DNA of 64,000 nt from Bryum argenteum (taxonomy: Eukaryota; Streptophyta; Bryopsida; Bryales; Bryaceae): assembly GCA_037043015.1 (NCBI GenBank), contig CM073329.1:15454648-15518647 (forward strand). Direction: 5' to 3'. Position 1 is the stretch's first letter, and every line of letters starts with the position of its first letter. Below the pieces are notes generated by a model. The model was not told the origin of the DNA, did no database searches, and worked only from the letters and a program-made list of their open reading frames with translations. Made by a program: the position numbers and the translations under genes. Shown in pieces: positions 1 to 64,000 of the stretch.

Positions 1-341
1 AGTGAAAATCGGTATACAAGGTTTGAGTTGATCCTCCAGGTTGATTTATACAGTTAATTAGAAACATGTACCCTTTCATTGTCATGCCAATAGTAGAGGC
101 CGATGCTGCCTTCTCTTCACTTTTCATATCGAGATTACGATGGTCGTCGCAGTTAAATTCAAGTGCTTTGTGCTCCTTCTGACATGCGAGTGTCAATTCC
201 TTTCCATCGATGTAGCCGACCTATTGTCATAAAAGAACGAAGTAACAAACGTTTGTCATTAAGTATATGCACTTGCTTGTCTGCCTGTGTGTGCTTTTAC
301 ATGAATAGTAGCGAAACGATACTAGACGCGCTGACAATGTA
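1..341. other. Gene-free 3' flank
   Basis: This is the downstream flank of the minus-strand gene that ends at 342. I see no second gene. The short reading frames here are low-information overlaps. Confidence 0.4.
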
Positions 342-1460
342 TTAAGTGCTGACCTCTTCAGCTGGAAATACGAACACATTGCGTTTTTCATCTTTCCCGG
401 AGCTGTACACCGCAAGTATTTCCTTAAGCCGAGGTCTTGCTGCCCTGTCAAGAACGGTGCAAGTGTGGCGCCCGTCGTTACTCTCTCGATGTGAGGGCCA
501 TGGGCAAATGATTCGTTCCACTTCATTGAGCTTGTCATCTCGCACAAGCAAGATGTTCGGCTTCCAGCTCACCAGCTTGGAATTCGCATCTGCAACAAGA
601 GAATGTTAAATCCAGTGAATACTCTCCCCAAGATAGTTGCTACGACCCCATACATTGTTGGCTATGACTTTAACAAAATCAGTCTCCGAGACAAGACTAC
701 TCTCACAAGGAAACAAGGAGTCGTACAGAATCAATACTTCGCTGCCTTCAAGGAACTTTGGCGACACTTGTTTTTTATTTACAGAACGACAGGAGAGGCG
801 AGGAATATCGTATGGACTTACCTCCCTGGTTGGCGGAACAACACGGAGGAGGAGGAAGAGTTGTCTCGGAGTTCTTCCGGCCGAAGTCGGTATGACATTT
901 ATTGCTCGAGGTTGCTCTTTCCTCGTCCTGCAGGGCTTCTTTGAGAGCTCGAAAATATCCGCGGTGCTGTCGAGCATTTTCCTTCATAAATCGTTCAGCA
1001 TGAATTAGCAGAGCGTCCCAGCCCTTGAATGTTTTGTCTTGTTGACAAATTGCGCAGATCATTTCCTCTTTGTCAGTCGTGCTCGTCCGCTTCACTCCTC
1101 GGCGGACGAGTGCCATGCCTAAATCTCGCTTGAGCTCCAGCTCCTTCACAAAATACAAGGAATTGCAGTTGTTGAGGACTTCCAAACATTGAGTGCATCT
1201 TTGTGCTCTACAGATCCAAGAAAACTTTAGAATTCACGAGATCTTACCCTCTTCACTACCGGCAGCATCTCCCTGTACGCACTGTCTTCCACCATTCTGT
1301 CCAAATCATTTGGATCTCGAGCCCCGGCGTTTCTTGTCGACTTAGGCGGACCTTCGAGCTGAAACATCACTGACGAAGGGGAAGAAGCCGCGTGCGACTG
1401 ATCTTTCAAGCGCTTACGCGCAAGCGGTCCTTCTGCTGAAACACGTCTTTTATGATCCAT
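342..1460 (-). CDS. Unrecognised plant protein with CxxC...H...H motif, three exons
   Basis: I do not recognise this family. Exon 1 is 1460-1248 (71 codons). Exon 2 runs from about 1149 to 822 and exon 3 from 589 to 342, giving about 262 residues. The exon 2 donor (GAG|GTAAGT at 821) leaves one base. The exon 3 acceptor (TTGCAG at 592-590) supplies two, so the frame continues exactly to TAA. The exon 2 acceptor is the weak point: the first AG after the donor would make a 45-base intron in the wrong frame, while GTGAAG near 1150 keeps phase 0. Exon 2 holds CAICQQDKTFKGWDALLIHA followed by a His 12 residues later, a Cys2-His2-like knuckle reminiscent of, but not clearly, the zf-XS type. Exon 3 is rich in RPRLKEILAVY and FVFPAEE. 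The N-terminus (LARKRLKDQ) is basic and could be a nuclear signal. The gene starts inside a tandem repeat that continues upstream. Confidence 0.6.
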
Positions 1461-1765
1461 TGCGATTTAAGGAAGCTTCAAGTAAAATTTGAACCGCTTA
1501 TTTCAAGTACTCGCGCATCGCAAGCTAAAATTTCTGCTCATTCAAGCGCTTCCGCGCAAGCGATCCTTTGAGATCCATGGCGATTTCAGAAGAGGATCCA
1601 TGTAGAGAATGAAACGCGTTATGCAAGTACTTGCGCATCACAAGCTGTATATTCTGCTCATTCAAGCGCTTCCGCGCAAGCGATCCTTTGGCAATTCTAA
1701 AAGAAGCTTCAAGTAGAGATTGAAGCGCGTCCTCGCGCATCGCAAGCTAGGTTATCTGCTCATTG
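1395..1765. repeat. Three-copy ~120 bp tandem repeat containing the start region of the adjacent gene
   Basis: Three imperfect units begin near 1395, 1530 and 1655. Each carries the block CAAGCGCTTCCGCGCAAGCG, then GATCCATxGCGAT or a degenerate form, then CGCGCATCGCAAGCT. The first unit contains the real start codon and codes for LARKRLKDQ on the minus strand. The second also has an in-frame ATG and codes for MDLKGSLARKRLNEQ before a stop. The third has lost the ATG but keeps GSLARKRLNEQ. The unit that became coding therefore belongs to a gene-edge minisatellite. Confidence 0.75.
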
Positions 1766-2760
1766 GAGCTTCATTACTTCAATTTCTGCTCGCTGCAGCT
1801 GTATAGATCCGATTTTTGCACTGAGCTTTACAAGAGAGCTTCAAGGGAAGGCGGCCGTCGTTCCTTATAAGGTGGAGGGAGGGAGCGGGATTCCAAGAGA
1901 GGTGTGTATTAATTGGTTACAGTGGCCATTAATTACGGCATTAGCAAGAGGAGGCGAACAGGTGCGGCCATCAGGACCTCGCATGCAACGGCCGAACGCA
2001 GCCAGCAACAACAACTGAACTTTACGTGCTCCTTTTCTTTCCTCCATTACACAACAGGTGCGTGACTTCCACTTTCCAGAGGCCGTTGTCGTGCTCTTTC
2101 TAAACCAGCTTTTTCATGATCAACAAAGCTACACGCATTATGCATCCGGCTCTCCTCATACGATTGACGCCATTGCCCTTTTTCTTACACTCTCCAGGGC
2201 AATACCTCCCGTCAAACTATTCCATCACGAACTTACCAAATTGAGTTTCTGCAAATGCACTTTGTTAACCTCATCCTCTGCTGCTACGTTTTCAAATTCC
2301 TTCGGTTACAAGAAACGATTGAATAATGGTTGCCTAGCTGGTCGGATTCGAACATAGATTCATTGTTGCTTTCCGTTTGTGATTGCAGACATCATTATTG
2401 CTCATTTGAAAGTCAGATGCTATCTTTGTGTGTAGACTTTCCATGTTCATAGCTACTGTTCTGAATGCTTCTTCAAACCTGGAGGAAGATACCTCATTCT
2501 TCAATGCAGATGCAGGATGCTCTACATGACAAGTACTTCGTGAAGCAAATGCTATCAATGACCAAAAGTTTAATATACATAAATCTAAGATGGTGAGATG
2601 CCAATCCAAGTAAAATTGACAATTCATGACATGTCTGAATGTGGAGTAGGTGTATGTGTTCAGAGGATTAGGGTTACGGGATTTGTAAGAAAGTTGGTAC
2701 ACACAGGGTTTCATGCCTCGATTGTAGGAGTCGGCTGTCAATTCCATGACTAGGGCACCA
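1766..2760. other. Upstream flank; one possible exon remnant on the minus strand
   Basis: Mostly non-coding. A minus-strand open stretch at 2339-2527 follows a usable acceptor (CATGTAG near 2527) and reads ALKNEVSSSRFEEAFRTVAM before a stop at 2334-2336. Its composition looks protein-like, but I recognise no family and see no matching neighbouring exons, so it is not called as a gene. Confidence 0.25.
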
Positions 2761-3179
2761 ATTCGCTCAATTTGTTTGAGAAGTTACAAGGTGGGGCAAC
2801 AGTGCCAGAATTAGCACAGTACCGAAGTGGAAGGCTGTTTGGTGTAAAATGGTGGTCCACCGAAATTTTCCCCAAATTTTGATCGTCTGAAGCTTTTTGA
2901 GGAAATCTTGATGCCTGACAGAGCTGTTATAGTCATTAGCTATAATAATACACTTGCAAATTGATCACAAAGAAGCAGTTCTCTACAGGAGTATTCTAGA
3001 TTGGGAAGTGGTCTTCAGATGGCTCTAGCAGATCACAGAGCTGTGTACACGTTGTTATTTAGAACGCAAGGCTGTATTCTCTGGAGCAACTCAGCAACCT
3101 TCCTATATCTTAGGGACGCTTTCCATGGGGAGTCAAGGTCAACAAATCTACAAGCCAATTGACTCAATGGGCCGCTTAA

Positions 3180-3938
3180 CCCTTAAACGCCTGAGGTGAC
3201 CCGAGGGGTCATATTCCAACAGAATCTTCTCTGTAGCTCTCAATGTACTCAACTTTTCACTTATATTTTAACCCTTAAACGCCCGAGCAAGCCCGAGGGG
3301 CTTGATTCCAACAGAATCTTCCCTGTAGCTCTCATTGTACTCAACGTTTCACTTATATTTTGATGTCAAACTGGTCACCTTCTTCTGATGCATTCAAAAA
3401 GTGAATTTTCACAATTCAAATCACAATTTGTATGAATGATTTTGTGGTTTGAAAGGATTGTGGTAGGTAGGTTGGGGTGGTACATAACCTTGTAGGAGGT
3501 TGCAAGCTCATCATTGATTGGTCCATTCATGATGCCCAAGTTCAAAAAGTGCACTATTCATGATGCCCAAGTCCAAAAGATGCTGTGATCCAATTTTGGG
3601 CTGCCCGTTTTAGACCCCAAGGGCGTTTAAGGGTTAATGTCAAACTGGTCACCTTCTTCTGATGCATTCAAAAAGTGAAATTTTAGAATTCAAATCACAA
3701 TTTGTAAGAGAGATTTTGTGCTTTGAAAGGATTGTGGTAGGTAGGTTGGGGTTGTACATAACCTTGTAGGAGGTTGCAAGCTCATCATCGATTGGATCAT
3801 TCATGATGCCCAAGTTCAAAAAGTGCACTATTCATGATGCCCAAGTTCAAAAAGTGCACTATTCATGATGCCCAAGTCCAAAAGATGGTGTGATCCAATA
3901 CTAGGCTGCCCAAATTCGTATAGCCTGACGTTTAAGGG
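3180..3938 (+). mobile_element. TTAA-flanked MITE (CCCTTAAACG family), outer element of a nest
   Basis: The element starts CCCTTAAACGCC at 3180 and ends GACGTTTAAGGG at 3938, with TTAA at 3176-3179 and 3939-3942. It carries a second family member at 3272-3633. Removing that insert and one TTAA leaves 393 bp, which is exactly 31 bp longer than the 362-bp relatives. The extra 31 bp is one additional tandem copy of the TTCATGATGCCCAAGTTCAA unit near 3830-3860. No coding capacity is seen. TTAA target duplication with CCC/GGG ends matches the piggyBac hallmark. Confidence 0.85.
3272..3633 (+). mobile_element. TTAA-flanked MITE, 362 bp, inserted into a sibling element
   Basis: The terminal inverted repeat CCCTTAAACGCCC is perfect at both ends. 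TTAA lies at 3268-3271 and 3634-3637. This copy itself shows the uninterrupted site of the host element: it reads CACTTATATTTTGATGTCAA where the outer copy reads CACTTATATT, TTAA, insert, TTAA, TGTCAA. A hairpin-forming AAGCCCGAGGGGCTT lies just inside the left end. Confidence 0.88.
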
Positions 3939-4794
3939 TTAAAGAACACATTGAACGACTAATAAAGTGGGGGCCAAATTCCCTATGTGTAAAGCCCTTG
4001 GGGCCGAACCATAGAAGGAAAAACAAGGCCAAGGGGTCATTTCATATCATTAGCTACATTCCATGATTTTGATGTGTTCACATCAAAATGTTGAAGTGAA
4101 ATAATGATCATGTCTTAAAATCAAGCAACGGCCTCTAGGCCATGAATTGGCCTTCCATTCTTATATCTCCCAACTTTTGGAGTACATGCAATGGCAGAAC
4201 TTGTCCCCCACCCATTATACATAATTTCAAATAAAAATTGGCGAATCACAGGAGAGGATTTCGACATGAATTGGCCTCATCAATGGCTCGATCCCTCGTG
4301 TAAAGCAGCCCTTCGCCTTGAAAATCCCATATTGGTCATTGATGATTTAATTAATTATGAAATTTGTATACCAAAAGAAAATGGGATTAAAAAAGTAAAA
4401 TAAAATGGAGGCATAAGAAGGTCGACGTAAATCAAGGCTGAATTCACCCTTGTACTTTGACCACTAAATTTGTATACATATTGAGGTTATATAAATCCCC
4501 ATTTCACCTGACTTCAGAAATCACATTCTGACGACAAGGACTGATTTTTGAGATAAAAGTCAAATGATTCTCCATTTTCATATTTTTCATGGGTCATATT
4601 TTAGGGATTTCTCTTCTCTTTTTTAACCCATCAATGAATTGATCAATATACTAGAGTTGTTATATAGTGGTGTATGAATTAGCCATAAAACTTCCAACAT
4701 TTGGGTTCCCAATCCTAAAGTGGAGAGTATTGTTCACACTTGTCTCAAGTAGATGGGACGGGGCCGATTGATTGGTACGAATTTCCTGTCTATG

Positions 4795-4925
4795 TATAAT
4801 TCACTAGCAGCACCAAGCCATGCACATCACATTAAACGCTCAAATTGATCCACCAAGTATCGAACCCGGACTGCTTATTTGTGACTCAAAAATCCCTACC
4901 AATCAACCAGGAATCATGGCTTGGC
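4795..4925 (-). mobile_element. tRNA-derived SINE-like element, minus strand
   Basis: On the minus strand, a box A-like CTGGTTGATTGGTAGGG (4912-4896) is followed by a box B-like GGGTTCGATACTTGG about 35 bases later. This is the RNA polymerase III promoter layout of tRNA-derived SINEs. The sequence between does not fold as an intact tRNA, so it is called as a SINE head. Confidence 0.5.
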
Positions 4926-5019
4926 GATCATACCCACGATAAAACCTTACACAAACCTAAGAACTGTTTTGTTGACTATTCTAGGGTTACTTTTGTTTCT
5001 TCTTGCTATTATAGTGTCT

Positions 5020-5150
5020 AATCCCAAAAGGGGTGAGTAGTCTTGCACCAAGGTCCTTTTGTCTGGTGGGCTTTAGGTTGTTGGCTTGACGAACAGACAC
5101 TCTAATCACGCCGGTCCTAAAAAAGGATTGGAGTTTTTATCTATCTATTT
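5020..5150 (+). mobile_element. 3' end of a SINE related to the copy at 45931
   Basis: AGGGGTGAGTAGTCTTGCAC, GAACAGACACTCTAATCACG and GGATTGGAGTTTTTATCTAT line up, with changes, with the 3' half of the SINE at 45931-46262. The 5' part is missing or replaced. Confidence 0.5.
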
Positions 5151-5163
5151 GGAGAGTACTGTA

Positions 5164-5265
5164 CTCCCCCTGTCCCATTATAATTGTCCAATAGGTTTTC
5201 TCAAATTTACCTCAGGAGGTAGATTTGAGAGAACCTACTAGACAATTATAATGTGACACAGGGAG
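5164..5265. mobile_element. Stowaway-type MITE, 102 bp
   Basis: The ends are CTCCCCCTGTCCCATTATAA and, inverted, CTCCCTGTGTCACATTATAA, flanked by TA at 5162-5163 and 5266-5267. The CTCCCTC-type terminus and TA duplication are the known hallmark of plant Stowaway (Tc1/mariner-derived) MITEs. The two arms are nearly complementary, so the whole element can form a hairpin. Confidence 0.8.
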
Positions 5266-5270
5266 TACTA

Positions 5271-5487
5271 CACTAAATTTGATAATTAGTGTAAAATACA
5301 CTAATTTACATAAACATGTTATTAGTTTTTACTGTTGTTCAATAATTTTACCCACTATATTGGCCAAGATGGGGGTCCTTATATAGTATCAGAATCAATG
5401 CTCTTGGTAAATGTTTTTAAACAAAAGTAAAAACTTATAGCATTTTCAAATCTTATAATAATTTAACACTAATTATCAAATTTAGTG
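5271..5487. mobile_element. 217-bp MITE with 22-bp terminal inverted repeats
   Basis: The ends are CACTAAATTTGATAATTAGT and its exact inverse, flanked by TA at 5269-5270 and 5488-5489. It sits three bases from the Stowaway MITE. Its interior (ATTAGTTTTTACTGTTGTTC, AATCAATGCTCTTGG) is related to the interior of the larger element at 38054-38751. Confidence 0.75.
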
Positions 5488-5889
5488 TAGTGTAATGGCA
5501 GTGAGAATATTCACATTCCTTGAACGAAGTCTTTGACTGCTAATCCACGAAACAATTGTTCTTATTTGATTTTTTTTGAACAGTTGCATTGCACAGTTTC
5601 CAAGGAAAGCCTCCAAAATCAACTGCATCACTTTTCGGTGGTTTCCAATCATATGGACCACTTCAATTGTCACAACATGAAATTCCAGGAATTAGGGAAG
5701 AGAGTAGTCCTGAAACATGGAAGGCTGCATGGACATTTGAACGATTATGGTAATATGTTAAGTTAAGTATTATACGTTTGTTGACTCGCTCTTTTTGAAA
5801 ATCAAACCTTGATTGATCCCGCCCCTTGCATGTAGACAATTTCATTCATGATTTTATTTAGTTTATTTAATTTTTGGTGCGCTACTAGT

Positions 5890-6300
5890 GAGAAAATTTT
5901 GTCAAAATAACAATATTGAAGTATTTTATGAATGAAAGAGAAGTGAAAGTGTGGATTTGTTTAGAATATAACTTCCGAATGGTAACCACTCTCTTACGAT
6001 TTGCAAATTTTAGTGAACACATTTCTTAAGCCAATTTTACCTTATTTGAAAGATTGATGTCGTTGCTAAATAAGAGGCAATCATCAATGTATAATGCCAA
6101 CCACACAAATGCTTCTCCCTTTTGTAAAATATAGTCGATTGTCCTTGATGCTCTTAATGAATCCCAATTTGGATAGAAAGGACTTGATATTTCATGAACA
6201 TATTCACTTAACCACTTTACAAGGACTTGATATTTCCCAAACAAATTCACTTAACCACTCCACAAGGGAACTTGCTAAACCTTTAACCGGGCCAAATGTC
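5890..6300 (-). pseudogene. Ty1/copia reverse-transcriptase fragment
   Basis: The minus strand encodes LQKGEAFVWLALYIDDCLLF followed by SNDINLSNKVKLA and a stop. This matches the copia reverse-transcriptase region around the YVDD catalytic motif, here YIDD, plus the downstream helix. Frames are broken on both sides, and no integrase, RNase H or LTR can be assigned. It is a decayed internal fragment. Confidence 0.65.
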
Positions 6301-6475
6301 GAAAATCACCATTTTGGATGACCGTAGCAACTTTGAAGAGCCATAACTTCTTCATCCAGAGTCCGTTCTGGAAGAAATCACTTGGGTTGCTTTCAAAATC
6401 AAATCTAGTAAGTGTGGTAAAACTTGAAGACCTATAAAATAAAGTAGGAGTAAAAAGCATGCATTTTAGTGTAGA
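6283..6475 (+). repeat. Copy of a dispersed repeat also at 21323 and 23812
   Basis: The shared core includes AATGTCGAAAATCACCATTT, AGAGCCATAACTTCTTC and GAAATCACTTGGGTTG. The left edge is TTAACC, as in the TTAA-flanked elements, but no right end with GGGTTAA is clear in any copy, so the boundaries are unresolved. Confidence 0.5.
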
Positions 6476-7000
6476 TAACTCTTGAATTTGAATTTACAAA
6501 CATTGGGGCATTTTTGGCCTTTTTAGTATGCGATTATTGGTCGTGCGCCGTTTTAATTCTGGTATCTTTTAGTCATGCTTACATTCTAAGGAGAGAAAGG
6601 AACATCTCCAACAATTATTACAAGACTTTACCCGTGGACACACAAGTTCTTACGTTTTCATCCAAAAGTTCATCCACAATTGAGTGTGGTCACAAGCGAG
6701 AATGCGACCACACTCAAAAGCTCACATGATATCAAAGTCAATGACGGTCTCCCCAAAAAAAGGTGACAAGCCACCTCGCTCTGTCGAATCATGTCCATGA
6801 AAAGGCTTGAATCAGTTTACCAATTATTCATATTGTATATTACATATTTCCGAAAGCAAGTGGACTGCTACCCATCAATCTATTTATGTCAAATCAAATT
6901 GGTACTTTCTTTTGCTTAACTTCCTGATCGCTCACCAAACTGCATGCTCATCGCATCAGTGCCCGCCCGGTCTCGAACGATCACACCCACTAAAGCACTG
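6476..7000. other. Intergenic, no feature recognised
   Basis: AT-rich sequence without convincing coding content or repeat ends. Confidence 0.4.
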
Positions 7001-7414
7001 ACCCCATCAATCGATCGATCATAGCTGATATAGCTAGCACCCCACTGATCGATCGTAGACCCAGCATCGATTCAGAGTTTCGTACTGTCGAATGATTGCA
7101 GTGATAGACCATCGATTCAGATGTAAGTCAGGTTTTTGTAATGTCGTTTGATTGGGTGGAAGCAGATGAGTGAGTGATCGTTCGCAGTGATCGATCACAG
7201 TCAAATATTTGTCCTGTCGCTGATGCTTGTAAGAATCCGTGGAAGCAAAGGAGTGAGTGATGAATCACTGAGTCAAGTTTTTGGTGCTTGTTGGGATTCG
7301 ATAGATTGAATGGTGGACTGATCATTTGCATTGAATCGATGTAAGTCAGGTTTGTGGGTGATTGTGAGAATTCGTGGCAGTGACTGATCAGATTCTAGTT
7401 TTTGCAGTTTTGAG
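7000..7414 (+). promoter_or_regulatory. 5' region of the GH16 fusion gene with repeated splice-donor-like units
   Basis: The stretch is made of degenerate repeats rich in GATCGAT and ATTGxTG. GATGTAAGTCAGGTTT occurs at about 7120 and again at 7338, and CTTGTAAGAATCCGTGG occurs at 7228. Each contains GTAAG. A good acceptor, TTTTTGCAG, ends at 7407, eight bases before the start codon. This suggests a 5'-UTR intron with a choice of donors. That is inference from sequence only. Confidence 0.45.
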
Positions 7415-9432
7415 ATGATTGCGGGATTAGAGATGGGTGGTGAGAAAAGGATGTTGTTTCTGCTGTTTTTGGTATTGGGATGGAGTTGTGAGGTTGATGC
7501 GGTGCGGAGGGCGAGCACGTTGAACTTGGCTTCCATGCGGATCTACACGGCGGAGTTGCAGTTGAAAGAGTCCGGGAGAGCGGCGACAGTGCTTGCAGAG
7601 CACTGTCGATCGGAGGTCGAGAGCGTGGAAGAAGGCTTGCAGACTGCCAGCAAGAAAATTGCTGTCGATCCCGATGAAGCGCGCCAGGAGCTCGTTCGAG
7701 TCGGTGATCTTCTTCAACTCTGCAACCAAAACTTAAGCTCGGTGGTGAACTCGCAAGCTTATGACTTGGTCACGCGCGTCGAGCAGAGCGTCGCTTCAGC
7801 CGAAAATCTTATCGATCACTCTGAGATCGCCGAAATCGAACCACGCTCACACGAAACTCCAGGGTAGCTAACTACCGAATTTTTTTGCATGTGAGGATCT
7901 ATGATCTGAGCAATCTCTAATTGTGCGTTTCCGTGAATTGTAGTGAGGATATTGGCGAGCTGGAGATGCCGGGGGAGGATGCGTGGGTGCCATTGTTGGA
8001 GTCTCGAGTGGGTAGAGTACCGAGCCGGTTTCCAGTGCCGCCGAAGATCAATATAGTGATGACGGACTTGGTAGTAGACTTCTGCCCGAATCATGTGGAG
8101 CTCACGGAGGGCTCAGCAACGATACGTCTCGATCGTGCCTGCGGAGGGAAGTTTCATACGCGAGCGCGCTACTCATCCGGGGTGTTCTCGATGCGGATGC
8201 GCGCTCCCTCGGGCGCGTCCGGCGTCAGCAACAGCTTCTACATCTCGTCGAACGACGGCTCCCCGGATGTAATCAGCTTTGACTTCGTCGGGAACGAGCC
8301 ACAGCGCGTGCTCACAGCCTACGCAGTGAACGGCAACCACGACCAAAAACTCAAAACCTTCCAAATGGATTTCGATACCACACTCGAATTTCACGAGTAT
8401 ACCATCAAGTGGGACGAGGAATCAATCGTCTGGATGGTGGACGACATAGTACTCCGCATCTTAAGGGCTTCCCGAGTGAAGGAGTATCCATCCAAGCCTG
8501 GTCACGTCTACGGATACTCGTGGGACGCGTCCGCGGTCGCCGACGGCGCCATGGCGGGTAAGGTTAACTGGTACAACGCGCCATATTTCATGAGCTTCGC
8601 GAACTTTCAAGTGGCGTCCCCGCTGCGAGCTCGACAGTGGCGTCCGCCGCAACAACAGAAACTGCTCTCCGTGCGCCCGCTCGTGATCGAATACTCTCCA
8701 AACAATATCGCAACAAACCCAGATGGGTACGATATCACTTTTGATAAATTCGGATGCGGTTCTCGTATCCGAAGCTTGCACGCGTACCCATCGGGAAAAT
8801 TCTCGGCACGCATCAAATGCGCAGAGGGGGATACCTCCGGGCTGCTCACGAGCTTCTATCTCTCATCAGGTGAGCATAGCTACAATAATTATCAAAGTTC
8901 ACGTTTAATACTTCGGGTAGCCTGTAGAAGTGGCGATCTCCAGTTTCAAGGAATTTGCTGCTGAAAGAAGGTCGCCGATGCTAAGGTGACCCATAATTGT
9001 ACTGTGACCATTATTCATTAATTTTAACTTACGGTTTGAACCTGATCAGGTGAGGGGAGTGTTGCCCAGGATGAGATTGATTTTGAGTTTTTGGGCGACA
9101 ACAAGCAGATGGTGCAAACGAACTTCTACGTGAACGGGACGAGTGCGAACGAGCAGTGGGTGGAGCTCGAGTACGACTGCAGCTCCGGGTTCCACACGTA
9201 CGCCATTCACTTCGACGAGCGCCAGATTCAGTGGTTCGTGGACGAGCGGTTGGTGCGCATTGTGGTGAAACAAGAGCAGCAGGAAAGTGGCTTTCCTGTG
9301 AAGAAGATGTTTCTGTATTCTTCGGTATGGAATGCGAGTGATGTTAACGATGGGGGTTGGACTGGGAAGTGGCACGGCATGTCGGAGCTTCCGTTCGTCG
9401 CTCGCTTCAAGGACGTGACCGCCTCTTACTAA
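7415..9432 (+). CDS. Secreted fusion protein: PMEI-like domain, degenerate GH16, intact GH16 (XTH-like)
   Basis: There are three exons, 7415-7863, 7944-8869 and 9050-9432, with matching phases, giving about 585 residues. In-frame ATGs lie at codons 1, 7 and 13, just before the hydrophobic segment LFLLFLVLGWSC, a likely signal peptide. Residues ~40-135 resemble the later helices of pectin methylesterase inhibitor domains: AEHCRSEV, then VRVGDLLQLCNQNLSS, then a heptad-like tail. Residues ~170-395 form a first GH16 fold with VHYxGYSW- and NAPYF-like motifs, but its catalytic strand reads DVISFDFVGN (258-267). Residues ~395-585 form a second GH16 fold with the canonical DEIDFEFLGD (466-475). This should act on xyloglucan or related wall glucans outside the cell. 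The XET_C tail of true XTHs is absent, and the protein ends just after PFVARFKDVTASY. The domain order is unusual; a model error joining two genes is unlikely because the introns are short and the phases fit. Confidence 0.85.
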
Positions 9433-9685
9433 TGGCGCCACTAGTTTCATGTATTATAGTAAAAATTTGGTCTATACAACGGTAGAATGTTCAGACTTCT
9501 AGTTTGCAGTACATCCTCAGGGGATTGCTTGAGCTGCAGCTATGGTAGGAGTGTATTATATTACGATGCGTGTACATTAATGAGAGATTCAAGCGCTTAA
9601 AGTAAAGCCTGTTGAACACAAATTTTGTGACTTTATGAATTCTGCCATGTTCAGTGACATTTGGATGTTATTTTGGTGGTGAGGC
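9433..9685. other. 3' flank of the GH16 fusion gene
   Basis: Probable 3' UTR and terminator region. Nothing else was seen. Confidence 0.4.
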
Positions 9686-9689
9686 AATG

Positions 9690-9905
9690 CTACTCTGTTG
9701 GACACTGATTCCAGCACCCGCCCCAGATGTCTACGCATTTACTGAATTGTGCATCACAGAGCTCCAAGAACCTAGATTTGCAATCATCCACAACCCGGTT
9801 TGACACGCACTCTTGTAAACCTTGACCAGAACAGAGATTGGTACGGCATTTTGAGCTTTTTGTATCAAAATACACTTCATGGATTTCATGAAAGTACCTA
9901 GCTCT
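9690..9905 (-). CDS. Possible cysteine-rich exon, gene incomplete
   Basis: A minus-strand open stretch follows a plausible acceptor (GAGCTAG near 9900) and ends in a stop at 9690. It has eight cysteines with spacing such as CVDIWGGCWNQCPTE and CKSRFLELCDAQFSKC, and so looks like the last exon of a small secreted protein. I could not find a convincing first exon with a signal peptide at 9950-10650, and I do not recognise the family. It may be a relic. Confidence 0.3.
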   Translation of the reverse strand, partial: RARYFHEIHEVYFDTKSSKCRTNLCSGQGLQECVSNRVVDDCKSRFLELCDAQFSKCVDIWGGCWNQCPTE

Positions 9906-11812
9906 GGAGTTGTGCTTTTGTTGAATGTCTGTGCTTAATTTCGACTCTTGTTATGAGCAAACATATGAACGATCGGAAGCTATGAAAATTGGGACAAACC
10001 ACAGGCTTTGAGATCGAAAGAATGTCAAGCTGAGGAAAAGCGTAAGTAGGACCTGAAGTTCCCACATCACGACAACGAGCTCGCCGAAGTAGAGAATAAT
10101 TACCATTGCTATGAACAAGTCCGATGTTTCTTTTATTCTGGGCAATTGTCCATTCAAAGTCTTCAAAGAACTGAGGCATTGACGAGCTGCACAGCAAGGC
10201 AACCGCGTATGCTTTTCGTCATTCAAAGTTGGAATAAGTCAATCAAGTCTAGCACAAAGATAGAGGATGAGGCTCGGAAAGGAAATGGAGTGCACGAAGT
10301 TCTTCAACATTGTAGAGTATTATCTGAGGTGCATCCGGTCACAACTACTGTGGTCCCTTCGTAGATGGATGGGTGTCATAAGATGAGAGTTGCTACTTCG
10401 AGCAGCGCTTCTCAGGTATCGTGTCCTCACCCCATATCATGAAATAATCACCATTGCAGATTTTGTGATGTACAGATTCTGATATTGTGAGTGAAGATCT
10501 GCGCCAGGGAATATTGATGGAGTTAACAGACAGAGCGTGGTGAGAGCAGAGTAGATGCTGGCGTTTGCGTAGTGGATGAGGGCAACACATCCACCTGGAG
10601 ATCGGAAAAGGAAACTGGAGACGGAATACACGAAGGCTGCAGTTGATCATGACAAGTTCAATGACAGCTTAGCGAGGGACTCATTTTTCTCTTACAACAT
10701 GCGGACAGAGTTGCAGGAGATTCACTCACAATAGTGCGATCAGAATAAGAATTTATATATCTGTGCTAAAAAGTTCTATACATCTTTTTAATACTCTACC
10801 GATGTACCGTATGCCGTTCTGTCATAAAGTAGTCGAACATATATTGCTATAACTCTTAACAGAATTTCTACTGAATTGGTAATTTCCCATATACGTCCTT
10901 CTCCATGTTCTTCATCTTCCATTTGATTCAATTTTCGTGAGCATGACGTTCCTATCAGCTTCGTTTCCCTTCCACTTCAGTTCCCTATTTCATTTCCTTC
11001 AATTTCAACCAACTTCAAATCATCCCTCTATCTTGATTTCTATTTTCTCTACAACCCACTACTCTGAGAAATGGACCACAGCACATTTCTTAAAGACAAA
11101 GGCGAAGAGACGGTACTAAAAATGAAATAGCGAGTGTTACTTGATATTATCAATTTGTATGTATACAAAGTGCTTCCTAAACATCTGACCTACACAGAAG
11201 CTTTTCTATTTGCAAAGCACAACAATGTCATTCAAGCAAAAGCTAACAGATAAGCTGATGCATGTCCAAATCAAAGCTGCATTGTCAGCTTTTGAGTTTG
11301 TGTGAGTCTGGTACCAGTAACGAGGACGAACTAACCTACCTACAATACATAGGAATACACGTGAGAGCAAATACTAGCTCTGGATAGAGGACCAGAATTA
11401 GTAGTAGGAAACAAGCAAGCATCAGGAGGACGACGATTATTACACTTCACTATGCGAGTTCAGAGCACCAGAGCTCAGCGTCATCTTCATCATCTCTTTC
11501 ATCTCTCAAAAAGTGGAAAACATTGCAGTAACCAATATCCGGAAGCAACTTGCAATGAAACAGGAACCAAAATACTATAAGTTTGTCATTTTTCTAACGG
11601 CAGATAATAAAATCTGCCTGGTCATATGCATACTGTCTACTTGATTTGTTTCTTTTTTGCTTTGTGAAGAGAGGGGCTACGGTACGGCAGATAAATACTC
11701 GGCTTCCGAAGAGAATGTTGGTGCTCATGATCTAAATTTTTAAGAGTTTGTACAGGGATTCAAGCACATGATAGGATAGGTAGTCAAAAATGAGGCCTTA
11801 CGAAAAATGGCG
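9906..11812. other. Spacer between convergent genes
   Basis: The region lies between the 3' ends of the GH16 fusion gene (+) and the TCX gene (-). Short open frames at 9950-10650 on both strands show no recognisable domain. I see no transposon ends. Confidence 0.4.
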
Positions 11813-14800
11813 TTAGGGAAGAGGGGCAGAAGAAGATGATGGCAGTGCCTGGAGGATAAACTTTCGAGCGCTTCGGAGTCCTGGCGGAGTTCCACTGCCA
11901 TCTCGTTGCTCCCTGTTGCCTCCGTAGCGCGGTGGCGTCACTCGTTTCTGCTTTGGAGAGCTCGACTTGGTCACGGTGCTTCGACTCGGAGAACCCATCT
12001 CCTCTTGACTATACTTGATAAACTCGGGGGTGTCGTCATCGTCTGCGTTGTTGCCCATCTTCACCGATTCAAGTTCACTTTGAAGGTTCTTTCCTGACGG
12101 CTGCATTGAGGGCGCGTACTGTTGACTTGAGTGTTGCCCTTGGTCTATCAATCGAGGTGTGTCGAATCGGGACGGTGACCGTGGAGCCGGCTGCCTGAAT
12201 TTCGGTGAATGTGGTGACCAATTTCTGCACCCAATTAACCCTTTTGTTAAGCATAAGATTCAACCGACTTGAGCTTATGAAGGCTCTAAGCTTTGTTGAA
12301 TAGCTTTCAGAACGACATGTGACACGAGATCAGATGTAATACGGGTTACGATACGGTTCGAGCAATGGCGACAGTTCACTTTCAGAAACTCGTAAACTGC
12401 AGCATTCATACGAAAATGTTTTCCAGAAGGAGAAGGAAAGGGTTAGGAAAACGCAAAACCGATGGTTATTTTTGGGACAGAAGAAGAAAAAGAAAACAAA
12501 ACTAGAAATTTTACAGGCATTGGTTGCTAGAGATCTCATGCACTGCACTCTAAAAACCACAACTTCCTTTTCCTGATGAACACTGAAATCCCAAAATCTC
12601 GCCACCAGCCGTTAGACAGATCACATTGACATTAGATACAGAAAATTCCTGAAAATTGCACTTTACCTGTTCTCACAGTAATTTAGGGGAAGGGTGGTGA
12701 GAAGTGGGGTACCTTTGATGATGCGTGCTTGTAGAAGACGCGGCATGATACGGAGACTCAGTCATCTGGCTACTGAAAGCAGGGGAAGCACCAGGTCGTT
12801 CAGAAGTGACACAGGAGGTGGAGCCCGGCGTAGGACGCAACGGAGCCATAGGTAAGGGAGTGAGGGTACAAATATCTCCGAGCCCCTCCCAGCGAGGCGA
12901 AAGATGGCCGATACGAGCAAACGTTGGGGTAGTCATCGGGGAGTCTCCCGCTCCACTCATGGAGAAGTCGGCGTCGCTGCCTTGTGGATACGGCACGAGA
13001 TGGAACGAGTCCAAAGTGTTGGACAACCTTGATGCTGGTTGCTGTGCTAACGGCGATGCACAATGCTCAGTGTCGAAGGAGTTTCGTCTGCCCCGTCCCG
13101 TTGACCTCGCTCTCAACAACGACCTTCCAAGCCTGCCACAAGCCCTACACCGATAAGGATCCAAACAATAGTAACCTGTAAAAGGGGTGGTTACTGAAAC
13201 AGTTTTGAGGTTATGTACCCGTCGTGTTCGAAAGTAGGAGTGATTGGAGACAGAATTGGCTTCGCAGAATCACGGAGTCGGTCGGATTTTCCACTCATCC
13301 TATTGAGAAGCTCGATGGGGTTCTCAGCGTGAGACTCATCCAGTGGGGAGTTCGCCTGCTGCTCTCCTTCCTTCGCCTCACCCTCCTCCGGCCCTGCATT
13401 GCACTTAATGTCAGATGGAAGAATCTAACGGACTTGGTAGGTTGTTCTTCACCCGCACAAATACTAATAGCCAGAACCTTCATGGTTGATCTGATTCATG
13501 TCGTCGAATGTAACTACAATCTTCAAACCCTCATCCTAAAGACTTGAAAACTGACGATATCAAGAGAAACAGCAATAGATTTATCTTTACACCGAAAAAC
13601 AAGTCTTCTACCCCACTATTCCTCACTAGAGTTGTTCAGACAAATCCCAGAGCATGGCCTTGTGATGAAAAGGTAATTGTGAGAAGATTCTTCAGATGAC
13701 TGAGCTTCACTAATAGAGGTCAGTGGTACGCACCTTCCTTCCTGCCATACATGTTCTTACAACCCTCGCACCGACATCCTTCGGAACACCCAACACCAGC
13801 CTGTTCACAACATCGGCACTATTATGAGTCTCCAAGTAAAGTTTTCACTCGCTAATGGAGACAACGATGAAGAGAAGGATATAGTTACCTGGTAACATTC
13901 GCAGTACTTTTTGAGACAAAGGGACTTCTTGCAGTTACAACCACGCTTATGTCTGGCCGAGGCTGGAGTGTCCAGAGCCTCATCCTGCAGCACCATTACA
14001 ATAAGCTTAGAATATATCTTATTAACCGGTCGCAATAAAAAGAAAAGTGGGTTTCGACTTACCCCAGGAGCAGGAGAGGATTCAGCAGCTACAATCTTGG
14101 GAGCAAACGCCAGTGGATTACGAGATAGAATCTGCAGTCTAGTATTCTGGACCGTCTCGTCATATTCAGGCTTGTTGAAACAATCGTGACACGCACATGT
14201 ACCGACACATTTCACACCCGCAGCAAAACACTCACAGTACCTGCCAATCCACAGCACAAATGTCAAAACCCAGTGCCCAATAAAAATGTCTAGAGGACCA
14301 AACACTGCTATATGACTCAATATGATGAAGGTAATACGTACAGTTTGAGACACTTGGATCTTTTGCAGTTGCACCGCTTGCAGCCGTCTGCTGATTTTTC
14401 ACTCTGAGAAGACACATTCGATTTCCGCCTCGACAACCTGGGAACACAATGCAACGTTAGAAGGTCTTCAAATGCGCAAATTCTGGACACTTTAAAGTTG
14501 AGATGAGCAGGTTCATGTGAAGATGAAACTATGAAACAGTTAAAATGAGTGAACTCTAGACAATTAAAAGAATGTCACCATTCAAAGTGGAGCTCACCGT
14601 CTTCGTTTGCTTCGTGGGCTGTCCATGAGATCGTCCATAGGGTCGTCATCGCCTTGTGGGATCAACTCTTGTTGAGATCGTTTCTGTCCACGAGGGCTAA
14701 CAAGTCTTGGCAGATTGGCAAGCGGAGTCAATGACAAAGTCTCTTCCAGAGGAGCCAGATTCTCAATATTGAGAGACCTGAAATCAGTAGTAGGAAATTC

Positions 14801-17285
14801 CACTCCATCATTCCTCCTCTCTAAAAGCGAGGCCACCGATCCTGGATTGAAGCTCTGGAGGGGGATGGCAGGGTAACCTCCCAATGTATCTTCCTTCGGA
14901 GGTTGTTGTAACCCCAACACTGTCGCCAACACTCCTTTCGAGCTTTCTCCAGCAGCTGCCGCTGCCGCCTGCGCTGCCTGCTCCCGCTGCCTTATTCCCA
15001 TGGCGCTCGTTAGGGAGTTTAAGTGAAGCCCAATTCCGGAAGGTCGCATTCGAGGACTCCGTCTGACTCCCTCTGGTGGCGTACTTGCCGGTGACTTCCG
15101 GGTCTTCGCCTTCAAACTCTCGTACGAGCTCATCTGTTGCATCCTTATCAGAGTCTCTGCCTGGCTCCCTGCAAAAAAGAGAATGATCAGGTGGATGCCT
15201 TTGGGTCATTTCGTGCAATAATGCTGTGTGATGGATCTTCACCTTTGAAATCGGACGAATCGTTAGCATTTGAGAAGTTGGGCAACGGAGTTAGCACTCG
15301 ACTTGCAGTAGGTTCTGATACTCCTTGATCGCCGAGGACTGTTTCGTTGTTGTTGCCGTCATTCACACTGCAATCCTTCAACCTGCTACCTAACGACTTC
15401 CTACCACCCATGCTGCCGAGGCTCTTTCTTCTCACTCCAGAAGCATCGAAGTCTAGACACCGTCGCCGAATTCCTCGCTGTCCTGTGGTATCAGCCTGCA
15501 CTAACGTGTGAGCATACTATTGAAACGTTGAGAGACAAGCCACCAGACTTTATGACAGAAGGGATATTGTTGCAGTAAACAGTGAGCTTTCTGATGAAAC
15601 GTGATTGCATCACGAATCAATGGAAAGTTGGCTTTCAAGCCACCACACTCTGTGAGAGATGAGCGAGCATGCATCTTCCTATTGAAACATAAGCAGTCAC
15701 AAATGGACGGATAATTGGGAGCCAAGCCACCGTACTCATTGAGAGAACAGCGATTATTGCAGTAATATGTGAGCTTCTATTGAAACATAATCGATACAAA
15801 GCTGAGAATCAAGCCACCGTACTCTATGAGAGAAAAGCGATTGTTGCAATGCCAAGCGAGCTTTCTAGTGGAACGTGATCCAGTCACGAATCAATAGAAA
15901 GTTGACAGTCAAGCCACCGTACTTATGAGAAAAGAGAGATTGCTAACAGAGCAGGGAATAACGTGTGAGCTCTCTGTTGAAACATAATCAATAGAAAGTT
16001 GCGAGTCAAGCCACCGAAATCAGTGAAGGAACAAGCTATTGTTGACAGAGCATGTAGCTTTCCGTTAAAATGTAAGCATTGGAAAGGTGAGAGTCAAGCC
16101 AGCGTACCCTATGAGAGAACAACGATTGTTGATGGCCAGCATTCTCAGTGCCAGTGGTGGAGGGAAGCGAGCCGAGAACGAGATTTTCCTGGTTAGCCGC
16201 TTCGTCATTCGATTGATGCCGCATGGACATCCCTGGAATAACAACCTCACTGGAATCCTCCGACCATTCATCATCGCCATTATCCTGTCCTAGGTTGCGG
16301 TTTCCAGCAAGAAGATAAGCCATGGCGGTCGTATCACGGTCGAGCTCCGGGCTACCTTTTGCTATCGGACTGAAAGTCAATCCCTGGGAGCTGGATGTCA
16401 TGGAGATTCGTCTATGCTCCAAGCATTCCGACTCTTGGCTTGGCATCACCTGAGAAATTACACTAGAAGTAGATTGCCTTCTATCAACCACATCGGACTT
16501 GCCTTCCTTGTAATCTGTGAATTGCGTTTGGAAGCTCGTTGCGGCCGTAGAGGAGTCTGGATTATTCAGTTGCGTGGAGTTCATAGCGAACATTCCTTGC
16601 CCGACCAGATTATCATATCCATCACCCTTGCCACTATCCGATTGCGAAGCCGGCATTTCCTCGTTCCCTTGTCTCCGCGAGCACGGGGTTACCACTTGGT
16701 GGTGATGATCCTCGCTACGAGGTGTCGGCGATGGCGCATTGTCTGATATCGTACTTCTGCTTGTATGCCATCCGAGGCTCTCACGCCCTTCAGCCTGCGC
16801 TTGCGCTGTCAGACGCTCCGTTGCCACAACCCTGACCATCCATCAACAACGCACAATCAGTCGGCGACCTATTGCTGCAACCTTCGAAAAAGATAATGTA
16901 CTTCGTGGATGCTCACCGCTTCAACGAGCTCGTCGACGACCGTCTCGAAGAGCTTCGAGGCGATGCGAACACCCGAGGCTCAGGAGGGAATGTCATCTCA
17001 TTGTACGTCTGCGCATGGTGCACCGACTTGGCGGGCTTGATTGGCGATAGGTCGCACAAGTACTTAAACAACGGAGAATCCTGCAATCGAATCAATCGGA
17101 TCAATGGGAGCTTCAAATTGCTAACAATGACGAGTAGTCTATATTGGATAATCACCACGCACCTGCATATCACCACTCACGGGCGGGATAGACTCTCGCT
17201 TATCGGGCGAGCCTAAGTCCGCGCCGCTCTCTGATTCTCTAACCACCACCTTCTCGGCCGCCGTTTTGCTACCCCTCGTCATCAT
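11813..17285 (-). CDS. TCX/CPP1-type CXC-domain transcriptional regulator (TSO1/tesmin-like), 12 exons
   Basis: Exons are 17285-17163, 17080-16917, 16831-16108, 15495-15243, 15168-14598, 14437-14342, 14240-14063, 13984-13889, 13800-13734, 13393-13219, 13144-~12677 and 12224-11813. All phases agree, giving about 1108 residues. The exon 11 donor could instead be at 12712, shortening the protein by 12 residues with the same phase. The CRC DNA-binding domain spans residues ~630-757. CXC1 is [19 protein letters not shown], the linker motif is RNPLAFAPK, and CXC2 is [20 protein letters not shown] followed by [12 protein letters not shown]. Family motifs also include [10 protein letters not shown] (~residue 50), [11 protein letters not shown] (~344-354), [12 protein letters not shown] and the C-terminal [13 protein letters not shown] proteins bind CHR-like TTYRAA sites and act in MuvB/DREAM-type cell-cycle complexes; the role here is inferred by family. 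An extra-long region at 96-337 lacks domains. Intron 3 is a minisatellite. Confidence 0.93.
15500..16140. repeat. Tandem repeat filling TCX intron 3, built from the exon 3 donor junction
   Basis: Six to seven imperfect units of roughly 90-100 bp occur. Each carries a version of AAGCCACCGTACTCTATGAG followed by AGAAAAGCGATTGTTG. On the minus strand this is the exon 3 end and its splice donor (CAACAATCG... TCTCATAG|GGTACGCTGG). The authentic exon edge at 16108 is the last unit of the array, so the intron repeats donor-like sequence many times. Only some units keep GGTAC; others read GAGTAC and would not splice. Confidence 0.8.
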
Positions 17286-18240
17286 GCTTGCAAAACGGAC
17301 ACACCCCAAAACTCCACTCTCAAGCTACCTCACTCCTCCATCGCCATGCCACAACTTTCGGGAATGCCAGCTTGCCAAGAAAGAGCGCATTGGCGGGTTG
17401 ATAGCCAACAGATCATATCCAAGAGCTTCAATCATCCCAAGAAGCCGCATCTCACAAAACCTCTCACCCAAGAATTAGATCCCGCTCGACGACGACGACC
17501 AAGTCCCGGAACTACAGAAGAAGAAAAGACTCTCAACCATTGCGAGCTAGGGCACTGCTACTCCCATCGCTCTCACCCTCACCCGCCCCCCTGGTGCCAG
17601 AAAGAGGTCAGAGCCCTGACCATTGAAGCGGGAAATAGTGAAGAGAAGGAGGAGGGGGAGGAGGAGGAAGAAGCTGAAAGAGGAACCGCCCCTCGTCGTC
17701 GTCGTCCATCACATCGCCCGGTACCTTGCCACTAAGCTGCTCATCCAAAGATGGGTTCGACGAAGAATGGCAAGATGGGTTTGACGGAGAATGGAAAGGG
17801 TGGCAGAATGGCAGAATTGAAGAGAGGGGGATGATGATGATGTGAATCTAGGCTATAATGTATCAATGGTGTGCAGCAGAGCAGAATGGGCAGCGGAATG
17901 ATGAGAGGAATGGCAGGAATGGGAGGGAGGGGGGTGATGAGCGAAAGTCGAGAGGGAGATGAGCAGCTCTGTGGACGACGCCGGCATTCCTTGCATGTCA
18001 GTCGCGAGGCGGGGCTCCTTACAGGACTACTGCTACTGCCCTCCTCTGCTGCCACTGGTGAGGGGTCGCTTGCGACACCCTCCACCACCCCAGCCCCCGC
18101 ATTTTGGACTCGCCCCGCGCGGGAACCTTTTTCTTTCCTCGCCTGCCCGCCTGCCCACGCCTGCCTGCCCGTGGTTTGTTGTTGCCCCCTCAAGGTGTAC
18201 CGACTCCTTTCGTTTCTGGATATTGGGTGCATATGAATAT
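17286..18240 (-). promoter_or_regulatory. GC-rich 5' region of the TCX gene
   Basis: The sequence is unlike the AT-rich DNA beyond 18240. It has GAGGAGGGGGAGGAGGAGGA-type purine runs at 17640-17680 and pyrimidine-rich CCTGCCCGCCTGCCCACGCC at 18140. Open frames on both strands are low-complexity and overlap each other, so I read this as promoter and 5' UTR, not coding sequence. Confidence 0.5.
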
Positions 18241-18838
18241 AAAAAATTGTTATTTAAGATTTTTCCAAGAGCCGCTAAGGCCATGTCCAGCCCACATTGT
18301 GGGCCAAATAGTGGAGCCTTGTTTGGAGTGCGAGGAACCTCAGTTCACTAAGTATCTCTCTAACTCAGCTAAGAGGGTTGAAGTCTTTTAAATTTTAGCA
18401 CACCATAACTTAACATAATTAGGTGACTGTACTCACATTTTAACGTCTCCTTTAACCAATGGGAGATTGACACATGGCAGTGATTTTGTTGGCATGAAAT
18501 CATTTCTATTATAACCGGATTGTCAAAAAATGTGATTGGTGAGTGGCCATTTCATCTGTCCTCCCTCCCAGCATGGGGTGGGATTTCGACGGCCCCCCCT
18601 CCGCCTAGGTGGTGCCTGCGAGATTTTGACGCAGCCTAGCAACCCGACCTCGAGCATAGGGTTGGGCATGCTCGAAGGATACACACAGGTAATCCCTAGC
18701 CAAACCATGATATGTTTAAAAACCACGTTCTTTTCGAAGTTATGTAAATAAACAAGTGTTGCAAGACCAACCAGGTTGGTCGCAAGTAAATGTATTTTCT
18801 TGATAGTCGGTACATACCATTGATTAAAGCAAAGATTC
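18240..18838. other. Intergenic, no feature recognised
   Basis: Between the TCX promoter and a tandem array. A GC-rich island near 18570-18660 is open in both directions but has no recognisable product. Confidence 0.35.
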
Positions 18839-19010
18839 GACCAATCACAACCCACGAAAGGTTCACCAATAACGATCCTTGAAAGGTCCATCAATCACAA
18901 CCAATAACGACCCTTGAAAGGTCAATCAATGACAACCAATAACGACTCTTGAAAGGTCGATCAATCACAACCAATAACGACCCTTGAAAGGTCAATCAGT
19001 CACCACCGTT
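18839..19010. repeat. Tandem repeat, ~36-bp unit, about five copies
   Basis: The unit is ATCAATCACAACCAATAACG followed by ACCCTTGAAAGGTC, with point changes. It has no coding sense and lies in AT-rich intergenic DNA. Confidence 0.75.
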
Positions 19011-20259
19011 AAGAAGTTGATGACCTCTAGAGAGAAGGTCACATAGATGATGATTGCAATTGTCTTTTGTTGCAAGTCTTGTAATACTCAACAACTCTGC
19101 CTAAATAAGTGCAGAAGAAATATTCAAAAATATGAATGGAACAAAAGGGTTTGATTTAAATGGCTTTTCATATAAAGTAGGCACAAATTCACAACAAAAT
19201 TACAAATGCACATTTTGACCTTTGTCAAACAACACATGCATAGTAACAAGGAGCCTTGCAATTGATCGAGTAGCTTCAATTCATGGTTTACAATAAATAT
19301 TTGAGAATAAATATATAATTAATAGTGCTCATGAACTTGAAGAGGAAGTTGACTGGGCGTGACTTAAGGGAGTTTATTCTGAAAAAGAAGCTGACTGCCC
19401 GTGGACAAAGAGCGTCAACATGAAAAATAAGCTAATTAGACGTTAACGACAAGAGTCGACTTCAAAAGCAAACTAATTGCATGTGAACAAAAAAGCCAAC
19501 CTATTCAATCGAGGAATAGCTACAAAGAAACAAGATATGGTTGAACTTAGTAATGATTCACTTAAGGCAAAAACTCAACCTTCCAGTGAATGTGGCCCCA
19601 CATGCCTCAGAGTTTTCTATTGCAATTTTGTATGGGAGGATATAAGCAAAAGAGCCAAAAAAAAATTAAAAAATAAAAAAAAGAAAAAAAAAATTAAAAA
19701 AATTAAACATACTTACTTACATTCAATCAAGTGCCTTTTGTGGCCACAAATGTAAACAACTTGAGGGCTTTTATTCCAATAATATTCATTCTTGAAACCA
19801 CTACAATTATAATAAGATTGTTTATGAATTATGTCGCAGGGCCCTAATATCCAAATAAAACGAGCATCAATTTCAAAATTATCTTGCAATTGTTCATAAA
19901 CTCAATGACAAAAGAGTATTTTTTAAATTAAAAAATAAATAAATAACTTTTAAAAATTTAAAAATTGAATGCGTGTCAAACGAGGATATTCCAAAACATT
20001 TATTCTGATTTCTAAAATCTTCAAATGGTAACGAATAGATTAGCATATACCAAGACACAAAAATTTTATAAGAACTGAAGGTCTCGCCAATAGGTCCACA
20101 TAGTCAAATGCAACATTTTTGTTGTTGGGTATGTTGTAGTTTTTTGATGGCTTGATCTTACTAAAGGATGTATGATAAAGGTAAAAAATGCCTTTGAAGA
20201 AAACATCTTGATGTTATGAAGCAATAACATGACAAGTATTCTAAAACATATTATCTATG
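19011..20259. other. Intergenic, AT-rich, nothing recognised
   Basis: Includes an A-rich low-complexity stretch at 19655-19700. No gene or element ends were seen. Confidence 0.4.
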
Positions 20260-20263
20260 TTAA

Positions 20264-21203
20264 CCCTTTCAGGACCACTCCTGTTTTGGAAGTCGAGGTT
20301 TTTTTGAGGTGTCTGGATGTATTTTGGAATGCATCGAACAAATGAAGGGTCAAAATTAAGATCCGACCGTATAAATGTGTAGTGAACTTCACATACATGC
20401 TAGTGGCCAAACATGGGTCAGATCTACCGTATGAACTGAGTATTATGATGTTCCGAGTCAAGTGTAGTACATAGCGTATACATGACCTCGGAGCATTTTA
20501 CTAGAATTAGAGACCAGAATATCTAGATTTGGGCAGAACACATGTAGTCAATATTGTAGAGAGTTTAAAGATCTATCCAACAACACCATGAGCGTTGCAT
20601 TTCGAGCATTTATGAAACTTAAATTGTGAAAAGAGACCAAGAACCCAGTTCCTTGTATACGGTAGCGTACGAGAAATACATGGGATATCGTAGCAAATAT
20701 GGTCAGATTGAAAAATCAGACATGGTCACATTCATTATACGCCAAGCCTTAACGTAGAATCAGTGTGCAAACAACATGTGGTTGATTCTTTTTGGGGAGG
20801 ATTTCAGGTTGTACAAACGTATACACTTTGATAGACGGTGTTGGGTTGCCAAAAGAAATCAACTCTTTTTTTGTCAATGGAGCCAATTGAGTAGTACCTC
20901 CATGTTCCCATGTTCCCAAGGGACCCTTAGAATTGGTGTCATGTGTCCTCGACAGCCGTATTTCCTTAATCTTTCTCACTTCTTTCCAGACCAGCTACCG
21001 TATCGTATACTCATCACCATGTATAGATAGCTCTACCAGGCGGAGTACGAGTCCAAATGCATTGTTGTTTTGTGTAGTAGATCCAGTACACACTCCTCTT
21101 CCGGCGTTGTTCTCTAACATTTTGCTCTTTCTACACAGATTTTACTCAATCATGGAATAAGCACACTTCAGCGACCATATTTGGTTGATTGGTCATGAAA
21201 GGG
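20264..21203. mobile_element. TTAA-flanked element with CCCTTTCAxGACCA ends, 940 bp
   Basis: The left end is CCCTTTCAGGACCACTCC. The right end inverted is CCCTTTCATGACCAAT. TTAA lies at 20260-20263 and 21204-21207. The interior has no transposase reading frame and does not resemble the other TTAA families here. The boundary signature is the same (CCC...GGG within TTAA), but the terminal sequence differs, implying a separate non-autonomous family. Confidence 0.75.
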
Positions 21204-21322
21204 TTAAAAAGGTAGATAGAAACAGAAGGTGAAATTGAGGAAGTGAAGGGTTGCATGAATCTATATAGACATGGGATATATTTCAAAATATTTTTTTAAT
21301 AGTGAATGAAAATAGACGAATT

Positions 21323-21530
21323 TAACCCCTATATGTTCTTGATGTTGAAAAACGACCTTTTGGGTGAAGGGATGAAACTTTGATGAGCCATAACTTCTTC
21401 GTTTGACCATTCTGACTAAATCACTTCAGTTGAATCCTAAATTAAGTCTCGTTTGTGTGGTAAGAATTGCACTCCCATGTGATACGGTATAAATTAATGG
21501 CATGCATTTAGTATTAGACATGTTTTGTTT
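21323..21530 (+). repeat. Dispersed repeat copy (as at 6283 and 23812)
   Basis: Begins TTAACCCCTATATGTTC. It shares GAGCCATAACTTCTTC, CTAAATCACTTCAGTTGAAT and AATTAATGGCATGCATTTAG with the copy at 6283. The right boundary is unclear. Confidence 0.45.
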
Positions 21531-21777
21531 ATGGGTTTTCAAATATTAGGCATGTTTACGAATGCAAGCCAATTATGTGAAACCAAAAATATCAAATAAA
21601 TTTAGTAATGGATTTGCAATGGTGATTCTATACTAGAAAAACTAAAAGAACAAATGGGTTTTGTACAATCGTTCTTCTGTTATCTACAATTGGGTTTCAA
21701 ACTTATTTTTTTGGGATGGTTTCCAATTGGATTCTAGTTTTAGTGGTAGATCTGATATGTGCAAAAGACCATTTTCA

Positions 21778-21841
21778 CAAATATCAATTGTAATATCATT
21801 TTTACAAATATCAATTGTAATATCATTTCTACAAATATCAA
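21778..21841. repeat. 27-bp tandem repeat, 2.4 copies
   Basis: The unit CAAATATCAATTGTAATATC plus ATTTTTA is repeated exactly once more, with a partial third copy. Confidence 0.8.
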
Positions 21842-23315
21842 CATTTTTCTCCCACCATATCTGGGCATATAAGGATTCTTATTAAATACATGTCCTCCAA
21901 TTTGGAAATTTACAAAGTATAGCCTCACCAAAACAAAAGAATAAATAAGTTCTTTACAAGGATAAGTAACTATCACTTTGGAGCTTTCTTATGGAGTCAT
22001 CTTGTTTAAAATTTGGAAAGTTCCCATACAAGATATGTGCATTTTTTCTTTCTAGTAATTTGACCTCATGAAGACTATTGACAATAAGTATTCTTACTCA
22101 GTCATGTCTCTTGGCATATCATTAAGGGTAGGTCAAAAGGACAATTTAATCACTCCAATCTCATAAAGGTTGGTGTTCTTTTTAGAAAAAAAGAAAAGAA
22201 AATAATTCTTACTTCACAAAGAATTAAAAGCACATCTAGAAGCATACATTAAAACATTTTCAATCTACGCATCCTCATTTTGACATTCCTCTCTCTATGG
22301 AATGCTTAGATTGAAAAGGGAAGAAAATAAAGAAATAAAAAATAAAAAAAATTAATCATGCATGCTCATGAGAATGTACTTGCGTGTTGTAGTTCAAATA
22401 CTAGAAACGACGTTTTGGCCATGCAGTACAAGTACATCATATCTTTTATTTATTAGATCAAAGAGACATAAGATGTAAAGTTGTGATTGGAAGTTTAAGT
22501 CCCAACTCACACATGGTATATACCATCATACTTCTCACAATTATGGTTGTAAGGTCAAAAAAATCGCACATATAAGTACCAATAAAGCTTTTATTGGAAA
22601 TGACATTCTAGTTGTTCCTCGAAACTCCTTGCAATGATACCAAAACCTCATCATGATCACACTCGAACTCAAATTGATATACCCCAACTAAAATCATCAA
22701 ACAAACTAAAACTTGTGATTTCACAAAACTGAATATTTATAGCAAAGATACTCACATTTACTAACAAACACAAAGACTATTCAGTTGTTACTTGCACAAC
22801 AACATAATATTCTTTATAATGTACAAATAAATAAGAACACCAATCCCTTGTGAGGTTGGCGTGAAGAATATGCCCGTTCGACCTACCCTTGATGATAGGC
22901 GGACGGGACATAACAACAATGACAAATGTACAAATATGACAACCTCGTGAAAAAAGAAAAGATCTTTATATTAATATGGTCCCAAACTCATTTCCCTCTA
23001 GGATTACATGCAAACCAAATTAAAAAGTTTTCTTCTCACATGTTAGCAATCAACAAAAAGCTGAAATCTCATGAGTGACAAACTCTCCAACGTCCTAATT
23101 TCCGAATCTTGACATCTAAAAGTTAACTTTTTGCAAGCTTTACAATAATCCACCGTTGGGGCGGTGGAAATAGAGCTTAAAGATGGCCGGGGAGAGTTTT
23201 GAGGGGGACCCAAAATTAGGATGCTATTGCCAATTGATACCATGCAAGTATATTTTTTGTGCCATGCACTGCCACTCAGCCGCTCCAGCTGGCCCATTGA
23301 TTTTCTGTTTGTTGA
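21842..23315. other. Intergenic; one reverse SINE 3' end at 22840-22920
   Basis: AT-rich. At 22840-22920 the minus strand carries TAGGTCGAACGGGCATATTC and GCCAACCTCACAAGGGATTG, matching the 3' end of the SINE family at 45931. Nothing else is recognised. Confidence 0.4.
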
Positions 23316-23545
23316 AAAAGAAATAGCACATTAATTCTTTAAAAAAGAAATAGCACATTAATTCTTTTAAAAAGAAATAGCACACTAATTCTTTTAAAAA
23401 GAAAGAACACAATAATTCTTTTAAAAAGAAATAGCACATTAACTCTTTTAAAAAGAAATAGCACATTAATTATTTTAAGAAGAAATAGCACATTAATTAT
23501 TTTTTTTTTAAATAGCACATTAATTCTTTTAAAAAGAAATGGCAA
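23316..23545. repeat. 27-bp tandem array, about eight copies
   Basis: The unit is AAAAGAAATAGCACATTAAT plus TCTTTTA. The junction TTCTTTTAAAAAGAA is an imperfect palindrome. Units vary by single bases and A/T run length. This is an ordinary eukaryotic minisatellite, not a CRISPR array: there are no unique spacers. Confidence 0.85.
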
Positions 23546-23807
23546 GATTAGTACATTGGTTGGTTAAAAGAAGGGGAAAAAAGGGGGGGCAAAAGATAAC
23601 ATAAGATGGGTGATGGGGGAAAACCTTGTCATTGTCATTTATGTTTGGTGTCATAGGAGTTGCAATTTGGTAGACAAGTTTCAGAGGTTTCAGCTGACTA
23701 AAGGTAAGGGTGCAGCTAGGCAGTCAGTCTTGTGGTACCACATGTTTGCCTATCAATCACAATTTGGGGTTTGGCTCCATCCACACTCTGTGGTTGCAAT
23801 TTTTAAC

Positions 23808-24415
23808 CCTTAACCCTTACCTGGGTTGAATGTCGAAAATTGACATTTTGGATGACTGCAGTAACTTTGGAGGATCATAACCGGGCTCCAGAGTTTGTTT
23901 TGGATGAAATCACTTGAGTTGGGGTCGTGGCAAATTAACCCCTGACTGTCCGTGTGTAGTTTTGGGAGCTTGAAACCTCAAAACTGCAATTTTCTACCTC
24001 TATGCACTCCCGGGTGTGTGAACCAATTTTTAAAAAACTTCCAACCGTAAGTCAAAGATGGTAAGTAAGTGTATGTACATGACTTAGAAAAGCTTATGAA
24101 AGCATCACAAAGAGCATCACTATTGTAAACCTTAAAGCCTCACTATCGTTTCGGAGCATCACAAATTAAATTTGTTCTTACGCAAGGAAGAGCATAAGTG
24201 CTCAAGGGTAGGGTTGAATTAGTAATAACATGATTTCACAATAAGAGATAAAATCTGCAACCTTGGAACAACAATAAGTTGTGGGTACCACCATCCTTAA
24301 CTTGTTTAGGGTTGTCTTACAACATACCATGCATATTATATAAGAACTACAAGTTATACACATGTTCAAAGAATAAGCTAACCCTGCCAAAAATATGCTC
24401 GATATAGACAAGGGT
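23808..24415. other. Repeat-derived DNA beginning TTAACCCTTAACCC
   Basis: The string TTAACCCTTAACCCTTACC at 23809 has the same TTAA-CCC-TTAA-CCC layout as the proven nested insertion at 46688. The following sequence is the dispersed repeat of 6283 (AATGTCGAAAATTGACATTT). I cannot find a matching right end. Confidence 0.4.
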
Positions 24416-24419
24416 TTAA

Positions 24420-24700
24420 CCCCTAAGTGCCCAAGAGAGCCAAAATGGGTTTGTGCTACTTTGGGCTGCATAGATGAAGGGGTTTAAAGTAATTTTTTTT
24501 TTTTCCCTAAGACTTTTACTGGGTGCTCCCTATACTCCAAAGTGCACGCGGTAAAGAATGGAATACAAAAACATGTTGTACGTCTAAATTAAAGTCCACG
24601 AGACAAATATTGCGCAAAAGTGGGATGCCAATCATGGTATGTGTACAAAACCCTGAACCCCATTAGACACAAATCTTTTTCTGCTGCATAACAAAAAAGT
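24420..24700 (+). mobile_element. Left end of a CCCCTAAr-type TTAA element, right end not found
   Basis: TTAA at 24416-24419 is followed by CCCCTAAGTGCCCAAG. Internal CTAAGACTTTTACTGGGTGC matches CTAAGATTTTTATTGGGTGC in the complete element at 29668-30591. No right terminus is visible nearby, so the copy is truncated or decayed. Confidence 0.5.
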
Positions 24701-26100
24701 TAACCAAGTAACAACAAAACAAATCAACAAATTAGTTAAGGAGTTAATATTCTCTATCAGAAAATTGATTTGCAAGGACACAGAAAACAAAAACCACAAA
24801 ACAAAAAAAAAGAACGATGGTAACAGAGCATTTATTCGCAACTCTATCATGTGGTCGACACTAACATTCCATTTGCGAGCATACGATGAAGATTACACGC
24901 TCAAAATCACTCGCGGTAAGGGTACGCAGTACTTTTGACTGCGAATACGGCAGAGGAGCCAACGTTTCTCTAACTTATGTATGTGTTTGCTCGCATTTGT
25001 GAGCCCATGTGTAAGACCCGAAAATCAAATTGAAGGCAACTAAAAAAAAAAAAAAAAAAAAGTGCCATTTATAAACTATCGTATATCATTTGTTGTACGA
25101 CCAAGCGTAGAATTGTCGCTAACATGTGATTGGCACCATGACATCCGGGATTACATCCAAGGATAGGTTGAATGAGCACTCTATTCACACCAGCCTCTAG
25201 TTTGGTTGGAGTTTCTCTTCTTTTTTCTAATTGGCTCGTTCTACTTTTTTGTTATGAGGAAGAAATATTTGCATGATATATGTGTAGTATCACCTTGTTC
25301 TAATGTAGATGGAGTTAGATACATTAGGCGTGAGCGTGTTGTTGAGGCCTATATATCGTTTTTGTTGCGTTATCTACATGTGTTTTGATGTGTACCTTAG
25401 AAGTCTATTGTGAAAGGAAGTTTGTATTTTAAACATTTGATTTCTATTGATACATTGCTTGCTCCATTTTGTGACATACCTTGTGATTTTAGAGTGGAAT
25501 TAAATATGGCATATGGAAATACGTATGAGAAACCGGACCGGTATTGCAAACAATTCACTCAAATATTTGCTTTGCAATTTTTTTGAGAGTTGTACATCAT
25601 ATATACGCTCTTGAGCAACATAGGGACTGAGTTGTAATGTCACCGGCATTTTTCTAATAATGTCAAGAGCCTGCAGCTAATGTAAACTCACTATCTTGTG
25701 ATTTCTTTTTATGCCAACTCATGTAAACCCTAGGATTGATCACTCCCCAAAAAAATTTCTGGACATAGTGCACATTAATTGTCACATCTATACGGTTGGA
25801 TTCCCAAAACATGCCTTTAGTAATCCACCCAAATTTGAAGAGAAGAACGTATTTCTAGTCTACAGTCAGTGATCTACGCCTCCCCTCAAACGTTCAAGGG
25901 TTAACCCCTAGAGAAGAAGCTCTATAGTACACCTCTAGACGACCATCTCTGAGATCCGAGAACAGTTTTTGTTTTGTTTTTTTAGTAATGTTTAGAAATC
26001 CAAGATTACATCTTCTTTATGATTGTCATGAAATTTTCATGAAATTTCACCATACAAATCTTGAGATACATTGAGTCAAAGTTTCAGTTTTAGTGAAAAC
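24701..26100. other. Intergenic; SINE 3' end at 25140-25235
   Basis: ATCCAAGGATAGGTTGAATG and CCAGCCTCTAGTTTGGTTGG match the SINE 3' region. At 25898-25907 the string GGGTTAACCCC has the look of two TTAA elements meeting at one site, but their other ends were not identified. Confidence 0.4.
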
Positions 26101-26190
26101 AACAAAAAGTATTCAAGCAGATTGATTTGCAACAAAAAGTATTTAAGCAAAGTGATTTACAACAAAAAGTATTTAAGCAAATTGACCACA
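26101..26190. repeat. 30-bp tandem repeat, three copies
   Basis: AACAAAAAGTATTTAAGCAA plus xxTGATTTxC begins at 26101, 26131 and 26161. Confidence 0.8.
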
Positions 26191-28482
26191 ATGTGGTTGA
26201 CTTTGACTTCAAGGGTTAAGAAATAAATAAATCTTATAGAGGACCTTGTAGTAATGGAGTTAGCAATCAGTGAAGGTTGGAATTTATGAATTATGTGAGA
26301 AGTAGGAGCAAGAAGGAAAAATTACGATCAGATATGATACATCAAAGGTGGGTATTACTTTTGTGTGAGAATTTGTGAAGACAAAATTCTCATATAAAGA
26401 AAATTTAGTTATGGTTTTATTAGAGGTTTGATTGAATGAGACAAGAGTATAGGCCTTCGTTGCATGGAATAGAATTGGTGATGTAGAGAACTACATTTTC
26501 TGTACCTCGAATGATTGTTCTTTCTTTTGCTTGAGAAGTGACTATCGTGCATACAACATCTTTTCTTTTCATTTAAATAAAATTGTCTTACAACTGTTCA
26601 TAGGTTGCTAGGCAATTTCATAAGGACATTGTCCTATAAGATCTTATCAAATGTGGTACTTAGTATCTTTGAATGTGCTATGGCATGTTTTCAAGAATTT
26701 CACAATAAGATCAAGCCCCTAACTTGTACATGTGTATCAAATCTCAAATTTAAAATCTTCTCTATTTTGTAAGCTCATAATGTCTAGAATAAGATTGTTT
26801 GATGAAATATAAGTCTAACCAATTCACAAGAGTCAAAATTTGGCCCTTCTTCATTTCAGAGGTCAAACATTTTTTTTTAAATATTTTTTTTGAAGAATAG
26901 TACTTAATACATTATGCAATAAGCAACACTAAACGCAATATGCCCGAAAAATCTAAACGAGTGTCAAATGATTAATTTTCTCTTTACCAACAAAAAACTT
27001 GATTCTCATACCAAAACTTATCATTCTATGGTACAAAATACTCATATTGACAATCATTTCAATGCTTAACATATGTTTTATGTATTTAAAGAAGGAAATG
27101 TGTCATATGTACTATCATACACATAAAGGGTATCTTCAAAATAGCTTATATAATTGCAAGGCCTATAAGTATCTCTACGACATTATGATTATTTCATAAT
27201 CATGTCTCTTCACATTCCGTCACACATGTCTCATTGTTCAAGCTATCACTTCTATTCAAAGAGTATGACTCATCTTGGTCTCTTTCTTAATTGATTTGAT
27301 ATATTGGCTACATACTTATTACTTTTGTATCAACTCTTTGAGAAAATATCTCTTATTTTATTGCAACTATTTTAACTTATTAAAATCGAACTGAAAATTT
27401 GTAAGTTTGAAAGTCTTGAATATCTATAGGCAACAAACTTTGTCATTATTATTAATATAATCCTAGTTCATTAATTACATACATGATCATGACTATTTTA
27501 TTTTTAACTATAGTAATTAATTAGTAGTTCACATATTTGAAGACTATCACCACCTCTAACTTAAAGATTACGTTTCAAGAATTCAGACTACAAGCTGTAA
27601 TACTCATATCATAAATTTTAAATTCAATACCTCCAATTATTCTAGAGTCAAAAAGTAGAATATCAAAGTAGCCATTCTATGAATTTCTAAATTATAAGAT
27701 AGCACTATCCTTAATGAATGTTATTCCTATAGTATCATCTAGGTGCACATAGGAACAATTAGAATGAAGAGTCAAGGAAATAACATCATCTAATTTCTAC
27801 ACAAAATCATTGTCAATAAGTTTTAGAAGCATTAAAAATGAAAATATATAAAAAACAAACAAATAAAATAAATTTGATAAGATACACTCATAACACACAA
27901 AGTATGGCGGAGTAGTTATGAAGTTGGTAAACGTTTGAGCATTCTCAAATAACTTCTCAAAGACACCCATCGATATATACTTTAGACAAGAAGCTCCACT
28001 AAGTTTCCATCAACCCATAATTCCAAGTTTCATAGATAAAATGATCAACTTTTACCAACTTCATAACTACTCTTGATGTTGATAAGAGTTTTTACTAAGA
28101 CTCAACGCCCCTTAATTACCAAGGACCTTTTATAAGAAATTCCACCAAGTATATAGATTCTATTGATGCTCTTCTTGCTTCTATAAAGTCTCATATTGGT
28201 TGAAGGACCATAAAAAATTACAAAAAAAACTTCGCGAAGAAAGGGTTTTTTTTTTGCAAGGTCGTCCTAAAGGGAAGGAAAACTATCTCCGTTGACATTA
28301 TTGCACACGTTACGCATCTCAATAACTTCTACCAAGATGTCGTGCCCCTTGGTCCATGTTGAGAACACCTTTGTGCCACATCCCATCTTTTTAAATCATT
28401 GTTCTTACTATCTACGTTACTGAAAACAAAAATTATCCCCACTTTTTTTCTGAAACAAACCCAATTTAGAGATGTTTGGAAA
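26191..28482. other. Intergenic, very AT-rich, nothing recognised
   Basis: No convincing reading frames, element ends or RNA genes. Confidence 0.45.
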
Positions 28483-28712
28483 GTCAACGATGAGGTCAAA
28501 AGCTTGACGAAGGTCGCAAACTGGTTAATATTTCTTTGTAACGACCATCTCCACTACGGTGAGTAAACCGTGTCTTAGAACAATTCATCAAAAAAAAGTC
28601 AACGATGAGGTCAAAAGCTTGACGAAGGTCGCAAACTGGTTAATATTTCTTTGTAACGACCATCTCCACTACGGTGAGTAAACCGTGTCTTAGAACAATT
28701 CATCAAAAAAAC
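28483..28712. repeat. Two essentially identical 115-bp tandem copies
   Basis: GTCAACGATGAGGTCAAAAG starts at 28483 and again at 28598, and the copies match by eye over the whole unit. Such identity in decaying intergenic DNA implies either a very recent duplication or an assembly artefact. Confidence 0.85.
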
Positions 28713-28738
28713 AATTTAACTCCATAGGATAATGTCGT

Positions 28739-29400
28739 TTGAACACTAGAACCAAAATGCGATCAGTATACTTACCACGGGGAAGAAAAATCATTCATCA
28801 CCACATTGCACTTACCATTCAACAAAAATCGCAGCCCGCAATGCATCGGGGCAGCCCGCGGGGGCAGTGGTCGAAAAGTCGTAAGCAAGGGCAGGGAAGT
28901 CAACGGCCCGCTGGTTACCGCCCAAGCGGTCGCCACGTCGTCCAAGGGGAGCAACCTATCCTACACGTGCCAAATGGGCGATCCATCCGCGCCGTCCATC
29001 GTGCGGACCAAATTCAAATCAGAAATGCTGGCATCTCCAGGAAGGACGGGACACTTTTCCGGGGCTGGCTGGACACCTGCCCCTGCCCCTGCCCCTGCCC
29101 TGCCCTGCCCCTTCCCCTGCCCCTGCCTGGTGGTGCTCTTGACAATGAAGGCGGGTCAAATCGGAGCTTGAAGATCTCAAGGCCCTTGCCTTTGCCATTA
29201 TGGGTGTCCCCGCCCCCTCCCCTCCCCTCCCCCTGCCTGCCGGCCTGGGCCTTTATGGAGGCTTACACATCTGCTTGGCCCTTTCGGCACTGTGGCTGCT
29301 GCTGCTGCTGCTGCCTCCTATCGACATCGCCGGTTGATGGCTTATTTACTGCTGCCGCGGGTGCCCGATGAAGGCCCCGCTCCATCACATCAACTCACGC
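28739..29400. other. GC-rich low-complexity island
   Basis: CCTGCCCCTGCCCCTGCCCC at 29080-29125, CCCCTCCCCTCC at 29218 and a CTG run at 29293-29315 give long open frames by composition. No protein family is visible. It resembles the promoter-type GC islands of the nearby genes and could be a translocated promoter fragment. Confidence 0.35.
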
Positions 29401-29667
29401 TTCGCTTCACTATGTACCGCAATTACTGTGAATGCTACTTTCTCACTCTGTAGCTCATCACTATTCTTAGGCCCGGTTTACATTACTGTGGGAAAAAGCC
29501 TCATCTCCAGTTCTAACATCCCTAAAAGTCATGATGGGCTTTTTGGGATTTCGGGCAGCCCATTTGAAGGAGTTGAAACTAACCCCTAAAGATCCACGAT
29601 GTTTTGGGATTTTTTTTTCTTTTTTTTTTTGTATTTTTTTTTTCTTTTTTGTCTTTCCCAATTTTAA

Positions 29668-30591
29668 CCCCTAAAAATCCAGGAAAGCCGATTCGGTTTT
29701 CTGAGATTTCGGGCAGCTCATTTTAAGCATTTAAACTGATATTTTTGCCTAAGATTTTTATTGGGTGCTCCACATGCAGTAATGTGTATGTGGTAAAATT
29801 TTCAAAGTCAAATTTTAATTTTATAACCTTCATCTAGAAATTTTAGGTTTCAAGTCCAAATCGGGCAGTTTAAAATAATTTTTTTAATTTTTTTTTTTTT
29901 TAGAAATATGTTCATTACCAAATTACTATTCAAATTCCAATGTGTCCGAAGTCAAAAAGTTTACCAATTTTACAAGGGCAGCCTCCAAAACTTTCAAAAA
30001 CAATCTTCACAATTTCTAGTAATTTTAAAATTTTTCTTTCAAAAATTGCCAAAATTCGAGATTTTGGATTTTTTCCAAGATTTTTTTCAAAATTCACATT
30101 ATCATAAATGCACCTTCTCACCGTCGAGATTTTTCTCAAACTAAATATATCATACGTGGTGCTTGTTTTACTATATGGTTGTTTTTAGACCTTCTTTCAT
30201 AAAATATTTTACATTAAGGTCAAAAAGTGGAATTGGTCTCTAAAATTTTGCATGAGCATAACCAACTTGAATACCTACATGAAAAAAAATGAGGGAAAAA
30301 TATTTGGAATAACAATCATCAAGTTGCCCTTGGCACCATTTAGACAATGCCTCTCACGCAGTGGCAAAAAAAAAGTGTTGGTCAAACTTTGATTGTTATG
30401 ATCTCACAAATGAAAAACATCCAACGGTTGAAATTTTGACCAGTCCTTTGTATACAAGTTAGGTACAAGATCTTACGGTTCAAAGTCTAAAACCAGAAAA
30501 AAAAGTTTCTCCATTTCCCCATTTCCCAACGAAGGTGAAAAATGGCAGTTTTTGGTTCTGGAGGTCGAGGAAACCCCTGGATTTTTAGGGG
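29668..30591. mobile_element. TTAA-flanked element with CCCCTAAAAATCCAGG ends, 924 bp
   Basis: The left and right terminal repeats match over 16 bases (CCCCTAAAAATCCAGG). TTAA lies at 29664-29667 and 30592-30595. The interior contains AACATCCAACGGTTGAAATT and is related to the smaller elements at 38810 and 49521. No transposase frame. A partial end of a relative (CCCCTAAAGATCCACGATG) lies just upstream at 29583. Confidence 0.85.
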
Positions 30592-30595
30592 TTAA

Positions 30596-32690
30596 GATAA
30601 AGAAAGTGGTTCACTCCCACAAGAATACATTGAGGTAGAAAATCACAGTTTTGAGGTATCAAGTTCTCCAAAAAGAAAACAAGGATTTTTAGATGTTAAC
30701 TCAATCACATTACAAGAGTCCTACCTTCAACCAATCACATTCAAAATTTCTCCTTATTTTTTTGACTAATAGACTTCTCCACCGTAGTGTAAATTGGCTC
30801 TTAGAGTATGGCCTAGGTCACAAACTCATTGGTAAAATGTGAGAGTGAAAACACAAAGTGTTCATTTAGGAAACTATTTTGTTTGTTGTTGAAGTAGAAA
30901 AACTTTAAAAACGGGACTAGACACTCTAAATTACTAGAATCCAAAATCCAATCCCTAAAAACTAAATCCTTCAATTTCTTTTTGGAAGGCTACACCCTAA
31001 CTGCAAGTCAATGGGCCGTAAGGATTTGATTGAGGGGAGCATAGTATCTAGCGTAAACCCTTGCCTTTGGTTTAGGCGTTCATTCTCTAGCAAGATAATT
31101 CCCAATGAACGCCCCTCGTTTAGGCATTCATTCTCAGGGAAGATAATTCTCAGTAAACCCCTCCAAAAGAATTCTTTGATCATTCTCTGTAGATAAGGAT
31201 TACGGGGATTCCATTCGCGTAACCAATCCTCATCCATTCTTCGATGATTATTGTTGTTTATGATTCATTATTGTGGATGTTTTCATTAGGAATACCCTGG
31301 CTCCTCGGAGGATACGAGAATAAATCTTCCTCCTCGTTAGGCTCCGCTCTCCTTCTTAAGGGATTTATTCTTATATTTCCCTCGTCGTAGAAGATTACCT
31401 TGTACATAATCCTTGGCCAACAAAGGAGAATTGCATAGTCAATCCTCCCTAATTTATGACTTCTGTGTCAACGAGATTTATTGAGCTATAGCAAATATTT
31501 ACGTAAGAAAATCTCCATTTGTTGAAAAAAAAATCACACCTCTTTGTCACCTCCCACCTCCCTCATCGATGCTATAGTTTCACAATTCCCTCCTCAACGG
31601 AGATTGGTTCATACATAGTATTCACTTTCAAGGGTTTATAATCATGACCTCTACGGACAAACATACAAAAATAGGTTGAACAAACACTCTATACACACCA
31701 ACTTTGAAATAGGTTAAAACCTCTCCTTTGAGGCTACTTACTAAACCCAATCTAGATTCTCCAGGGAGGTGAAACCCCAATTTTTTTGTTTTTCCATTTT
31801 TGACCCCTAAATTCCATTCATCTATTTATCTTCATAATTTGGGGTTACGCCCCCCATTTTACCCTAGGGAACCTCTCCATGAACTATTAAGGGCTTCCAT
31901 ACAACAAAATACCGGACACCCTTTAATTAGCCCCTTCCATCACCCAAATTGAATTTAGTGTCCGGCTTCTTTGAGCTTGAGGATTGTCCAATGATAAATG
32001 TCATTTTTATGTAAATTTTGCCCAATAATTTGAAGTGTGTTTTGTTTTTTATCATTTACTACCGTTGAAAAGTGATGACAAAATGCAAGGGTTGATGTTT
32101 AGGGGTTACTTTTCACTTTGTAGGAGTGGGGTGGTGGATATGAGAGGTCTTCAAAGGGTTGACATTAGCACCCATTTTGTGATGCTATAGTGCATCCTTG
32201 TTTTGGAAGTAAAATTTCATTCATACTCTTATTTGCAGGTAAATCTCAATCTCTTAAATGGAGAATAAAACTTTTTTGTCATCATACTTTTGGAATTTTG
32301 GAGCTAGAAATTGTGAATCTTCATTTTCAAGTCAGGTCAAAATAAGGTGCCCAACGAACTTCAGATTGGCAAGCTCATTGGGGATGGGGAGAGTTCGAAG
32401 CAACCCATTTTTGGAAAACGTAAAAGAGAATGAATCAATTGGGATCACAAATTTTGGACTTATCTTGAATTAGTTATGAATATCAAAACAGAAAATTAGT
32501 AAAACGGAACAACATAAAAATGTGCACTGTGAGTACATCAAAGTCATAATCTTCATCCTACTTGAATGTCCCTATTTTGCGATTTTTTGGGGATCATCCT
32601 ACCCTGATAGATTATTACCTTCCTTGCACGAGGACTATTTCGTTAATAAGAAGAAGAAAAAGAAGAAAGAATCGTCCAGGCTTTTAACCC
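30596..32690. other. Intergenic; local duplication and a SINE 3' end
   Basis: At 31072-31160 a ~48-bp segment around TTTAGGCGTTCATTCTC is duplicated as TTTAGGCATTCATTCTC. At 31640-31735 AATAGGTTGAACAAACACTC matches the SINE 3' end. No gene. Confidence 0.4.
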
Positions 32691-32979
32691 CTTGAGTTGA
32701 GTGAGGTTGTATTTAGGTGTGTCGGATGCCATGTATTCACTTTATCTTCCCTTACACGTTTATTGGTGTAAAACCCGTGTTCAGGTGACTCGTGTATCGT
32801 TCCAGGGATTCTGTGAAGTGACCAAGACAAGTAGTGCTAAAACAACCAAACCCACAAACGTTTCTAGTCCCAACTTATGTTTTTGCCTTGCTTGCGAGCA
32901 AGGGTATCCCTTGCAAGAGGGGATGCACAAAGACTCTTTTCCTTATGTTTATCGTGGCGGAAACTTCCACACTTAGACT

Positions 32980-35900
32980 CTACACACACACACACACATA
33001 CTAAGGCACACATTACGTCCTCACAACTAATCCGTCCTATCCGTCCGAACTAGCAGGTCACGCAGAGCCGTCCCAGTTACCCTATCACCCTTACTACAAT
33101 GACGGACTCCAAGAGCTCGAATCCGGCTAGAGAAGACGTCTACACGTATTCGGTGGCGTCATCGCGCTTAATCCGTCCTCCGAGACTACAGAGGAACCCA
33201 AGTCTCGTGGCGGTGGAGGTCGGATTGGAATCCGCCTCACACACTCTACTCCTGCACTCCTCCCTGCACCGTAAGTGTTTACCATAGCAGCGCCTCTCCC
33301 GCACACCTGCACGAGTTCAAGACACAAGGCACTCAAGAATACGTCCAACCCGACTTCAACTCCACGTAAACGATCTAACAAAGAACTGGATTCCTAACTC
33401 CCAACTCACCACACACAAGGTAGATCCGGCTTTCCAAACACTCAACTGAAAAGGAGACAGGGAAATGATCACACCGAATATGCGCATAAGAAGGTTCGAT
33501 TAACACTCAAGCAAGGAATGTTTTGGTGGACAAAACTCCCACCTATAAGTACTTCTAAGTCAACGACTTAGATCCCTAACTGGATTGCGGCGCCGGCCTA
33601 CCAGGCCTACTCCTCAAAAAGCGGCACGCATTCCCAAAAAGAAAACACTATACTGGCCTAGGACGGATACCAATCCGACCTCCTAACCCTGGCCGTCCTC
33701 TGACTGCCGGCCTTTAAGACGTCCTACCTCTTCCTTCGCGAACTAACTCCGTGCTTCGCCGCTTTAGTGGTGTCATTGCGATACGCCCCGCTTTACTCTC
33801 TTGCCCGTGTCGGTGATCACGCACTCGTCCTCATTTGAGTCGGTCTCGTCCCCGCTCTTCAACTCTTCCTCTTCGGAATGCTCGAGGCCGATGTCGTGAA
33901 GCTTCTGCGCCCCGGGAGACTTCTCGTATTCCTCGGCCGTGAGCTTTCTCTTCGCGGTGCGCGTGTTCTTGGCCGGCGAGTCTGCTGGGGCGGGTGCATC
34001 CGACTCCGTCTTCACCTTCGCCTTGCCCTTCGTGTTGGTCGGATGGAGGGCCAAAGATCCGTCCTCGCCGTATCCGGCCGCGGGGTCTTGGCCGGAGTAG
34101 AAGTAAAGGCCGGCATTACTACCTCCTTCATCTGCTCCCGGACGGCGTCGAGTAGTATCTTGACCTCGGCGTTGCTCTTCTCTACTTTCGTGGCGTACGT
34201 CTTCGCCGCCAAGAGGAATTTCTTGAAGGTCTCCGCCTTGAAAACCTCCGACTCTGAGGATTCCGGCCTCGAACAGGTTCGCCCTCTGCAAAGATTTTCG
34301 GCCGGAACCTCGCAGATTTCTACGAGCTTTACGACCTGCTCGTTTGCCGTGATTACGGCCCCGCCTTCCGACCAGGAGTTCCTCCTCCCTTCTCCCGACC
34401 GTCTCGCAAGACGTCTATTCTCCGTAATTAGCTTGGTCACTTGCTTCTCCGTCCGCCGGAATCGCTCCTCGTCCGGTTTGGAGTCCCACACATTTTGACC
34501 TCAAAGAACGTCTTTACTCCAAATTCTTGGCATAGCTTCGCCAAACATTTCTTGGTAGAGGAATCACGCACCTGGCTTCCGTGAAGTGGTGCCGTGCTCG
34601 CCTCATGGGATCCGGGTGATTGGCGGACGGACCGAGAGGTGGGGAAGTCGGGGGTCGTTCGGATTCATGGGGTTCTCCCAATCGGCCGTAATTCCCCTTC
34701 ATCCACCGCCTCGAGGTTGTCTCCTCTCGATCGAGTTCGGCCTCGGTCGGATTCGTGGGAGGGGACGGGGACGGAAGGATGATTACCTCGACGCCGCGTC
34801 CGGGTGGGGGGGTTGCCTCGGAGCCGGCTCCTCTCAGTGCGTCGGGTGGAACGTCCCCTTCAATCGATCCGACCTCGCCCTCTTCCTCTTCCGAAGTATA
34901 CGGCCTTGCTATCCGTACTCTCTCCTCGACTCGAACACTGTTGTTTTGCGACGACAGTAGCGATCTCATAGTTCGACTCCTCCTCATCCGTCAAGACTCC
35001 TCCTCCTTCTTACGGTGGTAAAGAAAAGGAGTAATAGGGCTAGGACGGGTTTTACCTACGTTTTCCCAAGCCAGGCGACTAAGTCGCGGATGATCATCCC
35101 CACGATCCGTCTCCCGTTTCGCGCGCAAGGAGCCCCGGGACGGTGTTGGGCCACCGTGACGGTGATCCGGTGCGGCTTCTCTCCGTGAATAATCGGGCGC
35201 CAAAAACTTGATGACGGCGCGCTCCCTCGGATTCCTGCAATCCTCGATCGAGTAGCCATTGTTCTTGTGTGGATCCCCGTGGAACGCCTTCTTCGCCCAC
35301 TTGTGTTTCCGGCCGCACAACCCTACTCCGTTGTTTACGGTTAGGCCGAAATGACTCTCTCCAGTCTTTCGGCCGTCCAGGAATCCGGCTTCCCTCTAAC
35401 CGTCCCCTCGAACTGGTTTGGCGCTCCGACCTTGATCTCGCGAACCATCTCCGCGTCGCGCAATCCCCAGGGCGTATCCAGCAGGCCGGCTAACCCCATC
35501 TTCTCGAGGTCTTCCGTCAAGGACTTCTTCTCATTCTCCTCGATCGGAATACACGGCGACACGAGCTTGATGGAAATCTTCAGCTCCTCTTGCTCCTGAG
35601 CGGAAGCGGACGCCGTTCCTGCCATCGGAAAGAAGTGCGCAAGGAAATAGAGAGTCGTCGGGCTGAGGTCGGCCAGTGGGCCGGATCACAGCTAAGGACG
35701 GAAAAGTAAAGACGGAGGACAGGGGAGCGCAAGACGACAGGGGGGCGAGAAACGAGGAGGCGGGTGGACGACAAGGGCGGACGGGTTGCCTTATATCGAG
35801 GGGGCGGAGTTAAGTCCGACCATCATGACATGGTCCGCCGCCATAATTGTCCTCCCCGTACGGAGTCGCCTTCTAGATTTCTCGCCATTATTAAATTCTT

Positions 35901-36010
35901 CGCCACTCCGTCCTTCACCTATCATCATAACTCCTAATCCGTCCTCTGACAGCACGTCCTAGCCGTACGGGGACAGAGTACGGATTGGCAAATCCGTCCT
36001 ACTTAACATA
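32980..36010 (-). pseudogene. GC-rich insertion carrying a frame-broken repetitive-family coding sequence
   Basis: The segment is clearly richer in GC than its surroundings and dotted with TCCGTCC motifs. On the minus strand, protein-like sequence starts at 35625 (MAGTASASAQEQEELKISIK) and continues through DAEMVREIKVGAP and AERLERVISA. It resumes in other frames as KKAFHGDPHKNNGYSIEDC, FLAP, MIIRDLVAWLGK and RPSPITPFLYH. Then come an acidic region, a Lys/Glu-rich coiled-coil-like stretch (34491-34130) and a basic tail (AKRKLTAEEYEKSPGAQKLH) ending near 33773. At least three frame changes or stops interrupt it. The style is that of a multicopy, transposon-associated plant gene with a gag-like coiled coil, but I cannot name the family, and no LTR, integrase or terminal repeat was identified. 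Confidence 0.5.
32982..32998. repeat. CA microsatellite
   Basis: A run of about eight CA dinucleotides at the left border of the GC-rich insertion. Confidence 0.9.
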
Positions 36011-37200
36011 AACTAGAGTTTAACTAATTCCTTTATTTGTAAAAACGTAATTGCCTTATAGTATACGGCTTAGCAAATACATAGGTCGGATTCTAGACAC
36101 TATACTTATTCTTAATGCGCATTAGAACATAATGGCCAAAAATCGAAAAAAACGGGGTCCGACAAGGTGGTTTGGGGTTTGGTGAGCCTCTGACTTTCTA
36201 CTTTTAGCTTGCATGAAGTTGAAACCTATTGCAAGTTGGAAAGTTTTTCTATACCTTTCCAAAAGTCATTTCATGCTTCAATTTTCCTCGTAATTTAGGA
36301 GATATTCACTATCAAAGTTTGAAAACACTATTTGTGAGATCCGCCCAAAAAATTGCCCAAACTGCGATGTATCCTCATTCATTCTCAATATCTGGCAAAA
36401 ATCAATTTAATCGCAATAACTTCAAGATTCACCAAAAATCAAGATTTTACTTTTTTTTCAAGTTTCGTGTTTTCTTTACATGTAAGAAAGGTAGTAAGGC
36501 ATGGCCTCCCCGTTCGGATTTCCAATCCAATTGGTTTTTTAACATGCCATTTTTATCGTCGAATACGAGCCTTTGTAGTTGAATTTTCAACATACCTCCA
36601 TGTGAACAATCAGGTTCTATAGATTGCATGAGAGTAAAAGTTGCATGGACACGTTCCTAACTCACCCACAAACAATGATGTAAAGAGCCACAAGTTTAAT
36701 TTTCTACCAAAATGGGGTTTTTTGGCCCATGGTTTTTTTTTTCGATACACATATACACATACAAGTTAAGTACCAAATCTCACAGTCACACACGTGAAAT
36801 TTTGTCAAAACTTGCACCTTGCATCAAAAAGTGGGTAGTTTTTGCCAATTCTCAAACTTTTCTTGCAAACTTTAGAGATTAAAATACTTCCAAAGGGTAC
36901 CCACCCCATCATTCTTTTCCTATTCAAAAAGTTCACATACTTAAAAATATTACATAAAATTAAAATAATCACTCTACTTACGTCTGATCATCCCCCTTTC
37001 CACGTCATCGCTGACATAGTCAAGCAAATCTGCTGACATGGCAGAGCCAGTAACCCCATTCACACAGCAGGTAAAAAATAAAATCTCCCAGCCACAGAGA
37101 GAAAAGAGGGGGGGAACAAGTCCAGGGTGGACTATATAAAAGGGACAAACCCAAAAACACCAACAAACAGGCGGGGCACATACCCTTTTTTAAGCTAAAC
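36011..37200. other. Intergenic, nothing recognised
   Basis: AT-rich DNA with short overlapping frames only. Confidence 0.4.
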
Positions 37201-37208
37201 ATTAAACG

Positions 37209-37326
37209 GATGAAATAAATTACTTTTTCATCCCCTCCACAAAATTCTCATGCTCCTCACTAGAATAATAAACGACAAACAGATGAAATAATTTCTTTTT
37301 CATCCCCTCCACAAAATTCTCATGCT
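37209..37326. repeat. 73-bp tandem duplication
   Basis: GATGAAATAATTTCTTTTTC followed by ATCCCCTCCACAAAATTCTC is present twice, offset by 73 bp. Confidence 0.75.
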
Positions 37327-37422
37327 GCTTATAAAAATACCAAAGATTTCCGGCGGGGGAAGGAATGTTACTGACTTAATGGGGAAGTCACAACATTAAG
37401 CACGTGTAAGTAGTTATTTTTG

Positions 37423-37540
37423 TAACTTTTTTTTGGTTTTGCTACTTTTTGGGGGGTTTTCTACTTTTTTGGATTTGCTACTTTTCTTTGGTTTTGCTAC
37501 TTTTTTGGGGTTTTGCTACTTTTTTTGGGGGTACTATTAT
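37423..37540. repeat. G/T-rich short tandem repeat
   Basis: About five imperfect copies of TTTTTTGGGGTTTTGCTAC. It is strongly strand-asymmetric, with the G and T bases on the plus strand and runs of four to six G. Confidence 0.75.
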
Positions 37541-38053
37541 TAAGGTGGGTGGGTTATTGTCATTGTGGACGGTCATGAAAGAATGGGTCCAAGAAGTATG
37601 AGAGTGGGGAGGTACTCTTGATAGTGGCCTATGACTCGTGGAAACTAATGGGGGGGTGTACTGTTGGGTTTATGAATGGGTTAATTTTATCTTGTGATTC
37701 TCTTGTGATGCTTTCAACCGGTGTTTAATTTTTAGAATGGAAAATTTACAGGGATGTTATTAGTGCAAGTAATGTTTGTGCAAAGGGAATTAGTAGAAAG
37801 CTAGAGTAAGTGGAATCGTCATTTTTGGACTTTTTTCCAATGAGTTATGAATTTCTGAAATTGGAAATACAAGTGTTTCCAAAATGGTGCTCAACCTATA
37901 ATGTTTGGAGTGAGGACATGGTAGTGTCATATGGGTAGGGTATTATGTACCTATGAGTGAAAATTACTAATGAGACTTGCTTCATTTTAGACCACTCTAC
38001 TACATGGAAGTTCCTCTAGCTTTTTCAGCAATATTTTTTTATCAAGAATAATT

Positions 38054-38751
38054 TATTCCATCAAGTTTGGTGAGAATCCTAACAATATAAGTCATTAAGC
38101 TTGGTGGAAATTGCAGACTTTTACATGACACGTGAGTTGTTGATTGGTGGAAATGCACTAATCTACATAAAAACGTTATCGGTTTTTATTGTTGATCAAT
38201 ATTTTTTTACCCATTTTATCGCGCAAGATGGGGATCTTTCAATTTACAGGAATCAATGCTCTTATCCAAATTTCAAAAAGGAACAAGGCAATGTAGTAGT
38301 GATTTGAAACCGATTCCCCTTCTTGAGTGTGAAATATCACTATTAAACACAATCTATATGTTGTAAGCTTCAATAACGCACCAAAGCCCAGTCAATTAAC
38401 GTACACTCTTGTAATGAGGTGCTTCTTTGGAAAACCTTCTAAAATGTCTAAAATTACAATGTGTGGGTAATAGTTGTCTTGGTTCGTATGCTATATTTTC
38501 TTGAACCACCTCAAATTAAAATGGACTCAAACTTTACAACAAATACCTACAAGAGAGTGTAGACACAACCTTTTTCTTCATGGATTTCCATATGAGTACT
38601 TTGGTTAAACGTAGCATCAGTATTCATTCTTTTTGGGAAGTAAGCACACGTAAGTAAATATGCATGCACTGATGTAGTGGAAAAGTACGGTTGATTTCCA
38701 CCAAGTTGAATGACTTATTCGAGTAAGATTTCTTACAAACTTGGTGAAATA
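38054..38751. mobile_element. Element with ~60-bp terminal inverted repeats, 698 bp
   Basis: The left arm TATTCCATCAAGTTTGGTGA ... TAAGTCATTAAGCTTGGTGG is mirrored by the right arm ending CAAACTTGGTGAAATA, with about 80 percent match by eye over ~60 bases. The interior shares TTTATTGTTGATCAATATTT and AATCAATGCTCTTATCC with the small MITE at 5271. No target duplication or transposase was found, so the superfamily is unassigned. Confidence 0.6.
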
Positions 38752-38809
38752 GAACATTCTTAGTGAAAATATTGGTGTTAGTGTTATGGTTTGCAATTTG
38801 TCACATCAA

Positions 38810-39072
38810 CCCCCAAACGACCAGGCGGCCACCGATTCGGCTTTTACCTTCAAGGCCAGAAACAATTTACAGTCAACTTCAAATGTTATGATCTCACATC
38901 TAGTGATGATCCAACGGTTGAAAATTTTCACACTACTACGAATGGTAGTCTACTTCAAGATCCTACGGTTGAAATTATCAAAAATTTCCAAAAATATTGG
39001 ACGTACCCCCATTAGTACATAGTGGTTAGTGTTGGGATTTCAAGCTCCCAAAACATCTTGGATCTTTAGGGG
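38810..39072. mobile_element. Degenerate TTAA-type element, 263 bp
   Basis: The right end GATCTTTAGGGG is followed by TTAA at 39073. The left end CCCCCAAACGACCA is preceded by TCAA. The interior has GATCCAACGGTTGAAAATTT and AAGATCCTACGGTTGAAATT, shared with the element at 49521. The left target copy has mutated. Confidence 0.6.
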
Positions 39073-39076
39073 TTAA

Positions 39077-41328
39077 TCAACAAACCATTGGAAAATGCAA
39101 AGGTGATAAGGAGATTTATATCAAACAATCAAACCTAAAACCTAATGACATACCTTATTGTTGATCACAACAATAAACCATATGCTAGCAATATTTATTT
39201 GGATTATACAAAAAAAAAATGCAAAGGTGAGATAGGGACAAATTATTGAGAACATGAGGTCATGCTCACATGGATATTCTGCAGGGTTATAGGTCACTTA
39301 CCTTATCACATGCTTCCAAACTCTGGTTTCCCACGGAAACTCGATCAACATTAATGGCATCAAAAGGGGGCCTCCCATGCTGGCGCCCCAACCAAGAGAT
39401 TTTGCATTCGGAATTTAAATCTCTTCTTTCTATGAAGACCCTCTACATTCCTTTTTTCAGATTTACACAATACGAGGCTAGGAATACAAATGAAAACTTT
39501 ATTCCATTCGGACATTCTTCGAAATTTTGAACTCCAGTCGCATAAGTTTTGAATTCCACCCCCTAACCAAGAAGGTAACGTACAATTGAAACTATCAACC
39601 CCCTAAACTAGTGTGGAAAATGTTTGTTGTCCTATAAATTTGGGTACATAGAGAGGAATTTTTTTACTAGTTCTCTCAATGTAGCAATACAATTATTAAG
39701 TGCTTAATTTGTGATTCGATCCCAACCATATATCTCGAGTCAATTGCATGTTAAGTTTTACAAAACTCGAGCGGTATCAAGTGTTTAGTTTTACTCAACA
39801 CCAACATAAGGGAGAGTGCTAAAAACTCGAGCGGTATCAATAATGGAGCACTTCGGTTCTTTGCAGAGTGATACATGATAGCTTCTATACTCAACAATAG
39901 CATGTACTCACGGCAAACAATATAGGGTATAGATTAGGGCACCATTTTAGAAACACCTAAGAGACGGCCTTCAAAAATTCATAACGAATTGTAGAAGAGT
40001 TCGAAATTCATGGATTACTATCCTTCCATTTTACTTTCCCTATGCACAAAAATTGCTTACACTAGTTGCTTCACTACATATTAGAAAATCTGAAATTTGA
40101 GCCATTATTAAGCACTCTTCCTTTTTTTAATGAAATACCTCACAAAACCACACAATTTTTCACACATGGTGCGTCATAACAAATTACATCGATGAGAAGA
40201 AGAATTTCTTCGGTTTCTCGACAAACTATGTACTTCCAACAATGAAGTTACATGGAGATAGAATTGTACATGCAACCATGTCAATTTCTTCAATTGAAAA
40301 GAACACTAACTTGCAAACAATGCATTCAACACCAACTGTGAGATGATTAGTTTCCATGAAGATCTCCAATATCATTTTAAGATGTGCATTGTCTCATGTT
40401 GTCAACCATCTACACATTCTTACATTCTTGGTAAGAGATGGTCGCACTAAACTATAGTCAATCTAAACAAGTTTAAAATGTTAGGTTGAGAAATATATGT
40501 TTGATCACGAGGTAAACTTAAAAACTATCTTCAAATCCCAAGTAGTTAGCATCCTCGTAGTACTTCAACGTAATCTAATGCTACGATGTAGAATCTTCAA
40601 AAACTTAGAAGTCAGGATGTTCACAAGAGATAAATCACTATTAGGACTTTATTTTTTTGAGAAGTCCAACAAACGCAAGTTATAATACATTAAATCTCTG
40701 CGCAACAGAATTCTCCAATGAGGGCTTGTAATATAATCTCATCCACTCTCATTTACATTCAAAAATCAGAGAAATCTATTGTAGATTCTTTCGTTATTTG
40801 TCAGTCAGATTGATATTCAAGTTCCCATATCCAATATCGACAATCATCAATTCAAGGAATGCTCTCAAACTCAAAAAACTCGACTCTGGAGAGACTGAAT
40901 ATGGAATGAAGTTTTTCGTATAAAAAGGATCAACATTGCCACGTACTAGACCCAGACCCCTCAAGCCCTAAATTCTTATTACTTGATTTTACACAACTAC
41001 ACTTGATTCAAACCTACAGGCTTGAGTCTCTCTGAAGTCTCACCAACTTGGGTAGATACAGCCACTCTAGCATGCCAACGAAATGTAAGTCCGCTAGGAG
41101 CCAAGATTAAATCCACGATGATGGCAAAGCTACAAGGATTCAGTATTGATACAGATGACTAAGCCCCATACCTTCGAGAAGCTGGCTTAAGCGCAATCTT
41201 TAGAGCACTGCAGTTGCCAGTGGGTCGTCAGAAACCACCCTGCTTCTACCGACGTTATTAATTTCCATGTAGTCTTTCATAGGGATGATAAGCTAGGGAA
41301 GAACCTTGTCATGATGTCTGTCTGTCTT
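39077..41328. other. Intergenic, nothing recognised
   Basis: AT-rich. AAAACTCGAGCGGTATCAA occurs twice (39762 and 39822). No gene. Confidence 0.4.
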
Positions 41329-44300
41329 TCAGACCTTGTTGTCCTTGTTCTCTTGGGTGCATGGCCTTGAGAAGTCCCCCACAAATTTCTGTAAGCCCTG
41401 GAAAGGAAGAGAACATATCACCAATTATGAACTGAGATGAAAGTCAAGCGATCTGATTCTGCATAACAGTGATGGTAGAAAATGTTCGTCTTGTGCGAAT
41501 TTACAGAAAAAAGAAGCACTACTGCCAAAACTCTTATCTTAAACAAATACCACCCTTCGTACTATATGCTAAGGCACTTGAGCCAAGTCTGTCGTGAACC
41601 ATCAAGTTTCAACCTGGCCTGTGATTGTGTAGAATGTCCAAAGCTTAAATTAGCTCCCGAAGTCTAGATGTTCACGAAGGTATGTGAACAACTACACTAG
41701 AAAGTGACATTAGGCGCCTTAAGAATTAGGTTGCCTGATTGAGAAAGTCGTCCAACTTACCCCACGAGGTCACCATTTAACACATATTCATGCACGTGAA
41801 AGCACTTGCAACATTGTATACACTTGTTTTCATGCTCAATTTTATTACTGGAACTACTGACTAATTCATGAAACTCATCACATAGGTATTCATATAATGC
41901 GTAATATCAACTAAATAGTGAGGAGCAACTTGAGTTCAATATTTAGTTTAAGATGTAGGCGAGATATATGCGTACCCCCGATTGCAGCAGCTGCGTAAGG
42001 TGCCGAATCTGTTGTTCCCTTTCGTCCGCGAGGCGCTCTTTCTCCAACTGTTTTCGTTCTGCCTCTTTCAATGCCGTTGATAGCTGCTCACATCGAGAGA
42101 CAAGCGACTCGCATCTGGAACAGCAACCTATAAACAGGGTCCAACAATCATTAAACTGTGACCGGGTAAATTTTAACGGATTATAAGGCAAAACAAAGTA
42201 ACCTCAACAAGATCAAATATATGCAAGTTTCCTACCAGGCTCTCCAGCATGATGTTCAGCCGGACTACTCTTGCCACTCACTGCTGCAGTATTTGTTTCC
42301 AAGGGCACATCGCCTATCGGCTCAACTGTAAAAGCGGAATTCACCCTCAAAGAATTTGCTCTGCTCTCTACAGTCCAATTCTCTATGCTAGAGAATACGG
42401 AGGATTCAGACTCCCGTGAAAGTGAAGAATCCACTGGTACCCAACCAACAGTTCCTCGTCTATTTCCGTTTGTTCCTTCCAGCAGACTTAATGCGTATTC
42501 GAGTAGATTGTCTTCATTGCGGTCCCACTCTTTCAGAGCATCAGACCCAACCTTGCTACCCATCTTGCTTCCTACTTTACTCTCTGCCAAGCTTCCTCCG
42601 TTGCTGGTCACCTGGCTTTGATATCTACTACTACCACTTGGAGACGGTGATGGCCGTCTGGGATCACACTCAGTGCCCATCAACATCGGCATTTCAAGCA
42701 TATCATCTTCCTGAATGTCGACGTCCAACTCTTCGTGAGATTCTAAAGCTTGGCGGCGTAACGACTTGTTCTGTTTATACCTTGCAAATCCATTCCGAGC
42801 TTCCAGAACTTCATTGAGACCGCTGAAACTTCCACTGTAAAGCTCATGCCGAATAGAGTTCGAGTTTGAATCGAACATATCCCGTTCACATAACAAGGCT
42901 CCCATGAATCTTGAGTTTCCATCGAAGCTTCCCATCCGTTCTCTACCACTATCACTCATAGGCTCTCCTCGACCGCACTGAGAGTCTAGGATGCTCCTCT
43001 GGTGAAGACCCTCAGCCACCTGATGCTCAAGGTTCGGGAGGATGCTTACCACTGCTGGAAGGACGGTTAGAGGGGTAGGATTGTCGCCCTCTGGATGAGG
43101 AGTAGAGGTCCCAGTAGTGCCATGTCCACCAAATGGTGTTGATGCGCCTGTAGTACCAGCAGGTGAGATCGTGCGACCAAGAGGACTCCCTGGATACAAC
43201 TGATAAGCAACATGCAGATCATCTTGCTGGTTCTGATGTTGCTGATAGTAACCCGGGGAAGCAAAAGGCGAAGCCGTGTAAGTTTGCGCTGGTTCCCGCT
43301 TCGGAGATTTCTGCTCTACGAATGACGATGCCAGCAGCTTTGCGAAAGGAACGTCGGGGGAAGAAGGCCTGGTGTACTTATCAGCAACCTCTGGCGGTGG
43401 TGTGAAAGGAGCTGTTGAGGACTGAGAATGTTGCGCAGTTGTGAAGGAAGAGAATACTGGAGGAGAGACAAGTGCCGTTTCATGTGCGTAAGGACCTATT
43501 TCGAACATGTTAGATTGAGTTTCCAGTTGAATCCTTGAGCCACTACCCTGAGGTACAGGACAAGCTGGAGGATGGTAAGGTGACTGAGCAGTAGATGGCG
43601 CCATAGAATTTGCGTATGAGAGGGAGGCTGGAGATGAGGGAGGTGCAAGTAGAAACGCAAACTGGCCCTGTGCATCGGCTGGAGTTGCAGTTCCGGATCC
43701 ATCGTGTAGTCTCGCAGGAACAATTCGCTTCTTATTCCTACGAGACAATGAGCCCAGACAAAATGGTCCGCTCCAACATCGACCACCTCGCGCCATCTGT
43801 ATCAAAGCTCCTCCGTATCAAAACGTAACTCCACACCAACATATGCAGAGGATGCTCATTACTACTGAGAAGAACTCCAGATTCCTTCTAGACTGAGTCA
43901 AATTAGTAACCACGTCCCACCTTCAAAACTACATCCAGTGTATGCTTTTAAAAGAGCAAAAGTTGAATCGCTTGAATCTTCTAAAAGATGTCCGCAAACG
44001 CAGTATATAGCAACTCCTCAGAAGATAAGCTTCCAACATTGATCGGAACAGAATTATCACGAAGATCTAATCTTCGAAAATCACTAGACGAAAGTGACAT
44101 ACACATCGAGTGACAAGCTCTAGACAAACGCTAATTTCTAGTAGAGAAGCACAACAGCTAACATTTGGAATACTGACCTGAGGTGCTTCAGAAGATGATA
44201 TAAACAAACCGTGCAGCATTTCATATTTGGTAATGAGGCAGGAAGTCTGGCACAAACCTGAAGAGAAGGCACCAACGTCTTGTCCGTCGACTTCTAATAC

Positions 44301-44393
44301 TGCAGCAGCAGGTTTGAACTCATAGTGACGTACTATCTTCACATCATCTGGTTGCCACAACAATTCCACCATCGTGCCATGGGAATCTGGCAT
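41329..44393 (-). CDS. Hydroxyproline-rich glycoprotein family protein (At5g52430-like)
   Basis: The model has exons 44393-44178, 43796-42236, 42127-41976 and 41397-41329, all in phase, giving 665 residues. Exon 2 alone opens with ATG after a good acceptor, so a 593-residue product is an alternative. Exon 2 shows the family's conserved string: RRNKKRIVPARL, LAPPSSPASLSYA, FEIGPYAHETALVSPPVFS, STAPFTPPPE and SSPDVPFAKLLASSF, then YPGSPLGRTISP. These match Arabidopsis proteins annotated as HRGP family, which lack a signal peptide and whose function is unclear. Ser/Pro-rich disorder follows, with LLEYALSLLEG in the middle. Exon 3 adds a coiled coil (ALKEAERKQLEKERLADERE). Exons 1 and 4 are the least certain, because no conserved motif anchors them and their support is splice phase only. 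Confidence 0.85.
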
Positions 44394-45360
44394 CCGGGAG
44401 CTTCAACACAAACCTAATCACAAAACACAACTCATTCTCAACACACTTGCATTTCATGTTTCAAAACGCATTCAAGATCTACACAACTTAAACGACCTCT
44501 GCACCTTTCAAATCCGCGCCATTCTCCATAGTAGAATGAACACTCCTTCCAAGATCATCGTCATGCCTAAACCTCGAGCAGCAAAAACCCTCGCGATCTC
44601 GAATCGTACAGAATCCCTGATCACGGACGAGGTCAAGCTCCGACAACAGTACAGTCCACCTCAGAGCGGCGAATTCCGGATTCTACAAGAATTGACTACT
44701 GAGGCCCTTCCAAGAAATCAAGAAGATGGCGGAATTCTTTTCCAATTCGGCAGGAAAACTCGGGGCGCCGACTTTTCGACCTACTTGCATCCTTTGCAGC
44801 TTGGGACCGGTGACCGGGGCTATGGCTGATCCCTAGTGTAGTGCGGGACGTTCCGGACCAGCGAGGGCAGGGAAAGGGGAAGGGAAAGGGGGGAATGGGA
44901 TAGGGGCTAGCTGGCTAGGGATTGGATACCAAGAAGTCGCTTCTCGTGTCGAGATCCATTGATGAGCACCTGCAGAGGAAAGACATCGTGCTCGTCCGGC
45001 ATCCACGGACACAGCAACAAAAAAACAATTTCAAATCACACGCAAATATTATGCTGCTGCTGCTGCTGCTGTCGCACAAAAGAAAAAACTATTTCCCATT
45101 TCAAGTACAGTGCCATTTTTGCTGTGCCGTCCATCACAGATCCGTCCGTCCGTCCGTGCGGAGCGAGTCCTGCGCCCACGGCCCTACTGCCCCAGCTTCT
45201 TCGTCGTTGTAGACGACGACCGTTCTTTACGGAATTTGGCCCCTGCTACGCTTTTACTGCGCCAGTTCTGCACGGAATTGTTCATGCTCATTTTGAATAT
45301 GAAGATAGTTACCTTTTAACTCATTTGAGTTATCATGGGATGTTTACACTTATTTAGAGT
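44394..45360 (-). promoter_or_regulatory. 5' region of the HRGP-family gene
   Basis: Moderately GC-rich, with GGGAAAGGGGAAGGGAAAGG-type runs near 44870, CTG repeats at 45050-45072 and CCGTCCGTCCG at 45143. Its composition is similar to the upstream regions of the TCX and XTH genes. Reading frames here are overlapping and low-complexity. Confidence 0.45.
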
Positions 45361-45930
45361 CCCAAAACAAGTCAGACAAGACGAGTTTAGAGCACAACGT
45401 ATTGAACTCATGAACCTTGAGCTCTTCTTTTCTATTTGCATTTCAATACTCCGTGCCCAATTTTGCTCGTGAAGCGCTCCAATAGCTAATCACAACAACT
45501 AAATGTTTAAGTTGCAAACCGGAAGCAAGGGAGATGGAGAGGTATTTAGTGTCGCGAGGACTAAGAGAGACAAAGGAGTTTTGAGCAAGTATGGATTCAA
45601 ATGCATGTATTGGTGGTCTGCCCTCTTTCCTGTAGTGGCTATGCTCTTACGATGATGTCGTCAAGGATTAGCCTTGGGAAAAAGACACGCTCAGTTTGGA
45701 GGAGTTTCATAGTAATCTATAGGTACCTTACAAAGCTATGTGAAATTCTTTGTGTACCTTATGGAAGCTTGAGCTAAAATTGATGGCACTATAGAAAATC
45801 TTATTTCAAAATGGCTCCTCCTCTCTCCATGCGAGACATAGTTTTCCCTCGCATTTCCTCTCCTAGAAAGTATTTCTCGACTTTACTAATAAGTGATAAC
45901 CATAATGTGTAATTCAAATGTAACAAACCT
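45361..45930. other. Intergenic, nothing recognised
   Basis: AT-rich spacer before a SINE. Confidence 0.4.
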
Positions 45931-46262
45931 TGGCTTGGTGGTTAGGGCTCATGGCCCCCCAATGAGGAGGTCCTAAATTCTACTCCCCATGCCGGCGCGG
46001 TGCTAAGCACCATAGTCCACCCAACTATGGTATGGGGGGTTCTTCGACCTCGTTGTATCAGTACGTCAAAGCCATTTGGGTGGATACCATGTCGGATATC
46101 TCGAAGCTAGGTATGAACTAGCATAGTGTCAACTCTGAGAGGGGTTAGTAGTTCCATCATTGGTGTCATGACCTCTAGGCATACATACAAGGAGAAGTCG
46201 AACGAACACTCTATTCACGCCGACCTCTAAACAGGTTGGAGTTTCTCGTCTTCTTTCTTCTT
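45931..46262 (+). mobile_element. tRNA-derived SINE, near full length (~330 bp)
   Basis: Box A-like TGGCTTGGTGGTTAGGGC is followed by box B-like AAATTCTACTCCCC. The body contains CCATAGTCCACCCAACTATG, GGTGGATACCATGTCGG and CATGACCTCTAGGCATACAT, and a T/C-rich tail GGTTGGAGTTTCTCGTCTTC. Shared parts occur at 51225-51484, 63844-64000, 25140, 31640, 22840 (-) and 5020. Confidence 0.65.
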
Positions 46263-46691
46263 GTAGCAAAGTGCATTATTAAAATTCCCTAGAGCCTCGA
46301 GGTTCCTCAACAGATGAGTCATCCATGTATAAAATATAGTGTAGATAAAATGGGGGTGGAGTTTAAAGGGCTCCAAATAGAAAAGAAAAGGAGGGGAGAG
46401 TTGTCAGGGATGTGTGGTCCTGGGGTAACAATCAAGTGTTCATATACCAAAATCGGCTGTGTGCTGCCTGTCTGGTGTACTTTAGTTGCACTACAGTAAC
46501 ATAATTCACCTGCCAGGCGTGTTCCAAGAATCTGTCCGCATCGGATACCCACTGAACCTGGTCCTTCCGCTTTTCCTTTTCCGAGTTAGGGACGCTTTGC
46601 ATGGGGAGTCAAGCGCCAACAAATCTCCAAGCCAATTCATTCACATTTTCAGCCCAGTTTGCTCCATGGGTTACTCCGAGAACACATTTAA

Positions 46692-47794
46692 CCCTTAACC
46701 CTGGAACGTCGGAGCGGCCATTTTATGTCCGATGAACAGAACATTTTCACTGTAACCTATTATTGCGGGATGAATTTCATTCATGATTTTTGTAATTGGA
46801 TTTATGAATGATAATAGCATATCATGGAATTCATTTGAGGTCATTTAAGGTATTTCCTAAGATCACATGTGGTATGAAAGTTGAAAGAATGGTTAAAACA
46901 AATCACCACAAAGTGCATTTCTGCAACTTTTTCCTACTTTTATTAAGTCTCAAATTTAGGCAACTAAATGATCTTTTTTGAGTTCAAGCTCAATTCATAA
47001 AATGAATCTTACCAAGTCTTGTTTCTACTCCAAGTTAGAATTTCAAGAAATTCCTAATATCTAGTGATTTCTCGACACCTTAAGTTTACATGCCTATAGG
47101 GTCTCTTTCTCAATTTTCAAATATAGCATGACACGAAACCATGGATTACACCATGCTATTCTTCACTACAATGTCCCCTTATTCTAAATATTTCAGATTT
47201 TTTGAAAGTGATTTGTATTTGATATGAATTATTTTTGTTTTTTCTTTGAAAATTCACTTGAATTTCAAATCTTCCCAAAAAAATCTGAAATTTTTACAGC
47301 ATATGAAAAGCATGTGATCACATCTACGAAAAATAAAATAAAATATTTTACTTTCAGGTAAAGTGGCGAAATGGAGGATTCAGAGTAAGACATATCAAAG
47401 TTCAGGCCACGGTTATGGGCTCCGACGTTCTAGGGTTAAACGCCCTTGGGGTCTAAAACGGGCAGCCCAAAATTGAATCACAGCATCTTTTGGACTTGGG
47501 CATCATGAATAGTGCACTTTTTGAACTTGGGCATCATGAATGGACCAATCAATGATGAGCTTGCAACCTCCTACAAGGTTATGTACCACCCCAACCTACC
47601 TACCACAATCCTTTCAAAGCACAAAATCACTCATACAAATTGTGATTTGAATTGTGAAATTTCACTTTTTGAATGCATCAGAAGAAGGTGACCAGTTTGA
47701 CATCAAAATATGAGTGAAATGTTGAGTACAGTGAGAGTTACAGGGAAGATTCTATTGGAATCAAGCCCCTCGGGCTTGCTTGGGCGTTTAAGGG
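46692..47794 (-). mobile_element. TTAA-flanked MITE (CCCTTAAACG family), outer element interrupted in its own terminal repeat
   Basis: TTAA flanks lie at 46688-46691 and 47795-47798. The left terminal repeat CCC-TTAA-ACGCCC is split at its internal TTAA by another element. Removing the 737-bp insert and one 4-bp TTAA leaves 362 bp, exactly the length of the copy at 3272-3633, to which it is nearly identical in reverse orientation. Confidence 0.9.
46699..47435. mobile_element. TTAA-flanked element with CCCTrGAACGTCGGAGC ends, 737 bp, inserted in a MITE
   Basis: The left end is CCCTGGAACGTCGGAGC. The right end inverted is CCCTAGAACGTCGGAGC. TTAA lies at 46695-46698 and 47436-47439. Excision restores the intact terminal repeat of the host element. 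The interior is non-coding and AT-rich. Confidence 0.9.
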
Positions 47795-48190
47795 TTAACA
47801 ACTAACAAAGTGTGGGTCAGTTCCCCCATGTGTACATCACTTGCGGCTGATTTCTAGAAGAAAAAACAAGGTCGTGGGGCCAAATCGTGTTACAAGCTAC
47901 ATTCCAATCCTTTGATTTGTTCACATAGAAATTAAATAATGATTATATATTGACATCGAGCAACGGCCTCTAGGCCATGAATTGGCCTTCCAATCTTGAA
48001 TCTCCCAACTTTTGGAGCGCAAGCACTGTCATAAATTGTCCCCTACCCATTGTAATATAATATCAGAACATTGACCTTGACTCCCCATGTAAAGCCATTG
48101 TGGTCAATTTCAAGAAAGAGGCCAATCACAAGAGAGGATTTTGCTATGAATTGGCCTCATCATTAGCTTGGCCCCTCCTCTAAAAGGTGC

Positions 48191-48928
48191 CCTTAGAAAT
48201 AAAATGCAGGTAGCGGAGTTGCATATATTTGTGAAATCCTTGTTATGCTCATGGCCTCTAGTTACTAGAAAGTACGAATAGTGTTAAGAGTTCACATTTA
48301 ATGTTCTAACGTTATGGAGACAATTAGCAATGACTGTCTTTGTCGGCTATTATTGTTTCCAACACTAATCTACCTATTTAGTATACTGGTTAGTCCGAAA
48401 CAGAGCCATGTGAGATCAAATCTTGATGTGATTGAAGATTATTGGGGAGGTTCAACTCCATGATTCGCCATTTGTTGAAGAATTTCTTCGCCGAGTGGAA
48501 CCGGTCTGCACGGTGGAGGGGAGTTGTATGTATTTGTGTGTGAAGCATTGTTCTTTTACCTCTTTGTCCTGTGGCCATCGAGATAATGACATTACAAACA
48601 TAGACACTGTATTCACGACAATCTTCAATTGAAGATTGGAGTTCTTATCTATCTATCTGTGTGTGAAGCTTTTTGCTTTCACCGAATGCTGACTTGACCG
48701 GCGCTCATCAATAGAAAGTTCATTGTGGTGTGGTCCGCCAATTTCCATTTTGACGAATGGATTCCGGTGCTCTCATAAGTTACTGTTCATTCTTCATTTG
48801 AGGTTTGTGTATCCGGAACTGGCCTCTTGATGGCCAGGGTCTCATAGCATCCAAGTAAAGAAAAAGAGGATCTGAGTTGTAGGTTTTGGGTCAAGAGTGG
48901 TTTAAGGTTTTCGATTCCAATTTTGAGG
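48191..48928. other. Intergenic; SINE-like 3' tail near 48630
   Basis: AAGATTGGAGTTCTTATCTA at 48626 resembles the tail at 5120-5150. Otherwise nothing is recognised. Confidence 0.4.
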
Positions 48929-48932
48929 TTAA

Positions 48933-49516
48933 CCCTTAATTGACATCCTTGTTTCCACAAATTGGAGAGAAATGCAATCTCATTGTCTTCTGGCCTTATT
49001 TCTGCACTGAAGGTAAAACAATTTTGAGAATCAGAAACGGTGGTTATCAAGGTAACTTGGTGATGTGACCAATGCAAAAAAGATTGATCACATCGGGTAA
49101 AATCTCAAAAAATGGCACCGTTGAGATAAAAATGTTTTGGTTGCTGATCGTGAGTGAGAAATATCATATTGCTTTTTTGGTTTTTCCCCCCTTGGGTCTT
49201 TTTTTTGAAAATTGGCATCATAGAGCATGGTATAGGAATAAAGATCAAGATTTTTTTATTATTTTGAAAAAAAATCGTCAAAAAAATAAAAAGAAAGGCC
49301 AAGTCAAAGTGCATCGACCATGGGATCATGTGGCCGCTACAATTTCGCACGGATCACACAAACCTCAAGAAGGCAATCGGGAAGGAGCTTTGGATTCGGA
49401 AAAATAAAAGAATAGGGGTGCCTTTGGACAAGATTTGCACCCTACCATTGTGTCGGACCCCAAAAGCAAAAACAATGACACCGAGGACCAATTTGGTCCC
49501 CGGTGACAATTAAGGG
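48933..49516. mobile_element. TTAA-flanked element with CCCTTAATTG ends, 584 bp
   Basis: The ends match over ten bases (CCCTTAATTG) and then diverge. TTAA lies at 48929-48932 and 49517-49520. The right TTAA is shared with the next element. Confidence 0.7.
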
Positions 49517-49520
49517 TTAA

Positions 49521-49780
49521 CCCCTAAAGGTCCAAGAAAGCGGAAATCGCTTCTTGGAATTTCCGCAGGGAGAAAATTCAGCCAACTTTGACCATTATAA
49601 TCTCAAAATTGGAGAAAAATTAACGGTTCAAATTTGACATTCGAGAAAAGGGTCAAGTTAACTTCAAGATCCTACGGTTGGATCTTCTAATCAATGCTTA
49701 GATTGAGTTTCTTTGCACCTGAAGTAGAAGAAGGTTCTTTTTGATAATTTAAACAATCTTGTATCAAGGACCTTTAGGGG
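49521..49780. mobile_element. TTAA-flanked element with CCCCTAAAGGTCC ends, 260 bp
   Basis: The 13-base terminal repeats CCCCTAAAGGTCC are perfect. TTAA lies at 49517-49520 and 49781-49784. The interior AAGATCCTACGGTTGGATCT links it to the element at 38810. It is head-to-tail with the previous element across a single TTAA. Confidence 0.85.
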
Positions 49781-49784
49781 TTAA

Positions 49785-51224
49785 ACAAAAAAAATTAAAA
49801 GATATAACGCTTCCAAAGAAATATTCATGATTTTTACTCTCTTTTTCCCTCAATGTAATCGAACCTAGCCCAAAGTTATTGATTCTGAGATAGTAATTTT
49901 TTTTTGCATAAGACTATAGAAGGAGAAGAAGAGTTGGGAACCTATTTAAGGCCGACATGAACAAGGTGTTTGGTTGCTTTTATATTTTTATTTTTTTTAA
50001 CCAATCAATCTATTAATCAATTGAAAAGAATATAATTATAAATCAAAACAACAAGGTCACTTGGTAAGAAAGATGATTAATGTGTTTGTTCAATCTATAC
50101 ATGTATGTCTACGTGTCACAGGGGGCATCACACCAATGGTCGGATCTCAATGCACTCCATTCGACTTACAATGACATAACAGTCTCTTTCCTTGAGAGAT
50201 CAACCATTGCCTCATATTGTTGCTTCACATTTTATATTCTTTTAATACAAGAAACTTAAGTATGGACAACAACACAAAATAATGAAGAATGTATTGAAGG
50301 CAAAGTTTAAGTCATTGACCAAAACAAGTGTGCATGAGTATGAAATACAATATATAAGTGTTAATTGTATTCAATATAAGATGTTTTTATTGTATCTTAC
50401 TATATTTAATGTCATTTTAGTTGTATATTTAGCTTATCCAACAGTTGTACAACTTCAAATCACAATCGACACGCAAAATTGAATTTGGTACATCACAACA
50501 TGGTTTCAAATGGATTTGATGGAATTTCAAATAGAACACCTCATTTGACATATTTCGGGCTGTCTCGGCACAAACAGGTCAAGTTTGCTACAAAATTTTG
50601 AGCTCAACTATAAGGTAGGAGGCTTACTAGTCAATGAAATTTGAATTGGCAATCAGCCAAAGGAATCAATTTTGGAAATTGTGCGAAGTATGTAGGAATT
50701 TGGACCTATCGGATTGATCAATTCTAAAGTGATCCAAAATGAGTGATGCATTCCAAAAATAGGACCTACAGGTGTACCAAAAATCGTTCACTCTAATTTA
50801 GTGAGATGTGGATTTTAAACCACCTACCTCCTTGTAGGGTAAGAACACATATAGTCAAGCAACCACCTAAAGGCATGCCCTATAATGCATCAATTTGCAT
50901 GCACAACTTAACGTATCAATGTGCATGCATCAATCTATCTCCATGTAAACTTCAACACAAGACATCATTTCATTGGCACAAGGCACAAAAATGGTGACTT
51001 GGAATAGTGCAGAGCTTCAAGAGGGGGCTATGCACATCTTGTTGTACTTTGAAAGCTCAAATGTATACATATTGCATGAGAAAATTATAATTCCACTTTT
51101 ATTCACTCTCTTTTCTACTTGCTAATAGGCTATAAGAATCTCATGAAAGTTAGGCTCAACTTCTTAATTAAGTACACAATAGTAGATGATCTCCCTAACC
51201 TAGCATGTTTATAAGCTTCTCATC
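49785..51224. other. Intergenic, nothing recognised
   Basis: AT-rich, with no recognisable gene or element ends. Confidence 0.4.
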
Positions 51225-51484
51225 CACCATAGTCCACCAAAGTATGGTGGGGTTCCTGGACCTCATTGTATGGGTACCTCAAAGCCCTTCGGGGGGATCC
51301 CATGTAGGGTATCTCTAAGGCACTAGTGGCTGAGTTTGAACTAGCATAGTGTTCACCACGAGAATGATTGTCATTCGTGTGATGACCTCCAAGCATACAT
51401 TCAAGGATAGGTCGTCGAACAAACCAACACTCTATCCACACCAGCCTCTAAAATAGGTTGGAGTTTCTCTTCTTCTTTCTTCTT
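51225..51484 (+). mobile_element. 5'-truncated SINE copy
   Basis: Matches the copy at 45931 from CCATAGTCCACCAAAGTATG through ATAGGTTGGAGTTTCTCTTC. It lacks the tRNA-like head. Confidence 0.65.
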
Positions 51485-52060
51485 AAAAGCTTCTCATTTT
51501 GTATATTTAAAATGCAAACTATTATGAACAAAGACCTCAATATTAAGTGAAAAACTAACTAAATCACATCAATTACTTGTTTAGGAGATGACTATCAACA
51601 AAGGTATTGCATCTATCTATCAACCCAAGATCTGAAGTAAACAAAACCCAAAACACAAAAGACAACTTACCATCTTACGATTTTTCGTACCAACATTTAA
51701 ATTTAAACCATCATTACAAAAATAGACAACTTCAAGCAAGTAATTGTTAAAGAGAAACAAGAGCACTAACTTGTTCACTATACTAATCCAACTATGATAC
51801 TCAACACCTACTCAAGCTCACCAGACTAGAAAGCATACACCGTACTTGCACATAGTATGTTCCAAATGCATATGTTGTTCTCATCATTCTGAAAAGTGAG
51901 TACATACGCTTTCAGTATCAAATAGCTTCTTGTACTCCAATAACCATATTGTGCTAGTTCAGTGAGCATCTATATACAAAGCATGAAGACTGAACAGATC
52001 CAATGAAAGAATCAGTGACAAGCTACATACAATGGAATCATCAACAAATTGAGCTTTCAG
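51485..52060. other. 3' flank of the GDSL esterase gene
   Basis: No gene seen. Probably includes the 3' UTR near 52000. Confidence 0.4.
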
Positions 52061-53948
52061 TCAAAGCGAGAATTTTGCCGCTTCCACTCTTGCCTCTTCG
52101 ACGTCTTCTATACAGGGATGGACAGTATCGTAGATGGAGGGCTCACACATGTCTTCCGGCATAGCATCGTAGTGCAAGCATGGTTGCCAGGTTGCTCCTT
52201 TCAACACGTTGAGGAGCTGCTTCAACATCACGGCACTCCCTTGAGCACTCAGATGCATTCCATCCCTGCACCAACAATCAGCCACCCTCCTCACATAAGT
52301 GAAATCACACAACTGAAAAAGTTCGAACATAAGATAAGCTAGTTTTCTTCTGAAAGATAGCAAGTATGTACGTGATTTCCTTTGAGCAGCTGGCCTCATC
52401 ACATGAGTGAAATCACTATAGAACTGAAAAAGCTACTATGTTGAAAGTTTGTTTTCGAGAGATTGCAAGGATGTATGTAGTTTCCTTGAGCACTTAGATG
52501 CATTCCAGTCCTACATCTAAAGCAGCTGGTTTCTCCACACAAAAATTGATACAAGTTGTATGAAAGGAAGAGCTAGTTTTCTTCTGAAAATTGCAAGTGT
52601 ACGTGTAATTTCCTTAGGCACTCAGATACATCCCATCCCTGCATCCAAATCAGCTGGCCTCCTCACACGAAAACTGAAACAGTATTTTTTTTTAGTTTGT
52701 AAGTATGTGATTTCCTTTGAGCACTCAGATGCATTGCAAATCAGCTGGCCTTTTCACAAGAGTATAACCATACAACAGCTGCAACAGCTTGTTCTTGAGG
52801 GATTACAAGTGAGTATGCGAATCTCTTACGGCGCGAGGCAAGCTGTTTGCCAATCTGGTTCCCGTTGAATCGAAGTCCACAAGTCAATGTTGCCTGCTCC
52901 TACTTTCCTCGCTGCACTTCCGCATGCTGCAGCGTACATACCCGCTCGCTCATTCGTTCGATCCAGGAACTTCCCTCCTTTCTCTCCATGTTCCATCCTG
53001 CAATGTAAACATCAGCCCATGGCCTTAAAACCTAAACTACGAATGCATACTAATGTTCAAGGGAGCTGACCTGCCCCATTTTAAGCGGGCAGCTTCGTAG
53101 ATGGGTGGTGCAGTTGTTAGTATCACCCTGGTCTTCTCTGAGAGTCCCTGTTCAAGGAGAGAGATTACTACTCAATACAGTTCTAGTAATAGCAAATGGA
53201 GCTTATTCGTTTGAAAGCGAGGAGTATTACTCAAAGGAGTTTTAGTAATAGCAGATTGAGCTTGTTTGTTAGAGAGTGAGACCTGGAGATGGTTGGCAAT
53301 GCGACACAAGTTGTCTTCAAATTCTGGGAGGGGTACGTGTTGCCCTCGCCCGCTGGGCAAGGGGAAAGCTGCATCATTGGCTCCGAAGAACACCACTACA
53401 AGCTCCGGCTGCACTTCTGCATCCTGCACTACTCGTAATCTTAGTATGCAATAATGTATATCTTAATTGCACCCATTACTATCTCGAGCCCAGTACCTTC
53501 GGGAATATCTTGTCTAAAGCTCCAAGACCACGTCGAGTGTTCCACCCTAGATAGCCTCTAAGCACAATATCTGCCTGCAAACATTGTGGCCGATTAGCCA
53601 TAACCCAATACTCCATGTAACCCTAAGCACCACATGGAAAGAAAACAGATTCTTAAGAGATTGGAGTACCTTGCGGCGGTAGAGATGGGCGAGAGATGCA
53701 CCCCAGCCGTCAGCTATGAAGGAAAACTCAGTCATGGAGGCTCCATAGAGCACGAACTTGGGCCTCGCATAAGATTTCCAAGTCCTGATCGTTCTCGTAA
53801 AGATCATGTTTCGAGACGAGTCGATGACTGGGAGCGAAGAATCCTTCAAGATCGACGAGTGGCCATTTCCTTGACGCAGTGCAAGTCTGCCTGCAATTGT
53901 TGAAGCGAGCGATCGGAATTCCTTGCTCGCAATTGATCGAGTGGCCAT
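52061..53948 (-). CDS. GDSL/SGNH-family esterase, isoamyl acetate-hydrolysing esterase-like, six exons
   Basis: Exons are 53807 (or 53948)-53670, 53574-53497, 53423-53283, 53147-53071, 52997-52830 and 52265-52061. Phases agree throughout. Starting at 53807 gives 268 residues, matching the family's usual start shortly before RPKFVLYG. Starting at 53948 gives 315, with a basic, Ser/Ala-rich leader (MATRSIASKEFRSLAS) that could be an organelle-targeting peptide, but that leader lies in a tandem repeat. SGNH blocks (268-residue numbering): block I YGASMTE with Ser24, block II RGYLGWNTR, block III GAND (86-89), block V DGMH with Asp202 and His205. Block I has Ala where the family has Asp (GDS), while the nucleophile Ser is kept. 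The enzyme would hydrolyse small esters; the substrate is unknown. Plant relatives are the short At5g45920/At5g62930-type GDSL esterases. Confidence 0.88.
52215..52800. repeat. Tandem repeat across the last intron of the esterase, built from the exon 6 acceptor junction
   Basis: Four imperfect units of ~130-160 bp occur. Each carries a form of GAGCACTCAGATGCATTCCA plus TCCCTGCA, then CAGCTGGCCTCCTCACA and an AAACTGAAACAG-like block. On the minus strand this is GCAG|GGATGGAATGCATCTG, the true acceptor of exon 6 at 52265. Units near 52500, 52620-52645 and 52720 are copies inside the intron. The one near 52640 keeps GATGCAG|GGATGGGATG and could splice in frame at the junction. Confidence 0.75.
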
Positions 53949-54010
53949 TTCCCTCACGCAATGCAAGTCTGTTTGCAATTGTTGAATCCTTCAAGATCGA
54001 GTAGCCATTT
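53835..54010. repeat. Tandem repeat over the possible N-terminus of the esterase
   Basis: Units containing GTGGCCATTTCCTTGACGCA and GCAAGTCTGCCTGCAATTGT recur near 53862, 53943 and partly at 54004. Each gives an ATGGCCAC-type start-like site on the minus strand. Confidence 0.7.
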
Positions 54011-54374
54011 CCTTCACGAAGCCACGTGTCACATTCCGCATAAGTTCCCCGTGAGCAAAACGAGTTTCACGAGTTTGCGATCCTGAAGGTGCGCCAATCT
54101 TCTTCCTCGTCCCCGAGAATCTCACTACTGTAGTGATTTGAGAGGACGAGCCTCAAGCCACATTGTGACTATTATGTTGAACCGACAGTAGCAATCATTA
54201 ACTTCTCTGGGATCGGACAACAGTTGAAGTTCTGATCGAATCCGCTACAATTAGGGCTTGCATCTGTTTGTTGTCCTTAAGTATCACGTAGCTTAAAATC
54301 TAGAGCTGACAGGCTCGAATTTTCCTGGGTACTTTCGCTCTCAGTGCCTTCAGTTGTAGTTCTTGAGTTGATGA

Positions 54375-54475
54375 GGATCTCGACGATGAGTGTCGTCTTC
54401 CTTTCTCTTTTCAAGCAAATAATCGACGATGAGTATCGTCTTCCTTTCCCTTTTCAAGCAAATAAACTTATCTTG
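54375..54475. repeat. 45-bp tandem duplication upstream of the esterase
   Basis: CGACGATGAGTGTCGTCTTC plus CTTTCTCTTTTCAAGCAAAT occurs twice, with a third partial copy near 54495. Confidence 0.75.
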
Positions 54476-54499
54476 TAAGTGTTAGTGTTTTCATTCCCT

Positions 54500-56512
54500 T
54501 TTCTAGCCAATAAACTTATCGATTATATTTTGCCTAGACATTGGAGGTTGCAATGAATAAAAAGATTAAGTCAGAGTAAGCCAAGTACTCCCATTCGACA
54601 AAGCTTCATGAGAACACCATCAAATCGCAGTAAAAAGGCAATGACAACATCACAACTTTGTCTCGATGAAACAACCCACCAACTCATCCTCCTATTGTAT
54701 GGGCTCAATAAATGCAAACACAACTCTTCTTGAGCTGTACTGCTTCTCACCCTCCAGATTGTTCTGCTCTCTTCCCCAAAATCTGGGTTGGTGCATTGAT
54801 TGTGCTCCAGAAGGGACACTTGCTCGCACAATCGAGGTATGATTGTAAGGATCTGTTAAATCAAAAGGCTCATACTTATCAAAATAGTGAGATTTAAACA
54901 GAAGAGTATCTGTGCTCTGGACTGCATAACTCAGAGATCGAGAAACGAAACCTCGTTTGAAATGGCAATTGAGAAACACAACGGGGGTTGATCCAATAAA
55001 GATAATTGGACATCGTATGCACTGGGACTACATAGACAGGTTGAACACATGGAATCTCCTCACTACGTTGTACACAGATTGATGTAGTACTAGTTATTGG
55101 TTCCAATTGTTCAATTCAATGATCGGGAAAAACCGACGGCTAGTGTATTATCAGCCGGTGGATTTAGCTCATTGGCCGGTCCATTTTTGAAACCACCGGC
55201 TAAAAACCGATGAAAATTAGAAATAAATTTCTATTCTCAGTATAAAATGAGAAAATTGCCGGAAGAAATCTCTGAAAAACCGATTAGGTGTGGGAAATGC
55301 CGGTTATTAGCCAGTAAAAGCCAAAAAATTCCCCGAACCCTGGTTCAATTCACTTTAACTGGGCAGTGGTATCACACACTACAATTGGCATCTCAAAATC
55401 ATGACAAAAAAGGATCAAGTTTAATATCTCCTAGTTCAATTGGGGACACTGTTAAAGTTATGTTGTAGCTTCATTCAATACGCCAGAGTTTCTGCAGAAC
55501 ATACGAATACAAACTTCTCTGTGCTCGCACGCTCATCCTTACAAATTCCAAATTCAGCAAATTCTTCCTGTATTCGTTTACCGCTGAACAATGTATTATG
55601 CTAAGCATGACTGGTTGTAAAGGAACAACTTTTATTCATGCCGAAGGAAGACACATCGCATTTCTGGAGAAACCTGAGCGAAAATTCATCGAGGCAAACG
55701 AAACTAAGCCCACACTTTCCACAGAACAAATTACTATAGAACTTTAGTATAGAACCCGTAGTATAGTATAGAAACTATATAGGAACTATACTATAGCGCA
55801 CGACTGCAAGAGTAAAGCAGGAAATCAAACATAAAGAAAAGACTGCTTCGAGCATTACACTCTCTGCACCCCCTACACTATGGCAGCCCCTGTAGATTTC
55901 ATACGAAGAAGGGCTCCAAATCCCCAAAAAATTATGTAGACACAAATATGTTTTTACAATGAATCGAAGAATCTGAGGAATCCTGCTAACAATCGAAAGG
56001 CAGAAATCCTCATGCAGTACCGCTATTTTTCTGGCTGCTAGATCGACTTTAAAAGTCAGATCTTTGTTCTTGTATCAGACCCTGACCTGTGAAAAACAAG
56101 CGATAATGTCAGGGCTGCTCCTTAGATTCTAAGGACTGAAATCGGAAATGAGTGAGCGTAATTGCAAGCTGACGTGGTTCAGATTCATATCAACCACTGC
56201 TACGATCCACTTAAACCCGAAGTTGACGGGAAAGAACTGCCTGACTAATTACAATACAACGGTAAGATTGCTCCAGTCAAGATAGATTCGAACCTGTAAT
56301 CTAAGGATGCTGGAACAACTGTGATGCCGGCCTTCCACCTACAAAACTCCAGCATCATCTTTCGAGTATATCACGAATTCCAGGGTCGTTGAATGAGTTT
56401 CAATTACTAAAGGCTCTACACGCTAATTTTGGGCAGTTGCCACTCGCTAAAAGGCCAAGATTTTATGATCAGGTTACCTCCCAAAATACAGTATCTTACA
56501 CTCGGTCACCCG
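54500..56512. other. Spacer between esterase promoter and XTH 3' end
   Basis: At 55130-55330 several GCCGGT/ACCGGC words on both strands hint at an inverted-repeat element, but its ends are unresolved. At 55740-55795 there is a TATAGTATAG-rich palindromic stretch. No gene. Confidence 0.35.
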
Positions 56513-59434
56513 CTATTGAGAATAGTATCCCTTCTTCGTCTCACTAATAACCTTCAATCCATCCAAGTGTTTCAATGGAAGAGGCCCATAAACTTGCAGA
56601 CCTGAGTTCCGGCTACACTCTGGGTGGCCTTCTGGGTAACGGTTGAAATCTTTACAGTAGTCATACATAAGAAGATTCTCTGTCACCCATTGTAACCGAG
56701 CTGTCTGCCTAGTAGTGAAGCCCTGAATAGTAGCCCTCTTCAACATAGCATCAGTGTCTGACGAGTTGCACCGACTGATGTTTCCTTTATACCATGGGAC
56801 TTCACATCCTTCAACTTCGTAGCCCCTGTACGCAGCAACCTGGATAGTGCAAAAGATATCAGTGACTGCTGCAACAATTCGCCAAGATTACTGCTTTAAC
56901 CAAACATTATAGTAATGTAAGCTTCAAGATCATAGGATACCCCGTGAATAAGAGACCAGAATCCAGATCACTCCAGAAATGTTTCCAATTTCAAGTAGAA
57001 TACATCTGAAAGGTCCAGATCCTTACAAATGGTGCGTTATTCCAATTCAACTTTATAGCTCCATTCTGAGTGGCCCATTCCTCTCCATTCCACAAACTTG
57101 CGAACACACTCATGGCTTGCTGATCTGGAAACGGAACGCCTAAGTCCTTATTGTTCTTATAGATTCTGATAGGTGTATCATCCACCATGAATCTGCATCA
57201 CAATAAGACCTTGTTAGAAAAGGTAGAAATACTTAAAATAACGGCGACTGAAGTCAAACATTCTCTAATGCAGGTGGCTGCTCTCTACTGAAGCAGTCAG
57301 AGAACCTTACTTCACGCTTCTGCTATTAAGAAAAATAAATTGACAATTGACGATTTTCGAGCAAGCATACTTGGTTGCGACCCGAAGATGATTATCATAT
57401 CTTAAGTCCTACCACTCCACTAAGTAACACTGTATGAAAATTAAAGATCATACATTGGATTCCTATAAATAAGCGATTTCACAAGAATTTTCGATGAATA
57501 TATTCTGCAGTATTGAAGTTGATTTGTAACTAATCTTGAAATCAGGTCTAAATAGCTACTTTGCAGATTCGGAGGCTGATTAAGGCTCATAGCTTATAAA
57601 CCCAAGGATCCACGTGGGAAAGCTTTCGGAACTCTATCCTGGAAAAATAACTTAAAATGTTCCAACAAAATAAAAAGTTACAGACGTCTACGTCTACAAG
57701 GTAGAATGAATGAATGAAATATATAACTAATGCTGAAAATATATACAGTTAACAGTCAATCCTCTGTAAATATGTGTTAACCCTCTCTAAATTTTGACCC
57801 TCTCTAAATTTTAACTGTCTTCTACTCCCCACATATTGCACACTAAAAATGTTAAACCTGTTAACAATTATCGAAGTGTTACTCCCCTCTTTCCAATGTT
57901 AACCTTATAAATGTTGAAACAGATGATATACATCACTATACATCCACGCTATGAATTACTGTAAGTTAACATTTGTACCATGTCAAAATTCTATTACATG
58001 ATTGTGAATCCCATTCCATGAATTTGAATCCGTTAAACGTATACACGTAATCGACATTATATTTTAAAATCATGTTTCTAAAATCGTTTATTTTTTATAG
58101 ATGATAAGTTCTTTAAAATTGTTAACTGTTAATGACTCTGTATATGTTAAGAAATGCATACTCCTCAGGGTTAAGCATTTATAGAGGATAGACTGTAACC
58201 TGAACTTATGGATAAAAGATCCAGAATGAATTTATCTGATCCCCAGTAAACAGCAACATACTAATCAGGAGGACGGCGTGATTCAAGGAATTTTACGAGC
58301 AGATTAACTGCAGGAAGCAATATTGGACTCACATGACGATATTCTTGTTCCAATGGATCTCGTATGTATGAAAATCCTCGGTAGGGTCAAACCAAAGTCT
58401 GATACGCTGCTCACGGTCGCCTACACCTGAAGCGTACACATTGGTCTGCAGGACATACGGCTTTCCTGGTTCATTCCCGAGAAACTCGAAATCTAGCTCG
58501 TCATGCTTTCCACTCAGCGACGAAGTCTGCCAAAACCCACCAGATGCGGTATTAGTGTGTGGAAATGCAAAGTTATCACAGAAGTCTGCAATGATAGAAT
58601 TACGAATGTGAGGCATCCTTCCCAAATCCTCATAAATTGAGGCGAGTGGGGCCAACGAGTCTACCACACTTCGCAGATAAAAACGCCAGAAAACCTGTTC
58701 AAGTACAGAGATTGACATCTTGGTACAAAACTTACATAGAATGTGCTGACAGTGCCTGCTGAGTCACCGGGGTGCACCTTCATTTGAATGCTAAAGCGCC
58801 CGAACAGATACCTCGTCTTGGATGCAAAACCAGCAGCTGCGTCAATCAGAGTGCAAGTAAAGTTGGTCAGAGAAGCACATTGATAGGAAATAAGAACTTC
58901 TACTTGTTGAGACTGGATGCACCGAATAGTTTCAGAAAGTAATGAAGGAGCACAATGTTAAGATTCTTTCCAAATCAATGCAAAAAACGGAGCTGCTTGC
59001 AATAATCTATTCAGACTACGCTCGTAGATGCTTGTAGGTTTTAAGACTCTTCCTCGCGGCCATCGAAAGACTTATCTTTGACAGAAAAAAACATTGGAGC
59101 GTTGCTCTACTGGTAGAGGCCCTAATTGAGAAGCCTACGGTGATCCTAATCTCCAAGAAGTCTGCTGGAGATATAGGAACTCGCGTGCAGGAGTGCTTTC
59201 ATTAAGGATGCCACACTTCATACCTGCTAGTTCATCGAGAACAAGTTCAGCAACCTCGCCGTCCTGTGATATCTTGTAGTGATGCTTGTCCGAAGTAGAC
59301 CAAAAGTGACGAAGAAATATTGATTGATCATCCACGTCTAAGTCACTAGTTTGTGGCACTATCCCTGTAGCTAATCCCATCGCCAATGAGAATATCAAAA
59401 GCGAGTAAAGCATACTGTAAGTCGATGATGCCAT
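56513..59434 (-). CDS. Xyloglucan endotransglucosylase/hydrolase (GH16 with XET_C), five exons
   Basis: Exons are 59434-59224, 58836-58736, 58526-58333, 57192-57027 and 56839-56513, with perfect phases, giving 332 residues. The hydrophobic N-terminus ([15 protein letters not shown]) is a signal peptide. The catalytic motif is [10 protein letters not shown] (113-122), with all three acidic residues. Other family marks are [53 protein letters not shown] and [10 protein letters not shown], and the XET_C domain with [16 protein letters not shown] and paired cysteines. The enzyme cuts and religates xyloglucan in the wall during expansion. The usual N-glycosylation sequon right after the catalytic motif is absent; sequons NIS and NSS occur in the C-terminal domain. 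The protein runs about 30 residues past the last expected cysteine, ending KKGYYSQ. Intron 3 is long (about 1.14 kb). Confidence 0.95.
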
Positions 59435-61160
59435 CCTGGTTGAACTGCACCGGAGATCTCCGGACTTTACTACAGAGACAGTACTAATCGCCCCTAGTGC
59501 TGATCAACAGCGGAACTTCACACCAAAATCTTCGTGTATCAGATGCACAAAATGCGCTACCATGTTATGGGAGACGATGTCATCGAAATGCTGTACTTAG
59601 AGAGATGTCACAGGCTAAGCAGCTGAAGTTCTGGTAGAACTGAAGTAAGCCTCTCCTCCCTGTCACTATCAACAATCTATGAACGTTACTGACAGCCGAG
59701 TACGACAATTCATCCCCGCACTTTCAGCAGACAGTGTTCTTCCATTCATATGCCGAGAATAGAATGCAAGATACTCGCCGGAGCCCCGCGTCTACAGAGA
59801 TAGATTCCTGTTCCAGTTGAGAAAGGTATATCGGCTATATAGCTTCGACGATGCACACACCGTGCACCTAGAAAGACCTGAGTCATCCAACAAACGCCTG
59901 TCCGCGTTTGAAACTCATTAACGCCTGAAAAAGAAAACTCAAGATTTTCAGCACGTTACACAAGGATGGCGCTGGAGATACGTAAAGAGAGTTTCTTGAT
60001 TGACATACGAAATACGTGCACGAACATTCATTAAATATATAAATCCAGGTAACTTCATTTTCTACATACTTAACATGTGACACCTACGATCTTCTTGATG
60101 TAACTTCTGCACGAGTAAACGCTGTACTCCGTGAAGTAACTTACGATTAACAGTCACGGATTCCGTAAACGTCAACTAGTCAAACATGAAGTGCCAAGAA
60201 ATACAGAATCTCTCCAATCCAGTGAAAGATACAGAAATTCGATTATACAGAAACAAGACAAGTCACAAATAACATTCCACTCCTACTTGCACGGAAATAC
60301 AACGCGATGTAATAAAGAACAAACTCCACACACAATTCAGCAACATTCGCATCCAGCTACGAACATACTGCAAATACTCAAAACACCTAAAAACACCTAG
60401 CCAGAATTATATCGTCCAAATGCCAGCCTCTATGCCAGAAACTAAACACCAGCCTTAAAAAGCACGATATCAGAAAATGTTCTTGTTGATACAGATCACC
60501 AATTGTCTCGTAACAAAAGAACAAAGACCCGCTCTCCAGTTAACAGAAGACATACAACACAATCCTCAATCTATTGTCGATTCGCAAAGCGCGTGAAAGA
60601 AAACCAGCTGCGAGCAGCCCTAAGGGAACAAGACTGACTGAATCCCGACCTAAAGAGAGAACTCACTCTCTCACGCATGCAACACGATCCTCAATCCCTT
60701 GAGCATTCGCAAATGTCAATGCCGCGTGAAAAGACAACCAGCTGCATGGAACAAAAAAAATGACGAATCCTACCTACCTCCCGGCTATGGCGATGGAAAT
60801 AACTCCAATGCTGCCAGCGATAAGAAGAGAAGAAGAGATCGTAAGCAAATGGCACTATTCCGGTGTCGACTTACCGCACAGTAGTAGAAATGCAGGTCGT
60901 CAGGGACAGAGCACGGACGATGTAAGCGGCAACGTCACTTTGTTAGGTAGGGCGATCCCTGTTGCGCTTCTGAAACGAGCAAAAGCAAAAGCGACATTGT
61001 CTGATAGCGTCCAAGCAATCGGCCGGCGACAACAACAGGGCGAGGTGGCCTGGCCAGGGATTAGTAGAGCCGAGATGGCGATGGAGCGGGGAAGGTGAAG
61101 AGGGAGGAGGGTGACAGGAAGGGCGGGGGCGGGCGGGGCCAGTCTGGAGACGAATGCGCT
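59435..61160 (-). promoter_or_regulatory. Probable 5' UTR and promoter of the XTH
   Basis: There is no other gene on the minus strand up to the GC-rich peak near 61080-61150, which resembles the upstream GC peaks of the TCX and HRGP genes. The plus-strand frames at 60699-61098 have no recognisable domain. The transcription start cannot be placed. Confidence 0.4.
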
Positions 61161-61180
61161 TCCTCAGGTGCGTTTCACGC

Positions 61181-61460
61181 CGTTGAATCTGATCATGGAT
61201 GATAGTGGATGATTATCATCTCCCAGTCCCATGCGGAATGGGTTTTCGGCACGACGGAGAATCTGCTCATGGATGTTTCTGAATAAATTATCATCCGTAT
61301 GTTCCATGCGTTAATGGGTGTTGAATCTGCTCGTGGATGGTTCTCGATGATAATCATCTGACTGTTCCGTGCGGAGTGGGTGTGCGCCACGACGGTGAAT
61401 CTGCTCGTGGATGTTTCTGGATGATTATCATCGGTATGTATTTCCAGTGGAATGGGTTAG
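61181..61460. repeat. Tandem repeat, ~75-bp unit, about four copies
   Basis: GAATCTGCTCGTGGATGTTT followed by CTGGATGATTATCATC and GTTCCATGCGGAATGGGTGT recurs with changes. It lies upstream of the XTH gene. Confidence 0.8.
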
Positions 61461-61904
61461 TGCCAGGTGGCAGGCCAGCTTGGTTTGTACTCTGCTGTCA
61501 GTGTGGTGGCATGAAGTAGTGCCTTTCATTGCCAAAAGTGAAAGGGCCTTGTGTGGGTTAGCTTAGGAGCTGGTTGAGACCAACTGGGATAAGGACTTTC
61601 TTGTGTATTTAATTGCACTAACTTTAAATTGATATCACAAGATTTTATTGGTAACCATTGTGAAGCACTTTGTTTAGTGCTTGTGTGACCTCCATCTATA
61701 GCGTTAAGACATAGGTGATAAGTGGTGGAAGGAATTTAATGGTGTTATTTTGTGAGGGTAAAAAAACATGCAAAGTCAATGGTCGCGAGAGGAGGTTTGG
61801 AGTATCCAAAAGTTGGAAGGACCCTCGTGAGGAAAATCACCAAAATTGGTTGGTCAATGATTGCATCCCGCTCATGCGTTGCTCTCACTTTCTGACATGT
61901 TTCT
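61461..61904. other. Intergenic, nothing recognised
   Basis: No gene. The open frame at 61715-61915 has no recognisable features. Confidence 0.4.
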
Positions 61905-61908
61905 TTAA

Positions 61909-61980
61909 CCCTTAAACGTCAAGCCCCTCTGAAAATACACTGGAAACCAAGCCCGAGGGGCATGCTCTGACGTTTAAGGG
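61909..61980. mobile_element. Minimal TTAA-flanked MITE, 72 bp
   Basis: Perfect 13-base ends CCCTTAAACGTCA and inverse, with TTAA at 61905-61908 and 61981-61984. It keeps the subterminal AGCCCCTC/GAGGGGC pair of the 362-bp relatives and almost nothing between. It is the smallest copy in the window. Confidence 0.9.
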
Positions 61981-61984
61981 TTAA

Positions 61985-62742
61985 CTAGCCACAATATAAG
62001 TGTCACGCTCACATTCCCTCGATGCAGCGCCAAGTGTAGCTTCAAGCGTTTCAACAACAGAGTCTTTCATCCGGAAAGGAGTCTTTTGTTCTTGTTTATG
62101 GTGCCTATATTAGAAATGCCCTTATTAATTAAAAGAAACTTCAACTCTTCAACCCGTATATGCTCGTATTTTTGAACAATGGACAATGTCACCACTCGTT
62201 TTCATATCTTCCAATCACTTTTCATCAAGAGAAAAAATTGTGTGTTCGAAGTCATATGCAATGGATACAATACATTTATGTCATGGAAATAAATATATTG
62301 TTGCATGTAGGTTGGCTTCTTGGAAGCCAAAAGAAAACTATGGATCTTGAAAGGAAGAGAAATCTTCAGCACCTCTTTAAACCATCAAATGGGTCACGTT
62401 CAAGTCCTATGCAAATGCCACAAAAGTTAAATATATGCTTCAAATAGTCAAATACATTTTTAGTTTGATAATTGAATATAGATAGCCAAAAGTCACTTTG
62501 TAACAAATTTACAAAAAATCAATCTCAACAGATTAAACTCAAAAAGGATCATGGAACTCTAAAATTTGTGGTTGGAGAAGAAAATGCTCTTGGTCTCATT
62601 TGGCTTTATACCACCTTGAAAAAAGGAGAATGACCACTAACTTTGAGGTCCCCAAAGTATGTTAAATTTTCTAAAATATATATTTTTTCATCTAGTCTTA
62701 AATAAGAGTTGAGCCAAAGGAAATGCCTTGCCTCAACTATAA
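61985..62742. other. Intergenic, nothing recognised
   Basis: AT-rich. Confidence 0.4.
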
Positions 62743-63579
62743 CCCCTGAAGGTCTTGAAAACCCAAAATGGATTTTTGCTATTTCACGTTGCCTCAACGA
62801 AGAAATTAAAACCAATATTCTTGCCTAAAATTTTAACTAGGTGTTTCTTATAGTGCAAAGTATATGTGGTCGAATTTGAAAAGCCAAATTCCAACGTTAG
62901 AATCTTCATCTAGAAATTTGAGGTTTCATGTTCAAAAAGGGTAGCTTAGAACTAGTATTTTTTATTTCATTAAAATTTATCAATCTCACAGTCAAGGGCA
63001 ACGTTTAAAAAATACAACAACAATCTTCAAGATTTTTGGAATTTTACCTATTATTTCTTTCTAATTTTGTCAAAAATTGAGATTTTGGGTTTTTTTGAAA
63101 AAACTTTCACTTAGAAATCATAAACTTATAAAGGTACCTAGTCATTGTTCACTTTTTTTATAACTAGAATACATTAAACGTGATGCTTGCTTTTTTGAAT
63201 TGTTGTTTTTATGCATTGTTCTAGGAAAAGAAAAAAAATAAAAATAGATGAAGGTACAAGAAGCATAACGAGTCTCTAAAATTTTGCATGTGCGTTCTCA
63301 ATTTAGTTATCTACATGGAAAAAGAAATATGAACAAAATGTTTGGGGTAACAATCATCAAGTCTCCCTTTACTCAAAGTAAACTATGTATCCCGCACAAT
63401 GCCAAAAAAAAGTTTTGCATCACCTTTGAATGCTCTAATCTCACAACTGGTGCAGATTTAATGGTTTGTATTTGACATGGTATTCCTAATAGTAGTTTGC
63501 TTTGAGATCTTACAGTTGACTATTCTTTCAAACAATTAAAAAACTCGCACTTTTAAAAAAAACACTCGGATCTTTAGGG
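62743..63579. mobile_element. Decayed relative of the 29668 TTAA element
   Basis: The left end CCCCTGAAGGTCTTGAAAAC and the right end GGATCTTTAGGG fit the family, but the flanks are ATAA and AATA, so the target copies have mutated. The internal order (ACTAGGTGTTTCTTATAGTG, TCTAGAAATTTGAGGTTTCA) follows the intact element at 29668. Confidence 0.55.
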
Positions 63580-63843
63580 AATATTCTAGAAGATTATGAG
63601 GCTCAAAATCATTGATTGACTACTAGTTCACTTATTTCTAAGAGAAAGAAGGAAGAAAGGGAAAATAAAAAAGATAATGGTGAACATATATATTAGAAAA
63701 TTGAGCTACAACTTGTCTCATCTAAAACCACTTTACACTACAAAGAGTGACCAAATCACTTGAAACTCAATTTTTGATTTTTCATGAACCAAGAGTCATG
63801 ATCATGAAAATAAATCATATATTCTTGGAGGCATCACATGCCT

Positions 63844-64000
63844 TGGCTGAGTGGTTGAGGCTCATGGAGGTCGTGGGTTCTATTCCCCATGCTATGTGGT
63901 GCTCACCACTATAGTCCACGCAACTATTGTCAAGCAACCTTGGACCTTGTTGTATATGTACCTTAAAGCCCTTGGACCTTGTTGAATGTGTACCTTAAAA
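63844..64000 (+). mobile_element. tRNA-derived SINE, cut by the window end
   Basis: Box A TGGCTGAGTGGTTGAGGC and box B GTGGGTTCTATTCCCC are better preserved than in the copy at 45931, and the head resembles a tRNA-Leu/Ser type. A 30-bp segment around AGCCCTTGGACCTTGTTG is duplicated near 63950-63985. Confidence 0.65.

Follow-up and report, generated by a model that had tools for sequence, protein, structure and literature searches.

Nested TTAA-Flanked Elements in the Moss Bryum argenteum Are Probable Non-Autonomous Members of the piggyBac Superfamily

A stretch of 64,000 nucleotides from the moss Bryum argenteum (C9:15454648–15518647 of a 258.8-Mb assembly in 25 contigs; hereafter the window) contains two short mobile elements, one of which is inserted within the terminal repeat of the other. 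The question raised by this locus is what kind of transposase has moved these elements and whether it is encoded in the same genome. A preliminary description of the window had proposed that a piggyBac-like (or Sola3) transposase is or was active in this plant. In this report, we conclude that the nested elements are very probably MITEs, non-autonomous elements belonging to the moss's piggyBac superfamily, and that the transposase of full-length relatives would have moved them. The inner element is denoted A and the outer one is of type B. The features of the window are collected in Table 1.

Table 1. Mobile elements and target duplications identified in the window
Feature	Position	Strand	Remarks
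Left TTAA target duplication of the outer B-type element	46688..46691	.	letters read
Outer B-type non-autonomous element	46692..47794	-	1103 bp with insert; 362 bp minus A and one TTAA
TTAA within the terminal repeat of the outer element = left duplication of A	46695..46698	.	letters read
Element A, 737 bp, non-autonomous, ends CCCTGGAACGTCGGAGC / CCCTAGAACGTCGGAGC	46699..47435	+	
Right TTAA duplication of A	47436..47439	.	letters read
Right TTAA target duplication of the outer element	47795..47798	.	letters read
Element B, 362 bp, TTAA at 3268-3271 and 3634-3637	3272..3633	+	nested in 3180-3938
Diverged B-type element 3180-3938, TTAA at 3176-3179 and 3939-3942	3176..3942	+	split by 3272-3633
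260-bp element, CCCCTAAAGG ends, TTAA on both sides	49521..49780	.	terminal type as L126
924-bp element, CCCCTAAAAATCC ends, TTAA on both sides	29668..30591	.	near-end stretches 76-85% identical to L126
72-bp element, CCCTTAAACGTC ends, TTAA on both sides	61909..61980	.	

The terminal repeat of the outer element that serves as the host of A is CCCTTAAACG. When A and one TTAA were removed from the outer element, 362 bp were left (1103 – 737 – 4), and the joined sequence was found to align without gaps to the element at 3272–3633 in the reverse orientation, with 352 of 362 positions identical (97%). The preliminary description had placed A at the internal TTAA of this repeat, with TTAA on both sides, and had arrived at the same length by subtraction; its coordinates were confirmed. 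What it did not contain is that the reference copy at 3272–3633 is itself a nested insertion at TTAA. The flanks of this copy, when joined over a single TTAA, form a collinear relative of B (the diverged copy at 3180–3938). A further nested arrangement, L075, was found on contig C1. Here a third element, which has CCCTTAAGCG at one end and CCCCTAAACG at the other, is located inside a copy of A at one of A's own TTAA sites. A chance origin of the terminal repeats was rejected, as the window contains 16 occurrences of TTAACCCTTAAACG with up to two mismatches, whereas 0.48 would be expected from shuffled sequences. An Rfam scan of the window returned no match at the gathering scores. The window also contains a GH16 family gene at 7921–8961 (closest database match, 97%; highest-ranking named match, a Physcomitrium patens protein, 70% identical over 81% of the query, in keeping with a moss host; next, a fern protein, 48%) and, on the minus strand at 13808–14398, a fragment of a gene with a Tesmin/TSO1-like CXC domain.

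The target duplication was determined from copies elsewhere in the genome. For A, the best 40 of 265 candidates were read, including the copy in the window, and TTAA was found on both sides of 38 of them; copy L024 is flanked by CTAG on both sides, and in copy L022 the left flank is TTAA but the right end is altered. For B, 27 of the best 40 full-length copies (2810 candidates in the first look) were read, again including the copy in the window. Each of the 27 is bordered by TTAA at its left and right, and the flanking sequences differ between copies. Since the flanks and the divergence were taken from the best-scoring copies, both the divergence and the frequency of TTAA are biased toward young copies. 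The exact 17-mer end of A occurs 443 times in the genome and the exact 14-mer preceded by TTAA 426 times; TTAA adjoins 97 of the first 100 listed 17-mer ends, all of which come from C1, C2, or the beginning of C3. The exact TTAA duplication proposed in the preliminary description was thus borne out in the copies read, and the comparison of flanks that it called for places the 27 copies of B at different sites.

At a single TTAA site, duplications of TA, TAA, and TTAA are indistinguishable, and the elements might then be Stowaway (TA) or Tourist (TAA/TTA) MITEs with fortuitous TTAA targets. However, CTAG was duplicated whole in L024, and TTAT was duplicated whole in one of the 11 copies read for a second transposase-bearing element, L126 (C8:13523450; the other 10 have TTAA on both sides). 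The target duplication of the A and L126-type copies is therefore a true 4 bp, rather than TA or TAA, and differs from the 2-bp TA duplication of Stowaway. With TTAA beside 97 of the 100 A ends, and with a piggyBac transposase frame in the partner of B described below, an origin as Stowaway or Tourist elements is scarcely credible. For animal piggyBac, rare targets other than TTAA are also reported in a passage of PMC10813416.

Among 100 of the 530 B-type ends in the genome, one facing pair was found 5.2 kb apart. This pair delimits an element of 5191 bp (L076) with TTAA-CCCTTAAACG at both ends. L076 contains an open frame of 897 amino acids that matches PF13843 (DDE_Tnp_1_7) with E = 1.4e-82, the solved transposase 6x67 with E = 2e-29, and piggyBat (9c0f) with E = 7.7e-24. 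The database entry for 6x67 is entitled Transposase, and we take this protein to be T. ni piggyBac. Residues Asp 268, 346, 447, and 450 of 6x67, which are presumably the catalytic residues, align to Asp 572, 651, 764, and 767 of L076. The C-terminal stretch of the frame is Cys-rich by sequence, and no domain model matched that stretch; the match to piggyBat extends to residue 895 and thus into the Cys-rich end.

Over their first 17 bases, the two ends of B are each identical (17 of 17 positions) to one end of L076, the first to its right end and the second to its left end, whereas only 14 of 17 positions agree when the ends are crossed. This pairing indicates that B is most probably a shortened relative of an L076-type element that has kept both of the distinct ends, and not a chance look-alike. 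A PF13843 frame inside an element with the ends of B is what is expected for piggyBac, and Sola3 is unnecessary for this family. At the level of sequence, the assignment of the B family to piggyBac is supported.

When the L076 gene was used as a DNA query, the best 40 of 157 candidates yielded 48 matching stretches with identities of 100% to 67%, and each of the eleven large contigs is represented. Four gene copies, L076 included, reach at least 96% identity to L076; the whole frame is open in L076 only, and several relatives of L076 have broken frames. An end of the TTAACCCT type (at most one mismatch) was found within 1.3 kb downstream of 16 of 19 further transposase gene copies; 3 of the 19 downstream stretches lack such an end, none was found at L099, and none was found in a 20th stretch (L108), which is located upstream of a gene copy. 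Near one end of L076, at positions 557–792, a unit of 21 bp is repeated in tandem about 11 times; the close relatives L097 and L098 do not align to this array. One candidate, L094, was discarded as not piggyBac. This stretch starts with a CCCTTAAACG end and carries a DUF7869 open frame at 583–1377 (E = 4.3e-40), and it is possibly another mobile element.

A profile search of the whole genome with PF13843 gave at least 116 matches over the curated cut-off (116 scored of 776 candidates), many of them with open frames of at least 800 amino acids. The same search of 14 control genomes gave 0 matches. Several of the scores were equal, which suggested near-identical genes, and L126 is among them. 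Together with the adjoining L127, L126 forms an element of 5697 bp that has CCCCTAAAGGCCC ends and is flanked by TTAA on either side. Its frame of 831 amino acids matches PF13843 with E = 1e-75 and is 38.6% identical to L076 over 459 amino acids. A Cys-rich stretch is found just downstream of the stop codon in another frame, which suggests a short intron or a frameshift between the two. In a DNA search with the L126 gene, at least 40 full-length copies were found at a rounded identity of 100% over 2493 bp, and these copies, the best 40 of 212 candidates, are spread over C1 to C11. Both ends were read for 10 other L126-type copies, and all 10 are located in different flanks, on eight contigs, with perfect 4-bp duplications (TTAA in nine, TTAT on both sides in one). 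In a tree of 35 rows (33 database proteins, L076, and L126), L076 and L126 fall in one clade with support of 100/99. Six further database proteins are in the same clade, and the five named animal rows fall outside.

Taken together, the B family, L076, and L126 show the following properties of the piggyBac superfamily: short CCY terminal inverted repeats (CCCTTAAACG and CCCCTAAAGG ends), the 4-bp TTAA duplication, and PF13843, the last with aligned Asp residues in L076 and by the profile match in L126. The preliminary description had noted elements that start with CCC and end with GGG, and these ends are indeed of the piggyBac type, CCCT...AGGG; a passage of PMC10813416 gives CCCTT as the most conserved 5' motif of piggyBac. 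In the window, positions 63236–63446 match a portion of the L126 element at 79% identity and are perhaps a remnant of this lineage. Contig C1 (44.1 Mb) is poor in elements of these kinds. Of the first 100 listed A ends, C1 carries 7 and C2, a smaller contig, carries 70; C1 also has 5 of the 116 PF13843 rows and 1 of the 40 L126-type copies. Possibly, C1 represents a sex chromosome or consists largely of heterochromatin.

The ends of A, CCCTRGAACG, are of the CCY type, and A has the 4-bp TTAA duplication of the piggyBac superfamily. The two ends of A are identical at 16 of 17 positions; they agree with the right (nearer) end of L076 at 13 of 17, and with the B/L076 ends overall at 10 to 13 of 17. 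At 25 of the 116 PF13843 matches, those carried by C1, C2, and C3 up to 6.2 Mb, no PF13843 gene was found between exact A-type ends (CCCTRGAACGTCGG); the exact A-type end nearest to these matches is 5.7 kb off, in an ordinary A copy beside L076. The ends beside some of the other 91 matches are of the CCCTTAA or CCCCTAA type. Candidates for a longer partner of A were also rejected. L077–L081, L083, L084, and L086–L091 are ordinary A copies in which the partner end is altered, interrupted, or absent, and L082 and L085 match only over 21–25 bp at an end. The DDE_Tnp_1_7 copy with shared ends that the preliminary description had suggested was thus obtained for B, in the form of L076, and for A none was found at the 25 matches.

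A is presumably mobilised by a piggyBac transposase. Sola3 and Kolobok also use TTAA targets, and A might belong to one of these TTAA-inserting superfamilies, so that piggyBac would apply to the B family only. The missing transposase of A, among the 25 of 116 matches, and the agreement of its ends with those of B and L076 at just 10 to 13 positions would be consistent with such an origin. However, the ends of A are of the piggyBac type, the right end of L076 has 13 of the 17 positions in common with them, and A and B use the same target. PF13843 genes are abundant in this genome, in which A occurs among at least 116 piggyBac matches, and no further superfamily needs to be invoked. A separate superfamily for A is therefore considered unlikely.

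Among the best 40 of 265 A copies, 12 have no substitution against the consensus, and the rest differ by 1.6% or less, with gaps uncounted. Among the best 40 of 2810 B candidates, 19 are identical over the full length, including the copy in the window. These identical copies, together with the result for L126, show that copies with a transposase and non-autonomous copies were both amplified very recently. The broken frames in several relatives of L076 might indicate that the transposases are old, inactive remnants and that the near-identical copies arose by segmental duplication or assembly error. Segmental duplication was rejected, however, as the flanks differ at the 27 B copies and at the 10 L126-type copies, each of the latter with its own perfect 4-bp duplication, and we regard this explanation as very improbable.

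The evidence leans toward a live piggyBac system in this moss, in which the L126 lineage, with at least 40 near-identical copies and independent checked sites, is accompanied by an L076 lineage that feeds the burst of B-type MITEs. As for the transposase activity that the preliminary description had proposed, the piggyBac frame for B and the recent spread are in agreement with it, while its extension to A and to the present day is presumptive.

The collective steps proposed for these elements would begin with the production of a piggyBac transposase by full-length relatives elsewhere in this genome, where an open transposase frame is observed inside an element with the ends of B. The transposase would bind the CCCT...AGGG ends. 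The element would then be cut out and inserted at TTAA, with one TTAA left on each side; the 4-bp target duplication and the nested empty sites are seen directly in the DNA, and we infer the chemistry of the cut, an excision without footprint, cross-mobilisation, and present-day activity. The outer (B) family would be derived by shortening from an L076-type element. The inner (A) family, with related ends and the same target, would depend for its movement on this transposase or on a sister of it.

The moss elements resemble the piggyBac represented by 6x67 in the TTAA target, the CCCT...AGGG ends, PF13843, and the four aligned Asp residues. They differ from it in that the domain is preceded by a long N-terminal part (about 425 amino acids in L076), and also in the size of the elements (5–6 kb), the moss host, and the many diverged lineages within one genome. 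The match of piggyBat into the Cys-rich C-terminus of L076 is a further likeness, although the sequences are distant, and the host of piggyBat is a bat, as stated in the abstract of PMC11707139. Short non-autonomous elements have been assigned to, or discussed with, piggyBac in parts of PMC10004981 and PMC2872659. Unlike those MITEs, the elements described here are accompanied in the same genome by an element that bears a transposase between the same pair of ends, and many of the copies are identical or nearly so.

The distribution of piggyBac is reportedly the subject of Sarkar et al. 2003. In the passages available, piggyBac is placed in fungi, plants, and metazoans (PMC8086355), is included among the plant DNA transposon superfamilies (PMC10794571) and among the superfamilies of angiosperm MITEs (PMC10004981), is named 57 times in a paper on coral MITEs (PMC2872659), and is described as occasional in plants, for example in red algae (PMC12732532). 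A table from the C-fern genome paper gives 1230 copies of piggyBac, or 0.00% (PMC6890710). Studies in fungi and plants are described as limited in one such passage, and the searched passages of PMC4309413 do not mention a native plant piggyBac. No report of piggyBac from a bryophyte was found in the literature searched, a search mostly without reach into subscription journals. The earlier remark that piggyBac is rarely reported from land plants must be qualified, as several papers list it for plants, but little detail is given in them. The superfamily is known, and what is notable here is the bryophyte host, the open transposase frames, and the recent burst.

Recent spread has seldom been documented for piggyBac in plants. 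In this moss, open transposase frames and a corresponding MITE family occur together with near-identical copies at independent TTAA sites, so that the existence of a live piggyBac in a land plant can be tested directly. The same system makes it possible to address the control of these elements by the host and the vertical versus horizontal descent of the lineage. If the proposal is correct, Bryum argenteum would contain a native, and possibly live, plant piggyBac system.
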